A model generated the notes under the pieces. That model saw only the letters and a program-made list of their open reading frames with translations, was not told the DNA's origin and did no database searches. Made by a program: the position numbers and the translations under genes. This document shows, piece after piece, positions 1-64,000 of a stretch of 64,000 nt of DNA (position 1 is its first letter; every line of letters begins with the position of its first letter). The stretch comes from Desulfuromonas sp. AOP6 (GTDB lineage: Bacteria; Desulfobacterota; Desulfuromonadia; Desulfuromonadales; SZUA-540), in the NCBI RefSeq assembly GCF_009731355.2, contig NZ_AP022810.1, forward strand, positions 1,020,001-1,084,000, read 5' to 3'.

Positions 1-439
1 TAATCTGGATGCTCACCCCAATCATTTCATTGTCTTTATTTATTTTGCTCTTTAATGATTGGTTCTCCTGCACGAGCTGGGTTACCCTCATGGCGTTTTG
101 AATACACAAGAGCACCTTTTCCAGGGAAAGTGGTTTTTCAATAAAGTCGTAGGCCCCGAGCTTGGTCGCTTTAACTGCGGTTTCAATCGTGCCGTGCCCA
201 CTCATCATGACGACGAGCTGGTCGGGAAAATCATCCCGAATACGACGCAGGGTTTCAATTCCATCCATGCCCGGCATCCAGATGTCAAGCAGTATGAGGT
301 CCGGGGTCTCCTCACGTAAAGATTGCAGAGCTTCCTCACCGTTTTTGGCTAATACAGGTCGAAAACCTTCGTCTTGAAGTATCCCCTTCAGGCTTTCTCT
401 TATGCTTTCTTCATCGTCAACAATAAGAATTGTTTTCAT
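1..439 (-). CDS. NtrX/NtrC-like sigma-54 response regulator, 3' part beyond window
   Basis: Only the N-terminal 146 codons are present; the gene runs off the left edge. They form a complete CheY-like receiver domain: the acidic pocket (VDDEE near residues 7-11), the phospho-acceptor Asp in LLDIWMPG (about residue 53), and the conserved Lys in EKPLS (about 105). After residue 120 a linker begins that in this family leads to an AAA+ sigma-54 domain, but that part is not visible. The ATG at 437-439 lies about 30 bp after the upstream NtrY-like kinase stop, so the two are almost certainly co-transcribed and cognate. The NtrX assignment rests on the partner kinase architecture; NtrC or another family member is possible. 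Confidence 0.85.
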   Translation of the reverse strand, partial: MKTILIVDDEESIRESLKGILQDEGFRPVLAKNGEEALQSLREETPDLILLDIWMPGMDGIETLRRIRDDFPDQLVVMMSGHGTIETAVKATKLGAYDFIEKPLSLEKVLLCIQNAMRVTQLVQENQSLKSKINKDNEMIGVSIQI

Positions 440-471
440 CGTTTGCCTTGTTTTGATTTCTGAGGAAGAGG

Positions 472-2730
472 TTAACCGGTCATAGGATTTTCACCGACGG
501 GCAGTTCAACTATAAACTTAGTTCCTTTGGGATAGTTGTCTCGCACCCGGATGTATCCATTGTGGTCAGCGATAATGGTTGAAACAATGGCTAGCCCCAG
601 GCCTGTTCCGGATTTCTTGGTAGAGAAATAGGGTTCAAACAGCCTGGGTTTATCCTCCGCCGGTATGCCGCAGCCTGAATCTGAAATGGTGATGATTGCC
701 ATTTGTAATGCTGGATTGTAGGCTGACCCCATGTGGATGGTTCCTTCGTCTCCTACGGCGCCAACCGCGTTGTCAAGCAGATTGATAAAGGCCCTTTTGA
801 TCTGATCTCTGTCAAGGTTAAATACAGGCATTCCTGGATCGGGCTGAAAGGAGAAGCCGATCTCTTTGTGTGCTTCCTGGTAGAGTCGCATTGCCTCGGA
901 AAGTATTTCGTTGATATTGTTCGGGGTTGGATTGCTGGCTGGCATGCGGGCAAAACTGGAAAATTCATTGACGAGATTTTTAAGTTCGTCAACTTGTCGC
1001 ACAATCATCATGGTGCATTCGTCAAAAACCGTGTCGTCCTTGGAAAAACGATCAAGATACCGTCTTCGAAGTCTTTGTGCGGAAAGCTGGATCGGTGTCA
1101 ATGGGTTTTTTATCTCGTGGGCAATACGTCGTGCGACCTCTCGCCATGCCGCCATTCTCTGTGCTTTGAGCAAATGGGTCAAGTCGTCAAATACGACCAC
1201 GGTTCCCATGAACTCACCATTCTCGTCGCGCAAAGTGGTTACATTGACTAAAAGAGTGATCTTGCTGTCCTGTATAGATACGGTGATTTGTTTGCGTACT
1301 GAATCCTTGCCCGAAGAAATAAGGTCCTTGAGAAGGTCCTTAATCATGGGCAGATGGTTGGCGTCAACTACCTCGCGAAAGTTTTTTCCAAGAATTTTCC
1401 CTGTTTTGATTCTCAATAAAAGCTCTGCCGATTTATTGATCGTAGTGATGTTGCCCTGTTTATCAAGCGAAATAACGCCGGCGGTCACATTTTTAAGTAC
1501 AATCTCCATGTAGCGGCGTCGTTGATCAAGCTCCAGATTCGAGGCATGAAATTCCTGATTAGCTTTGTTGATGGCAGCCTGACTCTTGCGCAAGTCCGCG
1601 GTCATTTTATTGAAAGCCTGTACAAGGGTTCCAATTTCATCATCGCTTTGTACGTCAATCTTCACATTGAGATCGCCACCGGCGATTTTGTTGGTCGCAA
1701 CAGCCAACTCCTGAATGGGTACGGTAATTCCCCGGGCAAGGTGAAAACCAAACCAGGTTGCCATGAAAATAATGACCAGCGCAATAAGAAGAAGAACGAC
1801 GACATAGCTTTTCTGGATGCGCCCCTTGAGCAGTTTGCTGCTTTTGTACTGCTCGAAGGATGTGGAAATTTCCTTCATCTTGGCAACCAGACTATAGGGA
1901 ACGTAGTAGTTGACGACAACTACGCCGACAACATCGTTGGGATTCCAATTGGAGTAAACGGGGACGATCCCCCGGATGAGGTCTGCTTTTCCTATGGGGG
2001 TGATCCGCGTGAATCGGTTGCCCTGGAGGGCCTCCCTTATATTGTCCGAACCTGGGTCAGTGAATTCAGAAGCAGGCACTTGTGGATTTGAGGCCCGCAC
2101 AAGTTCCTCGTAAGTGCTTGAAAAGACCTCAACGATGCCCAGGTTGTATTCTTTCTGCTTCTGTTTGATGACTTCCACCAGTTTCGGTAGATTCTCCTGG
2201 TTGAGAAGTTTGTTGTCCTTGATGATCAGGGCGAGTTGTTCCGCATAATAGAGGGCATTGGCGGCCGAGTTTTTGTAGTAGGTCTGAGCGACATCCAGAG
2301 ATTCCTGAAGTGATGTTTCGATCTGACTGTTGAACCAATTTTCAATGGTGTTGCTGATGAATCCGGCCGATACGAAAAAAAGCAACATCGTGGGCACGAG
2401 GGACAGGGAAACAAAAGCGATGACCAGCTTGGACCGCAGACGTGCGCCGGGCACGTTTTTGCGCCGCTCGAGAATGAGTTTAAATAAATTCCTGAAGATA
2501 AGGAAAAGCAGGAGGACAATGAACAGAATGTTGATGTTGATCAGCGCCAGAAGCAGGATGCTGTTGGAAACAGGGACACCTGAGGTGAGTTCAAAAAGCT
2601 GAGTTTCAAACTGCGAAAACAGAAGAACGAGACAGATTACCAGGATGATAAGAGTCCATTCGCGGCGTCTTTTCCTGGTTTCAAGAATGGGATCTTTATG
2701 TTTTTTCGTCTCTGGCGACATTTTTCCCAC
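472..2730 (-). CDS. NtrY-like membrane sensor histidine kinase
   Basis: This 752-aa kinase has the NtrY layout: three hydrophobic segments in the first 130 residues, a periplasmic loop, a fourth membrane helix near residue 315, HAMP, a PAS domain (about 410-520), HisKA with the phospho-acceptor His in RIAHEIKNPLTP, and an HATPase domain with NLLDNAVGAV, the G1 box SDSGCGIP and the G2 box SGTGLGLAI. It should autophosphorylate and pass phosphate to the regulator encoded directly downstream. The start is uncertain: GTG at 2730 and ATG at 2721 are both possible and neither has a clear ribosome site. lpxC lies upstream on the same strand, separated by a terminator. In other bacteria NtrYX responds to nitrogen or redox/envelope cues; the signal here is unknown. 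Confidence 0.9.
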   Translation of the reverse strand: MGKMSPETKKHKDPILETRKRRREWTLIILVICLVLLFSQFETQLFELTSGVPVSNSILLLALININILFIVLLLFLIFRNLFKLILERRKNVPGARLRSKLVIAFVSLSLVPTMLLFFVSAGFISNTIENWFNSQIETSLQESLDVAQTYYKNSAANALYYAEQLALIIKDNKLLNQENLPKLVEVIKQKQKEYNLGIVEVFSSTYEELVRASNPQVPASEFTDPGSDNIREALQGNRFTRITPIGKADLIRGIVPVYSNWNPNDVVGVVVVNYYVPYSLVAKMKEISTSFEQYKSSKLLKGRIQKSYVVVLLLIALVIIFMATWFGFHLARGITVPIQELAVATNKIAGGDLNVKIDVQSDDEIGTLVQAFNKMTADLRKSQAAINKANQEFHASNLELDQRRRYMEIVLKNVTAGVISLDKQGNITTINKSAELLLRIKTGKILGKNFREVVDANHLPMIKDLLKDLISSGKDSVRKQITVSIQDSKITLLVNVTTLRDENGEFMGTVVVFDDLTHLLKAQRMAAWREVARRIAHEIKNPLTPIQLSAQRLRRRYLDRFSKDDTVFDECTMMIVRQVDELKNLVNEFSSFARMPASNPTPNNINEILSEAMRLYQEAHKEIGFSFQPDPGMPVFNLDRDQIKRAFINLLDNAVGAVGDEGTIHMGSAYNPALQMAIITISDSGCGIPAEDKPRLFEPYFSTKKSGTGLGLAIVSTIIADHNGYIRVRDNYPKGTKFIVELPVGENPMTG

Positions 2731-2801
2731 GAGTGGAGGTGTAATCTAAGGGCTCTATAACGTACGCTAAAATATCAGGACATGACTGTTGGCTGCAAAC
2801 G

Positions 2802-2836
2802 AAAAGAGGCAACCCCTGTTCAGGCTGCCTCTTTTT
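2802..2836 (-). terminator. Intrinsic terminator after lpxC
   Basis: An inverted repeat built on AAAGAGGCA / TGCCTCTTT with a GC-rich inner part, followed on the minus strand by T residues. It lies 20 bp after the lpxC stop and so partly separates lpxC from ntrYX. The repeat has T/A runs on both sides, so it could work in both directions. Confidence 0.8.
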
Positions 2837-2855
2837 ATACAGATGTTGTTTTGTC

Positions 2856-3785
2856 CTACGCCTTAGATAAGGCAAGTTCAGTAGCGTAAGCGGGAGAGTT
2901 GGCGTTGAGGGCGTTATCGATTTCTTCCTCGGAAAATTCGACCAGTTTCCAGCAGTCAGGTGAAGACAGAATTTGCTCAACCATTTTATGGTTGATGTCA
3001 TGCCCAGCCTTGAAGGTTTTAAAGTGGCCAAGAATTGGGTAACCCAGGAGGCTGAAGTCTCCTACGGAATCCAGTATCTTGTGGCGGACGAACTCGTCGC
3101 TGAACCGAAGTCCCTCCGGGTTGAGAATTTTGTCTTCGCCAATGACCACGGCATTTTCCATCGAGCCTCCACGGGCCAACCCATTGGCTTTAAGATATTC
3201 CACCTCTTTTAGAAACCCGAAAGTGCGGGCCGGTGCGATTTCTTTAATGAAGGCTTCGCGAGAAAACTTTAGAGACCGCTGTTGATGTGAGATGCAGGGA
3301 TGCTCAAAGGCAATCTCGGCGGTGATGCGAAAAAAGCGAGAAGGAATCAGGCTGACGCGTTTTTCTCCGTCAATGACCGTGATAGGCTTGCGAACCGCCA
3401 GGAATTTGCGGCTGCGGGCCAGGTTGCTCACCCCGGCGTCCTGCAGCAGTTCCACAAAAGGAACAGAGCTTCCATCCATGACCGGAATTTCAGGGCCGTC
3501 GATATCCACGTGAAGGTTGTCTATGCCAAAGGCTGTAAGCGCAGCCATAAAATGTTCAACGGTAGAAACCTGCAAGCCATTTTTACCCAAGACCGTAGCC
3601 AGCCGGGTGTCCACAACATTGGCTGAAATGGCTTCAATGGAAACCACGCGATCTCCTTCGGAACGGTGGAAAATGATGCCAGTTCCTGCCTCAGCAGGCC
3701 GAAGGGTCATGTTGATCCGATGGCCGGAGTGAAGGCCTATGCCGGATATGGAGGTCGTCTGGGCTATTGTGCGCTGAAAAATCAT
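2856..3785 (-). CDS. lpxC: UDP-3-O-acyl-N-acetylglucosamine deacetylase LpxC
   Basis: LpxC removes the N-acetyl group from UDP-3-O-acyl-GlcNAc, the first committed step of lipid A synthesis, in the cytosol and zinc-dependent. The 309-aa product has the normal length. Visible signatures are VEHFMAAL (zinc His), DGPEIPVMDGSS, the zinc pair in HKILDSVGD, and HDINHKM with the catalytic His. The ATG at 3785 is preceded by AGGAGAA at good spacing; an in-frame ATG 14 codons upstream lacks this and would add a non-family extension. A -24/-12 promoter lies about 60 bp upstream and a terminator follows. In enterobacteria LpxC is controlled mainly by proteolysis; sigma-54 control would be a different strategy. 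Confidence 0.97.
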   Translation of the reverse strand: MIFQRTIAQTTSISGIGLHSGHRINMTLRPAEAGTGIIFHRSEGDRVVSIEAISANVVDTRLATVLGKNGLQVSTVEHFMAALTAFGIDNLHVDIDGPEIPVMDGSSVPFVELLQDAGVSNLARSRKFLAVRKPITVIDGEKRVSLIPSRFFRITAEIAFEHPCISHQQRSLKFSREAFIKEIAPARTFGFLKEVEYLKANGLARGGSMENAVVIGEDKILNPEGLRFSDEFVRHKILDSVGDFSLLGYPILGHFKTFKAGHDINHKMVEQILSSPDCWKLVEFSEEEIDNALNANSPAYATELALSKA

Positions 3786-3847
3786 AGACAGGGTTCTCCT
3801 GAGTATTAATGCAATCTGGTATGTCATTTTGTAGACGCCTGTTGCGC

Positions 3848-3863
3848 TGCAATAAGCTTGCCA
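3848..3863 (-). promoter_or_regulatory. Sigma-54 (-24/-12) promoter of lpxC
   Basis: On the minus strand the sequence TGGCAAGCTTATTGCA matches the consensus TGGCACG-N4-TTGCW with a single mismatch. The GG and GC dinucleotides are exactly 10 bp apart. The predicted start near 3836 gives a leader of about 50 nt before the lpxC ATG. The region further upstream (up to the ubiB stop at 4028) holds a G-rich tract but no obvious activator site. Confidence 0.7.
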
Positions 3864-4027
3864 CTTTTTGTTTTCTTGTAAGTGTTCGATATTGTTATTG
3901 GTTTTTTCTGCCAGACGGGGTGGTGGGAGGGTGTTGTGGTGGAAAAAGTGGGGCTATGTGGTTTAAAAGCTACAGTTGATTTTCTCTCAAGAGCGCAGAA
4001 AAGAAGAGGTGGGACGGTTTGAGAAGT

Positions 4028-5719
4028 CTACAGTCGGCCAGAACGGAGAATGGCGACAGCAAGCCAAAGTCCTAGGAATCCGGCAATGGAATATCCCAGC
4101 AGACCTAGTATCGGGAAGTTGAATAGGAGGGGTCCCTTTTCGGTTTGCATGATAAGGGATGACCCCACAATAAGGGAGCCGATAACCAGGCTGAAGGAGA
4201 GTCTGTTGCTCGATTTGTCGAGATCGGAAATCATTTTTTCCAGTCCCCGGTGTTCCAGGTCGATCTTGAATTTGTTTTTGTTTATCCGGTTGATGAATTC
4301 CTTCAGGTCACTGGGAAGGGTTTTGGCAAAAGAACCATAGTCCTGCAGAACCTTCAGAAGCTCTTTTCCGAGGGCCGCGGGAGCCAGTCTTTCATGAATG
4401 ACCTTTTCAAGAAAGGGCTTTAGATGGTCGATCATATTGAAGTCGGGGTCCAGTTGGCGTCCTATCCCTTCGATCGTGATCAGGGCCTTCGCCAGCAGGA
4501 TGAGGTCAGAGCGAAACTTGATGCGATTATGGGAGAGAATTTCCACGAATTCCGACAGGAGTTTTCCCGCGTTGATTTCCTGTAAAGGAATTTCATAATA
4601 ATCGTCGATGAAATCGGTCAAATCCCGGCGTAGATCTCTTATATTGGATTCGTCCGTGAGCTCGCCCGAATAGAGCAGCATGTTAATAATGCGGTCGACG
4701 TCTCTTTTAAGGACGGCGACAAGAAGATCGACCAGCTGGTATTTCAGACTGTCATCAAGTCGCCCGACCATGCCGTAGTCCAGAAAACAGACCTTGTCCT
4801 GCTCCAGGATATAGATATTGCCCGGGTGGGGATCCCCGTGAAAAAGGCCATGGATAAGGACCTGCTTGAGGATGGCGTCTGCTCCATGTCGGGCAATGGC
4901 TTTGAGATCGTGGCCCTTCTGCCGTAATTGATCGAAATGAGAGACCTTGATCCCGTCCACATACTCCATAGTCAGGACGGTTTCCCCCGTGTACTTCCAG
5001 AAAACCCGCGGGACATGGATTGTCGGATCATCGGAAAAGTTGGCGGCGAAACGGTCTATAGTGTGTCCTTCCCGGGAAAAGTCCATTTCTCGGTAGATCG
5101 TGCGCCGAAATTCTTTGACAATTCCGGTAGGATCGTACAGTTCGCCTGTTGGCAGGTGCTTCTCTACCAGATAGGCCAGTCCCATGAGGATGTCGAGGTC
5201 CGTTTCGACTATCTGTTCGATCCGAGGCCGTCGGACTTTCAAAACCACCTCTTCGCCCGTTGTCAATCGGGCCCGGTGTACCTGGGAAATCGACGCGGAA
5301 GCCAGAGGTGTGACAGAAAAGCAGGCGAAGAGTTCCTCGACGGATTGGCTCAGTTCCTGGGTGATCTGTTTGCGAACCTCGTCGGCTGGTATGGGAGGAA
5401 CCTTGTCCTGCAGCTTTCGCAATTCTTCGATAAATTCGGCTGGTATGACGTCAGGGCGCGTCGACAGGAGTTGACCGAGCTTTATGAAGGTCGGCCCCAG
5501 TTCCTCCATGGCCAGGCGCAGGCGCTCTGCCTGGGTCAAACGTTCCAATTCTCTGGAGACCTTGCCCAAAGTTACAATCTTCCGTCCCAACTCAATGTAG
5601 TAGGTGATGTTGAGCTGCTCTATCAAGCCGCCAAAGCCATATTTGATAAGGATCGACAGGATGTCCCGATAGCGTCTGATGGAACGGATATTGCGATTGA
5701 TGCGGGTGAAGGTCAGCAT
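4028..5719 (-). CDS. UbiB/ABC1 (AarF) family atypical kinase
   Basis: The 563-aa protein belongs to the protein-kinase-like UbiB/ADCK family, linked to isoprenoid quinone synthesis or transport. Visible hallmarks are the KxGQ motif in FIKLGQLLSTRPD (about residue 80), the Ala-rich nucleotide loop ASASISQVH, the VLKV lysine, the catalytic HGDPHPGNI and the metal-binding LDYGMVG. Two hydrophobic helices at the C terminus (about 500-560) anchor it to the membrane, as in bacterial UbiB. It follows the phasin-like gene by 13 bp and is probably translated from the same mRNA. Whether it serves ubiquinone or menaquinone cannot be read here; the likely host lineage uses menaquinone. The substrate of the family is still unclear. 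Confidence 0.9.
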   Translation of the reverse strand: MLTFTRINRNIRSIRRYRDILSILIKYGFGGLIEQLNITYYIELGRKIVTLGKVSRELERLTQAERLRLAMEELGPTFIKLGQLLSTRPDVIPAEFIEELRKLQDKVPPIPADEVRKQITQELSQSVEELFACFSVTPLASASISQVHRARLTTGEEVVLKVRRPRIEQIVETDLDILMGLAYLVEKHLPTGELYDPTGIVKEFRRTIYREMDFSREGHTIDRFAANFSDDPTIHVPRVFWKYTGETVLTMEYVDGIKVSHFDQLRQKGHDLKAIARHGADAILKQVLIHGLFHGDPHPGNIYILEQDKVCFLDYGMVGRLDDSLKYQLVDLLVAVLKRDVDRIINMLLYSGELTDESNIRDLRRDLTDFIDDYYEIPLQEINAGKLLSEFVEILSHNRIKFRSDLILLAKALITIEGIGRQLDPDFNMIDHLKPFLEKVIHERLAPAALGKELLKVLQDYGSFAKTLPSDLKEFINRINKNKFKIDLEHRGLEKMISDLDKSSNRLSFSLVIGSLIVGSSLIMQTEKGPLLFNFPILGLLGYSIAGFLGLWLAVAILRSGRL

Positions 5720-5732
5720 AGATTCTGGGATG

Positions 5733-6035
5733 TTATCCCCGCTCCTTTAACAGTTTCTCAAGGTGGGCCACTTTTTTACTCAGCTTTTCAAATTCATCGG
5801 TGGTGACGACTCCGGCTCGCTCGCAGGCTTTCTTGACCTCTTCCCGGGCCATTTGTTCAAGCTTCTGCTGGTTTTCCTTGGCTCTTTCCTGGAGATTGTT
5901 CAGAAACGCTTTGCCCTCTTCTTCGGTAATATTGAAGCGTTCTTTCATCTCCGCCAGCAGTTCTTCGGCTTTTTTCTGGCTCATGGCAACGGCACCTACT
6001 GTGGTGAAAAAAGTTTTCTCGAAAAATTCCAGCAT
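5733..6035 (-). CDS. Phasin-like coiled-coil protein
   Basis: A 100-aa, highly charged, mostly helical protein. The first 20 residues are hydrophobic (FFEKTFFTTVGAVA) and the rest reads as an amphipathic coiled coil rich in Glu and Lys, ending in KKVAHLEKLLKERG. This pattern is that of the small phasin/PhaF-like proteins often found next to UbiB kinases in Geobacter relatives. A strong AAGGAGG lies before the ATG. No PHA synthase is nearby, so a storage-granule role is not supported. It may be a partner or lipid-surface adaptor of the kinase encoded next to it, which is an inference from adjacency. Confidence 0.7.
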   Translation of the reverse strand: MLEFFEKTFFTTVGAVAMSQKKAEELLAEMKERFNITEEEGKAFLNNLQERAKENQQKLEQMAREEVKKACERAGVVTTDEFEKLSKKVAHLEKLLKERG

Positions 6036-6098
6036 AATGGCCTCCTTAAAAGATAAGATGACTTAGGCTGTAAGAGTTTATCACAGGGGAATGATCTT

Positions 6099-7049
6099 TC
6101 AAAGCTGAGCCAGGTCGCGTACCTGGGAAAGTACTTTGTTCATTGCCTTGGCCCCAGCCTGAATCGTCTCTTCAGCACGATTGAAATCCAATAGGGTGAT
6201 CCCGTTAAGGTCGGGACGAATCAGAAGATCAGCTTCATCTTTCTCCAGTCTGAGAGAATTGATCTCATTTTCCATAATGGCAATGCTTTGGGCAAACACC
6301 TTTAAAATACCCGGAGGCTTGCGCTCCCCTTGCACCTCTTCACTGTATATGCTTTCGCGGTGTGTGTGACCGTTGCTCTCCGGGGGGGATCTAAAAAGTT
6401 TCTCCACCGCCTCGACAGTCAGAAGGTTCAGGAAACCGTTCCCCCTCTTTTCTTTCTCTTTTTTGTGAACCAGAAAATCCTCGGCCGTTTTTTTCTCAAC
6501 CTCGGGAATTGTGCATACACCAATGGTGACATCAACACCCAGGTCACGAACCTGATTGATGGGCACAGGAATGCAAAGCCCTCCGTCAACCAGAAATCGA
6601 TCGCCAAAGCGGACCGGCGGGAAGATGCCCGGAAAGGCAATGGCCGCCCTGATGGCATCGACCAGGCTGCCCTTTTTAATAATAACGTGTTCACCCGTTT
6701 CGATATCGGTGGTGACCACAGCCAGGGGAATGGAAAGCTCTTCAAAGGTGTGGACGGGAAGAAGGCTCTGGATAAAAGAGGCGACATTTTTGCCGTTAAT
6801 GAGGCCCGACGTTGGCAGTGTCGGGTCAACAAGACGGGCCAGTTTTCGCCAGTCCTGCTTGAGAGCCACCGCCTCCATTTCCACCAGAGGGACACCCGCA
6901 GCATAGAGAGCTCCAATAAAGGCACCCATGGAGGTCCCGGAAATCGCGCTTACCGGAATTTCATTTTTCTCAAGTTCCTTGAGGACGCCGATGTGAGCAA
7001 GGCCCCGTGCCGCTCCGCTGCCAAGAGCAAGTCCTATGGATTTGGCCAT
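6099..7049 (-). CDS. Patatin-like phospholipase (RssA type)
   Basis: A 316-aa cytosolic serine hydrolase of the patatin family. The oxyanion-hole motif GSGAARG is at residues 8-14, the nucleophile elbow GTSMG near residue 39 carries the catalytic Ser, and DGG near residue 156 supplies the Asp of the Ser-Asp dyad. The last 100 residues are variable and charged. It probably cleaves acyl groups from phospholipids. A second, shorter patatin gene lies at 36323-37132. The gene sits at the end of a minus-strand run with the broken DUF2905 gene upstream and the phasin/UbiB pair downstream. Confidence 0.9.
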   Translation of the reverse strand: MAKSIGLALGSGAARGLAHIGVLKELEKNEIPVSAISGTSMGAFIGALYAAGVPLVEMEAVALKQDWRKLARLVDPTLPTSGLINGKNVASFIQSLLPVHTFEELSIPLAVVTTDIETGEHVIIKKGSLVDAIRAAIAFPGIFPPVRFGDRFLVDGGLCIPVPINQVRDLGVDVTIGVCTIPEVEKKTAEDFLVHKKEKEKRGNGFLNLLTVEAVEKLFRSPPESNGHTHRESIYSEEVQGERKPPGILKVFAQSIAIMENEINSLRLEKDEADLLIRPDLNGITLLDFNRAEETIQAGAKAMNKVLSQVRDLAQL

Positions 7050-7140
7050 AAATCATCACCAGAAGGGAATAGTGCATAGGTTAATGAGTCTTCTATCGGG
7101 AAGCCAGTATAAGGGGGGATCGCATGGTCTCAGCCGTGCC

Positions 7141-7349
7141 TCAGCGCCGAAAAATCCAAAAAAGAAGGGATAAGAGAGCCGAGATAAGAAGGCTTGTTCC
7201 CAATGGGATGTACAGGGTGAAATTCTCTTTTTCAATGCGAATGTCGCCAGGCAGTTTGCCTAGTAAGGGAATCTTGGGGCCATAGGTGATCCATAAACTG
7301 CAACAAGAAGAATGAGACCTGTCAGGATGAGAATTCTGCCTGATGCCAT
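7141..7349 (-). pseudogene. DUF2905 small membrane protein gene with a -1 frameshift
   Basis: Read from the ATG at 7347-7349 the frame gives MASGRILILTGLILLVA, a typical DUF2905 first helix, then is lost near 7296-7302. The rest of the family (WITYGPKIPLLGKLPGDI, then a second helix and a C-terminal FRR) continues in another frame to 7141. Restoring one base at GCAGTTTATGG would join the two parts into a normal protein of about 69 residues. An in-frame ATG at 7434 gives a 97-aa reading frame whose first 50 residues look nothing like the family, so it is not taken as the gene. This is either a recent pseudogene or a sequencing error. Confidence 0.75.
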
Positions 7350-7426
7350 GAAATGCCTGCCTCGATAGAAGGAAATTGTAGTAGTTATAAAGAGGATATT
7401 TTGCCTCGGGCACGAAATTGAAAGAT

Positions 7427-9781
7427 TTATTCATCCAGGATTTCCCAAGGGGGAAGCCCCTGCGCAGACCATATTTCCCTGGCGAGGGCTTCGGCCTCCT
7501 GCTGGTTCGACAAGTGCCTGTTGACCTGTTTGTATAGGGAATCCTTCAATGTTCGGAGATCTTTTATATACCGTTCAAGCAAGGTCGCCGTCAACTGCAA
7601 CTCCTTGGGCAGCTCAGTTTCTGTCCGCTTTGTGTGCGAAACAAGGATCAGCGCCCTTGCCGCCTCCAAGCCTTCGACTTCCAGGGTGGTGCCGAGATCG
7701 TCCCGGAGGGTGTATTGTCCGAAAAACACCTCGCTGATGTGGAGGTGGGTCCGCCAGCGATAGAGGGTTAGCTGCGGTTTGTAGTAGTCGTATAGATACT
7801 GCTCTGGAAACAGGGGGACGCCGTCCTGGAAGACAAGGTCGCCAATACTGGTGACGAGGTCAGCCAGAGGAGGGCGTGTTCCGTCTCTTCGGGATTTTTT
7901 GGCCCTGACCGGACGCTTTAGTGGCTTGGGAAGCTTCTGGTCTGATTCATTGTCCATCCACAAGGAAAGCTCACTGTCAATGATGGCTCGGGGAACCCTT
8001 TCCCCTTCTTCCCAGGGGATGAGGGCCAGACTTTGCAGGATCTCGGCTCCAGGCAAGGGTAGGCCATGGTGAAGGATCGATTGACGAAGGTCTTTTTTGG
8101 ATGGAAGTTTTGCCTGCCCAGCAATGACGCTCCAGAGGAATTGTCCCAGGGTGGACTGGGTGAAAAGGTAGATCTCACGCTCCTTTTCTGCAGGCCAATT
8201 GTTTGATTTAACAAGTTTCAGGGTGCCCGTTTCGAGCCATTTAAAGAGATAAGCAGGCAGTCGCAGTCCGAGAGCCAGAAGAGACCGGTGGCCAGAGCAC
8301 AGGAGAGACCAGCTTACACTTCTGGTCTCTCCGCCGAGTTTTAGGGTGGTTTGTGCTCCCTCATCAACAGTTTTTTCGAGGCTTACCGTCAATCCATTGT
8401 CCCCTTCGGGTCTGATGCCGGTCAGGACGAAATATTCTTTAATAAGTTCGAAAAGAGGTGAACCGAAATCTTGATAAATCCAGGTGTCGGGAATGTGAAA
8501 TTCTAGATCCGCCCCGTTCCCGGCCAATCCGAGGAGATGGATGAATTCCCAAGCCCAAAGGGGTGTTCCGGCTGGAAGGGGAAACCGGCGGTTTGGCCAT
8601 GAACCGCGCAGAAGAGTGGCGAACTCCTGACGCTCCATCATCGAAGGAAGGCGGCTGTCACTCAGCGTGCCGATGAGCTTGTGCGGTGCGACCGGCGGCA
8701 CGAAGCGCAAGACACTTGTCCCTTGGGCGATGGCTGGAGGAATGTGTAAGAAGTCCCGGAGCAGTGCCGTGTATGCCAGGATGGGCTGCGAGGCAATTTC
8801 CATGGACTTTTCGCCTGTATTCTTGATGCCGTCAGGGTGGACGAACAGGCAAGCCGTATCCCTGCTCAGCGTTTCTTCAGTGGGAAGCGGATATCCTCCA
8901 AGTTGTGAGGCATCCTTAGCCAGGAGTGATTGCAGCACATTGGTCAAAAACTCATGGTTTTTTCGCTGCGGTAATTGAAGCATACGACGAAAAAAATGAT
9001 GGAAACGAGTGGCTGCTTCCTCTGGCAGGGGTTGTTCGGTCTGCTGGGGTTTCATGGCCTGCTGCAGAATTTCGGGAAGTGTATCCATCGCATAATTGGC
9101 GGCTCGTTCCAGCCCCTCCGGTTGGACCGATGGTGGCAGCCGATCATGGCTGATCAGCGCCAAAAGACGCAGCAGGGTCAGCGTCGCCTTGCGGTACGCC
9201 AGCGCATTCAACAAAGTCGGATCGGCACCGAGGCGGCTGGCTTCGCGGGTAATCTGGTATTGTTCCACGATGAAAGGACAGGCGGAAGTGATGGCGCCGA
9301 GGCAGAGGTTAACCAGATAAAACGGAGAGAGATCGGTGGGGGCAACGGCTCCTGTGACCGAAAGCATTTTGACCTCTTCCAGCAGAAGAGAGAGAGTCTC
9401 CCGAAAAGCTTCTTCACCCTCATCGCCAAGGCTTGAAAGTGCGAGTGTCTTGTGCTTTTGACAGCTGCCGGATTGAACCTCCCAGATGACAACCTCTTTT
9501 GACGCCCAGGAAATAAAATGCCTCAATCCCAGTGCTTCGGCGCAATGAATACCCGTGTCGTTAGCATCGTGGGTGTGCCCCGATGGGAAGAGGACAAGGC
9601 CGGCTGCCATGTAACTGTCCCGATTTATCCAGAAAATCAAGGGCGGCGACAATTCGCCCACAGATGTCAACAGGGAAGAAAAAACCTCCACCTTTTTCAA
9701 GGGAGAGCGGCCCAGCTGAATGTGCGATTCGGTCCATCGGGCCAGCTGTTCGGCAAAAAGTCGGGCTGTATGTGAATCCAT
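7427..9781 (-). CDS. 784-aa protein of unknown family
   Basis: No family is recognised. The protein is soluble-looking, without signal peptide or membrane helix, rich in Leu and Trp. The N-terminal 160 residues contain a compact alpha/beta-like part (LRHFISWASKEVVIWEV). The middle is helical. Around 610-640 there is a basic linker (LKRPVRAKKSRRDG), and the C terminus from about 720 is a charged helical region ending in WSAQGLPPWEILDE. The ATG at 9781 has no clear ribosome site, so the exact start is open. Downstream is the broken DUF2905 gene; upstream, 113 bp away, is the lipoprotein gene. No function is proposed. Confidence 0.7.
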   Translation of the reverse strand: MDSHTARLFAEQLARWTESHIQLGRSPLKKVEVFSSLLTSVGELSPPLIFWINRDSYMAAGLVLFPSGHTHDANDTGIHCAEALGLRHFISWASKEVVIWEVQSGSCQKHKTLALSSLGDEGEEAFRETLSLLLEEVKMLSVTGAVAPTDLSPFYLVNLCLGAITSACPFIVEQYQITREASRLGADPTLLNALAYRKATLTLLRLLALISHDRLPPSVQPEGLERAANYAMDTLPEILQQAMKPQQTEQPLPEEAATRFHHFFRRMLQLPQRKNHEFLTNVLQSLLAKDASQLGGYPLPTEETLSRDTACLFVHPDGIKNTGEKSMEIASQPILAYTALLRDFLHIPPAIAQGTSVLRFVPPVAPHKLIGTLSDSRLPSMMERQEFATLLRGSWPNRRFPLPAGTPLWAWEFIHLLGLAGNGADLEFHIPDTWIYQDFGSPLFELIKEYFVLTGIRPEGDNGLTVSLEKTVDEGAQTTLKLGGETRSVSWSLLCSGHRSLLALGLRLPAYLFKWLETGTLKLVKSNNWPAEKEREIYLFTQSTLGQFLWSVIAGQAKLPSKKDLRQSILHHGLPLPGAEILQSLALIPWEEGERVPRAIIDSELSLWMDNESDQKLPKPLKRPVRAKKSRRDGTRPPLADLVTSIGDLVFQDGVPLFPEQYLYDYYKPQLTLYRWRTHLHISEVFFGQYTLRDDLGTTLEVEGLEAARALILVSHTKRTETELPKELQLTATLLERYIKDLRTLKDSLYKQVNRHLSNQQEAEALAREIWSAQGLPPWEILDE

Positions 9782-9894
9782 AGGTGGTGGCCTAAACAGG
9801 GTGGTCAGAGGAAAGTCAGAATTGCCGTCACGGCAAGAGGGAACGCTGTAAGGGCAGGGCAGTTCAGGTCAGCGGGTAGAAGCGCCAGTCGGAC

Positions 9895-10293
9895 CTATTT
9901 GGCTCTTAACTCATAATCAACTAGAAGTTGTTTGAGCTGTGCGATGTTCTCCCTCAACAGATCAATATTCTGCTGCAGCTTTTTGTTCTCCTGTCTACAA
10001 CGCTCTGCCGTCGTCCCCAGCCTCTTGTTTTTTGATTCGAGTTCGGCCAAGGCCTCTCTCTGCTGCTGGACGGAAGCCTTCAGGTCGGCAAGATCCCGGG
10101 CCCGGGCCGTCCATGCACTTTCGGGGTAGTCGCGCTGGAGCGGTTCCCATGCGTCCGCAGAGCCTGACTCATTCCAGGTTTCGAAACCTTGCAGAAAGGC
10201 ATCACGAGCCTGAAATTCTGAAGGATTAAGAAAACGGCCATGCTGGCAACCGCTCAGGAGCAGGCCAAGGAGGAGCAGGAATAGATAGCGCAT
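9895..10293 (-). CDS. Small coiled-coil lipoprotein
   Basis: 132 residues with a lipoprotein signal peptide: MRYLFLLLLGLLLSGC, lipobox LSGC, Cys16 being the lipidated residue. Residues 65-125 form a long heptad-rich coiled coil (VQQQREALAELESKNKRL and so on). This combination resembles small envelope lipoproteins that pair with periplasmic or cell-division partners, but no specific family is recognised. The start codon is 2 bp after the stop of the GGDEF protein, so both are translated from one mRNA and may act together at the envelope. Confidence 0.75.
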   Translation of the reverse strand: MRYLFLLLLGLLLSGCQHGRFLNPSEFQARDAFLQGFETWNESGSADAWEPLQRDYPESAWTARARDLADLKASVQQQREALAELESKNKRLGTTAERCRQENKKLQQNIDLLRENIAQLKQLLVDYELRAK

Positions 10294-10295
10294 AG

Positions 10296-11624
10296 TTACA
10301 GATTCCGTCTTCTGTTGATCAGATAGTTGCTTCCGGGCATTTTTTTCAGATGGTCCTTGATATTAGCGCATTCCCGGCTGATGGCCAAGGAGGATGGTGA
10401 TTCGAGATTGTTGCTGCAGATAATGGCGATGGACAGGGTCAGAATAGGAAATTGCCGTTCTATGCCAAAGCGATCCTTGCCGAAGAAAAAGCCATTACGC
10501 CGATCTTCCTCTGTGTAGAATCGAGGGACTTCCCTGTCGAAACGTTCAATAACCTTTTTCGCAATGGGCTCAGCCAGCTCCGGTTCGGTTATCACCACAT
10601 AGTCGTCTCCGCCGATGTGACCGACCAGGTCTTCGGGGGTTCCTTCCTGCCTTACGGTGTCATTGATGACATCCCCAACAAAGGCGATGACATCGCTGCC
10701 CGTCTTGTAGCCATAACGGTCGCCGAAGGGTTTGAAGTGATCCAGGTCAAGGTAAAGATGGGCAAAGCTTTTTCCCATTCGGACACGGGCTTCCAACTCC
10801 CGCTCAATGCTCAGCCCTCCCGGCAGATGGGTCAGGGGATTGGCGTCAAGTCGCACCTGCTCAAGCTCTCTTAGCTTGACCGCCATGGCGGCGAATTCGC
10901 GGGCGAGGTCGCCAAATTCATCCTTGGCGTGGATGTCTGGCTGGTGGTCAAAACTGCCGGCGGCTATGGCGTGTGTCGCCTGCACCAGTTTTTTGATAGA
11001 CCGATGGATACTGAGAATAACCGTCAGAGCCACGGGCCCAGACAGAAAAAGTCCCATGAAGGTCAGGATGACAGCGACCTGATAGGCACGGGAGCTGTCT
11101 GCAGAAAAAGCGACGAGAGAGTTGTCGATGGTGTTTTCCTGCTGTTCGATCAGGGCGTCGAATTGGTCAATAATGCTGGAGCGCAGGGGGGCCAGGGTCT
11201 GGCGCGAAAAGCGTTCCGCCTCTTGCCAGGCCTGGGCCTTGAGGTAGCCGTTGCCTCTGAGCCGCTCTTCCTGGTAATTGGCCATTACCTCCGAGATGGC
11301 GACAAAGTCGATTTCCAGCGGCAGCGCGGCCAGATCCTTCCATAGGGCGTCCGCCTCCTCCTGACGGAAATTCAGGAGGGCTTGGATTTCAACGTCTTTT
11401 AGAATCAACAGTTGTTTCTCAAGTCGATCCTGGGTCAGTAGATTCTGCCGGAGATTTCGAGAGAGGTTGAGGGCATTGAAATCGACGGATACCAGTTTTT
11501 CCGAGCGGGTGGTCTGGGTGTGGAGACTGGCAAGAGCATAGATAATGGCTGTCAGGGTAAAAATGACAACAAGCAGATATCCTGCGGCCACCCTTTTGGT
11601 TACGGTCATGCGGATCGGTTTCAT
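10296..11624 (-). CDS. Membrane HAMP-GGDEF-like signalling protein (degenerate GGDEF)
   Basis: 442 residues: one N-terminal membrane helix (about 12-32), a periplasmic helical sensor (35-180), a second helix (about 182-205), HAMP (205-260), then a GGDEF-type fold. The metal-binding LYLDLDHFKPFGDRYGY is intact, but the signature motif reads HIGGDDYVV, so the catalytic Glu of GGDEF is Asp and Phe is Tyr. No RxxD inhibitory site is seen. Diguanylate cyclase activity is therefore doubtful; such domains may bind GTP or act as scaffolds. It lies between ruvB (45 bp upstream) and the lipoprotein gene. Confidence 0.85.
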   Translation of the reverse strand: MKPIRMTVTKRVAAGYLLVVIFTLTAIIYALASLHTQTTRSEKLVSVDFNALNLSRNLRQNLLTQDRLEKQLLILKDVEIQALLNFRQEEADALWKDLAALPLEIDFVAISEVMANYQEERLRGNGYLKAQAWQEAERFSRQTLAPLRSSIIDQFDALIEQQENTIDNSLVAFSADSSRAYQVAVILTFMGLFLSGPVALTVILSIHRSIKKLVQATHAIAAGSFDHQPDIHAKDEFGDLAREFAAMAVKLRELEQVRLDANPLTHLPGGLSIERELEARVRMGKSFAHLYLDLDHFKPFGDRYGYKTGSDVIAFVGDVINDTVRQEGTPEDLVGHIGGDDYVVITEPELAEPIAKKVIERFDREVPRFYTEEDRRNGFFFGKDRFGIERQFPILTLSIAIICSNNLESPSSLAISRECANIKDHLKKMPGSNYLINRRRNL

Positions 11625-11668
11625 CTCAGAAGTCGCTTGCTTGGGCTCGAGGGAGTATCCCCGGGACC

Positions 11669-12694
11669 TCAGCTGAAAAGATCGCCATTGGTATCCTTGT
11701 CTGCGGGAAGGCGTTGAAAGTGTCGGTAGGCCAGCGGCGTGGCCATGCGGCCGCGTGGCGTCCGGTTCAAATACCCCTGTTGGAGAAGAAAGGGTTCGAT
11801 GACATCCTCGATGGTGTCCTTCTCTTCACCCACGATGGCCGCAAGAGTTTCCAGGCCTACAGGCCCTCCTGCAAACTTGTCGATAATGGTCAACAGAATG
11901 CGGCGGTCCATGTTATCGAAACCCATCCGGTCAACTTCCAGCCTGCCGAGAGCCGAATCGGCAATGTCCCGCGTGATGACTCCATCCCCCTTGACCTGCG
12001 CGAAATCCCTGACCCGGCGCAGCAGGCGGTTGGCGATACGGGGTGTTCCACGGCTACGCCGGGCAATTTCAAGGGCTCCATCCTTCTCGGTGGGGATGTT
12101 GAGGATTTCCGCACTGCGCCGGACAATAGTAGCCAATTCCTCGTCAGAATAGAATTCGAGCCGTGAAATAACCCCGAAGCGATCCCGCAGGGGCGAAGAC
12201 AGCAGTCCGGCGCGCGTCGTGGCGCCAACAAGGGTGAAGCGGGGCAGGTCGAGTTTAATTGTCCGGGCTGAAGGTCCCTGGCCGATAATGATATCGAGCT
12301 GGTAATCTTCCATGGCCGGATAAAGGACCTCCTCGACGACAGGAGAAAGGCGGTGGATTTCGTCGATAAAAAGGACATCCCCAGCTTCCAGATTCGTCAG
12401 AATGGCGGCCAAATCCCCCGATTTTTCAATGACAGGTCCGGAAGTGCTTTTCAGGCTGACTCCCATTTCATTAGCGATAATATTGGCCAGCGTTGTCTTG
12501 CCGAGGCCCGGCGGTCCGAAGAAAAGGACGTGGTCGAGAGATTCCCCCCGCTGCCGGGCGGCGTCGATAAAAATCTGGAGATTTTCCTTAGCCTTGGCCT
12601 GACCAATATATTCCCGGAGAGTTCTCGGCCTCAGGCTGCTCTCGAAGTTCTGGTCGTCTTCGGCTAAGTCGGGGGTAATGATTCTTTCAGTCAT
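11669..12694 (-). CDS. ruvB: Holliday junction branch-migration helicase RuvB
   Basis: 341-aa AAA+ motor that drives Holliday junction branch migration with RuvA. Visible: the N-terminal [16 protein letters not shown] box, Walker [10 protein letters not shown], Walker B DEIHRL, the arginine-finger region LRDRFG, and a winged-helix C terminus with [12 protein letters not shown]. Length is normal. It is the last of three ruv genes in the order ruvC-ruvA-ruvB on the minus strand, 37 bp after ruvA. Confidence 0.98.
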
Positions 12695-12731
12695 GCCTAA
12701 AGTGTGCTCCCTCGGAGGTGGCGGCTACAGG

Positions 12732-13331
12732 CTATTTCAGTAACATTTTTAGCGCCCCCTTGAGAATGTCCTCAAGGCTGGCTTCGGCGGGGATCTCCAT
12801 GGATTCCAGGGCATTGCGCGCATGTGCCTCTTTGTAGCCGAGATTGGTCAAGGCCGACAGGGTGTCATCAAAAACGTTGAGAGACGATGCCGCTGAAAGG
12901 CGGGCGGTGGCTGTCCGCCCAGCTGGCTGCATTTTGGCTACCTTGTCTTTCAGTTCAAGCACCATGCGCTCAGCCGTCTTCTTGCCAATCCCTGGTATTC
13001 CGGACAGCCGTTTGAGGTTGCCGTCGTAAAGGGAGGACTTCAACTCCTCAGTCGTGATGTTGGACAGAATATTCAGGGCCAGGCGTGGTCCGATGCCCGA
13101 GACACTCAGCAGCAGCTGAAACATTTCTTTTTCATCCAGTCCGAGAAAACCATAGAGATGGATGGCGTCTTCTTTGACATGGGTGTAAATATGCAGACGG
13201 CTGTCGCCTTTTTCCGGCAGGCTGTAAAAAGTGGAAAGAGGAATCATGACCCGGTAGCCGACACCCCCCGTTTCCAGGATGATGTGGTCGATGGACTTAA
13301 AGACGATATTTCCCGTCAGCAGAGCGATCAT
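12732..13331 (-). CDS. ruvA: Holliday junction DNA-binding subunit RuvA
   Basis: 199 aa. RuvA binds the four-way junction as a tetramer and loads RuvB. The N-terminal OB fold (residues 1-65), the helix-hairpin-helix motifs VSGIGPRLALNILS and IPGIGKKTAERMVLELKDK, and the C-terminal RuvB-contact domain (about 150-199, NLGYKEAHARNALE) are all visible. It lies 45 bp after ruvC. Confidence 0.97.
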   Translation of the reverse strand: MIALLTGNIVFKSIDHIILETGGVGYRVMIPLSTFYSLPEKGDSRLHIYTHVKEDAIHLYGFLGLDEKEMFQLLLSVSGIGPRLALNILSNITTEELKSSLYDGNLKRLSGIPGIGKKTAERMVLELKDKVAKMQPAGRTATARLSAASSLNVFDDTLSALTNLGYKEAHARNALESMEIPAEASLEDILKGALKMLLK

Positions 13332-13376
13332 GGTCTGGGTACCTTCAATCGAGAGCCAAGGGTGTTCTGGCTGAGT

Positions 13377-13874
13377 TTAGTTCGGCCTCTGCTGTAGTCT
13401 GGCAGTCAACTGATAGCTGTGGGCATGGCAGATGGCGACAGCGAGGGCGTCAGACGCGTCTTCCTGGGCGATCTCCGGAAGATTCATGAGGACACGGACC
13501 ATGTGCTGGACCTGGGGCTTTGCGGCCCGGCCGTAACCGACCACGGCACTTTTCACCTGCAGCGCCGTGTACTCAAAAACGGGAAGCTGATGTCGTGTTC
13601 CGGCCAGCAGGGCGGCTCCCCGAGCATGGCCAAGCTTGAGGGCGGAGAGAGCGTTCTTGGCGAGGAAGATCTGTTCAACCGCCATGGCCTGTGGATTGTG
13701 TTCCCCGATAATGCAAACCAGGCCTTCATGGATGGTTTGCAGCCGAAGAGCCAAGCTGTCCTTGCTATCGGTGTAAATAGCGCCGTTATCGATGTGTATC
13801 AGCCGGTTTCCCTGCTTTTCAATGACGCCGTAGCCTGTTACCCGGCTACCGGGATCGATTCCGAGTATGCGCAT
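13377..13874 (-). CDS. ruvC: Holliday junction resolvase RuvC
   Basis: 165-aa RNase H-fold endonuclease that cuts junctions presented by RuvAB. The start [16 protein letters not shown] contains the first catalytic Asp (residue 7); VEQIFLAKN holds the Glu, and [15 protein letters not shown] carries the C-terminal acidic residues. It starts the ruvCAB operon, 50 bp after yebC, with a terminator hairpin in the gap. Confidence 0.97.
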
Positions 13875-13895
13875 GTTTAATCCCGGTGGAAGATA

Positions 13896-13918
13896 AAGAA
13901 GGGGCTTTGCGCCCCTTC
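13896..13918 (-). terminator. Hairpin between yebC and ruvC
   Basis: Minus-strand stem GAAGGGGC / GCCCCTTC with loop GCAAA, followed by TTTATCTT. The T tract is short, so it may be a partial terminator that lets some transcripts continue into ruvCAB. Confidence 0.65.
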
Positions 13919-13923
13919 ACGTT

Positions 13924-14670
13924 TTACCCCATAAGGCTGGCGTAATCCTCATCTGAAATGTCGAAGTTGGCGTAGACATTCTGCACGTCGTCATTGTCTT
14001 CAAGCTTGTCCATCATCTTGAGCATCTGCTCGGCCTGTTTGCCTTCAACTTGAACCATGGTCTGGGGGATCATGGTGATTTCGGCCGTTTGCCATTTCAG
14101 GCCCTTCTCGGCTATAGCCTCCCGAACCTCGATAAAGGTGGATGGGTCCGTAATGACTTCGTAGGAATCACCTTCGTCCTTGACGTCCTCGGCTCCCGCT
14201 TCAAGGGCTGCTTCAAATATGGAGTCGAAATCGTTTTCTGTTGGAAAGGAGATCAGCCCTTTGCGATCAAAGAGGTAGGACACGGAGCCGCTTACCCCTA
14301 AGCTGCCATTGTGTTTGTTGAATATGTGACGCACGTCAGCCACGGTGCGGGTGCGGTTGTCGGTCATGAACTCGACGATGACAGCGACCCCGCCTGGTCC
14401 GTATCCTTCGAAAGTTCCCTCTTCGTAATTCACGCCGTCCATATCGCCCGTTCCCTTTTTGATGGCCCGTTCGATGGTATCCTTTGGCATGTTTTCGCCT
14501 TTGGCCTTGTCGATGGCTGTGCGAAGACGGGGATTACCTTCTATGTCGCCACCGCCGATTTTGGCGGCTACTGTGATTTCCTTGATAAGTTTCGTGAAGA
14601 CCTTGCCGCGCCTGGCGTCCTGGGCGCCCTTGCGGTGTTTGATGTTGGCCCATTTGCTGTGTCCTGCCAT
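13924..14670 (-). CDS. yebC: YebC/PmpR/TACO1 family regulatory or translation factor
   Basis: 248 aa with the family signature [22 protein letters not shown] cut here to its start [14 protein letters not shown], plus [14 protein letters not shown] and the acidic C terminus DEDYASLMG. Family members act as transcriptional regulators or help ribosomes through proline-rich stretches. AAGGAGA precedes the ATG. Placement just upstream of ruvC is the common bacterial arrangement. Confidence 0.96.
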
Positions 14671-14797
14671 CTGTTACGTTCTCCTTCGGTGTATTCGGTG
14701 ATGCTTTTTGACTAACTGCGGGATATTAGCATGAAAAAAGACGTGGATACAAGCTTGCAGCCAAAAGTTGCCAGGTTGCCTGTAGGGTATTTCACGC

Positions 14798-14826
14798 AAA
14801 AAGCCGGTCGTGGAAGACCGGCTTTT
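14798..14826 (-). terminator. Intrinsic terminator after the cytidylate-kinase-like gene
   Basis: A perfect 12-bp stem AAAAAGCCGGTC / GACCGGCTTTTT with loop GTGGAA. A and T runs flank both arms, so it can terminate either strand; on the minus strand it follows the kinase-like gene by 25 bp. Confidence 0.9.
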
Positions 14827-14850
14827 TGCCTGCGACTGACACTGACAAAC

Positions 14851-15678
14851 TCAGTGCTCTTTCGGATAGTTTCGGTACTCGATGATCCGAAGCTTGTTAA
14901 CCACTTCCCTGACGCCGTCAATTTTCTGAACAGCGGCGACAGAGAGCTTTTTTTCTTTGTCGCTATGCACATGACCGGAGAGAATGATTTTTCCGTCTTC
15001 ACCGGAAATCTCGACATGGTGGCCGTCCACGCCATCCTGGGTCAGGATGGCAATTTCCGCTTTTTTGCGCAGGATAAGGTTAGTCAGCTTCTTTTTGCAG
15101 TTCTGCTTCTGGTCAACGAGGTTCTGGTCCCTGACTCCGTCACAGATTATCTTGACCGCCGTCTCTTCCGTGAGTTTGGAGGTGTTGATGACCAGATCGT
15201 AGCCCAGCGGATCTTCCCAGTTCCGATCGAAGTAATATTTGATGAATCCGGCCCTTTGCTGGTCGCTGCGGCGTACCATGATGCGGGCGAGGTCCGGGTC
15301 GAGCCATTCCCTTTCGGCCCAGCGCTCAACGCGTTCCTCGAAGGGAGCGATGATGCGGACACGCAGGATGCTTTTGATTTCCTGAAGCAGATCCTGGCCA
15401 CCACGGCCATAGATGATGACGTTGCCCTTGAGAGCATATTCGAGAATAATCAGCTCAATGTAGTGAAGGTCGAGTTCCGCCTTTTCATCAAGCTTTTCGA
15501 TAAAGGCAGGAGGCTTCTCGTCAGCATTTTCGAGGGCGTCGGGACTGACGCCATAATTCAGGGCGGCTTCTTTGATCGTTTCTCCGTCAAGCAGGGTATA
15601 GCCGAGTTTTTCTGCCAGCATGTGGGCGATGGGAATGCCGGCGCTTCCCATTTCGCGGGAGATGGTAATGATTGCCAT
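14851..15678 (-). CDS. Cytidylate kinase-like protein fused to a BON domain
   Basis: 275 aa. Residues 1-200 match the cytidylate kinase-like family (AAA_33/CMK2): MAIITISREMGSAG as a P-loop variant, IIYGRGGQDLL, and a lid-like region with DPDLARIMVRRSDQQRAGFIKY cut here to its core RRSDQQRAGF. Residues 205-270 look like a BON domain (HVEISGEDGKIILSG, then KIDGVREVVNKL), which in other proteins binds phospholipid or ligands. The substrate is unknown; the main CMP kinase of the cell is probably elsewhere. GAGGAAT precedes the ATG; glpX lies 109 bp upstream. Confidence 0.8.
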   Translation of the reverse strand: MAIITISREMGSAGIPIAHMLAEKLGYTLLDGETIKEAALNYGVSPDALENADEKPPAFIEKLDEKAELDLHYIELIILEYALKGNVIIYGRGGQDLLQEIKSILRVRIIAPFEERVERWAEREWLDPDLARIMVRRSDQQRAGFIKYYFDRNWEDPLGYDLVINTSKLTEETAVKIICDGVRDQNLVDQKQNCKKKLTNLILRKKAEIAILTQDGVDGHHVEISGEDGKIILSGHVHSDKEKKLSVAAVQKIDGVREVVNKLRIIEYRNYPKEH

Positions 15679-15787
15679 ATCTATTCCTCAAGTTTGGTAT
15701 GTGGCTAGAATAACGTCGAAATACTAACAAGCTGTGACGGTGTTTACAAGGATTAAATCACGCCGGCAAGGAGACGGTCTGCCCCGT

Positions 15788-16741
15788 TTAATAGGCCGGT
15801 TTGTAGTCGAAATAATGCTGAGACTTGATGAAGCGAACGGTGCGGCTGCGGGAGCGCATGACGATGGAGTGTGTTTCGGCGCCACCGGAAAAGTAGCGGA
15901 CTCCGTCAAGGAGGTCGCCGCTGGTGACACCGGTAGCGGCAAAAAAGACATCACCCTTGGCCATATCTTCAGCCATGTAGACCTGGTCAAAATCGTCGAT
16001 GCCCATTTTGAGGGCGCGATCTCTCTCATCTTTACTCATGAAGACCAGGCGGCCCTGCATCCCTCCGCCCATGCATTTGAGAGCGGCGGCGGCCAGAACG
16101 CCTTCGGGGGCGCCGCCGATACCCATCATGAGATCGACGCCACTGCCGTCGACAGCGGCGGCAATGGCGGGAGCGACGTCACCATCCGAGATGAGGTGGA
16201 TGCGAGCGCCAGCCTTGCGAATCTCCTCAACCATCTTTTCGTGGCGGGGCCGATCCAGGACAACTACGGTCAAATCTTCTACGTAGCATTTTTTTGCATC
16301 CGCCACCCGCTTGAGGTTTTCGGCGGGAGACAGGTTGATGTCTATGGCGTTCCTGGCCGCGGGCCCCGTGGCAATTTTTTCCATGTACATGTCTGGCGCG
16401 TGGAGAAATCCTCCGCGAGGGGCTATCGCAATGGTGGTAATGGAGCCGTTCATCCCTTTGGCGCAGATGCTGGTTCCTTCCAGGGGGTCGACGGCGATAT
16501 CAACTTCAGGTGCTTCGCCATTTCCCACTTTTTCCCCGATATAGAGCATGGGGGCTTCATCCATTTCCCCCTCACCGATGACCACTGTCCCGCTGATGTT
16601 GATGGATTCCAGGGTCCGGCGCATAGCGTTGGTGGCGGCATCGTCGGCGGCAATCTTGTTGCCCTTGCCAACCCAGCGTCCACAGGACAGGGCGGCGGCT
16701 TCGGTTACCCTGACCAGTTCAAGGGCGAGATTTCTGTCCAT
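15788..16741 (-). CDS. glpX: Class II fructose-1,6-bisphosphatase GlpX
   Basis: 317 aa. Hydrolyses fructose-1,6-bisphosphate to fructose-6-phosphate in gluconeogenesis, metal-dependent. Visible: GEGEMDEAPMLYIGE with metal-binding acids, DPLEGTSICAKG, LDRPRHEKMV, GIGGAPEGVLAAAALKCMGG. Normal length. AAAGGAA precedes the ATG. The gene is divergent from the GDPD gene, with a 13-bp tandem repeat between them. An organism living on acetate or similar acids would need this step. Confidence 0.96.
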   Translation of the reverse strand: MDRNLALELVRVTEAAALSCGRWVGKGNKIAADDAATNAMRRTLESINISGTVVIGEGEMDEAPMLYIGEKVGNGEAPEVDIAVDPLEGTSICAKGMNGSITTIAIAPRGGFLHAPDMYMEKIATGPAARNAIDINLSPAENLKRVADAKKCYVEDLTVVVLDRPRHEKMVEEIRKAGARIHLISDGDVAPAIAAAVDGSGVDLMMGIGGAPEGVLAAAALKCMGGGMQGRLVFMSKDERDRALKMGIDDFDQVYMAEDMAKGDVFFAATGVTSGDLLDGVRYFSGGAETHSIVMRSRSRTVRFIKSQHYFDYKPAY

Positions 16742-16806
16742 AAAAAATTCCTTTGGTATGGTTTCTTTTTGCGCCGCATAATTGCATGTTTTTTGGAGAA
16801 TGACAA

Positions 16807-16832
16807 GTTTTGCTGTAGAGTTTTGCTGTAGA
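16807..16832. repeat. 13-bp tandem duplication between glpX and GDPD
   Basis: GTTTTGCTGTAGA occurs twice head to tail, followed by a partial third copy (GTTTGA). It lies in the 185-bp divergent spacer and could be a duplicated operator or simple slippage. A TATAAT at 16852-16857 follows on the plus strand but lacks a good -35. Confidence 0.8.
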
Positions 16833-16926
16833 GTTTGACAGTGTAAGAGCTTATAATCGCCAGTCTATGTCAGCCTGATTTTTGTTTTCCGGGGGCGATA
16901 TTTTTGGCTCTGGATGGGAGGGTGTG

Positions 16927-17655
16927 TTGTCTGAATTTCTTGTATGGGCCCATCGCGGGGCCTCCAGTCAGGCTCCCGAGAATACCATGGCGGCTTTTCT
17001 CGCTGCAGAAGTGGCCGGCGCTTCCGGGATTGAGCTGGATGTGCATCTGAGCAGGGATGGTGTGCCGGTGGTGATCCACGATGAAACCCTTGAACGGACT
17101 ACCACCGGGCGGGGGCGCGTCAGTCGCAGGACATTTCGCGAGATCCGCGCTCTCGATGCCGGTGGCTGGTTCGGGTCAACCTTTCAAGGGGAGGTGGTCC
17201 CTTCTCTGGAGGAGGTCATGTCCTGGGCCGAGGGGCGACTGCGTCTCAATATAGAAATCAAGGCAGCGGACGCCGGCCTGGCCGTTCTGGATCTGCTGGA
17301 GCGTTTTCCCCGTACCGACGTACTGCTTTCCTCTTTCAACCACCGCCTGTTGTCCAGAATCCACTCTGTGGCGCCAAAACTGGCGCTCGGTTACCTGGTG
17401 GAGGTCCCACTCTGGCACCTGGCCCTGATGCGGGCTGTTCGTCACCAGGCCGCCAGCTTTCATCCTCGCGTCGATCGCGTCTCGCGTGCCATGGTCACCG
17501 CCTGCAGGCGCCAGGGCATGGATATCGTACCCTGGACCGTCGATGATCTTGATCAGCTCGACTTTCTGCGTCGACAGGGTGTCCGGGGAGTTTTTACAAA
17601 CGACCCTCAAAAAATCACACAGCATCTGGCCAAAAGCACCCGTCGCTGCCGTTGA
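16927..17655 (+). CDS. Glycerophosphodiester phosphodiesterase
   Basis: About 242 aa, GDPD family, cytosolic (no signal peptide). It should hydrolyse glycerophosphodiesters to glycerol-3-phosphate and an alcohol. Visible: WAHRGASSQAPENT with the catalytic His-Arg, GIELDVHLSRDG with metal-binding acids, VIHDETLERTT with the second catalytic His, and the C-terminal VWTVDD-like block (VPWTVDDLDQL) and GVFTNDP. A TTG at 16927, 4-5 nt after GGGAGG, is the best start; a TTG at 16882 would add an unrelated extension. Confidence 0.9.
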   Translation: MSEFLVWAHRGASSQAPENTMAAFLAAEVAGASGIELDVHLSRDGVPVVIHDETLERTTTGRGRVSRRTFREIRALDAGGWFGSTFQGEVVPSLEEVMSWAEGRLRLNIEIKAADAGLAVLDLLERFPRTDVLLSSFNHRLLSRIHSVAPKLALGYLVEVPLWHLALMRAVRHQAASFHPRVDRVSRAMVTACRRQGMDIVPWTVDDLDQLDFLRRQGVRGVFTNDPQKITQHLAKSTRRCR

Positions 17656-17810
17656 TCGGAGCGTGATACTAAGGTCCGCGCCGCCGGAAGTTTTGACTCC
17701 TTTGCGAGCTTTGGTAGAGTTAATCAGTTTATAGCTTCAAAGAAGACCGCTGGTTTGATTTTTCAGTGGCCAGATTTCTTGTCATTCTAACAGGAGCCTC
17801 CACGGGTTTA

Positions 17811-18452
17811 ATGCTCAGAGCCGCCAAAATAAAAGCTATAATCTTTGATCTCGATGGTACTCTTTATACGAGTAAAGGAATGGAGAGGGAGATCGCCGCC
17901 GCCGCGGAGAGTCTGGTGGCGCAAACCAGGGGGATGACTCCTGCCCAGGGGCGCAACCTTCTGCGCTCTGCCAAAAAGCGCCTGGCGGAAAGTCTGGAGG
18001 AGGAGCCGACCCTGACGCGGACCTGTCTGGAATTGGGGATTGATATTCCCGATCTGCATCGGGCCTTTCAGCAACAGGTCCACCCAGAACGTTACCTGGA
18101 GAATGATCCTATCCTCTTTGCGTTACTTGACTCGCTTCGCGACCATTGTGATCTTTATATCTACACCAACAACAATCTGCCTCTGGCCCAGAAAATTCTG
18201 GCCCTGCTCGGGGTTGAGGAATTGTTCTCCCGCCTTTACACTATTGAATTCTGTGGAATGCCCAAGCCGGATGCCAACGCTCTTCAAAAGGTGGTCGCCG
18301 ATATCGGGGGGACTCCCGACAGCTTTCTCTTTGTCGGCGATCGTCAGGCCGTCGACCTGAAAGCGCCCCGTGCATTAGGAAGCAGCGTCCTTCTGGTTCG
18401 GGACACCTCGGACCTTTTGCAGATTCATAAAACCCTCGGCATAATCCCCTGA
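17811..18452 (+). CDS. HAD-superfamily hydrolase, subfamily IA
   Basis: About 213 aa. Motif I IIFDLDGTLY has the nucleophile and acid Asp, motif II is YTNNN, motif III Lys is in GMPKPDAN, motif IV is FVGDRQAVDLKAPRALG. A four-helix cap separates motifs I and II, as in pyrimidine 5'-nucleotidases and phosphoglycolate-type phosphatases. The substrate cannot be read. The ATG at 17811 sits a usual distance before motif I; AGGAG lies about 14 nt upstream. A GTG at 17766 is an alternative. Confidence 0.88.
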   Translation: MLRAAKIKAIIFDLDGTLYTSKGMEREIAAAAESLVAQTRGMTPAQGRNLLRSAKKRLAESLEEEPTLTRTCLELGIDIPDLHRAFQQQVHPERYLENDPILFALLDSLRDHCDLYIYTNNNLPLAQKILALLGVEELFSRLYTIEFCGMPKPDANALQKVVADIGGTPDSFLFVGDRQAVDLKAPRALGSSVLLVRDTSDLLQIHKTLGIIP

Positions 18453-18533
18453 CAGTGTCTTCTGCTCGGGCTTGTTTTCCTGTGGGCACTGCGGTAAACT
18501 TCCCCACTTTTAATGCTCAGTGAGGATGAACTT

Positions 18534-19697
18534 ATGACGAGAAACAGCGAGGCCAAGGCACTCGAAGCTTTTCTTTTGCAACATGTCCGGCAGAATGGCG
18601 GTATTTCCTTTGCGGAATATATGAGCCAATGTCTTTATCATCCCCAGTACGGCTATTACATGGTTTCCAGAGACCGTATCGGCAAAGGGGGGGATTTTTT
18701 TACTTCGTCCAGTGTGCATTCCCTTTTCGGGCGCTTGATTGCCAAGCAACTGCATGAGATGTGGGATATCCTTGGTCGAGACGCCTTTACCGTTGTGGAA
18801 CAGGGGGCCGGTGAAGGGCATCTGTGTCTGGATATCCTTGATTCCATTGCGGACGACTTTCCGGATTTTTATGAAGCGATGACCTATCAGTTGGTCGAGA
18901 TCAGCCCGGATAACAGGACTCGTCAGAAAACGCTGCTGTCTAGGCATCTCGCCCGGGTTGACTGGTGTGAGTTCGCCGACCTTAAAAACATCAGGGGCTG
19001 TTTTCTTTCCAATGAATTGGTAGATGCTTTTCCCGTCAGGCTGTTTGAAAAGCACAACGGGGTCCTCAAGGAAGTCTACGTCGTTGCCGGGGAAAATGGT
19101 CTGGGCGAAGAGCTCCGTCCGCTGGAAGATCCTCATATCACCGATTACTTCCGGACCGTTGGCATCGAACCGGTAGAAGGCAACCGCTTTGAGGTCAATC
19201 TTCCGGCGGTGGAATGGATGCATGCTGTGGCCGATGTGCTCGAGGTCGGTTTTGTGCTGACCGTCGATTATGGCTACCCCGCCGGAGAGCTGTATGCTCC
19301 CTTCCGCCGAAACGGCACCCTGATGTGCTATCGAAATCACCAGTCCAGCGACAACCCTTACGACGCCCCGGGCAGCCAGGACATAACGGCCCACATCGAT
19401 TTCACCGCACTGCAGAAATTCGGAGCCGAACGTGGTCTTGTCACCCTTTTCTTCGGTCCGCAGTACAAATTTCTGATGGCCTTGGGGTTTGTCGAAACGC
19501 TCATGGAGATGCAGGCCAGAGAACCGGATGAAAAGCGAGCCCGGGCCCTGCGTCTCACCCTCAAGAATCTCATCGTGCCGGATGGTGGTATGGGGGAAAC
19601 CTTCAAAGTGCTTGTGCAGGGGAAGGGGGTTGATGAACCGGCTCTTTTGTGCAACCGCTCCCTTCGAGATATCCCATTGCCCGGAGCCTTTGCTTAA
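18534..19697 (+). CDS. MidA/NDUFAF7-like SAM-dependent methyltransferase
   Basis: 387 aa, DUF185/MidA family. In mitochondria the relative NDUFAF7 methylates an arginine of complex I subunit NDUFS2; the bacterial substrate is unsettled. Visible: ISFAEYMSQCLYHPQYGYY at the start, FFTSSSVHSLFG, the SAM loop VVEQGAGEGHL, YQLVEISPDNR, FLSNELVDAFP, and TVDYGYPAGELY. The ATG at 18534 has GAGG 8 nt upstream; an ATG at 18513 is less likely. It starts a short plus-strand run with the NifU-like gene 45 bp later. Confidence 0.92.
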   Translation: MTRNSEAKALEAFLLQHVRQNGGISFAEYMSQCLYHPQYGYYMVSRDRIGKGGDFFTSSSVHSLFGRLIAKQLHEMWDILGRDAFTVVEQGAGEGHLCLDILDSIADDFPDFYEAMTYQLVEISPDNRTRQKTLLSRHLARVDWCEFADLKNIRGCFLSNELVDAFPVRLFEKHNGVLKEVYVVAGENGLGEELRPLEDPHITDYFRTVGIEPVEGNRFEVNLPAVEWMHAVADVLEVGFVLTVDYGYPAGELYAPFRRNGTLMCYRNHQSSDNPYDAPGSQDITAHIDFTALQKFGAERGLVTLFFGPQYKFLMALGFVETLMEMQAREPDEKRARALRLTLKNLIVPDGGMGETFKVLVQGKGVDEPALLCNRSLRDIPLPGAFA

Positions 19698-19742
19698 AGG
19701 GCCATAGCCGGCCACACTAACAAAAAACGAGGAGGAAAGCCC

Positions 19743-19964
19743 ATGCGTGAAAAAGTAGAAGAAGTCCTGCAGTTGGTCCGTCCGGCTCTTCAGGCCGACG
19801 GTGGTGATGTCGAGCTCGTTGACGTGACGGATGACGGGGTGGTCAGCGTCAGGTTGATGGGAGCCTGCGGTTCCTGCCCCATGTCGACAATGACCCTGAA
19901 GATGGGGATTGAAAAGACCCTGAAAGAAAGAATCCCCGAGGTGAAATCGGTCGTTCAGGTCTAA
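19743..19964 (+). CDS. NifU C-terminal-domain (Nfu-type) Fe-S protein
   Basis: 73 aa, almost exactly one Nfu domain: [13 protein letters not shown] and the cluster-binding CxxC in [14 protein letters not shown]. Such proteins carry or transfer a [4Fe-4S] cluster as homodimers. GAGGAAAG precedes the ATG. It is followed 26 bp later by a 65-aa orphan and then a terminator. A demand for Fe-S and cytochrome proteins fits the wider genome content. Confidence 0.93.
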
Positions 19965-19990
19965 CTGGGCAACAGAGGAAGGAGGATGAT

Positions 19991-20188
19991 ATGGTCAAGG
20001 TAAAAACTTTCGGAGAGCCGCTGCAGATATTCCGGGCGCATCAGGAGTTGGAAGAGCTTGACCGGCGTATCAACAGCTTCATTCAGGAAAATCACATCCG
20101 CAAGGTCATTTCCGTCAGCGATGCGCCAACCACTGACTCGACGGGCGCGACCATCGGTCTGGTCCGTGTCCTCGTCTATGAGGACTAG
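19991..20188 (+). CDS. Conserved-looking small protein of unknown function
   Basis: 65 aa with no recognised family. The sequence starts MVKVKTFGEPLQIF, has a helical centre (HQELEELDRRINSFIQ) and ends in a beta-like stretch with VSDAPTTDSTGATIGLVR. GAAGGAGGATGAT gives a strong ribosome site, and the gene is in line with the NifU-like gene and ahead of a terminator, so it is probably real. It could be a small partner of the Fe-S protein; that is only an inference. Confidence 0.65.
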   Translation: MVKVKTFGEPLQIFRAHQELEELDRRINSFIQENHIRKVISVSDAPTTDSTGATIGLVRVLVYED

Positions 20189-20218
20189 GTCCGGATTTCA
20201 CTAAAAAGATGGTGGTAG

Positions 20219-20252
20219 AAAGGCACGGCACCTTATTGGATCGCCGTGCCTT
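20219..20252 (+). terminator. Terminator of the MidA-nfu operon
   Basis: Stem AAAGGCACGGC / GCCGTGCCTTT, loop of about 12 nt, followed by CTGCTTTG. It follows the 65-aa gene by 30 bp. Confidence 0.75.
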
Positions 20253-20268
20253 TCTGCTTTGTGGGAAT

Positions 20269-20310
20269 AAAAAAGAGCGGGCTCTCCCTTCGGAAAGCCC
20301 GCTCTTTTTA
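20269..20310 (-). terminator. Terminator of the octaheme cytochrome gene
   Basis: Perfect stem AAAAAGAGCGGGCT / AGCCCGCTCTTTTT around CTCCCTTCGGAA. It is 25 bp after the cytochrome stop on the minus strand and is symmetric enough to act on both strands. Confidence 0.9.
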
Positions 20311-20333
20311 TGAATCAACAGAAAGGAAATGGA

Positions 20334-21752
20334 CTATTTGCGTGCCCACTTCTTATTCGTCATGGGGTCCCCTTTGTAGCCAAGAGCCTTCCAGTCCATG
20401 CGACCGTTGTCGCCGTGGCAGTCAAGGCACTTGAGTGCATCTTTGGCAGGAGAAACCATGTGATTGATCCGCCAGTACATTTCGGTGGGGGCGAAACCGT
20501 ACTCACCGCTGTACTTGAGACCCTTTTCAATCATGATGGGGTTCTCTTCCATGCCGAGCTTAGCGGCTTTATCCCAATCGAAGTCCTTCCAGTAGCCGCC
20601 ATTGCCATAAACTTTGGCGGTGATGAAGACTTTGTGGTTCTTGTCGTAGATCTGCTGACCGCGGTGAACCTTGAAGGGATAGATCTTGGCTTCCTTGTCC
20701 TTGATGGTGGAGGTCGGGTAGGCCAGCTTGGTCACCTTGGTGGGATCCATCTTCTCGCCGGGCAGGTAAGCGTCAGCGGCGCCATCCTGATACCAGGCGT
20801 ATTCAGGCTGTACCATTTTGCCGTACTCGAAGGTTCCCTTTTTCTTTACATAGGTGTGCTTGCCGTACTTGTCCTTGTTGTCAGCGGCATGCTCTTTGGC
20901 GTCATCACCGGCAGTGGACCAGTCCCAGCTCATCTTGGTGGCGATGTTCTTGGCGAAGTAAGGAACATGGCAAGTCTGGCAGGCCACGGCCTCGGCGTGG
21001 TCATTCAGGCGGCTTTCCGCATGGGGAGCTGCTTCATGGCACTGGGTGCAGCCGAAGTGGCTGTCGCCGGTGGGGGAAACACCCAGGGAGTTGCCGGTAA
21101 TCTGGTGGTTCTGGGTTTTGTGGCACTCCTGGCACTGAAAATCAGGGCCGTCGGCGTCCATGTGCACGTCGGTGGCGCGATCAGGGTAGGACATGGAAGA
21201 ATCGAGATCGCCGTGCTTGACGGCGTCGCCACCACCGCCAAAGAAGTGGCAGGTGCCGCAGTTGTCACGGACGGGCATGCCGACATTCTGAGCGATGTTG
21301 AGCAGGTCGAGATTAGAAGCGGGCATGCCGCCGGTGCCGGCTGCTTTCTTGTAGGTGCCGGTGTTGTCGTGACAGACCAGGCAGTCGATCTTGGTCTTGT
21401 CGGTGAAGTCAAAAGTTTTCACATCTTCCATTCCGTAACCGGCGTGGCAGCCGGAGCAGAAGATTTCGTTAGCTGAGACGGAAGTGCAGAAGTTGTTGAT
21501 GGCATCGCGCTTTCCGCGATAGACTTCCTCGCCATGTACTTTCTGCTCAAGGGCCCAGTTCCAGTGGGAAGTCTTCATGAAGTCCATGGCCTGGTCTTCG
21601 TGACACTCAAGGCATTTCTGGGTCACTTCGGGACCGCTGGTGATGGGGCCGGTGATGAAGGACGTGTGATCGACCTGGGCCATGGCTGGCAGGGCCAGCA
21701 GGCAGGCCAGGGCAACGATCACTGCTGTGATTGCTCCGCGTTGCTGTTGCAT
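20334..21752 (-). CDS. Octaheme c-type cytochrome, tetrathionate reductase (OTR) family
   Basis: 472 aa with a Sec signal peptide (hydrophobic core IVALACLLALPAMA). Eight CxxCH motifs are visible: CLECH, CSGCH, CLVCH, CGTCH, CQECH, CTQCH, CQTCH and CLDCH. The start of the mature protein (VDHTSFITGPITSGPEV, then CLECHEDQAMDFMKTSHW) is the OTR signature. OTR proteins reduce tetrathionate, nitrite and hydroxylamine in vitro with a Lys-ligated active heme; the physiological role is uncertain. The enzyme should be periplasmic. GGAGGTAAG precedes the ATG. It stands alone, with no membrane quinol-oxidising partner adjacent. It has a TTGACA promoter and a structured leader of about 130 nt. Confidence 0.93.
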   Translation of the reverse strand: MQQQRGAITAVIVALACLLALPAMAQVDHTSFITGPITSGPEVTQKCLECHEDQAMDFMKTSHWNWALEQKVHGEEVYRGKRDAINNFCTSVSANEIFCSGCHAGYGMEDVKTFDFTDKTKIDCLVCHDNTGTYKKAAGTGGMPASNLDLLNIAQNVGMPVRDNCGTCHFFGGGGDAVKHGDLDSSMSYPDRATDVHMDADGPDFQCQECHKTQNHQITGNSLGVSPTGDSHFGCTQCHEAAPHAESRLNDHAEAVACQTCHVPYFAKNIATKMSWDWSTAGDDAKEHAADNKDKYGKHTYVKKKGTFEYGKMVQPEYAWYQDGAADAYLPGEKMDPTKVTKLAYPTSTIKDKEAKIYPFKVHRGQQIYDKNHKVFITAKVYGNGGYWKDFDWDKAAKLGMEENPIMIEKGLKYSGEYGFAPTEMYWRINHMVSPAKDALKCLDCHGDNGRMDWKALGYKGDPMTNKKWARK

Positions 21753-21784
21753 GTTCTTACCTCCGTTTGCTACCGATTGTTTAA

Positions 21785-21873
21785 GCCGCTCTGGGCGGCC
21801 AGTAAAGGGTAAAGACCCGACCTATTTCGAGCCTTGGCAGGCGAAATGACGACTTCCCGGCTCGGGAATCGTC
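21785..21873 (-). promoter_or_regulatory. Structured 5' leader of the octaheme cytochrome mRNA
   Basis: Four consecutive hairpins can be drawn in the leader. From its 5' end they are: 21873-21848 (GACGATTCCCG / CGGGAAGTCGTC), 21847-21824 (ATTTCG / CGAAAT plus CC/GG), 21818-21807 (GGGT / ACCC) and 21799-21785 (GCCGC / GCGGC). The first two abut and could stack. No T tract follows any of them. The core sequence of GEMM (cyclic dinucleotide) riboswitches was looked for and not found. Confidence 0.5.
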
Positions 21874-21891
21874 TTAAGATAAACGCTGAGT

Positions 21892-21920
21892 TTTTATCAT
21901 GTAAAAGAAGGGGTTGTCAA
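21892..21920 (-). promoter_or_regulatory. Sigma-70-type promoter of the octaheme cytochrome
   Basis: Minus strand: TTGACA at 21920-21915, 17-bp spacer, ATAAAA at 21897-21892. The -35 is perfect, the -10 is weak. Predicted start near 21885. Confidence 0.5.
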
Positions 21921-22209
21921 TCCACTTATTGCAATATGGTAAATGGCTAATCTTTGCATATATCTAATTTTGTATGTTCGGGAAAGTTCCTGGCGCTTTT
22001 GCTTTCCTGTGCATTGTCTGTCTCTCATGGTATCGGTTAGAGCTGGTTGAAACTTTCGGACCATTGGGTATAGTGAAAAGCGTATATTTGAACGCCTTAA
22101 AGCGGCACCAAAAAAAGACTTAATTTCTCCGGCGCGATACAGGATACTTGTTTTACGGTTATCTGCCGTTTTGGCGGTGATCCGATTATTTGCAGAAAGG
22201 GAGAGAATC
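21921..22209. other. AT-rich spacer between divergent cytochrome and aldehyde dehydrogenase genes
   Basis: This stretch is visibly more AT-rich than its surroundings, especially 21930-21985 and 22075-22130. No gene, convincing RNA structure or -24/-12 site was seen. It probably carries the promoter of the aldehyde dehydrogenase gene, but no clear -35/-10 pair could be chosen. Confidence 0.5.
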
Positions 22210-23574
22210 ATGGCGATTGAATCCATTAACCCGGCTACGGGTGACCTGTTGGAGACCTTTGAAGAATGGACGGCGGAAAAAACCGCCGCTGTTATTGACG
22301 AAGTCGATGCGGCCTGGCAACGCTGGCGCCTGACGACTTTTGCCGAGAGAGCCCGCCTTATGAAGGCAGCCGCTGTCGTTTTACGGCAGAATGCCGCCGA
22401 ATACGCCCGAATCATGGCCCTGGAAATGGGCAAGCCGATTACTGAGGGCAAGGGCGAGGTGGAAAAGTGTGCCTGGGTCTGTGACTACTACGCTGACAAT
22501 GCCGAGAATTTTCTCGCGCCGGAAAAAGTCGAAAGTGATGGGAGCAGGGCCTATGTCGCCTTTCGGCCCATCGGCACCGTACTGGCCGTCATGCCCTGGA
22601 ACTTTCCTCTCTGGCAGGTCTTCCGGTTTGCTGCTCCCGCCCTCATGGCAGGCAATACCGGTGTTCTGAAGCATTCCTCCAACGTGCCGCGCAGTGCCCT
22701 GGCGATTGAGGAGGTCTTCATCAAGGCGGGCTTCCCGGCCAATGTTTTTCGTACTTTGATGATCGGCTCCTCCAAGGTGGACGCGGTGATCGAAAATGAT
22801 CACATCAAAGCAATCACTCTGACCGGCAGCGATATCGCCGGCCGCAAGGTGGCCGCCAAGTCGGGGCAGATGCTTAAAAAAACTGTCATGGAGCTGGGCG
22901 GTAGCGATCCTTTTATTGTTCTCGCCGATGCTGACATCGATCAAGCCGCCGCCGTAGCCTCGCGGGCGCGTTGTATCAACTCAGGCCAGAGCTGCATTGC
23001 CGCCAAGCGTTTTATCGTCGTTGACGAGGTCTACGATTCCTTTCTTGCCAAGTTCAAGGCAGCGATGGGGAATCTTGTCATCGGTGATCCTCTCGACCCC
23101 AAAACCCAGGTTGGCCCACAAGCCCGCGAGGATTTAATGATGGAGCTCCACGGACAGGTGACCGCTTCTTTGGAAAAAGGTGCCAAGGTCGCCCTGGGTG
23201 GGGCCCCGCTGAAGCAGCCGGGATATTTTTACCCTCCCACCATTCTGATCGATGTCAAACCCGGCATGCCGGCCTACCATGAAGAGTTTTTTGGCCCCGT
23301 TGCCTCCGTCATTCGCGTCAAGGATGCGCAGGAGGCACTGAAGGTAGCCAATGATACGCCTTTCGGCCTTGGGGGATCGGTCTGGACCCGTGATGTTGCT
23401 CAAGGCGAATCCATCGCGGGCCAGGTGGAAGCCGGAGCTGTCTTCGTCAACGGGATCGTCAAGAGTGACCCGAGGCTGCCTTTCGGTGGTGTCAAAATAT
23501 CCGGATATGGGCGGGAACTCTCCCATTATGGCATCAAGGAATTTGTCAACATCCAGACTGTCTGGATTGGCTGA
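22210..23574 (+). CDS. NAD(P)-dependent aldehyde dehydrogenase, succinate-semialdehyde type
   Basis: 454 aa, ALDH superfamily, closest in pattern to succinate-semialdehyde dehydrogenases ([17 protein letters not shown] start, [21 protein letters not shown] cut here to its core PWNFPLWQV). Catalytic Glu is in MELGGSDPF and catalytic Cys in [12 protein letters not shown]. The C-terminal [14 protein letters not shown] is typical. It oxidises an aldehyde to the acid; the true substrate is an inference. AAGGGAG lies before the ATG at 22210; an earlier start at 22171 lacks this. A strong terminator follows. Confidence 0.9.
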
Positions 23575-23608
23575 TAGCGCCCATTTAGGTGTTTTGTTCG
23601 ATAATTTA

Positions 23609-23649
23609 CAGGACGGGTCGCTTCCGGGCGACCTGCCCTGTTTTTTTTT
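23609..23649 (+). terminator. Strong terminator after the aldehyde dehydrogenase
   Basis: A 14-bp stem with one mismatch (ACAGGACGGGTCGC / GCGACCTGCCCTGT) and loop TTCCGG, followed by nine T residues. Confidence 0.93.
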
Positions 23650-23720
23650 AGCGGTGACGGCTTGCCCTCCTGGATTTTGTCTGATTCTGGGATATCCTTG
23701 ACAGGGTCGAGGAGTTGCCC

Positions 23721-25394
23721 ATGTCCCGGATTTTTCCCGTGTTCATTCTTGTTGTAGTCCTTGCTGTTCCGTCCTGGGCACTGGAGCAGACTTCTGCCCG
23801 GGCACTCGTCCCCGAGTTGAACCTCTGGCTGCAGCCGGAATCCTTGGCCATGACAGGTATTCGGATGCCGGAAGCTGTCTCGGATTTTTACCGTGCGAGC
23901 GATGAGGGGGCTGCCTGGACGGATGGTTTGTCAGTGGGGCCACAGGCCCATGAGCTTCTTGAGGTTATCCGGGGGGCTGCTGAAGAAGGGCTTTGCCCGG
24001 AAGATTATCATCTTCTCGAACTGGAGAGTCTTTTTCGGTATGAAGAGGATTGTCGGCGGCATGAGCTGACGCCGGCGGCCGAGTGGCTGGCGCGTCTCGA
24101 TATTGTGCTCACCGATGCTTTTCTGCTCTATGCCACCCATCAGATCCAGGGACGTCTTGACCCCGTCACCCTCCATAATGGCTGGAAAGCGTCGCCGCGA
24201 AAAGCGGATGTGGCCAAGCTTCTTCGCTATGCTTTGACCACGGGCCGTACCGGCCGCGTTCTGGCTGAGTTGGCTCCGACGGCGCCAGGTTATGTTCGTT
24301 TGCGGGAACAGCTCACTGCATTACGCCTGGTGGCTGCCGAGGGATTGAGGGAGCCTTTCCCCACGGGACGCACATTGCGCCCTGGTGATGTCGATCCGCA
24401 TATCCGCCTTTTGAAGCAACGCCTGTTTGAAAGTGGTGATCTTGCAGGCTTCGATGAAGCGAACGCCAGCATCCTGGACCGTGACACGGTCACAGCCCTG
24501 CGCCGCTGGCAGGTCCGGCACGGCTTGACGTCTGACGGCGTTCTGGGACCGCGCACACGGACGGAACTCCGTGTGCCGATTACCGTACGGATACGGCAGA
24601 TTGAGAGGAACCTGGAGCGCTGGCGCTGGCTACCGAAGAGTCTGGGGGGGCGCTATATCCTTGTCAATATCGCCGACTTTGCCCTGCAGGTGGTCGAAGA
24701 GGGCGTTCCCGTCATGACCATGCCTGTTATCGTGGGGACTTCTTACCGAAAAACCCCCGTTTTTTCAGGGCGAATGACCTATCTGGAGTTTGCTCCCTAC
24801 TGGTATGTCCCCCCGACTATTCTGCGCGAGGACAAGCTTCCCCTGATCAAGGTCGATCCCACCTGGATGGAAAGGAACCACTACGAAATAATTCCCGCTT
24901 CGAAAGAGACCGTCAGGCAGTTGGAGGTCAGCGAGGTGGACTGGAAAGATATTCATGCGGAGAACTTTCCCGGCATTCTGCGCATGAAGCCAGGGCCTTG
25001 GAATCCCCTGGGGAGGGTAAAATTCATGTTCCCCAATCCTTATGCCGTCTATCTGCACGACACCCCGGATCGTCATCTCTTCATGCGGTCAGAACGTTCC
25101 TTCAGTTCCGGCTGCATTCGTATTGAACGGCCTCTGGATCTGGCGCAATATCTGCTGGAGGGGAGGGGGTGGAATTGTGACGAAATAATCGATCTGCTCC
25201 AGGGGGATCACCCCCTGCGCGTCAATCTGCCCGAGGCGATCCCGGTGCATCTTCTTTATTTTACCGCCTGGGTAGACTACGCAGGCACACTTCATTACCG
25301 CAAAGATCCCTACTGGCGTGACCTGGGGCTGGAGGATGCGTTGCAGGGGTTCCCAGAAAAAACTTTTTCCGCAGAGGCTAGAACAGGTTTTTGA
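23721..25394 (+). CDS. YcbB-type murein L,D-transpeptidase
   Basis: 557 aa with a signal peptide (IFPVFILVVVLAVPSWA). Order: helical N-terminal domain (about 60-200), peptidoglycan-binding domain (215-285; LRRWQVRHGLTSDGVLGP), then the YkuD catalytic domain (about 310-490) with the His in YLHDTPDRHLF and the catalytic Cys in SSGCIRIERP. It should form 3-3 cross-links or attach proteins to murein in the periplasm. GAGGAG is 6 nt before the ATG at 23721; a TTG two codons upstream is not preferred. Its last 17 bp overlap the convergent TraB-like gene. Confidence 0.93.
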   Translation: MSRIFPVFILVVVLAVPSWALEQTSARALVPELNLWLQPESLAMTGIRMPEAVSDFYRASDEGAAWTDGLSVGPQAHELLEVIRGAAEEGLCPEDYHLLELESLFRYEEDCRRHELTPAAEWLARLDIVLTDAFLLYATHQIQGRLDPVTLHNGWKASPRKADVAKLLRYALTTGRTGRVLAELAPTAPGYVRLREQLTALRLVAAEGLREPFPTGRTLRPGDVDPHIRLLKQRLFESGDLAGFDEANASILDRDTVTALRRWQVRHGLTSDGVLGPRTRTELRVPITVRIRQIERNLERWRWLPKSLGGRYILVNIADFALQVVEEGVPVMTMPVIVGTSYRKTPVFSGRMTYLEFAPYWYVPPTILREDKLPLIKVDPTWMERNHYEIIPASKETVRQLEVSEVDWKDIHAENFPGILRMKPGPWNPLGRVKFMFPNPYAVYLHDTPDRHLFMRSERSFSSGCIRIERPLDLAQYLLEGRGWNCDEIIDLLQGDHPLRVNLPEAIPVHLLYFTAWVDYAGTLHYRKDPYWRDLGLEDALQGFPEKTFSAEARTGF

Positions 25395-26556
25395 GCCAGC
25401 GAAAGGCCACCACCGTTCCAATGGCCGAGCCCAGGGAGGAAAAGAGGAAAACGAGCAAAACGCGGGTCATGCGGTTTCTCCACCAGCCGCGCAGGGTGGC
25501 CAGGTCGTCGCTGACATTCTCCATGTCGCGGACCGACGGGGGCGCGACGAAGGCCTGTACCAGCCCGGTGACGAAGCCGGCACCGATGGTCGGGTTGAGG
25601 GATGTGATCGGGGCGGCTACAAAGGCAGCAAGAATCGTCAGCGGATGTCCCAGCGCCAGCAAAGTGCCAAAAGAGGCCAGCAGGCCGTTGGCCAGTACCC
25701 AGGCCAGGGCGGTTCCCGCTATCCTTTCCCGGTCACCAAAAAAAAAGCCGACGACAAACAGCCCCGCCACAATGATGGGAATAAGCCAGGGCACAAATTT
25801 CGAGAATCCCGACTTGGATGGAATGGTGGATATTTCCGCGATAACCTCGGACAGTGTATTTTCGCTGTTCAGGTGCCGAATGATTCCGGGAAGGTGAGCG
25901 GCTCCCACCACGGCGACAATTTTCTCTCCCGGGGCCTGTCGGATATGGTGAGCCATGTAGAGGTCGCGCTCATCGACCAGAATGGTTTTGACCGAAGGGA
26001 GCACGGTGGCCATCTCGTCAAGCATGGCGGAAAGGGTATCGGTCTGGCGCAGGCGGGCCAGTTCCTCTTCATCCAGTTTCTGGTTGTCAAAGAGGCTGGC
26101 CAGCATGGTGCTCACCAGCTGCATTTTTTTCCAGAGTCCCGTTTTTCGCCAGGCACGCAACAGCGTCGTCCGGATGTCCCTGTCCACCAGTCGCACCGTC
26201 AAGCCTTTTTCTTCGGCCAGGGATGCCGCCTCGGCCAGCTCGGCGCCGGGCTTGACCCCTGTCTGTAATCCCATGCGCTTCTGAAAGGAGGCCAGCACCA
26301 GGTTGGCCAGCAGAAAAGGTCCCTGGCCCTTTTTCAAAACCTGAATCAGGTTGAGGGAGTGCCAGCGGTTCGGATCTTTAAGTGATTGATAGCGTTGGGA
26401 ATCGAGTTCGACACAGACCGTGTCGGGGGCTTGTTCTTCAATGACCCGGCGGACGGTTTCAACAGATTCCTGGGAGATATGGGCGGTTCCGACAAGGAGG
26501 ATCTCCTTGCCGTCCACCTGGATGATGGTGGTATCGGAGACAGTGTTTTCGGACAT
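25378..26556 (-). CDS. TraB/PrgY-like membrane protein
   Basis: 392 aa. The N-terminal TraB domain (LLVGTAHISQESVETV, VELDSQRYQSL, and later GAAHLPGI) is followed by several membrane helices from about residue 250 (WLIPIIVAGLFVVGFFFG, then VLANGLLASFGTLLALG and more). PrgY in enterococci lowers pheromone activity, and related families carry a predicted metal-dependent protease fold; function here is unknown. The ATG at 26556 is chosen because an in-frame ATG at 26625 would place a terminator hairpin inside the coding part. The 3' end overlaps the convergent L,D-transpeptidase gene. Confidence 0.87.
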   Translation of the reverse strand: MSENTVSDTTIIQVDGKEILLVGTAHISQESVETVRRVIEEQAPDTVCVELDSQRYQSLKDPNRWHSLNLIQVLKKGQGPFLLANLVLASFQKRMGLQTGVKPGAELAEAASLAEEKGLTVRLVDRDIRTTLLRAWRKTGLWKKMQLVSTMLASLFDNQKLDEEELARLRQTDTLSAMLDEMATVLPSVKTILVDERDLYMAHHIRQAPGEKIVAVVGAAHLPGIIRHLNSENTLSEVIAEISTIPSKSGFSKFVPWLIPIIVAGLFVVGFFFGDRERIAGTALAWVLANGLLASFGTLLALGHPLTILAAFVAAPITSLNPTIGAGFVTGLVQAFVAPPSVRDMENVSDDLATLRGWWRNRMTRVLLVFLFSSLGSAIGTVVAFRWLKNLF

Positions 26557-26574
26557 GGGCACCTGTGGTTGGAT

Positions 26575-26608
26575 GAAAAGAAAAAGCGCCTGGCTCTGCC
26601 GGCGCTTT
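26575..26608 (-). terminator. Terminator of the predicted 6S-like RNA
   Basis: Minus-strand stem AAAGCGCC / GGCGCTTT with loop of 10 nt, followed by TTTTTCTTTT. It lies just upstream of the TraB-like start codon, so it cannot belong to that gene and marks the end of a separate transcript. Confidence 0.85.
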
Positions 26609-26806
26609 ATGATGTGGCTCTCCACTCCGTCCGTGGATCGTTCGGCCTCACAGCGAGTACCGACGAAGTGGGTTTTCTTGTAGGCACATCAGGCGTCCCA
26701 TTCAAAGATGGGCTGGCTCACCGCGCCCCTGAAGAAATCCCGAATAAACGTTATTCCGCCTGGGCGTTCTGACCTCACCTGACGGGCAGAGAGCACACAA
26801 TCATTT
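26576..26806 (-). ncRNA. Predicted structured small RNA, 6S RNA-like
   Basis: The unit has its own promoter and terminator and no open frame with a ribosome site. Its two ends pair: 5' arm 26804-26789 (ATGATTGTGTGCTCTC) with 3' arm 26622-26609 (GAGAGCCACATCAT), followed inward by CCCGTC (26786-26781) with GACGGA (26631-26626), then a large, less paired centre and smaller hairpins. The core of about 195 nt closed by a long terminal stem with an open centre is the 6S RNA architecture, which binds RNA polymerase. RNase P, tmRNA and SRP RNA signatures are absent. The class assignment is inference; the existence of an RNA gene is better supported. Confidence 0.55.
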
Positions 26807-26812
26807 GGCCCC

Positions 26813-26841
26813 AGTATAGGAAAAAGAATTCAGCCAAACAA
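26813..26841 (-). promoter_or_regulatory. Sigma-70 promoter of the predicted 6S-like RNA
   Basis: Minus strand TTGTTT (26841-26836), 17-bp spacer, TATACT (26818-26813). Predicted start at 26806, just before the 5' pairing arm. Confidence 0.65.
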
Positions 26842-27111
26842 GGAAAAAGTTTTTAAACGATCAATTCGCCTGACTTGGACCTGCCCTAGGTTGGCCTGAA
26901 AGGAGCATGGCGGCAGGGAGGGCAGTACTATCGTTGCCTAAGGAAGCGTCACGGCGGGGTGAAAAACCGAGCAGATCGGAGCGCCCATTCATGAGCGCCT
27001 GTTGCAAGTCCTTGTTTTTGTGTTTTTATGGAAGGCTGCAGGCGATGGCATATCTTGTGCGTAACACAATTGAAAAACGTAGCATCAACTCATCCTTGAC
27101 GGGGTTTAAAC
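26842..27111. other. Spacer before the orphan histidine kinase
   Basis: No gene is supported here. Two weak -24/-12-like pairs with correct 10-bp spacing occur on the plus strand: TGGCCTGAAAGGAGCA near 26893-26908 and TGGCATATCTTGTGC near 27046-27060. Each has several mismatches, so neither is called a promoter. Confidence 0.4.
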
Positions 27112-28686
27112 ATGGCATCCAGAAGTGGCGTACAGCAGGAGAAGTTGATGAAAGCCTTGGTGGATATCGGGCAGGAACTGACATCCACACTGGAGCTTGA
27201 CGAGCTTCTCGACCGGCTGCTGCGCATCTCCCGCGAAATTTTCTGTTACCAGAACGCGATTATCCGTCTGGTCGATTTCGAGCGAGGTGTTCTGGAGACG
27301 GTGGCCTCCTATGGTTACACTGCAGAGGCCATCAGTCAGCAGATTCACCTTGGTCAGGGGGTCATGGGCAAGGCGGCGCTGCAGGGCAAACCCGTTTTGG
27401 TTGAAGATGTCCGCGACCTGCCTTCGTATATCCCTGGCATCTCGGGGGCCCGGAGCGAGTTGGCGGCGCCCATGCTGGTCAAGGACAAGGTTATCGGTGT
27501 TTTCAGTGTCGAGAGTCACAGGGCTGGCGCCTTCACTGAGGACGATATAGGCCCTCTCATGACCGTGGCCAGCTTTGCTGCCATTGCCATCGATAACGCG
27601 CGCCTCTACGCCCGTCTGAAAGAAGTGTCCGGCCGCTATCAGAATTTGCACCAGTTCAATCGACGCATTCTGCAGAGTGTCAGCCTCGGAATATACACCG
27701 TCGATGAACAAAAACGCATCACCTCATGGAATCAACGGATGGAAGAGATGAGCGGCGTATCGGCTGAGCAGGCCTTGGGGCAGGATGTCTTCAAGCTCTT
27801 TCCCTCCCTTGAAGAAGAAGGGTTCGCCTCCCGGCTCCGCCGCGTGCTGCGACGGGGTGAGCCCGAGCGCCTGCGCCTGATTCATCGCAACCAGGCCGGA
27901 CAGTTGCGGGTTCAGAAAAGACGGCTGGCCCCCTTGAAGGAAGGGGAGCGAACTGTGGGTGTGGTGGTGATTGTCGAGGATATCACCGAGTTCAAGCGCC
28001 TGCTCGACCAGACGATTCAGTCCGAAAAGCTGGCAGAAATTGGTCGACTCACGGCCGGAATCGCCCATGAAATCAACAATCCGCTCTCGGTCCTGTCCTA
28101 TGCCGCCCAGCTCCTCCGGCGCGAGGAAGGGCTGTCGCCCTTTCAGCGGGAAATGGTGGAAAGAGTCGAGAGTGAAGTGGAACGGCTGGCCGCGCTCACC
28201 GGTAGCCTTCTTTCCTTTTCCAGCGACCGCGACACGCGTCTTCGACAGGTGGACGTCAATGAAGTCGTGCAGGATGTCATGCGTTTAATGCGCCACGAGA
28301 TGCAGCGCCAGATGATCCGCCTGGACGAATCCTACGGCGAACTGTCGCTGATTCAGGCGGACCCCAACAAGCTCAAACAGGTGTTGATCAACCTGGTCAT
28401 GAATGCGGTGCAGGCCATGGAAGGCGTCGGGACTTTGACTATTACGACCCGGATGCGTGGGGCGGATGAAGTGGAGATTCTTGTCCAGGATACGGGTCCC
28501 GGCATACCCCCGTCGGTGCAGCAACGAATCTTCGAGCCTTTTTTTACGACCAAGAAAGAGGGGGAAGGCTCCGGGCTCGGTCTTTACATCTGCCGCAATA
28601 TCCTGTTGGAGCACAAAGGTCGCCTGGCCGTTGAGAGCGAACCGGGGCAGGGGACAACTTTTACCCTGACCCTCCCCTCCCGTTAG
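27112..28686 (+). CDS. Soluble GAF-PAS sensor histidine kinase (orphan)
   Basis: 524 aa without membrane segments. Order: GAF domain (about 20-170), PAS domain (about 185-300; FNRRILQSVSLGIYTVDEQ), HisKA with IAHEINNPLSVLSYA, and HATPase with NLVMNAVQAMEG, DTGPGIPPS and GEGSGLGLYI. It should sense a small molecule or redox state and phosphorylate a regulator, but none is adjacent. An ATG at 27148 has a better ribosome site (AGGAG, 6 nt) and may be the true start, giving 512 aa. It lies directly upstream of the glnK operon, which may hint at a nitrogen role; this is weak evidence. Confidence 0.9.
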   Translation: MASRSGVQQEKLMKALVDIGQELTSTLELDELLDRLLRISREIFCYQNAIIRLVDFERGVLETVASYGYTAEAISQQIHLGQGVMGKAALQGKPVLVEDVRDLPSYIPGISGARSELAAPMLVKDKVIGVFSVESHRAGAFTEDDIGPLMTVASFAAIAIDNARLYARLKEVSGRYQNLHQFNRRILQSVSLGIYTVDEQKRITSWNQRMEEMSGVSAEQALGQDVFKLFPSLEEEGFASRLRRVLRRGEPERLRLIHRNQAGQLRVQKRRLAPLKEGERTVGVVVIVEDITEFKRLLDQTIQSEKLAEIGRLTAGIAHEINNPLSVLSYAAQLLRREEGLSPFQREMVERVESEVERLAALTGSLLSFSSDRDTRLRQVDVNEVVQDVMRLMRHEMQRQMIRLDESYGELSLIQADPNKLKQVLINLVMNAVQAMEGVGTLTITTRMRGADEVEILVQDTGPGIPPSVQQRIFEPFFTTKKEGEGSGLGLYICRNILLEHKGRLAVESEPGQGTTFTLTLPSR

Positions 28687-28798
28687 GGACTCGTTTGTTG
28701 CTGAATATTTCAGCCTGCGCCCCAGATCTGCTTTAATTTTGTGCATCTTGGGGGGGAGAAATCATGCCACCAACCGCCTGCGGCGGGGAAATGCATCT

Positions 28799-28814
28799 TG
28801 GCACGCTCTCTGCT
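28799..28814 (+). promoter_or_regulatory. Sigma-54 promoter of glnK-amtB
   Basis: TGGCACGCTCTCTGCT matches TGGCAC-N5-TTGCW with one mismatch and correct GG-GC spacing. The predicted start near 28825 gives a leader of about 190 nt. NtrC-type activators commonly drive glnK-amtB in proteobacteria. Confidence 0.75.
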
Positions 28815-28818
28815 ATAA

Positions 28819-29355
<537 letters not shown>

Positions 29356-29398
29356 AAACATGACACCAACACGATTATTTCCAACAGGAGACTTTGCC

Positions 29399-30715
29399 AT
29401 GAAAAAACAGATTCTATTCGTAGCGGCTGTGCTGTTCTGGGGGGTGCCGGCCCTGGCTTTGGCCGAAGAGGCCCCCCTTACCGAAATAGCCTACATCCTC
29501 AATACCTTCTCCTTTCTCATCAGCGGCGTGCTGGTCATGTGGATGGCAGCCGGGTTTGCCATGCTGGAGGCTGGCCTGGTGCGCACCAAGAATGTGGCCA
29601 CCATCTGTCTGAAGAATATCTCGCTCTTCGGTATTGCCGGTATCCTCTTTTACCTTATGGGTTACAATCTCATGTACGCCGGGGTTGATGGAGGCTGGAT
29701 CGGCAGCTTCGGTCCTTGGGGCGCTGACGACGCCGCTGCGCTGGCCGGCGATTACTCGGCCGGGTACGCTGCCGGCTCCGACTGGTTCTTTCAGATGGTC
29801 TTCTGCGGTGCCGCCTGCTCGGTCGTCTCGGGCTGCGTGGCCGAGCGGATCAAACTCTGGTCTTTCCTTGCTTTTTGTGCGGTTCTTACCGGACTCATCT
29901 ATCCGATCCAGGGCTCCTGGGTCTGGGGCGGCGGCTGGTTGGCCGAGATGGGTTTCTCCGACTATGCCGGATCAACTCTGGTTCACTCCGTCGGCGGTTG
30001 GGCCGCGCTGACCGGCGCCATTATCCTCGGTGCCCGCAAAGGCAAGTACCGCGCTGACGGCAGCATCAATCCCATCCCCGGTTCCAACCTGACCCTGGCC
30101 ACCCTGGGTACCTTCATCCTCTGGATGGGATGGTTCGGCTTCAACGGCGGCTCTGCTCTGGCTCTGGGTTCGGCCGGCTCTGCCATCGAGCAGTCCAACG
30201 TCTACATCAACACCAATCTGGCAGCCGCCGCCGGCATGATCGCCGCCATGCTTATGGTCCAGGTGCTTTACAAGAAGGTCGACCTGACCATGGCCCTCAA
30301 CGGCGCTCTGGCTGGTCTGGTCAGCATCACCGCCGGCCCGGCAACTCCTTCTCCCGGTTTGGCCCTGCTTATCGGCGCTGTCGGCGGTATCCTGGTAGTG
30401 CTGGCGGTACCCCTCTTTGACAAATTCAAGATCGACGACGTGGTTGGTGCCCTCTCGGTTCACCTGGTTGGTGGCATCTGGGGAACCCTGGCGGTACCCA
30501 TCTCCAACAGTGAAACAAGTTTTCTGACTCAGTTGATCGGTGTCGTGGCCATCGGGGCCTTCGTGGTGGTTGCCAGTACTATCGTATGGCTGCTCATCAA
30601 ATTCACCATCGGTCTGCGTGTCTCGGAAGAAGAGGAACACGAGGGCTGTGACCAGACTGAACTCGGTCTTGAGGCCTATCCTGAGTTCGGCCGCGGCTCC
30701 CAGATGCTTCGCTGA
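29399..30715 (+). CDS. amtB: Ammonium transporter AmtB
   Basis: 438 aa with a cleavable signal peptide (MKKQILFVAAVLFWGVPALALA) written here only to residue 22 as family-typical; shorter core VAAVLFWGVPALALA. About 11 membrane helices follow. The twin pore histidines are in STLVHSVGGW and LSVHLVGGIW; the selectivity-filter region is intact (FQMVFCGAACSVVSG). CAGGAG lies before the ATG. It is translated with glnK, which gates it, and is followed by the TorF-like porin. Confidence 0.95.
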   Translation: MKKQILFVAAVLFWGVPALALAEEAPLTEIAYILNTFSFLISGVLVMWMAAGFAMLEAGLVRTKNVATICLKNISLFGIAGILFYLMGYNLMYAGVDGGWIGSFGPWGADDAAALAGDYSAGYAAGSDWFFQMVFCGAACSVVSGCVAERIKLWSFLAFCAVLTGLIYPIQGSWVWGGGWLAEMGFSDYAGSTLVHSVGGWAALTGAIILGARKGKYRADGSINPIPGSNLTLATLGTFILWMGWFGFNGGSALALGSAGSAIEQSNVYINTNLAAAAGMIAAMLMVQVLYKKVDLTMALNGALAGLVSITAGPATPSPGLALLIGAVGGILVVLAVPLFDKFKIDDVVGALSVHLVGGIWGTLAVPISNSETSFLTQLIGVVAIGAFVVVASTIVWLLIKFTIGLRVSEEEEHEGCDQTELGLEAYPEFGRGSQMLR

Positions 30716-30739
30716 AATTGGATCCATAATAATGACTGA

Positions 30740-30766
30740 GGTTCCGGGAGACAATCTCCCGGAACC
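30740..30766 (+). other. Perfect 12-bp intercistronic hairpin between amtB and torF-like gene
   Basis: GGTTCCGGGAGA and TCTCCCGGAACC flank a CAA loop. No T tract follows, so it is not a classical terminator. It may stabilise or process the mRNA so that amtB and the porin are made in different amounts. Confidence 0.7.
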
Positions 30767-30795
30767 AATCCACCCACACAAAGGAGCACCCCATC

Positions 30796-31524
30796 ATGAA
30801 GAAGTTTGCAATCGGAATGTTTATGACCATGGCTGTCGTTTTCTCCACCCTTTCTGTTGCCACAGCAGCTGTCGAAGTGGAAGGTGATGTTTATGTCGGT
30901 GTCGCTGACAAATATTTGTGGCGCGGCTGGAATCTCAGCGGCAGCAAAGCGGTATTGCAGGGTGGCGTCGATGTCAGTGTCAAGGGGTTTACTTTCAGTT
31001 ACTGGAGCAACATTCAGCTGAACTCCGATGCCGACTGGCGTTCTGGTGAAGCCACCGAAACCGATACCATCATTGATTATTCCTTCGATGTTAACGAACT
31101 GCTTTCCATGAGTGTCGGCCACATCTTCTACGCCCTGGACAACATCAATGACACGTCTGAGTTTTACGTTGGGGCAGGCCTCAACACGATGCTGGCTCCC
31201 GCGCTGACCATCTACTGGGACTACGACGAAGCCGACGACAATGGTCTCTTCTTCGCGGCCAGCATCGGCCACGATTTTGCCCTCACCGATGAACTGGGCC
31301 TTAGCCTTGGTGCCCTGGTCAGCTACAACGACGGCAGCGACTATTCCACCGGAGATTACAGCGACTGGCACAACTACGAACTCAGCGCCGGTCTCAGCTA
31401 TGCCCTGAGCGAACAAATCAGCCTCGATGCCTCCACTCTCTTCTCTGAAGGGATCAGCGATGAAGCCAAAGCAAATCTGGACAGCGAGATGGTCAGCAGC
31501 TTGAGCGTAACCTTCGCCTTTTAA
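30796..31524 (+). CDS. TorF-family putative outer-membrane porin
   Basis: 242 aa with a signal peptide (FMTMAVVFSTLSVATAA). The mature part is a run of amphipathic beta strands ending in an aromatic residue (SLSVTFAF), the outer-membrane beta-barrel signal. The start of the barrel (VYVGVADKYLWRGWNLSG) matches the TorF-like family. AAAGGAG precedes the ATG. Its place after glnK-amtB suggests that it helps ammonium or another nitrogen source cross the outer membrane; this is inference. Confidence 0.85.
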   Translation: MKKFAIGMFMTMAVVFSTLSVATAAVEVEGDVYVGVADKYLWRGWNLSGSKAVLQGGVDVSVKGFTFSYWSNIQLNSDADWRSGEATETDTIIDYSFDVNELLSMSVGHIFYALDNINDTSEFYVGAGLNTMLAPALTIYWDYDEADDNGLFFAASIGHDFALTDELGLSLGALVSYNDGSDYSTGDYSDWHNYELSAGLSYALSEQISLDASTLFSEGISDEAKANLDSEMVSSLSVTFAF

Positions 31525-31561
31525 ACAGCCGCAGGTCCTGTCCTGCGTGTCTCCTGATGAT

Positions 31562-31596
31562 GGCCGCCCCCTTTGTGAGGGGGCGGCATTTTTTTT
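31562..31596 (+). terminator. Terminator of the glnK-amtB-torF operon
   Basis: Stem GCCGCCCCCT / AGGGGGCGGC with loop TTGTG, followed by ATTTTTTTT. Confidence 0.92.
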
Positions 31597-31636
31597 GGTT
31601 GGACAATCCTTGTGCTTTTTGGCACAGTTAGATCAT

Positions 31637-31713
31637 GCGTCGCTAGCTCAGCTGGATAGAGCATCTGACTTCGGATCAGAGGGTCGGGGGTTCGAATCCT
31701 CCGCGGCGCGCCA
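31637..31713 (+). tRNA. tRNA-Arg (anticodon TCG)
   Basis: A 77-nt cloverleaf can be drawn by hand. Acceptor GCGTCGC / GCGGCGC, D arm GCTC / GAGC, anticodon stem TCTGA / TCAGA with loop CTTCGGA (anticodon TCG, reads CGA), 5-nt variable loop, T arm with TTCGAAT, discriminator G and encoded CCA. It has its own terminator. Confidence 0.97.
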
Positions 31714-31721
31714 CGGATAAC

Positions 31722-31754
31722 AAGGCCCCAGCACCCGATTGTGCTGGGGCCTTT
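31722..31754 (+). terminator. Terminator of tRNA-Arg
   Basis: Perfect 13-bp stem AAGGCCCCAGCAC / GTGCTGGGGCCTT, loop CCGATT, 8 nt after the CCA end. The T tract is short. Confidence 0.85.
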
Positions 31755-31865
31755 GCCGTCTTGCCTCTCCGGGATTTCCTGATTTCGGTTTGCTTGCAAA
31801 TAAGGTAGAATTGGCATTTTAATGTACCATCGAACACCTGCAGGACGAAAAAGAGGAGGCGCCGG

Positions 31866-32387
31866 ATGAAACAATCGTCCATGGACGTGGTACAGGGGGA
31901 CATCACCGGGCTGGAGGTTGACGCCATTGTTAACGCCGCCAATTCCAGTCTGCTCGGTGGTGGCGGCGTTGACGGTGCCATTCATCGCGCGGCCGGACCG
32001 CAGCTGCTGGAGGAATGTCGCACCCTGGGGGGCTGTCCGACGGGCGAGGCGCGCATTACCGGCGGCTACCAGCTGCCGGCGCGGTACGTTATCCACACGG
32101 TCGGCCCCGTCTGGCACGGCGGCAACCAGGGCGAAGACGAGCTGCTGGCCGACTGCTACCGCAACAGCCTGCGTCTGGCTGAGGAGAAGGGACTGACATC
32201 CGTGGCTTTTCCGGCCATCAGCACGGGGGTTTACCGCTTCCCCATCGAGCGGGCCAGCCGCATCGCTGTGGAGACGGTGCGGCAGTGTCTGACCGTAGCG
32301 CGGACGGTGCGTAAGGTGTATTTTGTCTGCTTTTCCGCGGCCGATGCCGCCATCTATGAACACCTGCTGGCTGAGCAGGATTCCTGA
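31866..32387 (+). CDS. Macro-domain O-acetyl-ADP-ribose deacetylase
   Basis: 173 aa, single macro domain of the YmdB/MacroD type. Visible: [20 protein letters not shown] with the catalytic-region Asn in [18 protein letters not shown] (shown in two parts), YVIHTVGP, and the phosphate loop ISTGVYRFP. It hydrolyses O-acetyl-ADP-ribose or removes mono-ADP-ribose from proteins or nucleic acid. GAGGAGG lies before the ATG. The next gene starts 35 bp later. Confidence 0.94.
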
Positions 32388-32422
32388 GCCCATCACGCCC
32401 TGCCCGGCAGAAAACGACTTCC

Positions 32423-33664
32423 ATGAAAACATATGATGTCATCGTCATCGGTGGCGGTGCCGCCGGCATGTTTGCCGCCGGCTTTGCTGCCTCAAAGGGG
32501 GCAAAGGTCCTGCTTCTGGAAAAAAACAAGCGCTGCGGCGCCAAGATTCTCATCACCGGCAAAGGCCGCTGCAACCTGACCAACAGTGAGGCCGATCCAC
32601 GCAAATTCATTGCTCCTTTCGGCAAAAACGGCAAGGCCCTGCTCACCGCCCTCTATGCTTTTGGCGTGGCGGAAGTTATGCGTTTTTTTGAAGAGCGGGG
32701 GGTGCCGCTGAAAGTCGAGCGGGGCGGTCGCATCTTCCCGGCGCAGGGGGACGCCAATGACGTGAACAGGGTGCTGGAGAGGTTCCTGGCCGAGACGGGC
32801 GTCGAATTGCTGACAGGATGCGAGGCCAAAGACCTTGACATGGAGGACGACCGCATCAGCGCGGTGACGACCTCACGGGGCCGTTTTGCCGCCGCCCGCT
32901 TCATCGTCGCCACCGGCGGGCTGTCTTACCCCGAGACCGGCTGCACGGGGGATGGCTACGAATGGGCCGCCCGCAGCGGCCACCGGGTGGTCACGCCCGA
33001 ACCCGCCCTCGTGGCCGTCAGGTTGCAGGAGTCGTGGACGGCGGAGGTGATGGACTTTAATCTCAAGAATGTGAAGATTACCGCCTGTCTTGATGGCAAG
33101 CCTTTCGACGAGCGTTTCGGCCAGGCTTTTTTTACCCGTGGCGGCATCGGTGGCCCCATTGTCCTCGACATGAGCAGCGCCATTCGGGACGCTTTGAAGA
33201 AGGGGAGGGTGACACTGATCCTTGATATGAAGCCCGCCGTCGAAGCGTCGACCTTCGATGGGCGCCTGCAGCGCGAACTGGCAGAGCACAAGAACCGGGA
33301 TTTCGGTAACAGCCTCGCCGCGCTTTTACCCAAGGATATGATCCCGCTCTTTCTGCGCCTCAGCGGTATCGATCCCCAAAAAAAATGTCACAGCGTAACC
33401 CGGCAGGAGCGCCAGACCCTGCTAAACCTTTTCAAGGCTTTGACACTGCACGTCAGCGGTTGCGAAGGTTTTGCCAAGGCGATTATCACGGCCGGGGGAG
33501 TGTCGCTCAGCGATATCGACATGCGCACCATGCGATCGAAAAAGGTCCCCAACCTCTTCTTTGCTGGTGAGGTGATCGACCTGCATGCCCCGACCGGCGG
33601 CTATAACCTGCAGGAGTGCTGGTCGACGGGCTTTCTGGCCGGCACCAGCGCCGCCGCCGGTTGA
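32423..33664 (+). CDS. HI0933/BaiN-family FAD-dependent oxidoreductase
   Basis: 413 aa. The Rossmann FAD motif VIGGGAAGMFAAGFAASKGA (first 35 residues) and LLEKNKRCGAKILITGKGRC (two adjoining parts) with CNLTN are the HI0933-family signature. The C-terminal FFAGEVIDLHAPTGGYN binds FAD. Related proteins act on dehydro-bile acids or have no known substrate. No substrate is suggested by the neighbours, a macro-domain protein and htpG. Confidence 0.92.
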   Translation: MKTYDVIVIGGGAAGMFAAGFAASKGAKVLLLEKNKRCGAKILITGKGRCNLTNSEADPRKFIAPFGKNGKALLTALYAFGVAEVMRFFEERGVPLKVERGGRIFPAQGDANDVNRVLERFLAETGVELLTGCEAKDLDMEDDRISAVTTSRGRFAAARFIVATGGLSYPETGCTGDGYEWAARSGHRVVTPEPALVAVRLQESWTAEVMDFNLKNVKITACLDGKPFDERFGQAFFTRGGIGGPIVLDMSSAIRDALKKGRVTLILDMKPAVEASTFDGRLQRELAEHKNRDFGNSLAALLPKDMIPLFLRLSGIDPQKKCHSVTRQERQTLLNLFKALTLHVSGCEGFAKAIITAGGVSLSDIDMRTMRSKKVPNLFFAGEVIDLHAPTGGYNLQECWSTGFLAGTSAAAG

Positions 33665-33697
33665 GCCTGCCCGTTTCGCCGAAAGGAGTCTGCCGGG

Positions 33698-33726
33698 TTG
33701 ACATCCGGCCCTCGGGTGCTTATCTT
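33698..33726 (+). promoter_or_regulatory. Sigma-70 promoter of htpG
   Basis: TTGACA (33698-33703), 17-bp spacer, TATCTT (33721-33726), about 50 bp before the htpG ATG. No heat-shock sigma-32 or CIRCE motif was seen. Confidence 0.7.
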
Positions 33727-33774
33727 GCTGTGCGTTAAACGAAATGCCAAAAAATATCAGGAGGTACGCGAACC

Positions 33775-35676
33775 ATGACGTCCAACAAACATGAATTCAA
33801 GGCCGAGGTGAACAAGATTCTCGACCTGATGATCCACTCTCTCTACTCTCACCGGGAAATTTTCCTGCGCGAACTTATCTCCAACGCCTCGGACGCCATC
33901 GACAAGGCCCGCTACGAGGTCCTCACCGATGCCTCGCTGGCCGAGGGGGATGAAGACTGGAAGATCCAGCTCATTCCCGACAAAGAGGCCGGTACTCTCA
34001 CCGTGCGCGACAATGGTATCGGTATGACCCGTGACGAAGCGGTGGCGGCTCTGGGCACCATCGCCCACTCGGGCACCAAGGAGTTCATGAAGCTGCTGGA
34101 GAGCCGCGAGGTCAAGGATAATCCCGAGCTCATCGGTCAGTTCGGCGTCGGCTTCTACTCGGCCTTCATGGTCGCCGACCAGGTGACCGTCATCACCCGC
34201 AAGGCGGGCAGCGATCCCGCCCACGCCATCAAATGGGAGTCCAACGCCGACGGCACCTACACCCTCGATGATGCGGAGAAGGCGAGCAAGGGGACGGACG
34301 TCATCCTCAGCCTGAAGGAAGACGCCCGGGAATACCTGGAAGAATGGGAGCTGCGCAAGATCGTCAAGCAGTACTCGGACTTCATTGAGTATCCGGTGGT
34401 CATGGACGTGACCCGTTCCACGCCCGATCCCGACGACAAGGAGAAGTCCGTCAGCGAAACGAAGGAAGAGACTCTCAACTCGCGTAAGGCGATCTGGCTC
34501 AAGGACAAGGCCGATATCACGACCGAGGAGTACAACGAGTTCTACAAGCACATCTCCCACGACTTCAGCGACCCGGCCCGGGTGGTTCACTACCGCGCCG
34601 AGGGGACCACGGAGTTTTCGGCTCTGCTTTATCTGCCGAGCAAGCGCCCCTTTGACATCTTTTACCAGGATTACAAAATCGGCCCGACCCTCTACGTGCG
34701 CCGGGTGCAGATCATGGATCACTGCGAGGCGATGCTGCCTCCTTACCTGCGCTTCGTCAAGGGAGTGGTGGAGTCTTCCGACCTGCCCCTCAACGTCAGC
34801 CGCGAGATTCTGCAGGACAACAAGATTGTCAACGTCATCAAAAAGAGCCTGACCAAGAAGGTGCTCGATACGCTGGCGGAAATGAAGAAGAACGATGCCG
34901 AGGCCTACGAGCAATTCTACGAGCAGTTCGGCCGCATTCTCAAGGAGGGTATCCACCACGACTTCGAACGCCGCGAGACCATCGCCGACCTGCTGCTCTT
35001 TGAATCGACCAAGACGGAAGCCGGCAAGAAGATCACCCTGGCCGAATACGTCGAGCGAATTCCCGCCGACCAGAAGGAGATCTACTACATTACCGGTGCC
35101 GACCGCGCCAGCGCCGAAGCCTCTCCCTATCTGGAAGTATTCAAGGAGAAGGGGATCGAAGTGCTTATCATGACCGACGACTTCGACGACATCATCATTT
35201 CCGGCCTCGGCGCCTATAAGGAAAAAGAGTTTCAGTCGGCCATCAAGGGGGATCTCGATCTGGGCGACAGCCAGAAGGAAGAGAAAAAGAAGGAGTATGG
35301 CGACCTGCTCGAACTCATGAAGGAAGAGCTCAAGGATCTGGTCGCCGAGGTGCGCATCTCCGGCCGCCTTAAAGATTCGGCCGTCTGTCTGGTGGCCGGT
35401 GAACACGATCTTGATCCGAAGATGGTCAAGATGTTCCAGGCCATGGGGCAGGAAGTCCCTAAGGGCCAGCGCGTGCTGGAAGTCAACCCCGACCATGAGC
35501 TCATCGCCCGCATGAAGCAGCTTTTTGCCGCCGACCGCGCCAGCGGCCAGCTCAAGGAATACGTGGGGTTGCTCTACGACCAGGCCCTGCTGCTGGAAGG
35601 GGACAAGCCCCGCGACCCCGTCGCCTTTGCCCGGGCGCTGTCGAAACTCATGGCCGAAGGTGTCAGCGCGGGCTAG
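33775..35676 (+). CDS. htpG: Hsp90 chaperone HtpG
   Basis: 633 aa, full length. The N-terminal GHKL ATPase shows LISNASDAIDKARYE, DNGIGM, the lid HSGTKEF and GQFGVGFYSAFMVAD. The middle domain carries YRAEGTTEFSALLYLPS, and the C-terminal dimerisation domain follows from about 500. It assists folding of client proteins in the cytosol. GGAGGTACG precedes the ATG. The antisense strand also has a 579-codon open frame, a by-product of codon bias. Confidence 0.98.
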   Translation: MTSNKHEFKAEVNKILDLMIHSLYSHREIFLRELISNASDAIDKARYEVLTDASLAEGDEDWKIQLIPDKEAGTLTVRDNGIGMTRDEAVAALGTIAHSGTKEFMKLLESREVKDNPELIGQFGVGFYSAFMVADQVTVITRKAGSDPAHAIKWESNADGTYTLDDAEKASKGTDVILSLKEDAREYLEEWELRKIVKQYSDFIEYPVVMDVTRSTPDPDDKEKSVSETKEETLNSRKAIWLKDKADITTEEYNEFYKHISHDFSDPARVVHYRAEGTTEFSALLYLPSKRPFDIFYQDYKIGPTLYVRRVQIMDHCEAMLPPYLRFVKGVVESSDLPLNVSREILQDNKIVNVIKKSLTKKVLDTLAEMKKNDAEAYEQFYEQFGRILKEGIHHDFERRETIADLLLFESTKTEAGKKITLAEYVERIPADQKEIYYITGADRASAEASPYLEVFKEKGIEVLIMTDDFDDIIISGLGAYKEKEFQSAIKGDLDLGDSQKEEKKKEYGDLLELMKEELKDLVAEVRISGRLKDSAVCLVAGEHDLDPKMVKMFQAMGQEVPKGQRVLEVNPDHELIARMKQLFAADRASGQLKEYVGLLYDQALLLEGDKPRDPVAFARALSKLMAEGVSAG

Positions 35677-35735
35677 TAAACCAAGGCCGCCCCTGCCTCT
35701 CAGGTTGGGGGCGGCTGTCCGATAAAGGAGAGAAT

Positions 35736-36263
35736 ATGGGACGGCTGGCGGTATTCATTGTGGCAGTATTTTGGTGCCTGCAGGTGTCCGCCGTGGTGCA
35801 GGCAGCCACGGATGACGCATTGGCCCAAGAGATTCGCCATCTGGCTGATTCAATCCGCCAACTTGAAGCTGGCCTGCAGGCTCAGCAGGAGACCCTCGAC
35901 GAGCAGTTGGTGTTGCAGAAACTGAATGTGGCCATCGGCTATCTGAATTTTCGCTCTCGTCGCATCGAAGTGATGGAACGGGATCTGCAGACATCACGAG
36001 CCCAGAAACAGCGGATGGAGGATGTTCTGCTGCAGTTGGAGCAGAAGGATGAGTTGCTCGAAGCGGAATCCCAGACCGGCATCGATAGACGAGTCCCTGA
36101 CATCAGGCAGTCGCGTGAAGAGATTGCCGTGCAGCGTAGTATGCTTAAGCAGCGTGTCGAGCGGATTGAGAGCGAAATTGTTGAAATGGAAACCCGCATC
36201 TACGCACTGCAGAGCCAGATCGACAGCGTGGAAAGCTTTGTCGAAAAACATCTGAAAATCTAA
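35736..36263 (+). CDS. Exported coiled-coil protein of unknown function
   Basis: 175 aa. A signal peptide (LAVFIVAVFWCLQVSAVVQA) leads into an almost continuous coiled coil: ALAQEIRHLADSIRQLE to the C terminus, with a break near 110-120 (ESQTGIDRRVPDIR). It resembles periplasmic YbgF- or FlxA-like helical proteins but no family is certain. GGAGAGAAT lies before the ATG. A GC-rich hairpin without T tract (35684-35717) separates it from htpG; the second patatin gene follows after 59 bp. Confidence 0.75.
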   Translation: MGRLAVFIVAVFWCLQVSAVVQAATDDALAQEIRHLADSIRQLEAGLQAQQETLDEQLVLQKLNVAIGYLNFRSRRIEVMERDLQTSRAQKQRMEDVLLQLEQKDELLEAESQTGIDRRVPDIRQSREEIAVQRSMLKQRVERIESEIVEMETRIYALQSQIDSVESFVEKHLKI

Positions 36264-36322
36264 AGAGAGTTCTTTCCCCCGGGACAGCCTAGGGCCCCGA
36301 CTTTTTTCTGTGAGTAGTATTC

Positions 36323-37132
36323 ATGATCTCTGCGTTACGCTCTTTGGGTCGCCGTTTATCCCGCCGGCGTGTTCCCGATGCGGTGGCCCTGGCCCTCAGC
36401 GGTGGGGCGGTGCTCGGCGCCGCCCACATCGGGGTGCTCAAGGCTCTGGAAGAACGTCAGATCACGGTGTCGCGCCTTGCCGGCACCAGTATCGGCGCTT
36501 TCGTGGCGGCCCTTTATGCCTTCGGTAAGACTCCGGACGAGATTGCCGATATCGTCATGGATCTCGACTGGCTCGACATCAGCCGCTTTACCCTCTCGCG
36601 CTTTGGCCTGCTCTCCAACAGCGAAATGGGCAAGCACATCACCGATGTCCTGGGAGAGGTGCGCATCGAGGAGTCACCCATCCCCTTGTCCATGATCGCC
36701 ACTGATCTCTCCAGCGGCGAGAAAGTCGTGCTGGAGCAGGGAGACGTCGCCACGGCGGTAATGGCAAGCGCCTGTATCCCGGGGGTCTTCATCCCCGTCG
36801 AAATAGACGACAGGCTTCTCTGTGATGGCGGTCTGGTGGAGAACCTGCCCGTCTCGCCGCTGGAAAAAGCCGATGCCAGGTTCGTCATCGGCGTCGATCT
36901 CAATGCCCGCCGTCGTTATCAGCGCCCCAATGACATTATCGATCTGATGGTCAATGTTGTGGATATCTCTATCGACCACGCCAGCCGCATCCAGGCTAAA
37001 AAGGTAGACCTGCTTATCACTCCGGAACTGGGCGCCTTCAGCCGTACGGACACCAGCCGCATGGCAGAGCTGATTGAACAGGGTTACAAAACGACGCTCA
37101 AAGCCCTCGATGGGGCCAAACGCAAAAGGTGA
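36323..37132 (+). CDS. Patatin-like phospholipase, short form
   Basis: 269 aa. Visible: LSGGAVLGAAHIGVLKALEE (oxyanion hole; Gly-rich loop), the nucleophile elbow GTSIGAFVAAL, and DGGLVEN with the dyad Asp. It resembles RssA-type acyl hydrolases and the other patatin of this window (6099-7049) but lacks that protein's long variable C terminus. No signal peptide. Its stop overlaps the upstream region of the S4-domain gene. Confidence 0.92.
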   Translation: MISALRSLGRRLSRRRVPDAVALALSGGAVLGAAHIGVLKALEERQITVSRLAGTSIGAFVAALYAFGKTPDEIADIVMDLDWLDISRFTLSRFGLLSNSEMGKHITDVLGEVRIEESPIPLSMIATDLSSGEKVVLEQGDVATAVMASACIPGVFIPVEIDDRLLCDGGLVENLPVSPLEKADARFVIGVDLNARRRYQRPNDIIDLMVNVVDISIDHASRIQAKKVDLLITPELGAFSRTDTSRMAELIEQGYKTTLKALDGAKRKR

Positions 37133-37152
37133 TATGCTTGGAAAGGAAACCG

Positions 37153-37362
37153 ATGGAAGAGTTTGCTCTGCAGGGACATGATTTTGTAGAACTCAGCGAT
37201 CTGCTCAAGGTGATGGGGCTGTGCCACAGTGGCGGCGCGGCCAAAATGGCCATCGCCGAAGGGCTGGTTCAGGTCGATGGTCATGTGGAACTGCGAAAAC
37301 GTTGTAAAATACGTAAAAGTCAGGTTGTAGCCTACAACGGTCTAACAATCACCGTTGTGTAA
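37153..37362 (+). CDS. S4-domain RNA-binding protein (YbcJ-like)
   Basis: 69 aa, a single S4 domain: FALQGHDFVELSDLLKVMG, CHSGGAAKMAIAEGLVQVDG (two segments) and ELRKRCKIRKSQVVAYNG. It likely binds structured RNA or ribosomal particles. AAAGGA is 5 nt before the ATG at 37153; an earlier GTG at 37129 lacks this. Confidence 0.88.
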   Translation: MEEFALQGHDFVELSDLLKVMGLCHSGGAAKMAIAEGLVQVDGHVELRKRCKIRKSQVVAYNGLTITVV

Positions 37363-37386
37363 ACTCCCTATTAAAAGGAAGACATT

Positions 37387-37575
37387 ATGCCTATCATCAC
37401 CCTGGAAGGATCCCCCATCACCAAGCCGGAGGTTCGGCGCGCTCTCGTTGAGGAACTGACCCAGTCGGCCGCCAAGGCTTATGGTTTACCCAAAGAGAAG
37501 ATCATTGTGCTAATTCGGGAAAATACGCCCGAACAGGTCGCCGTCGGCGGCGTTCTTCTCGCCGATAGGAGCTGA
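37387..37575 (+). CDS. 4-oxalocrotonate tautomerase family protein
   Basis: 62 aa, the normal subunit size. Pro2, exposed as Pro1 after Met removal, is the catalytic base (MPIITLEGSPITK). The segment TQSAAKAYGLPKEKIIVLIR is typical of the family, and ENTPEQVAVGGVLLADR completes the subunit. The true substrate is unknown. AAAAGGAAG precedes the ATG. Confidence 0.9.
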   Translation: MPIITLEGSPITKPEVRRALVEELTQSAAKAYGLPKEKIIVLIRENTPEQVAVGGVLLADRS

Positions 37576-37634
37576 GAGGGATTTAAAGGCGTATCGCCGA
37601 GCAACAATTTCGGGAAGGAAAGGAGGGAACAGGT

Positions 37635-38369
37635 ATGCTGAAAGGAATTTTGGTCATGTTTTGTCTTGCTCTTACCGTCGTGGCCGTCGGGGCGAAAGAG
37701 CCCCTGCAAACCGATACCCTGCCCACTTCATCCGGCAACCTGAAAATCACCTTTATCGGCCACGGTTCCCTGATGCTGACCTATGGTGACCGGGTCATTC
37801 ACGTGGATCCCTACAGCATTCTGGCCGACTATGCCCAACTGCCGAAAGCGGATCTGATTCTGGTCACCCATGAGCATCGTGATCACCTGGATGGCGAAGC
37901 TATTCGGGCTGTTCGCAAGAAGGATAGCCGTCTGATCTATACCGAAACCTGCGCCGGACAGTTGCCTGGTGGGGAGGTGATGAAGAACGGCGATGTGGCC
38001 GCGTTTGAGGGTGTTGGCATCGAGGCGGTGCCGGCCTATAATCTTGTTCACAAAAGGGATAACGGCCAGCCTTACCACCCTCGGGGAGTGGGCAACGGGT
38101 ATGTGCTGACGTTCGGCAATACCAGGGTGTACATCGCGGGGGATACGGAAAACATTCCGGAGATGCAGGAACTCAAGGAGGTGGACGTCGCCTTTTTGCC
38201 GATGAATCTGCCCTACACCATGACTCCTGAGATGGTCGCCGCGGCGGCTCGCTCTTTCCGGCCGGCGATCCTTTACCCCTACCACTTTGGCGAGACCGAT
38301 ACCGCGCAACTTGTCGAACTGCTCAAGGACGACAGGGATATCGAGGTTCGTCTGCGCCCCATGAAATAA
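37635..38369 (+). CDS. Exported MBL-fold metallo-hydrolase (UlaG/YtkL-like)
   Basis: 244 aa with a signal peptide (ILVMFCLALTVVAVGA). Metallo-beta-lactamase fold motifs: THEHRDHLDG for two metals, AGDTENIPEM with a bridging Asp, and YPYHFGETD near the end. This short form resembles the UlaG-like or UPF0173 hydrolases. Secretion is unusual for that group and suggests a periplasmic substrate. AGGAGG lies before the ATG. Confidence 0.87.
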   Translation: MLKGILVMFCLALTVVAVGAKEPLQTDTLPTSSGNLKITFIGHGSLMLTYGDRVIHVDPYSILADYAQLPKADLILVTHEHRDHLDGEAIRAVRKKDSRLIYTETCAGQLPGGEVMKNGDVAAFEGVGIEAVPAYNLVHKRDNGQPYHPRGVGNGYVLTFGNTRVYIAGDTENIPEMQELKEVDVAFLPMNLPYTMTPEMVAAAARSFRPAILYPYHFGETDTAQLVELLKDDRDIEVRLRPMK

Positions 38370-38404
38370 AACCTGTCAACAGCTTCCGCAAGACCGTAAA
38401 GAGG

Positions 38405-38430
38405 AAGGCCGGGCCATTGCCCGGCCTTTT
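38405..38430 (+). terminator. Terminator after the MBL-fold gene
   Basis: Stem AAGGCCGGGC / GCCCGGCCTT around CATT, followed by TT. It sits directly at the 3' end of the convergent ptsP gene and may serve both. Confidence 0.85.
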
Positions 38431-38431
38431 C

Positions 38432-40798
38432 TCATTGGGTCGATCCGTCCGTCTTTTCGATTTTTTGCAGAGTCTCCATCAGGTGGGCTCGGATCTGGTC
38501 GCTGGTGGCAAGACCCAGCGCCTTGCGGGCGGCCTTGCGCGCCACCTCGCCGGGCAGGTCGTGCAGGAAGGCCTTGGTGCGCGGGATGAAGGGGGCGGCC
38601 ATGGAAAATTCCTGAATGCCCAACCCAACCAGGGCCAGCAGGTTAACAGGGTCTGAGGCCATTTCGCCGCAGACGCAGACGTCGATGCCTGCTTTCTGGG
38701 CCACGTCCGTTGTGTCTTTGAGTACGCGCAGAATGGCGGGATGCAGGGGGTCGTAATAGCGATTGACCAGGGGATTGTTGCGATCGGCTGCCAACATGTA
38801 CTGGATGAGGTCATTGGTTCCCATGGCGAAAAAATCGACCTCTCGGGCCAGCTGTTCCGCGATGGTCACGGCCGCGGGAACCTCAATCATGATTCCCAGT
38901 GGGATATTGCGGGCGTAGGCGATCCCCTCCCTGTCGAGATTGACCCGGGCCTGGGCCATTACCTTCTTGCAGGCCCTGACTTCGTCGAGAGTCGATATCA
39001 TGGGCAGAAGCATTTTGACCGATCCATGCATGCCCGCCATCAGGATGGCCTCGATCTGCGTACAGAAAATATCCTGATTTTCCAGAGAGACCCTCACAGA
39101 ACGCCAGCCCATGAAGGGGTTGTCTTCCTTGGGCGGGCTGAAATAGGGCAGGGCCTTGTCGCCGCCGATGTCCAGGGTGCGGATCGTGACCGACTGGCCG
39201 GGGAAGCCTTCGACCACACGGCGGTAAAGCTGGTACTGATCTTCGCGGTCGGGGAAGTTGCCGCGGGTCATGTAGGGGAATTCGGTGCGGTAGAGCCCCA
39301 CTCCTTCAGCACCGTTGCGCTGGGCAATGCTGACATCGCTGACCAGGCCGATGTTGGCGCGCAGGATAATACGCGTTCCGTCGGCCGTCTGGGCCGGAAT
39401 GTCGCGGAATTCCTCCAGTCGGTGCAGCTCCCGGCTGCTGTCTTCCTCCAGGCGGCGGTACTCCTCGCGCACATGCTGCGGCGGGTCGATGTACAGACAG
39501 CCGGAGTTGGCGTCGAGGATGATCTGGTTTTCCGGGGTGACTTCCCGAAGCAGGCCTTTGACGCCGACCAGGGCGGGGATGCCCATGGACTTGGCCATGA
39601 TGGCGGCGTGGGAGTTGCGTTCGCCGGCCTCGGTGGCAATGCCCATAATGTAATCCGCATCGAGCATGGCCATATCGGAAGGGAGGATTTCGCGGGCGAC
39701 CAGAATGCCCGGTTCCTTGAACTGGGGCATGTGATCTTCCTGGCCGGCCAGGTTCGCTGCCAGGCGGCGCCCGATATCCTTCATGTCGGCGGCCCGCTCA
39801 CGCAGATAGGGATCCTCCATGCGTTCGAAGGCCTCAATGTATTCGCCGACAATCTTTTTCAGGGAATAGGCGGCGCCATGTCCCTGTTTGATCTCGTCGT
39901 GCAGGCGCTCCAGAAAGCCCCGGTCTTCAAGAATCATCAGATGGGTGTGAAAGATGGCCGCCGCACTCTCCGAGAGGCGCTCGGCCATGCGCTTTTCCAG
40001 GAAGATGGTCTGGATGCGGGTTTTCTCGAAGGCGCTGTCAAGTCGCGCGATCTCCTCCTCCACCTGGGCCTGCCCCTCGTCGCCGAGGTCGGCGAGGCCC
40101 AGTCCCGAATCGAGGATGTGGGCCGGGCCGGAAACGACGCCGGGATAGGCCGTCGTCCCGCGCAGAGCAGCGCTACGAGACTCTTCCCGCATTGACTCGG
40201 GAGAGATCAGGGGCTTGCGGCTCTCTTCAAGCTGTCGGATAAAGCGGCTGGTTTCTTCTTCTTTGCGGCGGATGGAATCGAGGAGATGAGCGTTAATGAC
40301 GATGGAGCTGATCTGGAAAGCGATGGTGGAAAGAGCGCTGATCTCTTGCGCAGTAAACTGTCGGGTCTCCTTGGTCTGGATGACGATGACCCCCAGGGGA
40401 CTCTTGCGGTCGAAGAGGGGAATGCCGAGAAAAGAGTGATAGCGCTCTTCTCCTGTTTCCTTGAAATAACGGTAGCGCGGATGGGACTGGGGCTCCTGGA
40501 TGGCGACGGCGTGGCGGCTCTCGGCGGCCATGCCCGTCAAACCCTCGCCGATCTGCAGGGTGACTTTTCCCACGGCTTTTCTGGAAAGTCCCTTGCTGGC
40601 CCGCAGCCGCAAGGTCAGCCCGTCTTCATCGAGGAGGTAGATGGAACAGACTTCCGACTTCATGCGGCGGGCCACCAGGGTGACAATATTTTTTAGTGTC
40701 TCACCGAGGTCATGGGACTGGAGGATAAGAGTACTTATGTCTTCCAGGGTGGTTACCCCTAGGCGCTCTTTGCCGGGTCTGGTCATATCGCGGTCCAT
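38432..40798 (-). CDS. ptsP: PTS-Ntr enzyme I (PtsP), GAF-containing PEP phosphotransferase
   Basis: 788 aa. An N-terminal GAF domain (about 20-165) precedes a full enzyme I: N-terminal linker domain, the phospho-His in ERNSHAAIMAKSMGIPAL, and the PEP-binding TIM barrel with LYRTEFPYM, IRTLDIGGDKALPY, MIEVPAAV and the C-terminal FAMGTNDLIQYMLAADR (two parts). It transfers phosphate from PEP to NPr in the nitrogen-linked PTS. In enterobacteria its GAF domain senses glutamine. No clear ribosome site precedes the ATG at 40798. No ptsN or ptsO is nearby. Confidence 0.95.
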   Translation of the reverse strand: MDRDMTRPGKERLGVTTLEDISTLILQSHDLGETLKNIVTLVARRMKSEVCSIYLLDEDGLTLRLRASKGLSRKAVGKVTLQIGEGLTGMAAESRHAVAIQEPQSHPRYRYFKETGEERYHSFLGIPLFDRKSPLGVIVIQTKETRQFTAQEISALSTIAFQISSIVINAHLLDSIRRKEEETSRFIRQLEESRKPLISPESMREESRSAALRGTTAYPGVVSGPAHILDSGLGLADLGDEGQAQVEEEIARLDSAFEKTRIQTIFLEKRMAERLSESAAAIFHTHLMILEDRGFLERLHDEIKQGHGAAYSLKKIVGEYIEAFERMEDPYLRERAADMKDIGRRLAANLAGQEDHMPQFKEPGILVAREILPSDMAMLDADYIMGIATEAGERNSHAAIMAKSMGIPALVGVKGLLREVTPENQIILDANSGCLYIDPPQHVREEYRRLEEDSSRELHRLEEFRDIPAQTADGTRIILRANIGLVSDVSIAQRNGAEGVGLYRTEFPYMTRGNFPDREDQYQLYRRVVEGFPGQSVTIRTLDIGGDKALPYFSPPKEDNPFMGWRSVRVSLENQDIFCTQIEAILMAGMHGSVKMLLPMISTLDEVRACKKVMAQARVNLDREGIAYARNIPLGIMIEVPAAVTIAEQLAREVDFFAMGTNDLIQYMLAADRNNPLVNRYYDPLHPAILRVLKDTTDVAQKAGIDVCVCGEMASDPVNLLALVGLGIQEFSMAAPFIPRTKAFLHDLPGEVARKAARKALGLATSDQIRAHLMETLQKIEKTDGSTQ

Positions 40799-40966
40799 GT
40801 ATGGTGGAATTACTTGAAGTGCACATCAAGGGAGCAAAAACAACACTATGATAACAGCTGGTTTGAACTTCGCCATCGAAAAAGTTCACTGAGGCAATGC
40901 AAGATCGGGTCCGGCGACAGGGTGAGAGGGGACACGTTTTTTAATGAGCGTATGAGTGGCTTGCAT

Positions 40967-41007
40967 AAAAAAAGCGCCGCCCAGGGGAGAGAGGACCCGG
41001 GCGACGC
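40967..41007 (-). terminator. Terminator of the predicted sigma-54-dependent RNA
   Basis: Minus-strand stem GCGTCGCCCGGG / CCTGGGCGGCGC (one or two mismatches) around TCCTCTCTCC, followed by seven T residues. It is 170 bp upstream of ptsP and 270 bp downstream of the regulator gene. Confidence 0.88.
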
Positions 41008-41066
41008 CAATGGGGGCAGTGGTGTGTCGTAGTAAAATCTGCCTTTATCCCCAAATTTTAGTCACT
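40967..41066 (-). ncRNA. Predicted sigma-54-dependent small RNA of about 100 nt
   Basis: The unit runs from the start predicted by the -24/-12 promoter (41065-41066) to an intrinsic terminator. It contains no start codon with a ribosome site. A 5' hairpin can be drawn with stem TAAAAT / ATTTTA; its loop exposes GGGGATAAAGG, a purine-rich stretch able to pair with pyrimidine targets. The terminator hairpin forms the 3' end. An alternative is that this is an attenuated leader of ptsP, with read-through across the terminator. Confidence 0.55.
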
Positions 41067-41075
41067 GATATAGTA

Positions 41076-41091
41076 AGCAATCGTCGTGCCA
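41076..41091 (-). promoter_or_regulatory. Consensus sigma-54 promoter
   Basis: Minus strand TGGCACGACGATTGCT matches TGGCACG-N4-TTGCW at every consensus position. It is the best -24/-12 site in the window and lies 190 bp downstream of a gene for a sigma-54 activator on the same strand. Confidence 0.85.
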
Positions 41092-41147
41092 ATTCTTGAC
41101 GGTGGGGTTTTGTCGCTATGGGGCGGTGGTGGACGGAATTGTCGACG

Positions 41148-41270
41148 GCTGTTGTGTCTTTAGTGGCACAGCAAGTTGGTGGGCAACTATATGAAAGAAG
41201 CTGAAAGGGCTAGAAATAGCCTCCCGCGAAGTGTGTCATGGGTGGCATGGTTATGGCGTGCTGTTGTGCC
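41148..41270. promoter_or_regulatory. Repeated GCTGTTGTG/TGTGCC elements upstream of the sigma-54 promoter
   Basis: GCTGTTGTGTC at 41148-41158 and GCTGTTGTGCC at 41260-41270 are direct repeats; GTGGCACAGC at 41163-41172 is a related element in opposite orientation. They lie 60-190 bp upstream of the promoter, where enhancer sites for sigma-54 activators are found. The element TGTGCC / GGCACA recurs in the palindrome before the regulator gene. Confidence 0.4.
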
Positions 41271-41279
41271 GTAGTTGGC

Positions 41280-43577
41280 TCAGTCGCCAGTGGCTTGTTG
41301 GAAGTCACTTCCCTTGAGACCGTGTCGGTCCAGCAGACGATAAAAAGTGCGCCTGGGAATGCCAGCTGTGCGAGCCGCCGCCGAAACATTGCCGCCGGCC
41401 TCCTGCAGATAGCGCTTGATCAGGCCTTTTTCCATGTGGGAGAGGTGCTTGTCGCGCTGGCTGCGGAAGGAGACATCAGCCTCTTCTCCCCCGGTCGCCG
41501 GTGTTTTCAGGGCCAGTTCGGCAAAAACGACGGGAAGGTTTTCCAGGCGGATGATGCGATCCTGGGAGAGGACGGCCGCCCGTTCGATGATATTTTGCAG
41601 TTCGCGAATGTTTCCCGGCCAGGGGTACTGTCGCATGGCATCAATAGCCCTGTCCTCGATGCCGACGATCGGTTTGTTCAAACGTTTGCTGGCCCGCAGA
41701 AGGAAGTGAGTCACCAGGTGCTCCAGGGACTGGAGCCGGTTGCGCAAAGGCGGCATGGTGATGGTGAAAACATTGAGGCGGTAGAAGAGGTCTTCCCGGA
41801 ACCAGCCCTCGCGGATGCCATTCTCCAGATTCTTGTTGGTAGCGGCGATCAGTCGCACGTCCACCTTGATGGAGGTATTGCCGCCCACGGGACGGATTTC
41901 GCCGCTGTCGAGGACGCGTAGCAGCTCGGCCTGCACTTTGGGGGTGATGTCGCCGATCTCGTCCAGGAAAATAGTCCCGCCGCCGGCCGCTTCAAACAGG
42001 CCTTTCTTGTCGGCGGTGGCGCCGGTGAAGGCTCCTTTGCGGTGGCCGAAGAGTTCGCTCTCCAGCAGGCTGTCGGTCAAGGTGGTGCAGTTGACCGTTA
42101 CCAATGGCTTGTCGGCTCGGTGGCTGTGGGCGTGGATGGCGCGGGCGGTGAGTTCCTTGCCGGTGCCGCTCTCGCCCCGGATAAGGACCGTGGTCGGTGT
42201 CGGGCCGACCTGGCGGATAAGCTTGAGAACGTCCAGTGTGTGGGTGTCGTCACCGATAATGGAAGCCTCACCGTACTCCTGGCTGAGGGCGCGCTGGGCC
42301 AGTTCGTACTTTTGGGCGAGGTTGAAGCGGTCTTCCTCGAGACGCTTAAGGGAATAGGGCAGGCACATGTCCTCTTCGGCCAGTCCCTGGAAGACGGCGA
42401 CGGCGTGTTCCCGACAGGTGGGGTAGCCGCAGGCCCCACAGTCGAGTTCGTCCCGTTCAACGAACTTGTTGGTTGCCTGCAGGATTTTGCGAATGCTCTC
42501 GCCGCTGGGAGGCGGCAGGCGCCGAAATTTATTTTTGAAGGACCGCCGCAGGTCAGGCAGTTTGTCCCCCTCCGTATAGGCGGTGGCGGTGACTGTCTGC
42601 GCGTTGGTGTCATGGCTCTGAAAATAGTTGATGATCAGGTTGCGCTTGGAAAAATTGGTCAGGCGGTTGTTTTTGCCGGGTCCGCCGATGCAGCCGCCGT
42701 TGCAGAAGCGGATGTCGACCCACTTGGGGGTGATGCGCTTGGCCGCCAGATCCTTGACCAGCTCCAGGGCGCTCTCTTCGCCGCCGGCGGAGATAAAGTC
42801 GGGGTTGAGAAAGTCGTTGGGCACGTCAAAGGCCTGAAAGGGCCCACCGGCAATGCCGAACAGCCGGCCCGTCCCGGGCAGGAGACCGTCAAAGGGGGCA
42901 TCGCCTAACCTGGGCAGGTCGACGGGGTGGCTCTTGAGCATCTGGTTGAGTTCCTGATAGGTCAGCACCACATCAATGGCCCCGGCGACCTGTTCTGATT
43001 CGATTTCAAATTTTCCGGCGATGCATGAGCTGATATAAACGACTTTGGTCTGGGGCCCGCGGCGCCCCTTGATAAATCGACCGATAGCCACCATGGGGGA
43101 GACGATCCCCATCAGGTTGCGAACGAGTTGCGGATAGTGTCGTTCAATCAGGTCGACAATGGTGGGGCAGTGGCTTGAAATCAGCGGATCACTACCCGGC
43201 TGATCGATCAGCCGGGCGTATTCGGAGCGAATGAGCTCGACCCCGGCAGCACCCTCGTGCACCTCGCTGAAGCCGAGCCGCTTGAGGCCGGTAGCCAGCT
43301 GGCCGGGACGTACATCATGGAAAAAGGCGGGGAAAGAGCAGCCGAGCACGGCGACGACGGGATCCTTGCCGGCCAGCAGACGCTGGGTTTCTTCCATGCA
43401 GTCGCTGATAATCTTGGCCTGCTGGGAGCACACTTTGATGCATTTGCCGCAGCCGATGCAGCGGTCGTGGATGACCTCGGCGTATTCCTGTTTGACCTTG
43501 ATGGCCTTCACCGGGCAGTTGCGCACGCAGGCATAGCATTTGCGGCAGCGTTCCTTGACGGTAATGATCGGACCCAT
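41280..43577 (-). CDS. Sigma-54 activator with FeFe-hydrogenase-like sensor domain
   Basis: 765 aa. Order: two [4Fe-4S] ferredoxin motifs (Cys 11/14/17/21 and 40/43/46/50); a domain like the large subunit of FeFe hydrogenase (about 70-320) that keeps the four H-cluster cubane ligands Cys137, Cys185, Cys292 and Cys296 but has His136 where catalytic enzymes have the proton-relay Cys; a further Fe-S domain (Cys 380/383/388/405); an AAA+ sigma-54 domain with GESGTGKE and GAFTGA; and a Fis-type helix-turn-helix. It likely senses H2 or redox state and activates sigma-54 promoters, without a partner kinase. GGAG sits 5 nt before the ATG at 43577; a GTG at 43592 is less likely. Confidence 0.92.
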   Translation of the reverse strand: MGPIITVKERCRKCYACVRNCPVKAIKVKQEYAEVIHDRCIGCGKCIKVCSQQAKIISDCMEETQRLLAGKDPVVAVLGCSFPAFFHDVRPGQLATGLKRLGFSEVHEGAAGVELIRSEYARLIDQPGSDPLISSHCPTIVDLIERHYPQLVRNLMGIVSPMVAIGRFIKGRRGPQTKVVYISSCIAGKFEIESEQVAGAIDVVLTYQELNQMLKSHPVDLPRLGDAPFDGLLPGTGRLFGIAGGPFQAFDVPNDFLNPDFISAGGEESALELVKDLAAKRITPKWVDIRFCNGGCIGGPGKNNRLTNFSKRNLIINYFQSHDTNAQTVTATAYTEGDKLPDLRRSFKNKFRRLPPPSGESIRKILQATNKFVERDELDCGACGYPTCREHAVAVFQGLAEEDMCLPYSLKRLEEDRFNLAQKYELAQRALSQEYGEASIIGDDTHTLDVLKLIRQVGPTPTTVLIRGESGTGKELTARAIHAHSHRADKPLVTVNCTTLTDSLLESELFGHRKGAFTGATADKKGLFEAAGGGTIFLDEIGDITPKVQAELLRVLDSGEIRPVGGNTSIKVDVRLIAATNKNLENGIREGWFREDLFYRLNVFTITMPPLRNRLQSLEHLVTHFLLRASKRLNKPIVGIEDRAIDAMRQYPWPGNIRELQNIIERAAVLSQDRIIRLENLPVVFAELALKTPATGGEEADVSFRSQRDKHLSHMEKGLIKRYLQEAGGNVSAAARTAGIPRRTFYRLLDRHGLKGSDFQQATGD

Positions 43578-43640
43578 GCAGACTCCAGGCACTCAGGGAA
43601 GATTGAGGGGGTGAACCGCTCTTGGTGCGGCAGTGGGGCG

Positions 43641-43669
43641 ATTGTGCCAGCGGTGGCACGGTGAGTCAA
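43641..43669 (-). promoter_or_regulatory. Promoter with embedded palindromic operator for the hydrogenase-like regulator
   Basis: Minus strand TTGACT (43669-43664), 17-bp spacer, CACAAT (43646-43641). The palindrome GTGCCACCGCTGGCAC (43659-43644, 6-bp arms) fills the spacer and overlaps the -10. This is a usual position for a repressor or autoregulator. Confidence 0.55.
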
Positions 43670-43697
43670 TGGAAATATGGGGGGATGCGGTATACGT

Positions 43698-44699
43698 TCA
43701 GGGTGTGGAGAGCAGGCGCCGGTGACGGCCGACCTCGCCACTGAAGTGGCAGGCGGCCAGGTGTCCCTGGCCCTTGTCGGCCAGCGGCGGCACGCTGGTA
43801 TGACAGAGGTCGCGGGCATAGGGACAGCGGGGATGGAAGGGGCAGCCCGCCGGGGGATGGATCGCCGAGGGAATCTCCCCCTGCAAAAGGTAGCGGCGGC
43901 CGCGCGAGGCGGGGTCGGGGATGGGGACGGCATTGAGCAGGGCTTCGCTGTAGGGATGACGGGGAGAGCGATAGAGCGCCGCGGCCGGCGCCAGTTCGAC
44001 GAGGCGTCCCAGGTACATGACCGCCACCCGGTCGCTGATGTGCTCGATGACCGAGAGGTCGTGGGCGATGAACAGGGTGGTAAGGCCGAATTCCTTCTGC
44101 ACATCCTGCAGCAGGTTGATGACCTGGGCCTGGATGGAGAGGTCGAGGGCCGAAACCGGCTCGTCGGCGATGATGAGGCTGGGGCTTACCGCCAGGGCGC
44201 GGGCGATGCCGATACGTTGGCGCTGGCCGCCGGAAAACTCGTGGGGGTAGCGGTAATAGTGCTCCTGTGTCAGGCCGACGGTGGCGAGCAGCCGCATGAC
44301 CTCATCCTTGATGGCGCTCCCCTTGGCCAGCCCGTGAATCTGCAGGGGTTCGCCGATAATGTCGCCGATGCGCATGCGGGGATTGAGGGATGAGTAGGGA
44401 TCCTGAAAAATCATCTGCAACTGCCGCCGCAAAGGACGCATGCCAGCCCGGGAGCGCTTCAAGATGTTTTCGCCTTTGAAGAGGACTTCGCCGGCGTCCG
44501 CTTCGAGCAGGCGCAGGATCAGCTTACCGGTCGTCGATTTGCCCGAGCCCGATTCGCCTACCAGGCCGAGGGTTTCTCCCGGCATCAGCGCGAAGGAGAC
44601 GCCGTCGACCGCCTTGAGGCTGAGCCGCTTGCCGCTTAAAGGGCCGGCGGAGACCGGAAAGGTTTTGCTCAGGTTGCGAACTTCCAGCAGGGGTTCCAT
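43698..44699 (-). CDS. Oligo/dipeptide ABC transporter ATP-binding protein (OppF/DppF type)
   Basis: 333 aa. Walker A GESGSGKST, Q-loop, signature LSGGQRQRIGIARAL, Walker B LIIADEPVSALD, and the C-terminal oligopeptide-transporter tail with a Cys-containing HPRCPYARDLC that in relatives binds an Fe-S cluster. It pairs with the OppD-like protein encoded 2 bp upstream. No permease or solute-binding gene is in the window. Confidence 0.93.
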   Translation of the reverse strand: MEPLLEVRNLSKTFPVSAGPLSGKRLSLKAVDGVSFALMPGETLGLVGESGSGKSTTGKLILRLLEADAGEVLFKGENILKRSRAGMRPLRRQLQMIFQDPYSSLNPRMRIGDIIGEPLQIHGLAKGSAIKDEVMRLLATVGLTQEHYYRYPHEFSGGQRQRIGIARALAVSPSLIIADEPVSALDLSIQAQVINLLQDVQKEFGLTTLFIAHDLSVIEHISDRVAVMYLGRLVELAPAAALYRSPRHPYSEALLNAVPIPDPASRGRRYLLQGEIPSAIHPPAGCPFHPRCPYARDLCHTSVPPLADKGQGHLAACHFSGEVGRHRRLLSTP

Positions 44700-44701
44700 G
44701 A

Positions 44702-45661
<960 letters not shown>

Positions 45662-45741
45662 GGGAATCCTCAGGTTGGCAAAACTGGCAACAATCTACAC
45701 ACAATTGCCAGGCCGGTCAAGAAATGCCCTCGGCGAAAAGC

Positions 45742-45770
45742 TTCTCATTGGCGGGTGGCCGTGCTAGAAT
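45742..45770 (+). promoter_or_regulatory. Candidate promoter of tex
   Basis: TTCTCA (45742-45747), 17-bp spacer, TAGAAT (45765-45770), about 38 bp before the tex ATG. The -35 is imperfect. Confidence 0.45.
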
Positions 45771-45808
45771 CCCCGCCTTTCATCCCAACGTAAGAAAAGG
45801 AAGCACCC

Positions 45809-48085
<2,277 letters not shown>

Positions 48086-48109
48086 CGACCACTATTAAAA
48101 GGATTTTTC

Positions 48110-48985
48110 ATGAACATGAAATGGGTGGACCTGCATCTCCATTCGACCTGCTCCGACGGCCTTTACTCGCCAGAAGAGGTGGTGCGCCGCGCCGCGGAGG
48201 TGGGGTTGGCGGCTGTCGCCCTGGCCGATCATGACAATATCGACGGGATCGAGGCCGCCATGGCCGCCGGGGCGCGGCTGGGGGTGGAGGTGCTCTCCGG
48301 GGTCGAACTGTCGGTGGTGTGGCAGGGCTACAACGACATCCATCTGCTCGGTTACGGTTTTGATCATCATTGCCCCGAACTGGTCGAAGCCCTGACCTCC
48401 TTTCAGGACTTTCGAGAGCGGCGCAACGAGTTGATCGTCGAGCGCGTGAACGAGAAGTTGCGCACCGAGGGGCGTGCTCCCCTAGACTTTGCCGAGGTGG
48501 CGGCCAGGGCCGGCGGCACTCTGGGGCGGCCCCACATCGCCATGGCCCTGCAGGAGAAAGGTTACGTGCGCGGCAGTGAGGACGCCTTTCAGCGTTATCT
48601 CATCCCCTGTAATGTGGACAAACGCGCCTTTCCTCTCGACGAAGCCATGGCCCTGATCCAGCGGGCCGGGGGGATCACGGTGCTGGCCCATCCTCCCTTC
48701 ATCACCACAGACAGGACAGCCTTTCTGACCCTGCTCGACACCTTTGCCGCCATGGGCCTGGACGGGGTCGAGGCGTACAATTCCGGCTCCAGTCTCGATG
48801 ACATCGACTGGTATATCACCCAGGCGCGCCGGCGTGGACTCATCGTCACGGGCGGTTCCGATTTCCACGGTCCCGACACGGGCATCATCGCCATCGGCTC
48901 GGGACGTGGTCAGCTGAAAATCCCCTATCGCTGTGTCGAGGATATTCGACAGGTGCTGCATCGGCGCTATGGCACGCCGGCATAA
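48110..48985 (+). CDS. PHP-domain phosphoesterase (RNase AM/YciV-like)
   Basis: 291 aa. Metal-binding motifs of the PHP family: DLHLHSTCSDG, ALADHDNIDGIE, VELSVVWQGYNDIHLLGY, and HPPFITT with a C-terminal GGSDFHGPD. YciV-type enzymes remove 5' nucleotides from RNA or act on 3',5'-bisphosphonucleotides. The start MNMKWVDLHLH has AAAGGATT upstream. It follows tex by 24 bp and precedes rlmKL by 12 bp, forming an RNA-related operon. Confidence 0.92.
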   Translation: MNMKWVDLHLHSTCSDGLYSPEEVVRRAAEVGLAAVALADHDNIDGIEAAMAAGARLGVEVLSGVELSVVWQGYNDIHLLGYGFDHHCPELVEALTSFQDFRERRNELIVERVNEKLRTEGRAPLDFAEVAARAGGTLGRPHIAMALQEKGYVRGSEDAFQRYLIPCNVDKRAFPLDEAMALIQRAGGITVLAHPPFITTDRTAFLTLLDTFAAMGLDGVEAYNSGSSLDDIDWYITQARRRGLIVTGGSDFHGPDTGIIAIGSGRGQLKIPYRCVEDIRQVLHRRYGTPA

Positions 48986-48997
48986 AGAGAGGTCTTG

Positions 48998-51151
48998 ATG
49001 AGTTCCACCTATGTGTTTTTTGCGACGGCTCCGAAAGGGCTGGAGGCTCTGCTGGCCGATGAGTTGCGGGATTTGGGCGCCCTGGAGGTTAAGGAGACGC
49101 GGGCGGGGGTCAATTTTGCCGGTTCCCTGGCTATTGGCTACCGCGCTTGTCTGTGGTCGCGGCTGGCCAGCCGCATTTTGCTCACCCTGGCAAATTTTTC
49201 CGCGACCACCTATGAAGAACTCTACTCGGGCGTGCAGGCCATTGACTGGCGGGAGCATCTGGGCGAGGAAGGGTCGCTGGCCGTGGACTGCAACTCTATG
49301 CAGTCGCCGCTGCAGCATTCCCACTACGCCGCGCTTAAAGTCAAGGATGCCATCGTCGATCAGCTGCGTGACGTGCGTGGTCAGCGGCCGTCGGTGGAAC
49401 TGGAGCGGCCGTCAATCCGGGTCAACGTGCATATCCAGCGCGAACAAGTGAGTCTGGGCCTTGATCTGTCGGGGGAGAGCCTGCATCGCCGCGGCTACCG
49501 GCAGGAGCAGGTGCTGGCACCGGTCAAAGAAAATCTGGCGGCGGCCATTCTGCTGCGGGCCAACTGGCCGCAGATCGCTGGCGCTGGTGGCGCCCTGGTC
49601 GATCCTCTGTGCGGATCCGGCACCCTGGTGTTGGAGGCAGCTCTCATGGCGGCCGATATCGCCCCCGGCCTCAGCCGCTCCTATTTCGGCTTTTTGGGAT
49701 GGCAAGGGCACGACGACGCGGTCTGGCAGAACCTGCTCGGCGAAGCGGCGGCCCGCCGGCAAGCCGGGCTGCAGACGCTGCCCCCCCTGTTCGGCTTCGA
49801 TCTCGAAGCGCAGGCGGTGCGGGCAGCGCAGGCCAACGCCCGACTAGCCGGGCTGGAGACGGCCGTTGTTTTTGAGAAGCGCGATGTCGCGGCCCTGGTG
49901 GCCCCGGCCGGCACGGAAACGAAGGGTGGCCTGGTGCTGACCAACCCCCCCTACGGCGAGCGCCTGGGGGAGGTCAATCAGCTGCGTTCCCTCTATGCCC
50001 AGCTTGGCGCGCGACTGCAGGAGCACTTTGTCGGCTGGAAGGCCGCCGTCTTTACAGGCAATCCCGATCTGGCCCGGAACCTGGGATTGCGCGCCCGTCG
50101 CAAGCACAGTTTCTTCAATGGCGCGCTCCCCTGCCAGTTGCTTCATTTCGATGTGGATCCCCAGTGGTTTTACGGTGCTGACGTTTCGGACGAAACCCGC
50201 CATGCCGCCCAGACTCCCGGCGCCGAGATGTTCGCCAACCGCCTGAAGAAGAACCTGCGTACCCTGGGGCGCTGGGCCCGCCAGAACGACGTCTTCTGCT
50301 ACCGTCTTTACGACGCCGATATGCCCGAGTACGCTGTGGCCGTCGATATTTACGGCGACTGGGCGCATGTGCAGGAATACGCCCCACCTTCCTCTATTGA
50401 CCCGCGGCAGGCGGCCATCCGCCTGCGGGAGATCCGCGCCGTGCTCCCCGAAGTGCTGCAGCTGCCCTCCGAGCACATTGTGTTCAAGGTACGGCAGAAA
50501 CAGAAGGGGAGTACCCAGTACGAAAAACTCGCTCGCCGCGGCGACCTACTCAAGGTGGGGGAGAGCGGCTGCAGTTTTCTGGTCAATCTTACCGACTACC
50601 TCGACACCGGGCTCTTTCTCGACCATCGCCTCACCCGGCAGCTCATCGGCGAGCTGGCCGCCGGCAAGACCTTTCTCAACCTCTTTGCCTACACCGGCTC
50701 GGCCACGGTCTACGCCGCTAAAGGGGGCGCGGCAGCCACCACTACCGTGGACATGTCGCGCACCTATTTGGACTGGGCCAAAAAGAATATGGCCGTCAAC
50801 GGTTTCACCGGCAGCCGCCACGAATTCATCCAGGCCGACTGCCTCAAGTGGCTGCGCCAGGAGAAGCGACGCTTCGATCTGATCTTCCTCGATCCGCCCA
50901 CCTTCTCCAACTCCAAGTCCATGACCGACAGCTTTGACGTGCAGCGTGATCATGTCCCCCTGCTGCGCGACACGGCCCGTCTGCTCAATCCCGGCGGGAT
51001 ACTGATCTTTTCCAACAATAACCGGAAGTTCAAAATGGATGAGGCGGCTCTGCCCGAGCTGGACATCGAAGATATCACGGCAAAGACCATCCCCCGGGAT
51101 TTCGAGCGCAACCGACGCATTCACAACTGCTGGAAGATTCAGAAGAAATAA
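48998..51151 (+). CDS. rlmKL: Bifunctional 23S rRNA methyltransferase RlmK/RlmL
   Basis: About 717 aa with THUMP domain (about 40-165), an RlmL half with DPLCGSGTLVLEAALMA and the catalytic NPPYGERLG, and an RlmK half with a Rossmann fold (LFAYTGSATVYAAKGGA) and LDPPTFSNSK. RlmL methylates N2 of G2445 and RlmK N7 of G2069 (E. coli numbering). GAGAGG is 5 nt before the ATG at 48998; a TTG directly before it is in frame. A long imperfect inverted repeat follows the stop. Confidence 0.95.
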   Translation: MSSTYVFFATAPKGLEALLADELRDLGALEVKETRAGVNFAGSLAIGYRACLWSRLASRILLTLANFSATTYEELYSGVQAIDWREHLGEEGSLAVDCNSMQSPLQHSHYAALKVKDAIVDQLRDVRGQRPSVELERPSIRVNVHIQREQVSLGLDLSGESLHRRGYRQEQVLAPVKENLAAAILLRANWPQIAGAGGALVDPLCGSGTLVLEAALMAADIAPGLSRSYFGFLGWQGHDDAVWQNLLGEAAARRQAGLQTLPPLFGFDLEAQAVRAAQANARLAGLETAVVFEKRDVAALVAPAGTETKGGLVLTNPPYGERLGEVNQLRSLYAQLGARLQEHFVGWKAAVFTGNPDLARNLGLRARRKHSFFNGALPCQLLHFDVDPQWFYGADVSDETRHAAQTPGAEMFANRLKKNLRTLGRWARQNDVFCYRLYDADMPEYAVAVDIYGDWAHVQEYAPPSSIDPRQAAIRLREIRAVLPEVLQLPSEHIVFKVRQKQKGSTQYEKLARRGDLLKVGESGCSFLVNLTDYLDTGLFLDHRLTRQLIGELAAGKTFLNLFAYTGSATVYAAKGGAAATTTVDMSRTYLDWAKKNMAVNGFTGSRHEFIQADCLKWLRQEKRRFDLIFLDPPTFSNSKSMTDSFDVQRDHVPLLRDTARLLNPGGILIFSNNNRKFKMDEAALPELDIEDITAKTIPRDFERNRRIHNCWKIQKK

Positions 51152-51278
51152 ACCGGCCTCTCGCCCGTTCGCTTTGCTCTCTAGAGCACACTGAGAACGC
51201 AGAGATAGACAATTTTAATGGTTTTCTCTGTGCCCTCTGTGTGCTCGAGCGACTGAAAGGAGCGGGCGAGAGGCCGGT
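51152..51278. repeat. 127-bp imperfect inverted repeat between rlmKL and ybaK
   Basis: The outer arms ACCGGCCTCTCGCCCG (51152-51167) and CGGGCGAGAGGCCGGT (51263-51278) are perfectly complementary over 16 bp. An inner imperfect pair combines GAGCACACTGAG at 51184-51195 and CTCTGTGTGCTC at about 51234-51245, around an AT-rich centre. The element reads like a transposon-derived (MITE/REP-like) palindrome and has no coding capacity. It contains the last part of the ybaK leader, so it may also act as an mRNA structure. Confidence 0.8.
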
Positions 51279-51296
51279 CTGCCTGGAGGAGTTTTT

Positions 51297-51770
51297 ATGC
51301 CGACGATCGACGATGTCAAAGCCTTTCTGTTGCCACAGGGGATTGAGGTGTTGGAGTTTGCCGCGCCGACCCCTACCTGCGAAACTGCCGCGGCGGCGGT
51401 TGGGTGTCAGCCGGCCCAGATTGCCAAGAGCGTCCTTTTGCTGGTGGGTGAAAAGCCCGTGCTGGTGGTAACCTGCGGCGACACCAAGGTGAAGAGTTCG
51501 AAGCTCAAGAAAGCTACAGGGCTGTCGGGGAAGGTGCGCCTGCCCGAGGCCGAGGAGGTCATTCACCACACCGGCTACGCACCGGGCGGGGTCTGCCCTT
51601 TTCTCCTTTCTCCGCAATTGCCGGTGCTGCTGGACGAATCTCTGGCGCGCTTTGAGCGGGTCTATGCCGCCGCCGGGAACGCTCATTCCGCCGTGCCCGT
51701 GACCCTTGCACAGCTGCAGGTGATCACCCGCGGCAGTCGGGTGGAGGTCTGCGATCTGATTTCGCCCTAG
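51297..51770 (+). CDS. YbaK/ProX-type aminoacyl-tRNA deacylase
   Basis: 157 aa. The YbaK/EbsC editing domain clears mischarged tRNA in trans (for example Cys-tRNA-Pro or Ala-tRNA-Pro). Visible: VGCQPAQIAKSVLLLVGEKP with the catalytic-site Lys, VVTCGDTKV, GYAPGGVCPF with the GxxPG loop, and VYAAAGNAHSAVPV. GGAGGAG lies upstream of the ATG. The exact amino-acid target is not readable. Confidence 0.92.
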   Translation: MPTIDDVKAFLLPQGIEVLEFAAPTPTCETAAAAVGCQPAQIAKSVLLLVGEKPVLVVTCGDTKVKSSKLKKATGLSGKVRLPEAEEVIHHTGYAPGGVCPFLLSPQLPVLLDESLARFERVYAAAGNAHSAVPVTLAQLQVITRGSRVEVCDLISP

Positions 51771-51896
51771 GTTTTAATCCAGGCATTTTCTTTGCAGAAA
51801 AATGCGGAACCCGGCTGTTCGTCTCTTTTTGGGTCAAATGACCGACATGCCCAAAGAGCGCCGGCCGGATTCCCCATGTCATGGAGAGTCGCGATC

Positions 51897-52427
51897 ATGC
51901 CTGCACGCAAGACCCTGATGATTCTGGTAAAAATGTTGTTCCTGCTGCTGACCGCCGCACCGGTGTTCGCCATGCAGGGGCACATCCCCTTGCCGGAAGG
52001 AATCCGCGCTGATACCATTCTGGTTGAAAAGGCGGCCAGACTTTTGACACTCTATCGGGATGGTCAGCGTATCAAGAGCTACCGTATCTCCCTTGGGGGC
52101 AAACCTGTTGGGCCAAAAGTGCGCCAGGGCGACATGCGCACGCCGGAAGGGCGTTACCGAATTAGCTTGCGCAATGAACAGAGCCGCTTTCACCGGGCGC
52201 TGCGTATTTCCTATCCCAATACCCACGATCTGCGTAGAGCGCAAAACCTTGGTGTTTCACCCGGCAGCGACATTATGATTCACGGCCTGGGTGAGCGCTT
52301 CGCCTGGCTTGGCCGGCACCATTACCTGGCAGACTGGACCGAAGGGTGTATTGCCGTCACCGATGAAGAGATCGAGGAAATCTGGCGCCTGGTTCCTGAT
52401 GGTGCGGGCGTCCTTATCCTGCCTTGA
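51897..52427 (+). CDS. Small exported L,D-transpeptidase family protein (ErfK/YafK-like)
   Basis: 176 aa with signal peptide (LMILVKMLFLLLTAAPVFA). YkuD fold: ILVEKAARLLTLYRDGQRI as first strands, TPEGRYRI, MIHG and the catalytic Cys in DWTEGCIAVTDEEIEE. The loop has Thr-Glu instead of the usual Ser-His before Gly-Cys, as in YafK/DpaA-like enzymes, some of which release rather than attach proteins. The ATG at 51897 has GGAGAG 8 nt upstream; longer in-frame starts give no signal peptide. Confidence 0.9.
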   Translation: MPARKTLMILVKMLFLLLTAAPVFAMQGHIPLPEGIRADTILVEKAARLLTLYRDGQRIKSYRISLGGKPVGPKVRQGDMRTPEGRYRISLRNEQSRFHRALRISYPNTHDLRRAQNLGVSPGSDIMIHGLGERFAWLGRHHYLADWTEGCIAVTDEEIEEIWRLVPDGAGVLILP

Positions 52428-52461
52428 AAAACGGTTTTTTTGCTGAAAGGAGGCTGCTGGC

Positions 52462-52857
52462 ATGGCCATTGAGGAAGGATCGCACAGCAAGGCCATAGGG
52501 TATATCCTGTGGATTTTCGGATTTACCGGTTCCCATCGCTTTTATTACGGCAAACCCCTCACGGGAACCCTCTATTTCTTTACTCTTGGCCTGCTCGGCA
52601 TTGGCTGGCTTATCGATCTTTTTCTCATCCCTGCCATGGATCGTCAGGCCGAGCTGCGGTTTTCTCCCGGCCCCATTGATTACAACCTGGCTTGGATTTT
52701 ACTGACCTTCCTGGGGTTCTTCGGCGTACACCGCATGTACATGGGCAAATGGATTACCGGCATCGTCTATCTGTTAACCGGGGGGCTTTTCGGTCTTGGC
52801 TACATTTACGACTATTGGACTCTGAATGAGCAGATTGCTCTCATCAACCGGCGGTGA
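52462..52857 (+). CDS. Membrane protein with two TM2 domains
   Basis: 131 aa containing two copies of the TM2 helix pair. Copy one has WIFGFTGSHRFYYGK and copy two has FLGFFGVHRMYMGK; each has a second helix with a terminal Asp (GIGWLIDLFLI and GLGYIYDYWTL). The function of TM2 proteins in bacteria is unknown. AAAGGAGG lies before the ATG. The stop overlaps the start of the DUF309 gene. Confidence 0.9.
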   Translation: MAIEEGSHSKAIGYILWIFGFTGSHRFYYGKPLTGTLYFFTLGLLGIGWLIDLFLIPAMDRQAELRFSPGPIDYNLAWILLTFLGFFGVHRMYMGKWITGIVYLLTGGLFGLGYIYDYWTLNEQIALINRR

Positions 52858-53264
52858 TTCGGGTGGGTAAACCGATCGATTGCGATACTTTTCCCTGTGA
52901 TGCCCTTTCTAATGGCGTTCGCCAGTTCAACGAGGGCCGCTACTTTGCGTGTCACGAAACCCTGGAAGATCTGTGGAAGGAAGAAGCGGGATCGGTGCGC
53001 GATCTGTACAAAGGGATTTTGCAGATTGGTATCGGTCTGCTGCACTGGCAGAAGGGTAATTACGGGGGTGCCTGTGCTTTGCTGAAGGGCGGTATTGGCT
53101 ATCTGCAACCTTTCGCTCCCGTCTGTCGCCACATCGATGTTCGTTCTCTGCTGCAGGCTTCCACTCTTTTTCTGCAGCAGTTGCAAGCTCGAGGTGTCGC
53201 GCATATGGCGGATGTTCCGGCCTCTTTGGTGCCGCGTATTGAGTGGCTGGATGCCTCCGGCTGA
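52854..53264 (+). CDS. DUF309 domain protein
   Basis: 136 aa. The signature is NEGRYFACHETLEDLW followed by YKGILQIGIGLLHWQKGN, a helical fold of unknown function. The GTG at 52854 overlaps the TM2 stop (GTGA), so translation is coupled; another GTG at 52863 is possible. The C-terminal half (LQASTLFLQQLQARG) is helical. Confidence 0.88.
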   Translation: MIRVGKPIDCDTFPCDALSNGVRQFNEGRYFACHETLEDLWKEEAGSVRDLYKGILQIGIGLLHWQKGNYGGACALLKGGIGYLQPFAPVCRHIDVRSLLQASTLFLQQLQARGVAHMADVPASLVPRIEWLDASG

Positions 53265-53442
53265 TTTCTGCTTTTTCGGGCGCCCGTCTTTACTTTCTTG
53301 AATGAAGATAGAAATAGTCATAAAAAGACGTTTTCGCGCGATGTTTTTCATGTTATATAAATTCTCGTGAGATAAAGCGCGATAGGCTTTAGATCTTCAA
53401 TTGGCCGGCACAATGTCTGCCGGCATTATGTGGAGGGATTGC

Positions 53443-54180
53443 ATGAATCAGAAACCCACGGTTCTGGTCGCCGATAGAGACGAGGACTTTCTCGCCCATG
53501 TCGGCACTCTTTTAGACCGCATGGACTTTACTGTCCTGCCGGTGAAGAATGGCTCTGAACTTTTAGACGCGGTGAATGTCATGCTCCCTGATATTATCCT
53601 TGTCGATGTGGATCTCCCCGAACCCGGTGGTCTGTCTTCCCTCAAGGCACTCAAGGAGTCCGGCCAGCTTTCCCGTGTCCCTGTCGTGCTGGTGTCGGAA
53701 AAGGCTGATATGGGCATCTATAAGCAATGCCAGGAGTATGGCCCCTGCAGCTTTCTGATGAAACCTCTGCTGGTTGAGGAACTGCATTCGACCTTGAAGG
53801 TCTTTCAGTTCAGGGATACCGGAGGGCGTAAGCGCCTCCGCGCCCCTTTCAACGATAGGGTGGTTGTGCGCGCCGGTGGGCAAGTTTTTCAATGTACTGG
53901 CGTCACCCTGTCCGAAGGCGGCGTCTGTGTACAGAAGAATCCTCCTCTGCCGGTGGGAACTATCGTGGAGGTTGTCCTCTCCCTGCCGACCGGCGGGCCG
54001 TTGACGCTGAGCGGCAGGGTGAGTTATGTGCAGCAGGAGCAAGCGGGGGGCGGCACTGGTCCCTCCATGGCTATCGTATTCGATCCTGTTTCTACTGAGG
54101 TCTCGGCACGTGTGCGAGAATTCGTTATCCTTCTGCTTGTTGGCGACATGCTGGATGAGCAGGGGGCGTGCGCGCCCTGA
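53443..54180 (+). CDS. Receiver-PilZ two-domain protein
   Basis: 245 aa. Residues 5-125 are a receiver domain with ADRDED, the acceptor Asp in IILVDVDLPEPGG and Lys in FLMKPL. Residues 135-235 are PilZ-like (KRLRAPFNDRVVV, GVTLSEGGVCV). The c-di-GMP motif RxxxR is not clear and the [D/N]xSxxG site reads TLSEGG, so binding is possible but not certain. It could link phosphorylation to motility or adhesion. GGAGGG is 5 nt before the ATG. A hairpin GCCGGCA / TGCCGGC (53404-53424) lies in the leader. Confidence 0.87.
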   Translation: MNQKPTVLVADRDEDFLAHVGTLLDRMDFTVLPVKNGSELLDAVNVMLPDIILVDVDLPEPGGLSSLKALKESGQLSRVPVVLVSEKADMGIYKQCQEYGPCSFLMKPLLVEELHSTLKVFQFRDTGGRKRLRAPFNDRVVVRAGGQVFQCTGVTLSEGGVCVQKNPPLPVGTIVEVVLSLPTGGPLTLSGRVSYVQQEQAGGGTGPSMAIVFDPVSTEVSARVREFVILLLVGDMLDEQGACAP

Positions 54181-54212
54181 GGGGCAAAGAGGTTTGTCAA
54201 AGGAGGAAATGA

Positions 54213-54593
54213 ATGGATTATCAGATGATTCACGCCTGCCTGCGGGTGTTGAACCTGGAGGCTTCCGAAAAATTTTATCGGGAGGCGTTCGGATTTGAAG
54301 TTTCGCGTCGGCTTGATTTTGACGCGCAGGGCTTCACCCTTTGCTACATGCGCGCTCCCGGGCAGGCCTTTGAGCTGGAGTTGACCCACAACCATGATCG
54401 CGACAAGCCCTACGAGATCGGAGACGGCTATTCCCATATCGCCCTTTCCGTTAAAGATCTCGAAGCCTCGCATCGGCGTCACGAGGAGATGGGGCTCAAT
54501 CCGCGCCCCATCAAGGGGTTGGGCGATGCGGTGGAGAGGTTTTACTTTATCGCCGACCCGGATGGCTATATGGTCGAAGTGATCCGTGCCTGA
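54213..54593 (+). CDS. gloA: Lactoylglutathione lyase (glyoxalase I)
   Basis: 126 aa VOC-fold enzyme. Metal ligands are His in MIHACLRVLNLEASEKFY, Glu in FELELTHNHD, His in YSHIALSV and Glu in MVEVIRA. It converts the methylglyoxal-thiol adduct to the lactoyl thioester. AAAGGAGG precedes the ATG. Glyoxalase I normally uses glutathione; whether this host has glutathione is not known, so another thiol is possible. Confidence 0.92.
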   Translation: MDYQMIHACLRVLNLEASEKFYREAFGFEVSRRLDFDAQGFTLCYMRAPGQAFELELTHNHDRDKPYEIGDGYSHIALSVKDLEASHRRHEEMGLNPRPIKGLGDAVERFYFIADPDGYMVEVIRA

Positions 54594-54631
54594 CAGGCGT
54601 GCTGGTCAGACTGAAAAAAGCAGGAAGCGGG

Positions 54632-54652
54632 GGGGCCTTAAGGCCCCTTTTT
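54632..54652 (+). terminator. Terminator between convergent gloA and mntP
   Basis: GGGGCCTTAAGGCCCC palindrome followed by TTTTT; effective stem of six GC pairs with TTAA loop. It lies 38 bp after gloA and 11 bp from the mntP stop. Confidence 0.8.
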
Positions 54653-54662
54653 CGATGGTGTT

Positions 54663-55229
54663 TCAGGCGGCCCAAAGGGTGTGCTCCAGCAGAATTCTAG
54701 CCCCAATGCCTATGAGAATCAGCCCACCCAGGATTTCTACCCGGGGACCCCACAGGGTGCCGATGCGGCGGCCCAGGAACATGCCGACAACGGTCAGGGC
54801 ACCGGCAACGATACCAATCACTGCGGCGGGCAGCCAGATGCTCACTCCGATCATCGCCAAGGTCAGACCTACGGCCAGGGCATCGATGCTGGTGGCCAGG
54901 GAAAGCATGACCAGCGTCATGCCTCGAGTAGGGTCTCTGCTGTCCCGTTCTTCTTCCGAATGAAAAGCCTCCCGGATCATTTTGCCGCCGACAAAGGCCA
55001 GCAGGGCAAAGGCCAGCCAGTGGTCGTAGGCGGTTATCCATTGCTGAATTGTCAGGCCGGCCAGCCAGCCGAGGATGGGCATGAGAGCCTGGAAAAGGCC
55101 GAAGTGGAAGCCGAGGCGAAAGAGATGGCGACCGGTGAGGCGCTCAAGGGTCAAGCCGGCGCCGAGGGCGACAGCGAAAGCATCCATGGCCAGCGCCAGA
55201 GCAATACCGATAAGGGTCGTATTTGACAT
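54663..55229 (-). CDS. mntP: Manganese efflux pump MntP
   Basis: 188 aa with six membrane helices. The two MntP repeats are visible with the conserved acids in ALAMDAFAVALGAG and ATSIDALAVGLTLA. It exports Mn(II) to prevent toxicity. A candidate promoter on the minus strand is TTGACT (55313-55308 region), 17-bp spacer, GAGAAT. The Mn-sensing yybP-ykoY riboswitch, common before this gene, was searched for by eye and not seen. Confidence 0.94.
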   Translation of the reverse strand: MSNTTLIGIALALAMDAFAVALGAGLTLERLTGRHLFRLGFHFGLFQALMPILGWLAGLTIQQWITAYDHWLAFALLAFVGGKMIREAFHSEEERDSRDPTRGMTLVMLSLATSIDALAVGLTLAMIGVSIWLPAAVIGIVAGALTVVGMFLGRRIGTLWGPRVEILGGLILIGIGARILLEHTLWAA

Positions 55230-55332
55230 GGCAATAGCTTTCTAGCGGAATTCAGCCGTCCCGAGGGTTTGCGGCCGGGTGGTGATTCTCGTTCACCTTG
55301 GGACAAAAGTCAACGTTCTGACACAGACCTGT

Positions 55333-55348
55333 TGGCTTCGTTGTTGCG
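55333..55348 (+). promoter_or_regulatory. Candidate sigma-54 promoter before the DsbC-like gene
   Basis: TGGCTTCGTTGTTGCG keeps TGGC, TTGC and the 10-bp GG-GC spacing, but differs at the three inner positions of the -24 element. Predicted start near 55359, about 95 nt before the ATG. Confidence 0.35.
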
Positions 55349-55453
55349 AAAAGTGGCCAGGCGTATTATTCTGTGTGGCAGATTTTTCGTGCGTTCGTCC
55401 AGGGTGCCGTAAATAAACGGGCGACAGGGGAATAAGACTGGAAAGGGAGAAAA

Positions 55454-56218
55454 ATGAATAAATTGCTTTTTGCCATACTGTTCACGGGCCTTTTAAGTTT
55501 CAATGCGCAGGCCTTTCAAAAAGATGGCTGCGGGGCCGGGGAATGCCGCCAATGCCACAGCCTTTCAGAAGAAGAAGCCGGTAAACTGCTTAAGGATGGT
55601 GTGGACAAGGTGTTGCGGGTCGATTTCGCCGAGGTTCCCGGCCTGTGGCTGGTGGAAGCCGAGAAGCAGGGCAAAAGGTTTCCTCTTTACGTCGATTTTT
55701 CCAAGAGCTATGTCGTTGCGGGAAATGTCATCCGCCTGCAGGACGGCAAAAACCTGACCAGCCAGCGTGAGGCGGAACTTAATCGCGTTGACGTCGGGCG
55801 TATTCCTCTGCAGGACGCTCTGGTCCTGGGCAACTCCCAGGCGCCTCACAGGGTGATCGTTTTTACCGATCCGGAATGTCCCTACTGCAAGAAGCTGCAT
55901 GTCGAGATGCAGGAGGTGGTGCGGCGCGACCCCGATATCGTCTTTCTGATCAAGCTTTTCCCCCTCAAGATGCACCCCAAAGCGTACGGGATCTCCCAGA
56001 GTATTGTTTGTGCCGGCTCCCTGGAGATGCTGGAAGACAGCTTTGCCGGCAAGCCGGTACCCGTGCCTCTCTGCGATACGGACGTGGTCGACCAGACCAT
56101 TGCCCTGGCCCCGCAGTTGGGTATCCGTTCGACCCCCACGCTGGTACTTCCTGATGGTCTGGTAGCGCCCGGCTACAAGAAGGCCGATGATCTGTTGAAG
56201 CTTATCAAAGGGCAATAA
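55454..56218 (+). CDS. DsbC-like thiol:disulfide isomerase with a c-heme motif
   Basis: 254 aa with signal peptide (LLFAILFTGLLSFNAQA). After a short Cys-rich stretch that includes CRQCH (a CxxCH heme c motif) comes a DsbC-type N-terminal domain (GVDKVLRVDFAEVPGLWLVE, residues about 50-125) and a thioredoxin fold with the active site FTDPECPYCKKLH. The cis-Pro loop is in RSTPTLVLPDG. It should act in the periplasm on cytochrome or other cysteine proteins. AAAGGGAG lies before the ATG. A single heme on a Dsb enzyme is unusual. Confidence 0.9.
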   Translation: MNKLLFAILFTGLLSFNAQAFQKDGCGAGECRQCHSLSEEEAGKLLKDGVDKVLRVDFAEVPGLWLVEAEKQGKRFPLYVDFSKSYVVAGNVIRLQDGKNLTSQREAELNRVDVGRIPLQDALVLGNSQAPHRVIVFTDPECPYCKKLHVEMQEVVRRDPDIVFLIKLFPLKMHPKAYGISQSIVCAGSLEMLEDSFAGKPVPVPLCDTDVVDQTIALAPQLGIRSTPTLVLPDGLVAPGYKKADDLLKLIKGQ

Positions 56219-56256
56219 GCACGTGGCGCGCTGAGGCGCTGATGCGGCTAAACTTC

Positions 56257-56285
56257 TTGCTTTATCTTCACCTATCTGCTAATAA
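56257..56285 (+). promoter_or_regulatory. Sigma-70 promoter of fabI
   Basis: TTGCTT (56257-56262), 17-bp spacer, TAATAA (56280-56285), about 50 bp before the fabI ATG. Confidence 0.6.
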
Positions 56286-56334
56286 AAACCACTTGCATTA
56301 GGTGTTTAAGAATATTATGGAGGACGAAACGATT

Positions 56335-57105
56335 ATGGGTTTGATGACGGGAAAACGCGGCATTATTTTTGGTGTCGCCAACGATATGAGCATCGCCTGG
56401 GGGGCTGCCCAGCAACTCAAGGAAGCCGGTGCCACGCTGGCTTTCACCTATCTCAATGAGGCACTGGAAAAGCGGGTCCGGCCCCTGGCTGAAAGCTTGG
56501 GGTCCGACTTGATTCTCCCCTGCGATGTCGGGCGGGATGAGGACATCGAAGCGGTTTTCGCCAAGGTGAAAGAGGTCTGGGGGGATATCGACTTTGTCGT
56601 GCATTCCGTCGCCTTTGCCAACAAGGACGACCTCAAGCGTCCCTTCAGTGAAACGAGCCGCGAAGGTTTCAAGCTGGCCATGGATATCAGTGCCTATTCT
56701 CTGGTGGCCGTCACCCGCTATGCAGCGCCCCTGATGAAGAACGGCGGCAGCGTTGTCACCCTGACCTACCTCGGCGCCACCCGCGCCGTGCCCAACTACA
56801 ATGTCATGGGGGTAGCCAAGGCGGCCCTGGAGGCCTCGGTGCGCTACCTGGCCGCCGAGCTTGGCGGCAAGAAGATCCGCGTTAACGCCGTGTCGGCCGG
56901 CCCCATTAAAACATTGGCCGCCTCCGGCGTTGGTGGACTGCGCGAAAAACTCAAGCTGATGGACCAATATGCGCCTCTGCGCCGCGCAGTCGATCAGCAG
57001 GACGTGGGCAAGTCCGTCGTCTATATGGTCTCCGATCTTGCCAGCGGCGTGACCGGCGAGGTCCATTTCGTGGATGGCGGTTTCAGTACCGTTGTGCCCG
57101 CCTGA
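56335..57105 (+). CDS. fabI: Enoyl-[acyl-carrier-protein] reductase (NADH) FabI
   Basis: 256 aa, SDR superfamily. FabI catalyses the last reduction of each fatty-acid elongation cycle. Visible: GKRGIIFGVANDMSIAWG as nucleotide loop, the catalytic YNVMGVAK (Tyr-x6-Lys), and SAGPIKTLAASGV in the substrate loop. GGAGGA lies 10 nt before the ATG at 56335; an ATG at 56302 would add a non-family extension. A terminator follows. Confidence 0.96.
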   Translation: MGLMTGKRGIIFGVANDMSIAWGAAQQLKEAGATLAFTYLNEALEKRVRPLAESLGSDLILPCDVGRDEDIEAVFAKVKEVWGDIDFVVHSVAFANKDDLKRPFSETSREGFKLAMDISAYSLVAVTRYAAPLMKNGGSVVTLTYLGATRAVPNYNVMGVAKAALEASVRYLAAELGGKKIRVNAVSAGPIKTLAASGVGGLREKLKLMDQYAPLRRAVDQQDVGKSVVYMVSDLASGVTGEVHFVDGGFSTVVPA

Positions 57106-57131
57106 TCGAGCGGGTCTTGTTGATAGCACAC

Positions 57132-57158
57132 AAGGGCCCGCAAGGGCCCTTTTCTTTT
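57132..57158 (+). terminator. Terminator of fabI
   Basis: Stem AAGGGCCC / GGGCCCTT with loop GCAA, followed by TTCTTTT. Confidence 0.85.
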
Positions 57159-57172
57159 AGGGAGACTACCGA

Positions 57173-58810
57173 TTGATCCATGGCAATGTCACGGGGCTCA
57201 AGCCGAGCCAGCTCAAAGCCCTCGAACGGATCGCCAATCGGCGGGTTCCCGTTGGCGAGGTTGTCACCGCGGAACTGGCCCGCTACCTGACGGAGCGTTC
57301 CTTCGAGATTGGGCGGCAGCTCGCGATCATCGTCGACCGCCAGGGGGTGGTGCTCTATGTCATCGTTGGGGATGACCGGGAAATCGTCATCCCCGATCTG
57401 TCTTCCTACGCCTTGGGGCGCAGTGGGCTGCGGGGGCTGCGCTGTATTCACACGCACCTCAAGGGAGAATCCCTGTCCCAGGACGATCTCACCGACCTGG
57501 CCCTGCTGCGTCTTGACCTGATGATGGTGTTGACGGTGGGACAGCAGGGGCTGCCCGACAAAATCCATTACGCTCATCTGCTGCCCCCCAATCCGGAGGG
57601 CAAAAGCGTCGAAGTTCTAAGTGCACCGTCCATCTACGCTCTGGACCTGGATGCGGCGGCCTTTTTCCGTTCCCTGGACGAGGAACTGGAACGGAAGATG
57701 GCCGAAACCATTGACCTGGCTGACACCCGGGAGAAGGCCATCCTGATCTCGGTAAGTCAGCAGGGGCGTCAGCAGGTGGAGGATTCTCTCGATGAGCTGG
57801 CGGAGCTGGCCCGTACGGCCGATGTGCTGGTCGTCGACCGGGTCATGCAGCGCCCGCGGCAGCTCAATCCCAAATATCTCATGGGCGAGGGGAAGGTCAA
57901 GGAAGTGGTTATCGCCGCCCTGCAGCAGGGGGCCACGCTCCTGATATTCGACCAGGATCTCAGCCCGACCCAGGTGCGCTCCCTGTCGGCCATCACCGAG
58001 CTCAAGGTCATCGATCGTTCGCAGCTGATTCTTGATATTTTTGCCGGTCGCGCTCACACCCTTGACGGTAAGGTGCAGGTCGAACTGGCCCAGCTCAAAT
58101 ATATCCTGCCGCGTCTCATGGGCAAAGGTACGGCTTTCTCCCGGCTGATGGGTGGTATCGGTGGACGCGGTCCGGGAGAAACCAAGCTGGAGATCGACCG
58201 TCGGCGCATCCGTGATCGCATCTCCCGTCTGGAAAAGCAGCTGCAGAATCTGGAGAAAGGGCGGCGGCAGCGGCGGCAGCGGCGTATCCGCACCGATGTT
58301 CCCATCATCTCTATCGTCGGCTATACCAATGCCGGCAAATCCACTCTGCTCAATGCTCTTACGCAGAGCCAGGTGCTGACGGAAGACCTTCTGTTCGCCA
58401 CCCTCGACACGGCGACACGGCGACTGCGCTTCCCCATGGAGCGGGAGGTCATCATCACCGATACGGTTGGCTTTATCCGCCATCTCCCTAAAAGCCTGAT
58501 GGGGGCCTTCAAGGCGACGCTGGAAGAACTGGAGGACGCCGACCTGCTCCTGCATGTGGTCGACCTCTCCAACCCTCGCTTCGAAGAGCAGATGGACGCC
58601 GTGGAGAAAATTCTGACCGATCTCGAACTGCACCGCATCCCTCGTCTGCTGGTTTTCAACAAGATCGACCTCGTGCCGGCAGAAGAAATCTCGCCCCTTT
58701 GCCGCCGATTTGAGGCTATTCCGGTTAGTGCCCGCGACCGCGTCACCTTCGTGCCTCTGCTACAGGAACTGGAGCGCCGTTTTTGGCCGGGCACGGCCGG
58801 AAGTCCTTGA
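57173..58810 (+). CDS. hflX: HflX-family ribosome-associated GTPase
   Basis: 545 aa. A long N-terminal extension (about 1-190) precedes the HflX domain (LVVDRVMQRPRQLNPKYLMG split here, GEGKVKEV, DQDLSPTQVRSL), the glycine-rich GIGGRGPGETKLEIDRR, and the G domain with GYTNAGKSTLLN, DTVGFIRHLP and NKIDLV. HflX splits or rescues stalled ribosomes. Start is TTG at 57173 with GGGAG 8 nt upstream. The extension is longer than in E. coli HflX and is seen in delta-proteobacterial and some other relatives. Confidence 0.94.
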   Translation: MIHGNVTGLKPSQLKALERIANRRVPVGEVVTAELARYLTERSFEIGRQLAIIVDRQGVVLYVIVGDDREIVIPDLSSYALGRSGLRGLRCIHTHLKGESLSQDDLTDLALLRLDLMMVLTVGQQGLPDKIHYAHLLPPNPEGKSVEVLSAPSIYALDLDAAAFFRSLDEELERKMAETIDLADTREKAILISVSQQGRQQVEDSLDELAELARTADVLVVDRVMQRPRQLNPKYLMGEGKVKEVVIAALQQGATLLIFDQDLSPTQVRSLSAITELKVIDRSQLILDIFAGRAHTLDGKVQVELAQLKYILPRLMGKGTAFSRLMGGIGGRGPGETKLEIDRRRIRDRISRLEKQLQNLEKGRRQRRQRRIRTDVPIISIVGYTNAGKSTLLNALTQSQVLTEDLLFATLDTATRRLRFPMEREVIITDTVGFIRHLPKSLMGAFKATLEELEDADLLLHVVDLSNPRFEEQMDAVEKILTDLELHRIPRLLVFNKIDLVPAEEISPLCRRFEAIPVSARDRVTFVPLLQELERRFWPGTAGSP

Positions 58811-58860
58811 CACACAAAGGGTTTCCGTGTAGTTTTGGCCCTCTGAAGGGGGATAATTTT

Positions 58861-60537
58861 ATGAGAATAACGGGGGTTTTAGCCCTTTTTTTCCTGCTCG
58901 CCGGCTGCGGGCCCACATTCCTGGGGGCCTGGGGTGACGGTGCCTCGTCGGCTGAGGGGACCTTGGCGGTCAGCGAAAACCGCCTCCTCAGCGAACATTT
59001 GTCCCTGCTGGCGCACTCCAATGATGCCTTGGCCTATTACTCACTGCTCGACGCTGATGTGGACTTCTCTTTACTTGATCCTTTGGCCTTGGTCGATGAT
59101 GAAGAGCTGCTGCTACTCGCCGATGAGCAGACGCCACCTGAAGATGAAGGGGTCAATGTTGTACACGATGAGGTAACTTTCGATTTTCCCGTAGTGGAAA
59201 ACGAAAAAGTCCACTACTTCATTGATTATTACGCCAGGCGCAGTCCTGCCGCTTTTCGCCTTTGGCTTGAGCGCTCCGGGCGTTATCTGCCCATGATGAG
59301 GCAGATTTTTGCGGAAGAAGGCCTGCCACAGGATTTGACTTACCTGGCCATGATAGAGTCTGGATTCAACAATCGCGCCTACAGCTGGGCCCATGCCGCC
59401 GGACCCTGGCAGTTTATCGAGAGCACTGGCAAGATTTTCGGTCTGCAGAACGACTGGTGGCGCGATGAACGCCGCGACTTTGAAAAATCGACGCGGGCGG
59501 CAGCACGCTTTCTCAGAGACCTGCACCGTCAGTTCGATGGCGATTGGTACCTGGCCATCGCTTCCTACAACGCCGGTGGTGGTAAATTGCGCCAGGCCAT
59601 CCGTAAGTACAATACCCGGGATTTCTGGGAACTCAGCCACGGTTCCTATCTGCAGAACGAAACCAAGAATTACGTACCCAAGCTGCTGGCGGTGACGCTG
59701 ATCGGCAAGGAGCCTGAAAAATACGGCTTTATCGATCTTGAGTACCAGGAGCCCCTCGATTTCGACGTATATCTTATTCCCAGTGCCACAGACCTGGAGA
59801 TCGTCGCCGACCTCTGCGGTGCCTCCTACGAAGAAATTAAAGCTCTGAACCCTGAATTGAAGCGCTGGTCAACCCCCCCTGGGGTGCGGGATTATGCCCT
59901 GCGCATTCCAGCGGGAACCCTGGAGACCTTTTCTGAAAAATATGCGGCCATCCCTGCCGGTGAGCGGGCCAATTATGCCCGCCACCGCATCCAACAAGGA
60001 GATACGCTGCTGGCTTTGGCCAAAACTCACGGCATTCGCGTCGATGACATCATCGCCCTGAACAATATCAAGAATCCCCGTGCACTCAGGGTGGGTATGG
60101 ATCTTATCCTCCCCCTTAAAAAGGGGTTTACCAGCCGTCCCATTGATGAACTGTCCGACGATTACGCGCGCAGCAGAAGAGCGACCTATACCGTCCGCAA
60201 GGGCGACAGCCTGTGGAGCGTGTCCCGTCGGTTCGGGGTGAGCGAGAAAGAATTACGGGTATGGAATCGCCTTGGCTGGAGCAATATTATTCGACCAGGT
60301 CAGACCCTCATTGTCAGCGCCAAGTCGGCCAAGCCCGTTACGACCGCCGTCAAAAAGACAGGCCCGGTTCGCAAGATCGTCTATCGCGTCAAGTCCGGTG
60401 ACACCCTCTGGGGTATCGGCAGACAGTTTGATGTGGGGACTCATCAGATCATGGACTGGAACAATCTGTCCCAGGAGCATGTTCTCAGGCCCGGCGACAA
60501 TCTGACCCTGATGGTCAGGGAGGACCACCGCGGCTGA
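58861..60537 (+). CDS. MltD-like lipoprotein lytic transglycosylase with LysM repeats
   Basis: 558 aa. Signal peptide with lipobox LLAGC (Cys17). The SLT domain (about 140-290) shows the catalytic Glu in AMIESGFNNRAYS, AAGPWQF and SYNAGGG. Three LysM modules follow (about 380-425, 440-485, 505-550), with HRIQQGDTLLALAKTHGI, YTVRKGDSLWSVSRRFGV and YRVKSGDTLWGIGRQFDV. It cleaves murein at the envelope. AGGGGG is 8 nt before the ATG at 58861; an earlier start adds a non-signal stretch. Confidence 0.94.
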   Translation: MRITGVLALFFLLAGCGPTFLGAWGDGASSAEGTLAVSENRLLSEHLSLLAHSNDALAYYSLLDADVDFSLLDPLALVDDEELLLLADEQTPPEDEGVNVVHDEVTFDFPVVENEKVHYFIDYYARRSPAAFRLWLERSGRYLPMMRQIFAEEGLPQDLTYLAMIESGFNNRAYSWAHAAGPWQFIESTGKIFGLQNDWWRDERRDFEKSTRAAARFLRDLHRQFDGDWYLAIASYNAGGGKLRQAIRKYNTRDFWELSHGSYLQNETKNYVPKLLAVTLIGKEPEKYGFIDLEYQEPLDFDVYLIPSATDLEIVADLCGASYEEIKALNPELKRWSTPPGVRDYALRIPAGTLETFSEKYAAIPAGERANYARHRIQQGDTLLALAKTHGIRVDDIIALNNIKNPRALRVGMDLILPLKKGFTSRPIDELSDDYARSRRATYTVRKGDSLWSVSRRFGVSEKELRVWNRLGWSNIIRPGQTLIVSAKSAKPVTTAVKKTGPVRKIVYRVKSGDTLWGIGRQFDVGTHQIMDWNNLSQEHVLRPGDNLTLMVREDHRG

Positions 60538-60592
60538 GTAGATTGCTGTCGTCTCAAGGGCAGAATACCTCGGTCCAGACACAGGATATTTT

Positions 60593-60621
60593 TTGACTTT
60601 TTGGGGACCCGTTGCTAGACT
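60593..60621 (+). promoter_or_regulatory. Sigma-70 promoter of the TPR-smr pair
   Basis: TTGACT (60593-60598), 17-bp spacer, TAGACT (60616-60621), about 40 bp before the TPR gene. Confidence 0.65.
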
Positions 60622-60660
60622 TCCCCATTTTCATTCCCTCCGGAAAGGACTGCCCGTTTT

Positions 60661-61386
60661 ATGTACAATCTCCTCATCTCCATGCTCATTGGCACGGCCA
60701 TGGCCGCCGCCCTTACCGTGTTTGCCGGACTTGATTACTGGATCGCCGTGATCGCCGGCGTCATCGCCTTTGCAATACCTTTCTTCATCATCACCCGTAT
60801 CGTGATGAAGAAGATCGGGGAGCTGATGGATATCGCCCAGCGTGATATCCAGGCCGGGCGCTCCGAAAAGGCCATCAAAACTCTTGAGTCCGGATTTAAG
60901 TACGCCAACTGGCAGTTTTACATCAAATCCCAGGTCAATGCCCAGATCGGCATGATTCTTTACATCAAGCAGGACTTTACCAAGGCCTTTGATTATCTGC
61001 GGAAGGGCTTTGTGCGTCACTGGGTCGCCATGGGAATGCTGGCGGTCTGCTACATGAAAAAGCAGAAAACCGCCAAGATGATCGAAACGTTCGAGAAAGC
61101 TGTTGGCGGCACCAAAAAGGAGCCCTTTCTCTGGAATCTCTATGCCTTCTGCTTGGAGAAGGTGGGGGAGAAGGAGAAGGCTATTTCCATCATGGAGAAA
61201 GGCCTGAAGAAGGTCGGCGGCAATGAAACCCTGCAGGCCAATCTCGAGGCCCTGAAAGAAGGACGGCGCATGCGGATGATGGATTACGGCGATCTGTGGT
61301 ATCAGTTTCACCTCGAAAAGCCGGGAGCCCTCATCAAGAAACAGACCAAAGCCATTCAGGGTCGCCGGAAAATCGTGAGGCGTTAA
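60661..61386 (+). CDS. Membrane-anchored TPR protein
   Basis: 241 aa. Two membrane helices in the first 50 residues (LISMLIGTAMAAALTVFAG and WIAVIAGVIAFAIPFFIIT) lead to helical TPR-like repeats (DIQAGRSEKAIKTLESGFKY, KQDFTKAFDYLRKG, EKVGEKEKAISIMEKGLKK). The C terminus is very basic (KKQTKAIQGRRKIVRR). It likely scaffolds a complex at the inner face of the membrane; no partner is certain. The Smr gene starts 2 bp after its stop. Confidence 0.8.
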   Translation: MYNLLISMLIGTAMAAALTVFAGLDYWIAVIAGVIAFAIPFFIITRIVMKKIGELMDIAQRDIQAGRSEKAIKTLESGFKYANWQFYIKSQVNAQIGMILYIKQDFTKAFDYLRKGFVRHWVAMGMLAVCYMKKQKTAKMIETFEKAVGGTKKEPFLWNLYAFCLEKVGEKEKAISIMEKGLKKVGGNETLQANLEALKEGRRMRMMDYGDLWYQFHLEKPGALIKKQTKAIQGRRKIVRR

Positions 61387-61388
61387 TT

Positions 61389-62066
61389 TTGAGCCGTAAC
61401 AAAAAATCCGGAAATGATTTGACCAGTACCCCCTTCAAAGCCTTGAAGGGGGTAAAATTTTCTGCAGCAAGCGATGCTTCTAAAAAGCCCTTCAACGTGG
61501 CCACCGAACCGGTTGCAGAGGAAGAAAGGGTGGATGCCAAAGATCTCTTTGCCAAGGAAATGGCACGCTTAGGGTTGGATTCCTCTGCCCTGGGTACGGA
61601 AGATGCCAATGCGGAACAGCCGGAAGGTCCGGCCGCCTCTACGGGGCAGCGGGAAGAATCACTCACAGAGAAGGATCTGTTTCTGCAGGCTCTTGGCAAA
61701 ATGGAAGTTACCTTCGTGGATGAATATCCGGAGGAGGAAACGCCAGGCGCTGTCCCCCGTCGCATGAAACTGCTGCGCAAGGGCAAACTGCGTCCCGAGG
61801 CGACACTCGATTTGCATGGACTTACGCGAGATGAGGCTCGAGCGAAGGTGCGTTTCTTTCTGGAAGATTCCCTGCACCACCGCCGTAAAGTGGTGCTGGT
61901 GATTACCGGGTGGGGAAAGGGCTCAGGAAAGGAGCCCATTCTGCGAGACGATATGGAGCGCTACCTCGGTCAGGAAGGGCGCGCCTGGGTCAGCGAGTGG
62001 GGGCGGGCTCCCAGGCAGCATGGGGGCGAAGGCGCATTGGTGGTTTTTCTGCGCTCCCGCGATTAA
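61389..62066 (+). CDS. Smr-domain protein
   Basis: About 225 aa. The N-terminal 120 residues are low-complexity and acidic. The C-terminal Smr domain has LDLHGLTRDEARAKVRFFL, ITGWGKGS in place of the usual H/TGxG loop, and GGEGALVVFL. Smr domains are nickases or ribosome-collision nucleases. Start is TTG at 61389 with GAGG 9 nt upstream, 2 bp after the TPR stop, so the genes are coupled. Confidence 0.88.
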   Translation: MSRNKKSGNDLTSTPFKALKGVKFSAASDASKKPFNVATEPVAEEERVDAKDLFAKEMARLGLDSSALGTEDANAEQPEGPAASTGQREESLTEKDLFLQALGKMEVTFVDEYPEEETPGAVPRRMKLLRKGKLRPEATLDLHGLTRDEARAKVRFFLEDSLHHRRKVVLVITGWGKGSGKEPILRDDMERYLGQEGRAWVSEWGRAPRQHGGEGALVVFLRSRD

Positions 62067-62071
62067 ACGAG

Positions 62072-62098
62072 AAAGGCCGGGCAGATCGCCCGGCCTTT
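62072..62098. terminator. Bidirectional terminator between smr and RNase E/G genes
   Basis: Perfect 11-bp stem AAAGGCCGGGC / GCCCGGCCTTT, loop AGATC. Convergent genes end on both sides within 10 bp. Confidence 0.85.
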
Positions 62099-62101
62099 CC
62101 T

Positions 62102-64000
62102 TTATGTCGGAATGTCCTCTTCCTTTTTTGCAGCGGCCGGTTTTTTTCGGCGGGCAGGACGTTTGGCGGCGGGTTTATCGGAGGCCGTCTCGCCGGTGAT
62201 ACTCTTTTGCTCAGGAGCCGCTTGTGTCGCTTCCTGTGGGCCGTCATGTTCAGTGGTTTTCGCAGTATCGCTCTTTTTGGTGGTTGTGCGTCGGCGACTT
62301 CTGGCCACCGGTTTTTTGTCCTCAGCCACCATGGCTGAGTCGGTTTTTGCAGGCTTAATTTCCGTCTCGTCAGAGGCAGCCACTTTTTTTGCCGGCGTTT
62401 TCGCGGTGCTTCGGCTACGTCTGGCTCGTACAGCTTTGCCTGCAGTTTCCTCTTTTGGTGCCGATGGTTTTTCGACCGCCTTGTTCTTGGCAAGCTCAGG
62501 AACTGCCCTGGTTGAGTCCTCGCCAGGTCCGCCGAATTCTGGGGAGGGCTGCTCTGCTCTAGCGGTATCTGTCTTCCTGGCCGATTCTTTCTGTTCTTCG
62601 TCTGTCGGTGTTGCTGGTTTACTTGGCCGCCGGCGGCGTTTTTTACGGGCTGCTTCCGCGCTTTTTTCTACGGTTGCCTCTGTGGCTTGAATCTCATCAG
62701 TTGGGGGCGAAGAGGCTTGCGGCGTTGAATTGGCGACGAAAGTTTGATCGTCCTTCCCAGGTGATTCCGTTGCGGCCTCTGCGACAGGTGCTGCCTCGGT
62801 CTCCTGTGCAGGCGATTTGCCTGTGGAAGGTTTGCGTCTGCGTCTGGGGCGTTTTTTGGGCGGGGCGGCTTCTGCCGGCGTCTGTTCACTTTCCAGAGCG
62901 GGACTGCCGGAGTCTTCGGTGGCCGATTCCTCCTCGCCATCCTTTTCATAAGGAAACTCGTCCGTCGCTTCGGCGCTGGTCTCGGCGCCTTCCGTCGGTT
63001 TTTTCTTGCGCCGTCGCCGCCGTTTCTTTCCCTCTTTTTCCGGTTCCGTTGTTTTTTCCGCCTTGACGAGAACGCTTTCCTCTTCACTGGGGTTTTCACC
63101 GGCAAGGGGCTGAGGCTGGGACGTGCTGAATTCGACGGGGGCCACTTCCTCCCGGCTTTCCTTTTCCCGTTTCTGGAAGGTCAGCTCCATCTGGCCAGAA
63201 ATGAGGTCGGGCTTTCCTTTGATCATGATGGAGACATTGCGTGAGCGTTCTAGTTCAATCAATTCCTCACGCTTGCTGTTCAACAGATAGGTGGCCACTT
63301 CCAGGGGAACCTCCCCTTCGATGCGGTCAATCTGGCCGCGGGCAATGCCGCCGTACACTTTGCGCAGAAAAGCGATGGCCTGGGTCTCGACGCTCTTAAT
63401 GCGGCCGGTGCCGTGGCAATGAGCGCAGGTGTTATAGGTGCCCTCGGCCAGGGCGGCTTTGATGCGCTGACGGCTCATTTCCAGCAGACCGAATTGGGAA
63501 CTGATGCGGCCCACGGTGACGCGTGCCTTGTCATCTTTCAGGGCGTCTTTGAGGTTTTTTTCCACCTCGCGAATATGCTGGCGGTCGCGCATGTCGATGA
63601 AATCGACGACGATCAGGCCGCCCAGGTCGCGCAGGCGCAGCTGACGACCGATTTCGGTGGCCGCTTCAAGGTTGGTTTTGTAGGCCGTGGCTTCTACGCC
63701 CTGCTCACCGGCCATTTTTCCTGAATTCACATCGATGGCCACCAGGGCTTCGGTCGAGTCGATAACAATAGAGCCGCCGGAGGGCAGCGGCACCTTGTTT
63801 TTACTGATCGTTTCGATCTGTTCTTCGATCTGGTAGCGGGCGAAGATGGGACGGCGCTCCTGGTGCAGTTTGACCAGATGGGCGTATTCAGGCATGACCT
63901 GCTGGAAAAAATCCTTCGCTTCCTGGAAGACCCTGGGATCGTCGATGAGGACTTCGTCCATGTCTTTGCTGAAGTAGTCTCGAATGGAACGGATGACCAG
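62102..64000 (-). CDS. Ribonuclease E/G with long basic low-complexity tail, 5' end beyond window
   Basis: The C-terminal 632 residues are present; the frame is open to the right edge. The catalytic part shows the metal-binding Asp pair in VAIDVNSGK and GLIVVDFIDMRD, and the zinc-link CAHCHGTGRIKSVETQ. After about 285 visible residues an Ala/Glu/Pro/Thr-rich tail of some 340 residues contains six or more basic clusters (KKRRRRRKKKPT, KKRPRRRRKPS, KKRRRRPSKP, RARRSRSTAK, ARSRRRTTTKKS, KRPARRKKPAAAKK). Such a tail could bind RNA and degradosome partners. RNase G lacks it, so the protein behaves more like RNase E. Confidence 0.92.
   Translation of the reverse strand: MVIRSIRDYFSKDMDEVLIDDPRVFQEAKDFFQQVMPEYAHLVKLHQERRPIFARYQIEEQIETISKNKVPLPSGGSIVIDSTEALVAIDVNSGKMAGEQGVEATAYKTNLEAATEIGRQLRLRDLGGLIVVDFIDMRDRQHIREVEKNLKDALKDDKARVTVGRISSQFGLLEMSRQRIKAALAEGTYNTCAHCHGTGRIKSVETQAIAFLRKVYGGIARGQIDRIEGEVPLEVATYLLNSKREELIELERSRNVSIMIKGKPDLISGQMELTFQKREKESREEVAPVEFSTSQPQPLAGENPSEEESVLVKAEKTTEPEKEGKKRRRRRKKKPTEGAETSAEATDEFPYEKDGEEESATEDSGSPALESEQTPAEAAPPKKRPRRRRKPSTGKSPAQETEAAPVAEAATESPGKDDQTFVANSTPQASSPPTDEIQATEATVEKSAEAARKKRRRRPSKPATPTDEEQKESARKTDTARAEQPSPEFGGPGEDSTRAVPELAKNKAVEKPSAPKEETAGKAVRARRSRSTAKTPAKKVAASDETEIKPAKTDSAMVAEDKKPVARSRRRTTTKKSDTAKTTEHDGPQEATQAAPEQKSITGETASDKPAAKRPARRKKPAAAKKEEDIPT

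Follow-up and report, generated by a model that had tools for sequence, protein, structure and literature searches.

Using comparative genomics we identify, in the gap behind a sigma-54 activator gene of Desulfuromonas sp. AOP6, a conserved element that is probably a stand-alone, trans-acting small RNA, which would be made by sigma-54 RNA polymerase, be activated by the product of the neighboring gene through upstream dyads, and pair with ribosome-binding sites through the loop of its terminator. If this is correct, most sampled genomes of the order Desulfuromonadales carry an RNA family linked to an iron-sulfur activator of the one-component type that has a hydrogenase-like sensor, and the output of that sensor becomes testable. 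To our knowledge, few small RNAs originate from sigma-54 polymerase. A sigma-54-dependent small RNA had been proposed at this place from the letters of a 64,000-nucleotide stretch of the genome (hereafter the window), and the proposal is strongly supported because promoter, fold, terminator and activator-linked dyads are conserved; the part of it that did not stand, namely the seed, is taken up with the fold below.

The original prediction had described a full-consensus -24/-12 site and a strong intrinsic terminator without an intervening open frame, placed in the gap between the activator gene and ptsP on their strand. All of this is borne out, with the units following each other on the minus strand in the order activator, RNA, ptsP:

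41280 to 43592, minus strand: sigma-54 activator gene, with a likely true start at an ATG near 43577
41076 to 41091, minus strand: sigma-54 -24/-12 promoter, TGGCACGACGATTGCT
40967 to 41066, minus strand: predicted small RNA, about 100 nt long, its start placed from the -24/-12 site and its 3' end in the U-run
41011 to 41053, minus strand: 5' hairpin of the predicted folds, closed by GGGG/CCCC (helix 1)
40973 to 41008, minus strand: terminator hairpin of 13 bp (helix 2), followed by a U-run to 40967
40986 to 40995, minus strand: terminator loop, UCCUCUCUCC, the proposed seed
40848 to 40853, minus strand: TATCAT box, proposed -10 of ptsP, between the terminator and ptsP
38432 to 40798, minus strand: ptsP, coding for a PEP-protein phosphotransferase with a GAF domain, a neighbor outside the RNA unit

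The promoter, read from 41091 to 41076, matches the full sigma-54 consensus, and the pattern TGGCAC-N5-TTGCW occurs nine times in the 3.27 Mb genome, as against three occurrences of the reversed control pattern. We take the RNA to start near 41066, where the usual sigma-54 spacing places it, and inspection of the transcript by eye found no AUG between this start and the U-run. The strands of the terminator stem pair 41008-40996 with 40985-40973 around a loop of 10 nt; a simple terminator scan misses this hairpin because its loop limit is 8.

An initial DNA search of 58 genomes gave matches in 16. The same anatomy was seen at 13 places including the window, and three other matches (L022-L024) were judged to be chance. 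A covariance model built from those 13 RNAs, with the promoter left out, matches 93 of the 136 genomes of the order (E up to 0.01) and, in a search across the class, 99 of 277 genomes (E up to 0.001), seven of them outside the order. The set analyzed here comprises 87 RNAs, that is the window and the 86 strongest among the matches listed (E up to 7.8e-5). Weaker matches were left out of the counts, and three of these (G020, G034 and G081) resemble members; two further RNAs, L145 and L146, resemble the chance matches and are included in counts of 87 and excluded from counts of 85. The alignment was prepared from 83 sources after exclusion of these two and of the near-duplicates L079 and L086.

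Immediately before 84 of the 87 RNAs there is a -24/-12 site with a score of 13 or more out of 15, as opposed to 0.9% of 4290 control windows from the same loci. The three RNAs that lack the site are the two chance-like matches and L139, which also lacks the activator. Among the 79 distinct sequences 94% of the cells pair (95% in helix 1, 94% in helix 2) and 12 of the 15 pairs are changed on both sides; in the GGGG/CCCC helix such changes are seen in four of four pairs. The covariation score is 0.40, compared with 0.18 for shuffled and no more than 0.09 for slid versions, a test in which the structure is favored because the alignment had been fitted to the covariance model. Conservation of promoter, hairpin and terminator in relatives had been named as a check on the original prediction, and across the order we indeed find the promoter, covarying stems and a terminator loop in which 81 of 85 members retain CUCUCUCC. 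These patterns bear on the explanation that promoter and terminator have come together by chance, or that the hairpin is merely the terminator of the activator gene. The element does lie behind that gene on the same strand, and the site pattern is present eight more times in the genome; however, across the order there is conservation and covariation of promoter, 5' hairpin and loop, even at loci that lack the activator, and we give this explanation almost no credence.

One family of the RNAs (f8; L084, L090, L093, L115 and others) contains an extra conserved stretch, GUUCCCGCCCGAACGG, within the 5' hairpin region. Membership outside the order was considered and rejected, the seven matches from the 141 other genomes of the class being weak and their sequences resembling unrelated terminators, with the exception of L233. 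At this locus, which belongs to another order, TTGGCACGGCGATTGA precedes a hairpin whose terminator loop reads UCCUCC (around 3516-3597); this candidate RNA, a possible distant relative, has a -24-like box and lies about 11.5 kb behind the activator of its genome. A paralogue in the genome of the window was likewise dismissed, as the second-best model match (26.8 bits) proved to be a separate candidate whose start is sigma-70-like. This second candidate small RNA (L147; 2543386-2543467 of the genome, plus strand) is kept in a congener (L148), and the terminator hairpin of the pair also bears CCUCUCUCC.

The 100-nt RNA is predicted to fold with -35 kcal/mol (z -2.96; one of 200 shuffles equally stable), and a 103-nt version gives a z of -2.28 (9 of 200 shuffles as good). 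The 5' hairpin had been thought to expose the purine-rich GGGGATAAAGG; its GGGG is instead paired with CCCC in the folds predicted for the window and for 11 relatives. With these G's engaged in a helix and the terminator loop constituting a fixed, unpaired, C/U-rich element, GGGGATAAAGG is unsupported as a seed, and in the modeled structures the exposed element is the terminator loop.

The activator combines a ferredoxin-type Fer4 domain, an iron-only hydrogenase large-subunit domain, an FeS domain, a sigma-54 AAA+ domain and a Fis-type HTH. Four cysteines of the sensor region are conserved in 59 of 59 named orthologues, and we take them to be the ligands of the H-cluster. The residue preceding the first of them is histidine in all 59, at what is presumably the position of the proton-relay cysteine of the catalytic enzymes, and 56 of the 59 contain GAFTGA or GSFTGA. 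Together, the retained cysteines, the histidine at the proton-relay position and the GAFTGA/GSFTGA motif suggest that the protein is a sensor rather than an enzyme, and its iron-sulfur/[FeFe]-hydrogenase-like domain would then sense a redox or gas signal. The activator gene lies directly upstream of the RNA in 78 of the 87 loci, with 174-433 nt from the end of the activator match to the start of the RNA model in 77 of the 78; in the exception (L111) the activator alignment stops early, at -692. Conversely, the RNA is found behind 55 of the 59 named orthologues, the remainder being three Geobacter-type genomes and one contig end. Among the genomes that have it is that of a cultured species, Malonomonas rubra DSM 5091, with the RNA at 5515-5606 of locus L182. 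Six members judged to be real (L076, L083, L109, L142, L085 and L086) have retained the -24/-12 site although no activator gene adjoins them, and another activator must therefore serve these RNAs.

Upstream of the promoter we noticed dyads of the form TGTGYCA-N4-TGRCACA. Those found in the window, to which no strand is assigned, are:

41153 to 41170: upstream dyad with 1 mismatch, proposed activator site
41232 to 41249: upstream dyad with 2 mismatches
41265 to 41282: upstream dyad with 2 mismatches, overlapping the stop codon of the activator gene
43643 to 43660: dyad with 1 mismatch in the likely promoter of the activator gene itself, between TTGACT and CACAAT boxes recognized by eye

With up to two mismatches allowed, the 230 nt preceding the promoter hold at least one dyad in 77 of the 78 loci with the activator, and two or more in 72 of them, as compared with 2 of the 9 RNA loci without it and 4 of 870 shuffles; these counts are descriptive and no independent discovery, because the motif was defined by eye on the same loci. 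What is found upstream of the RNA by way of sites for an enhancer-binding protein is this sequence motif. At up to one mismatch the genome of the window has four dyads and none of the reversed control, one lying at the RNA promoter, one at the likely promoter of the activator gene and two elsewhere. What speaks against the dyads as activator sites is that in two of six genomes of the order searched (G016 and G021) there are some such dyads elsewhere and none at the RNA promoter, where the dyads have two mismatches each. The dyads found elsewhere were examined as further sites (8 genomes, 7 loci read) and set aside: a sigma-54-like site lies within 600 nt in four, none convincing by eye. The co-occurrence of dyads and activator suggests that the activator, bound to the dyads ahead of the -24/-12 site, initiates transcription there, and the dyad in its own promoter raises the prospect of autoregulation, in which it may repress its own gene. 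Since the RNA would appear to be turned on by the adjoining activator, a redox or gas signal may pass through it.

The gene ptsP follows the RNA on the same strand in 67 of the 87 loci, and the original prediction had offered as its alternative an attenuated 5' leader of ptsP, in which the terminator would stop sigma-54 transcription unless a signal permits read-through. Yet 17 loci have the activator and the RNA and no ptsP within the 0.3-1.5 kb examined (two of these stretches end early), and in those read other genes lie downstream. The constant adjacency to, or co-transcription with, ptsP that a cis-acting leader would display is thus broken in these 17 loci. Six loci have ptsP without an adjacent activator, and at L076, where both are missing, the RNA is retained after two ABC-transporter genes. 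The terminator is between 40 and 585 nt away from the start of ptsP, and a TATAAT-like box (at least 5 of 6) that separates the two is present before ptsP in 58 of the 67 loci as against 670 of 1340 shuffles, a clear enrichment over a high shuffle rate. As ptsP stands behind only these 67 RNAs, as the RNA persists without it and as a promoter-like box intervenes, a ptsP leader is unsupported as the conserved function, and we regard it as quite improbable. The stand-alone RNA would accordingly stop at its own terminator, before ptsP.

Known small RNAs that are driven by sigma-54 polymerase with an enhancer-binding protein and end in an intrinsic terminator include the Qrr RNAs with LuxO in Vibrio, NrsZ with NtrC and GlmY with GlrR. 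The RNA predicted in the window shares this design. It differs from all three in sequence and lineage, and in that its activator lies directly upstream and itself contains an iron-sulfur/[FeFe]-hydrogenase-like sensor domain. Searched in the region of the window and at 16 member loci, the RNA matches no Rfam family at cut-off; Rfam does recognize a 6S RNA (26615-26795, minus strand) and a tRNA (31637-31710, plus strand) in the window above cut-off. The atoC RNA (RF01733), known from the same class of bacteria, likewise consists of a hairpin and a terminator with a C/U-rich loop, but the window RNA scores 16.2-19.2 bits with its model (cut-off 50), none is found in the 16 member loci, the atoC RNA has a sigma-70-like box, and the genome of the window has an atoC RNA of its own elsewhere. 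The ftsZ-DE RNA (RF02985) has a comparable terminator with a CUCCCU loop, whereas the window RNA reaches only 23.3 bits against its cut-off of 72.2. In RepG of Helicobacter a C/U-rich terminator loop pairs with G-rich leaders, and alphaproteobacterial RNAs such as ar14 carry CCUCC-type loops. The C/U-rich loop, in RepG that of the terminator, is what they have in common with the RNA described here; the locus is unrelated, the ar14 model gives 16.5 bits against a cut-off of 58.8, and we know of no link of either to sigma-54. A literature search covering the accessible parts of papers such as PMC2864571, PMC2725144 and PMC12316311, with most subscription journals outside its reach, found no description of the RNA.

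By its sequence, the fixed loop most likely pairs with ribosome-binding sites of the GGAGAGAG type, which would lower translation of the bound mRNAs; the target side as a whole is put forward as a hypothesis. The motif GGAGAGAGG shortly before an ATG was matched 3, 3, 4 and 10 times in four genomes, with 2, 0, 4 and 1 matches of the reversed control, and does not stand above the control in two of them (G000, 3 against 2; G016, 4 against 4). One match is the large subunit of a [NiFeSe]-type hydrogenase (NF033181, above cut-off). The first eight orthologues of this hydrogenase all have GGAGAGAG, as opposed to none of 16 paralogues, two of which have GGAGAGA. Of six further orthologues used as a test, two have GGAGAGAG and four GGAGAGA only, which brings the orthologues to 10 of 14 for GGAGAGAG and 14 of 14 for the 7-nt GGAGAGA; the ten full matches stem from five families, and the orthologues are related by descent. 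Among 944 frames with 200 codons or more in the loci examined, 21 have GGAGAGAG within 20 nt before the ATG, many of them fetched for the motif. Predicted pairing with the loop RNA of the same genome has a median of -13.9 kcal/mol in 13 orthologues versus -8.1 kcal/mol in 15 paralogues (L374 and L348 left out), and the ranges overlap, with two paralogues at -11.1 and -13.2. These observations are suggestive of the [NiFeSe]-type hydrogenase as the best candidate target in genomes that have one; none was detected in the genome of the window at the cut-off used.

A fixed loop on a covarying stem would equally fit a real sigma-54 small RNA whose loop binds a protein, by titration or as a scaffold, instead of an mRNA. 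We know of no candidate protein for it, and the complementarity of the loop to a Shine-Dalgarno-like sequence and the motif common to the hydrogenase orthologues point, suggestively, away from such a role, which we consider unlikely. Other targets of a pairing loop were also considered. The mRNAs of ptsP and the activator were rejected, GGAGAGAG being absent from the 23 starts examined for each. An SLC13/DASS transporter was set aside as weak, with GGAGAGAG in 2 of the 12 start regions shown (15 loci returned). The SLC13/DASS gene of the window's genome (L003, 1501-1591; genome position 1310872 onward) has a -24/-12 site of consensus sequence, its ribosome-binding site is GGAGAGAG, and a HypF-like frame follows it.

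Orthologues of the activator, about 59-65% identical, are found in further orders of the class. There the slot behind it holds, 254-377 nt on, a frame of about 60 residues resembling ribbon-helix-helix proteins in 20 of the 21 loci read, with Pfam ribbon-helix-helix matches below cut-off; the frame used as query was itself taken from one of these loci, and L309 (activator not found) and L310 (a 100-base placeholder) are excluded from the 21. On a relaxed -24/-12 score, 20 of the 21 loci reach 14 or more, compared with 36 of 596 control stretches of 400 nt drawn from them, and 18 of the 21 have a dyad. Examples of the gene with a sigma-54-like site and dyads are seen in L190 (5535-5711), L191 (5542-5718) and L197 (5538-5711). 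The 87 RNA loci yielded no convincing match to the frame (one at E 5). It is conceivable, and we offer it only tentatively, that the [FeFe]-hydrogenase-like activator senses hydrogen or redox state, that the order-wide RNA it drives silences the [NiFeSe]-type hydrogenase and other mRNAs by way of its terminator loop, and that in related orders the ribbon-helix-helix-like protein takes this place under the same sensor, dyads and promoter slot, the output of a single signal having been switched between RNA and protein during evolution. Related lineages would in that case offer a natural example of an RNA and a small protein sharing one regulatory slot.

These comparisons also connect the Rfam atoC RNA to this activator gene. 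Comparison by eye places the atoC RNA, in other orders of the class, 60-190 nt upstream of the orthologous activator in 15 of the 20 highest-scoring matches; of the other five genomes three have no listed activator and two no place shown. In several genomes (e.g. G142, G143 and G257) it is located elsewhere. Rfam labels the atoC RNA as cis-regulatory. Its 5' end, read in 19 of the 20 loci (L249-L267; L268 was left out), resembles a sigma-70 -10 box, and the atoC RNA may therefore be another stand-alone RNA.
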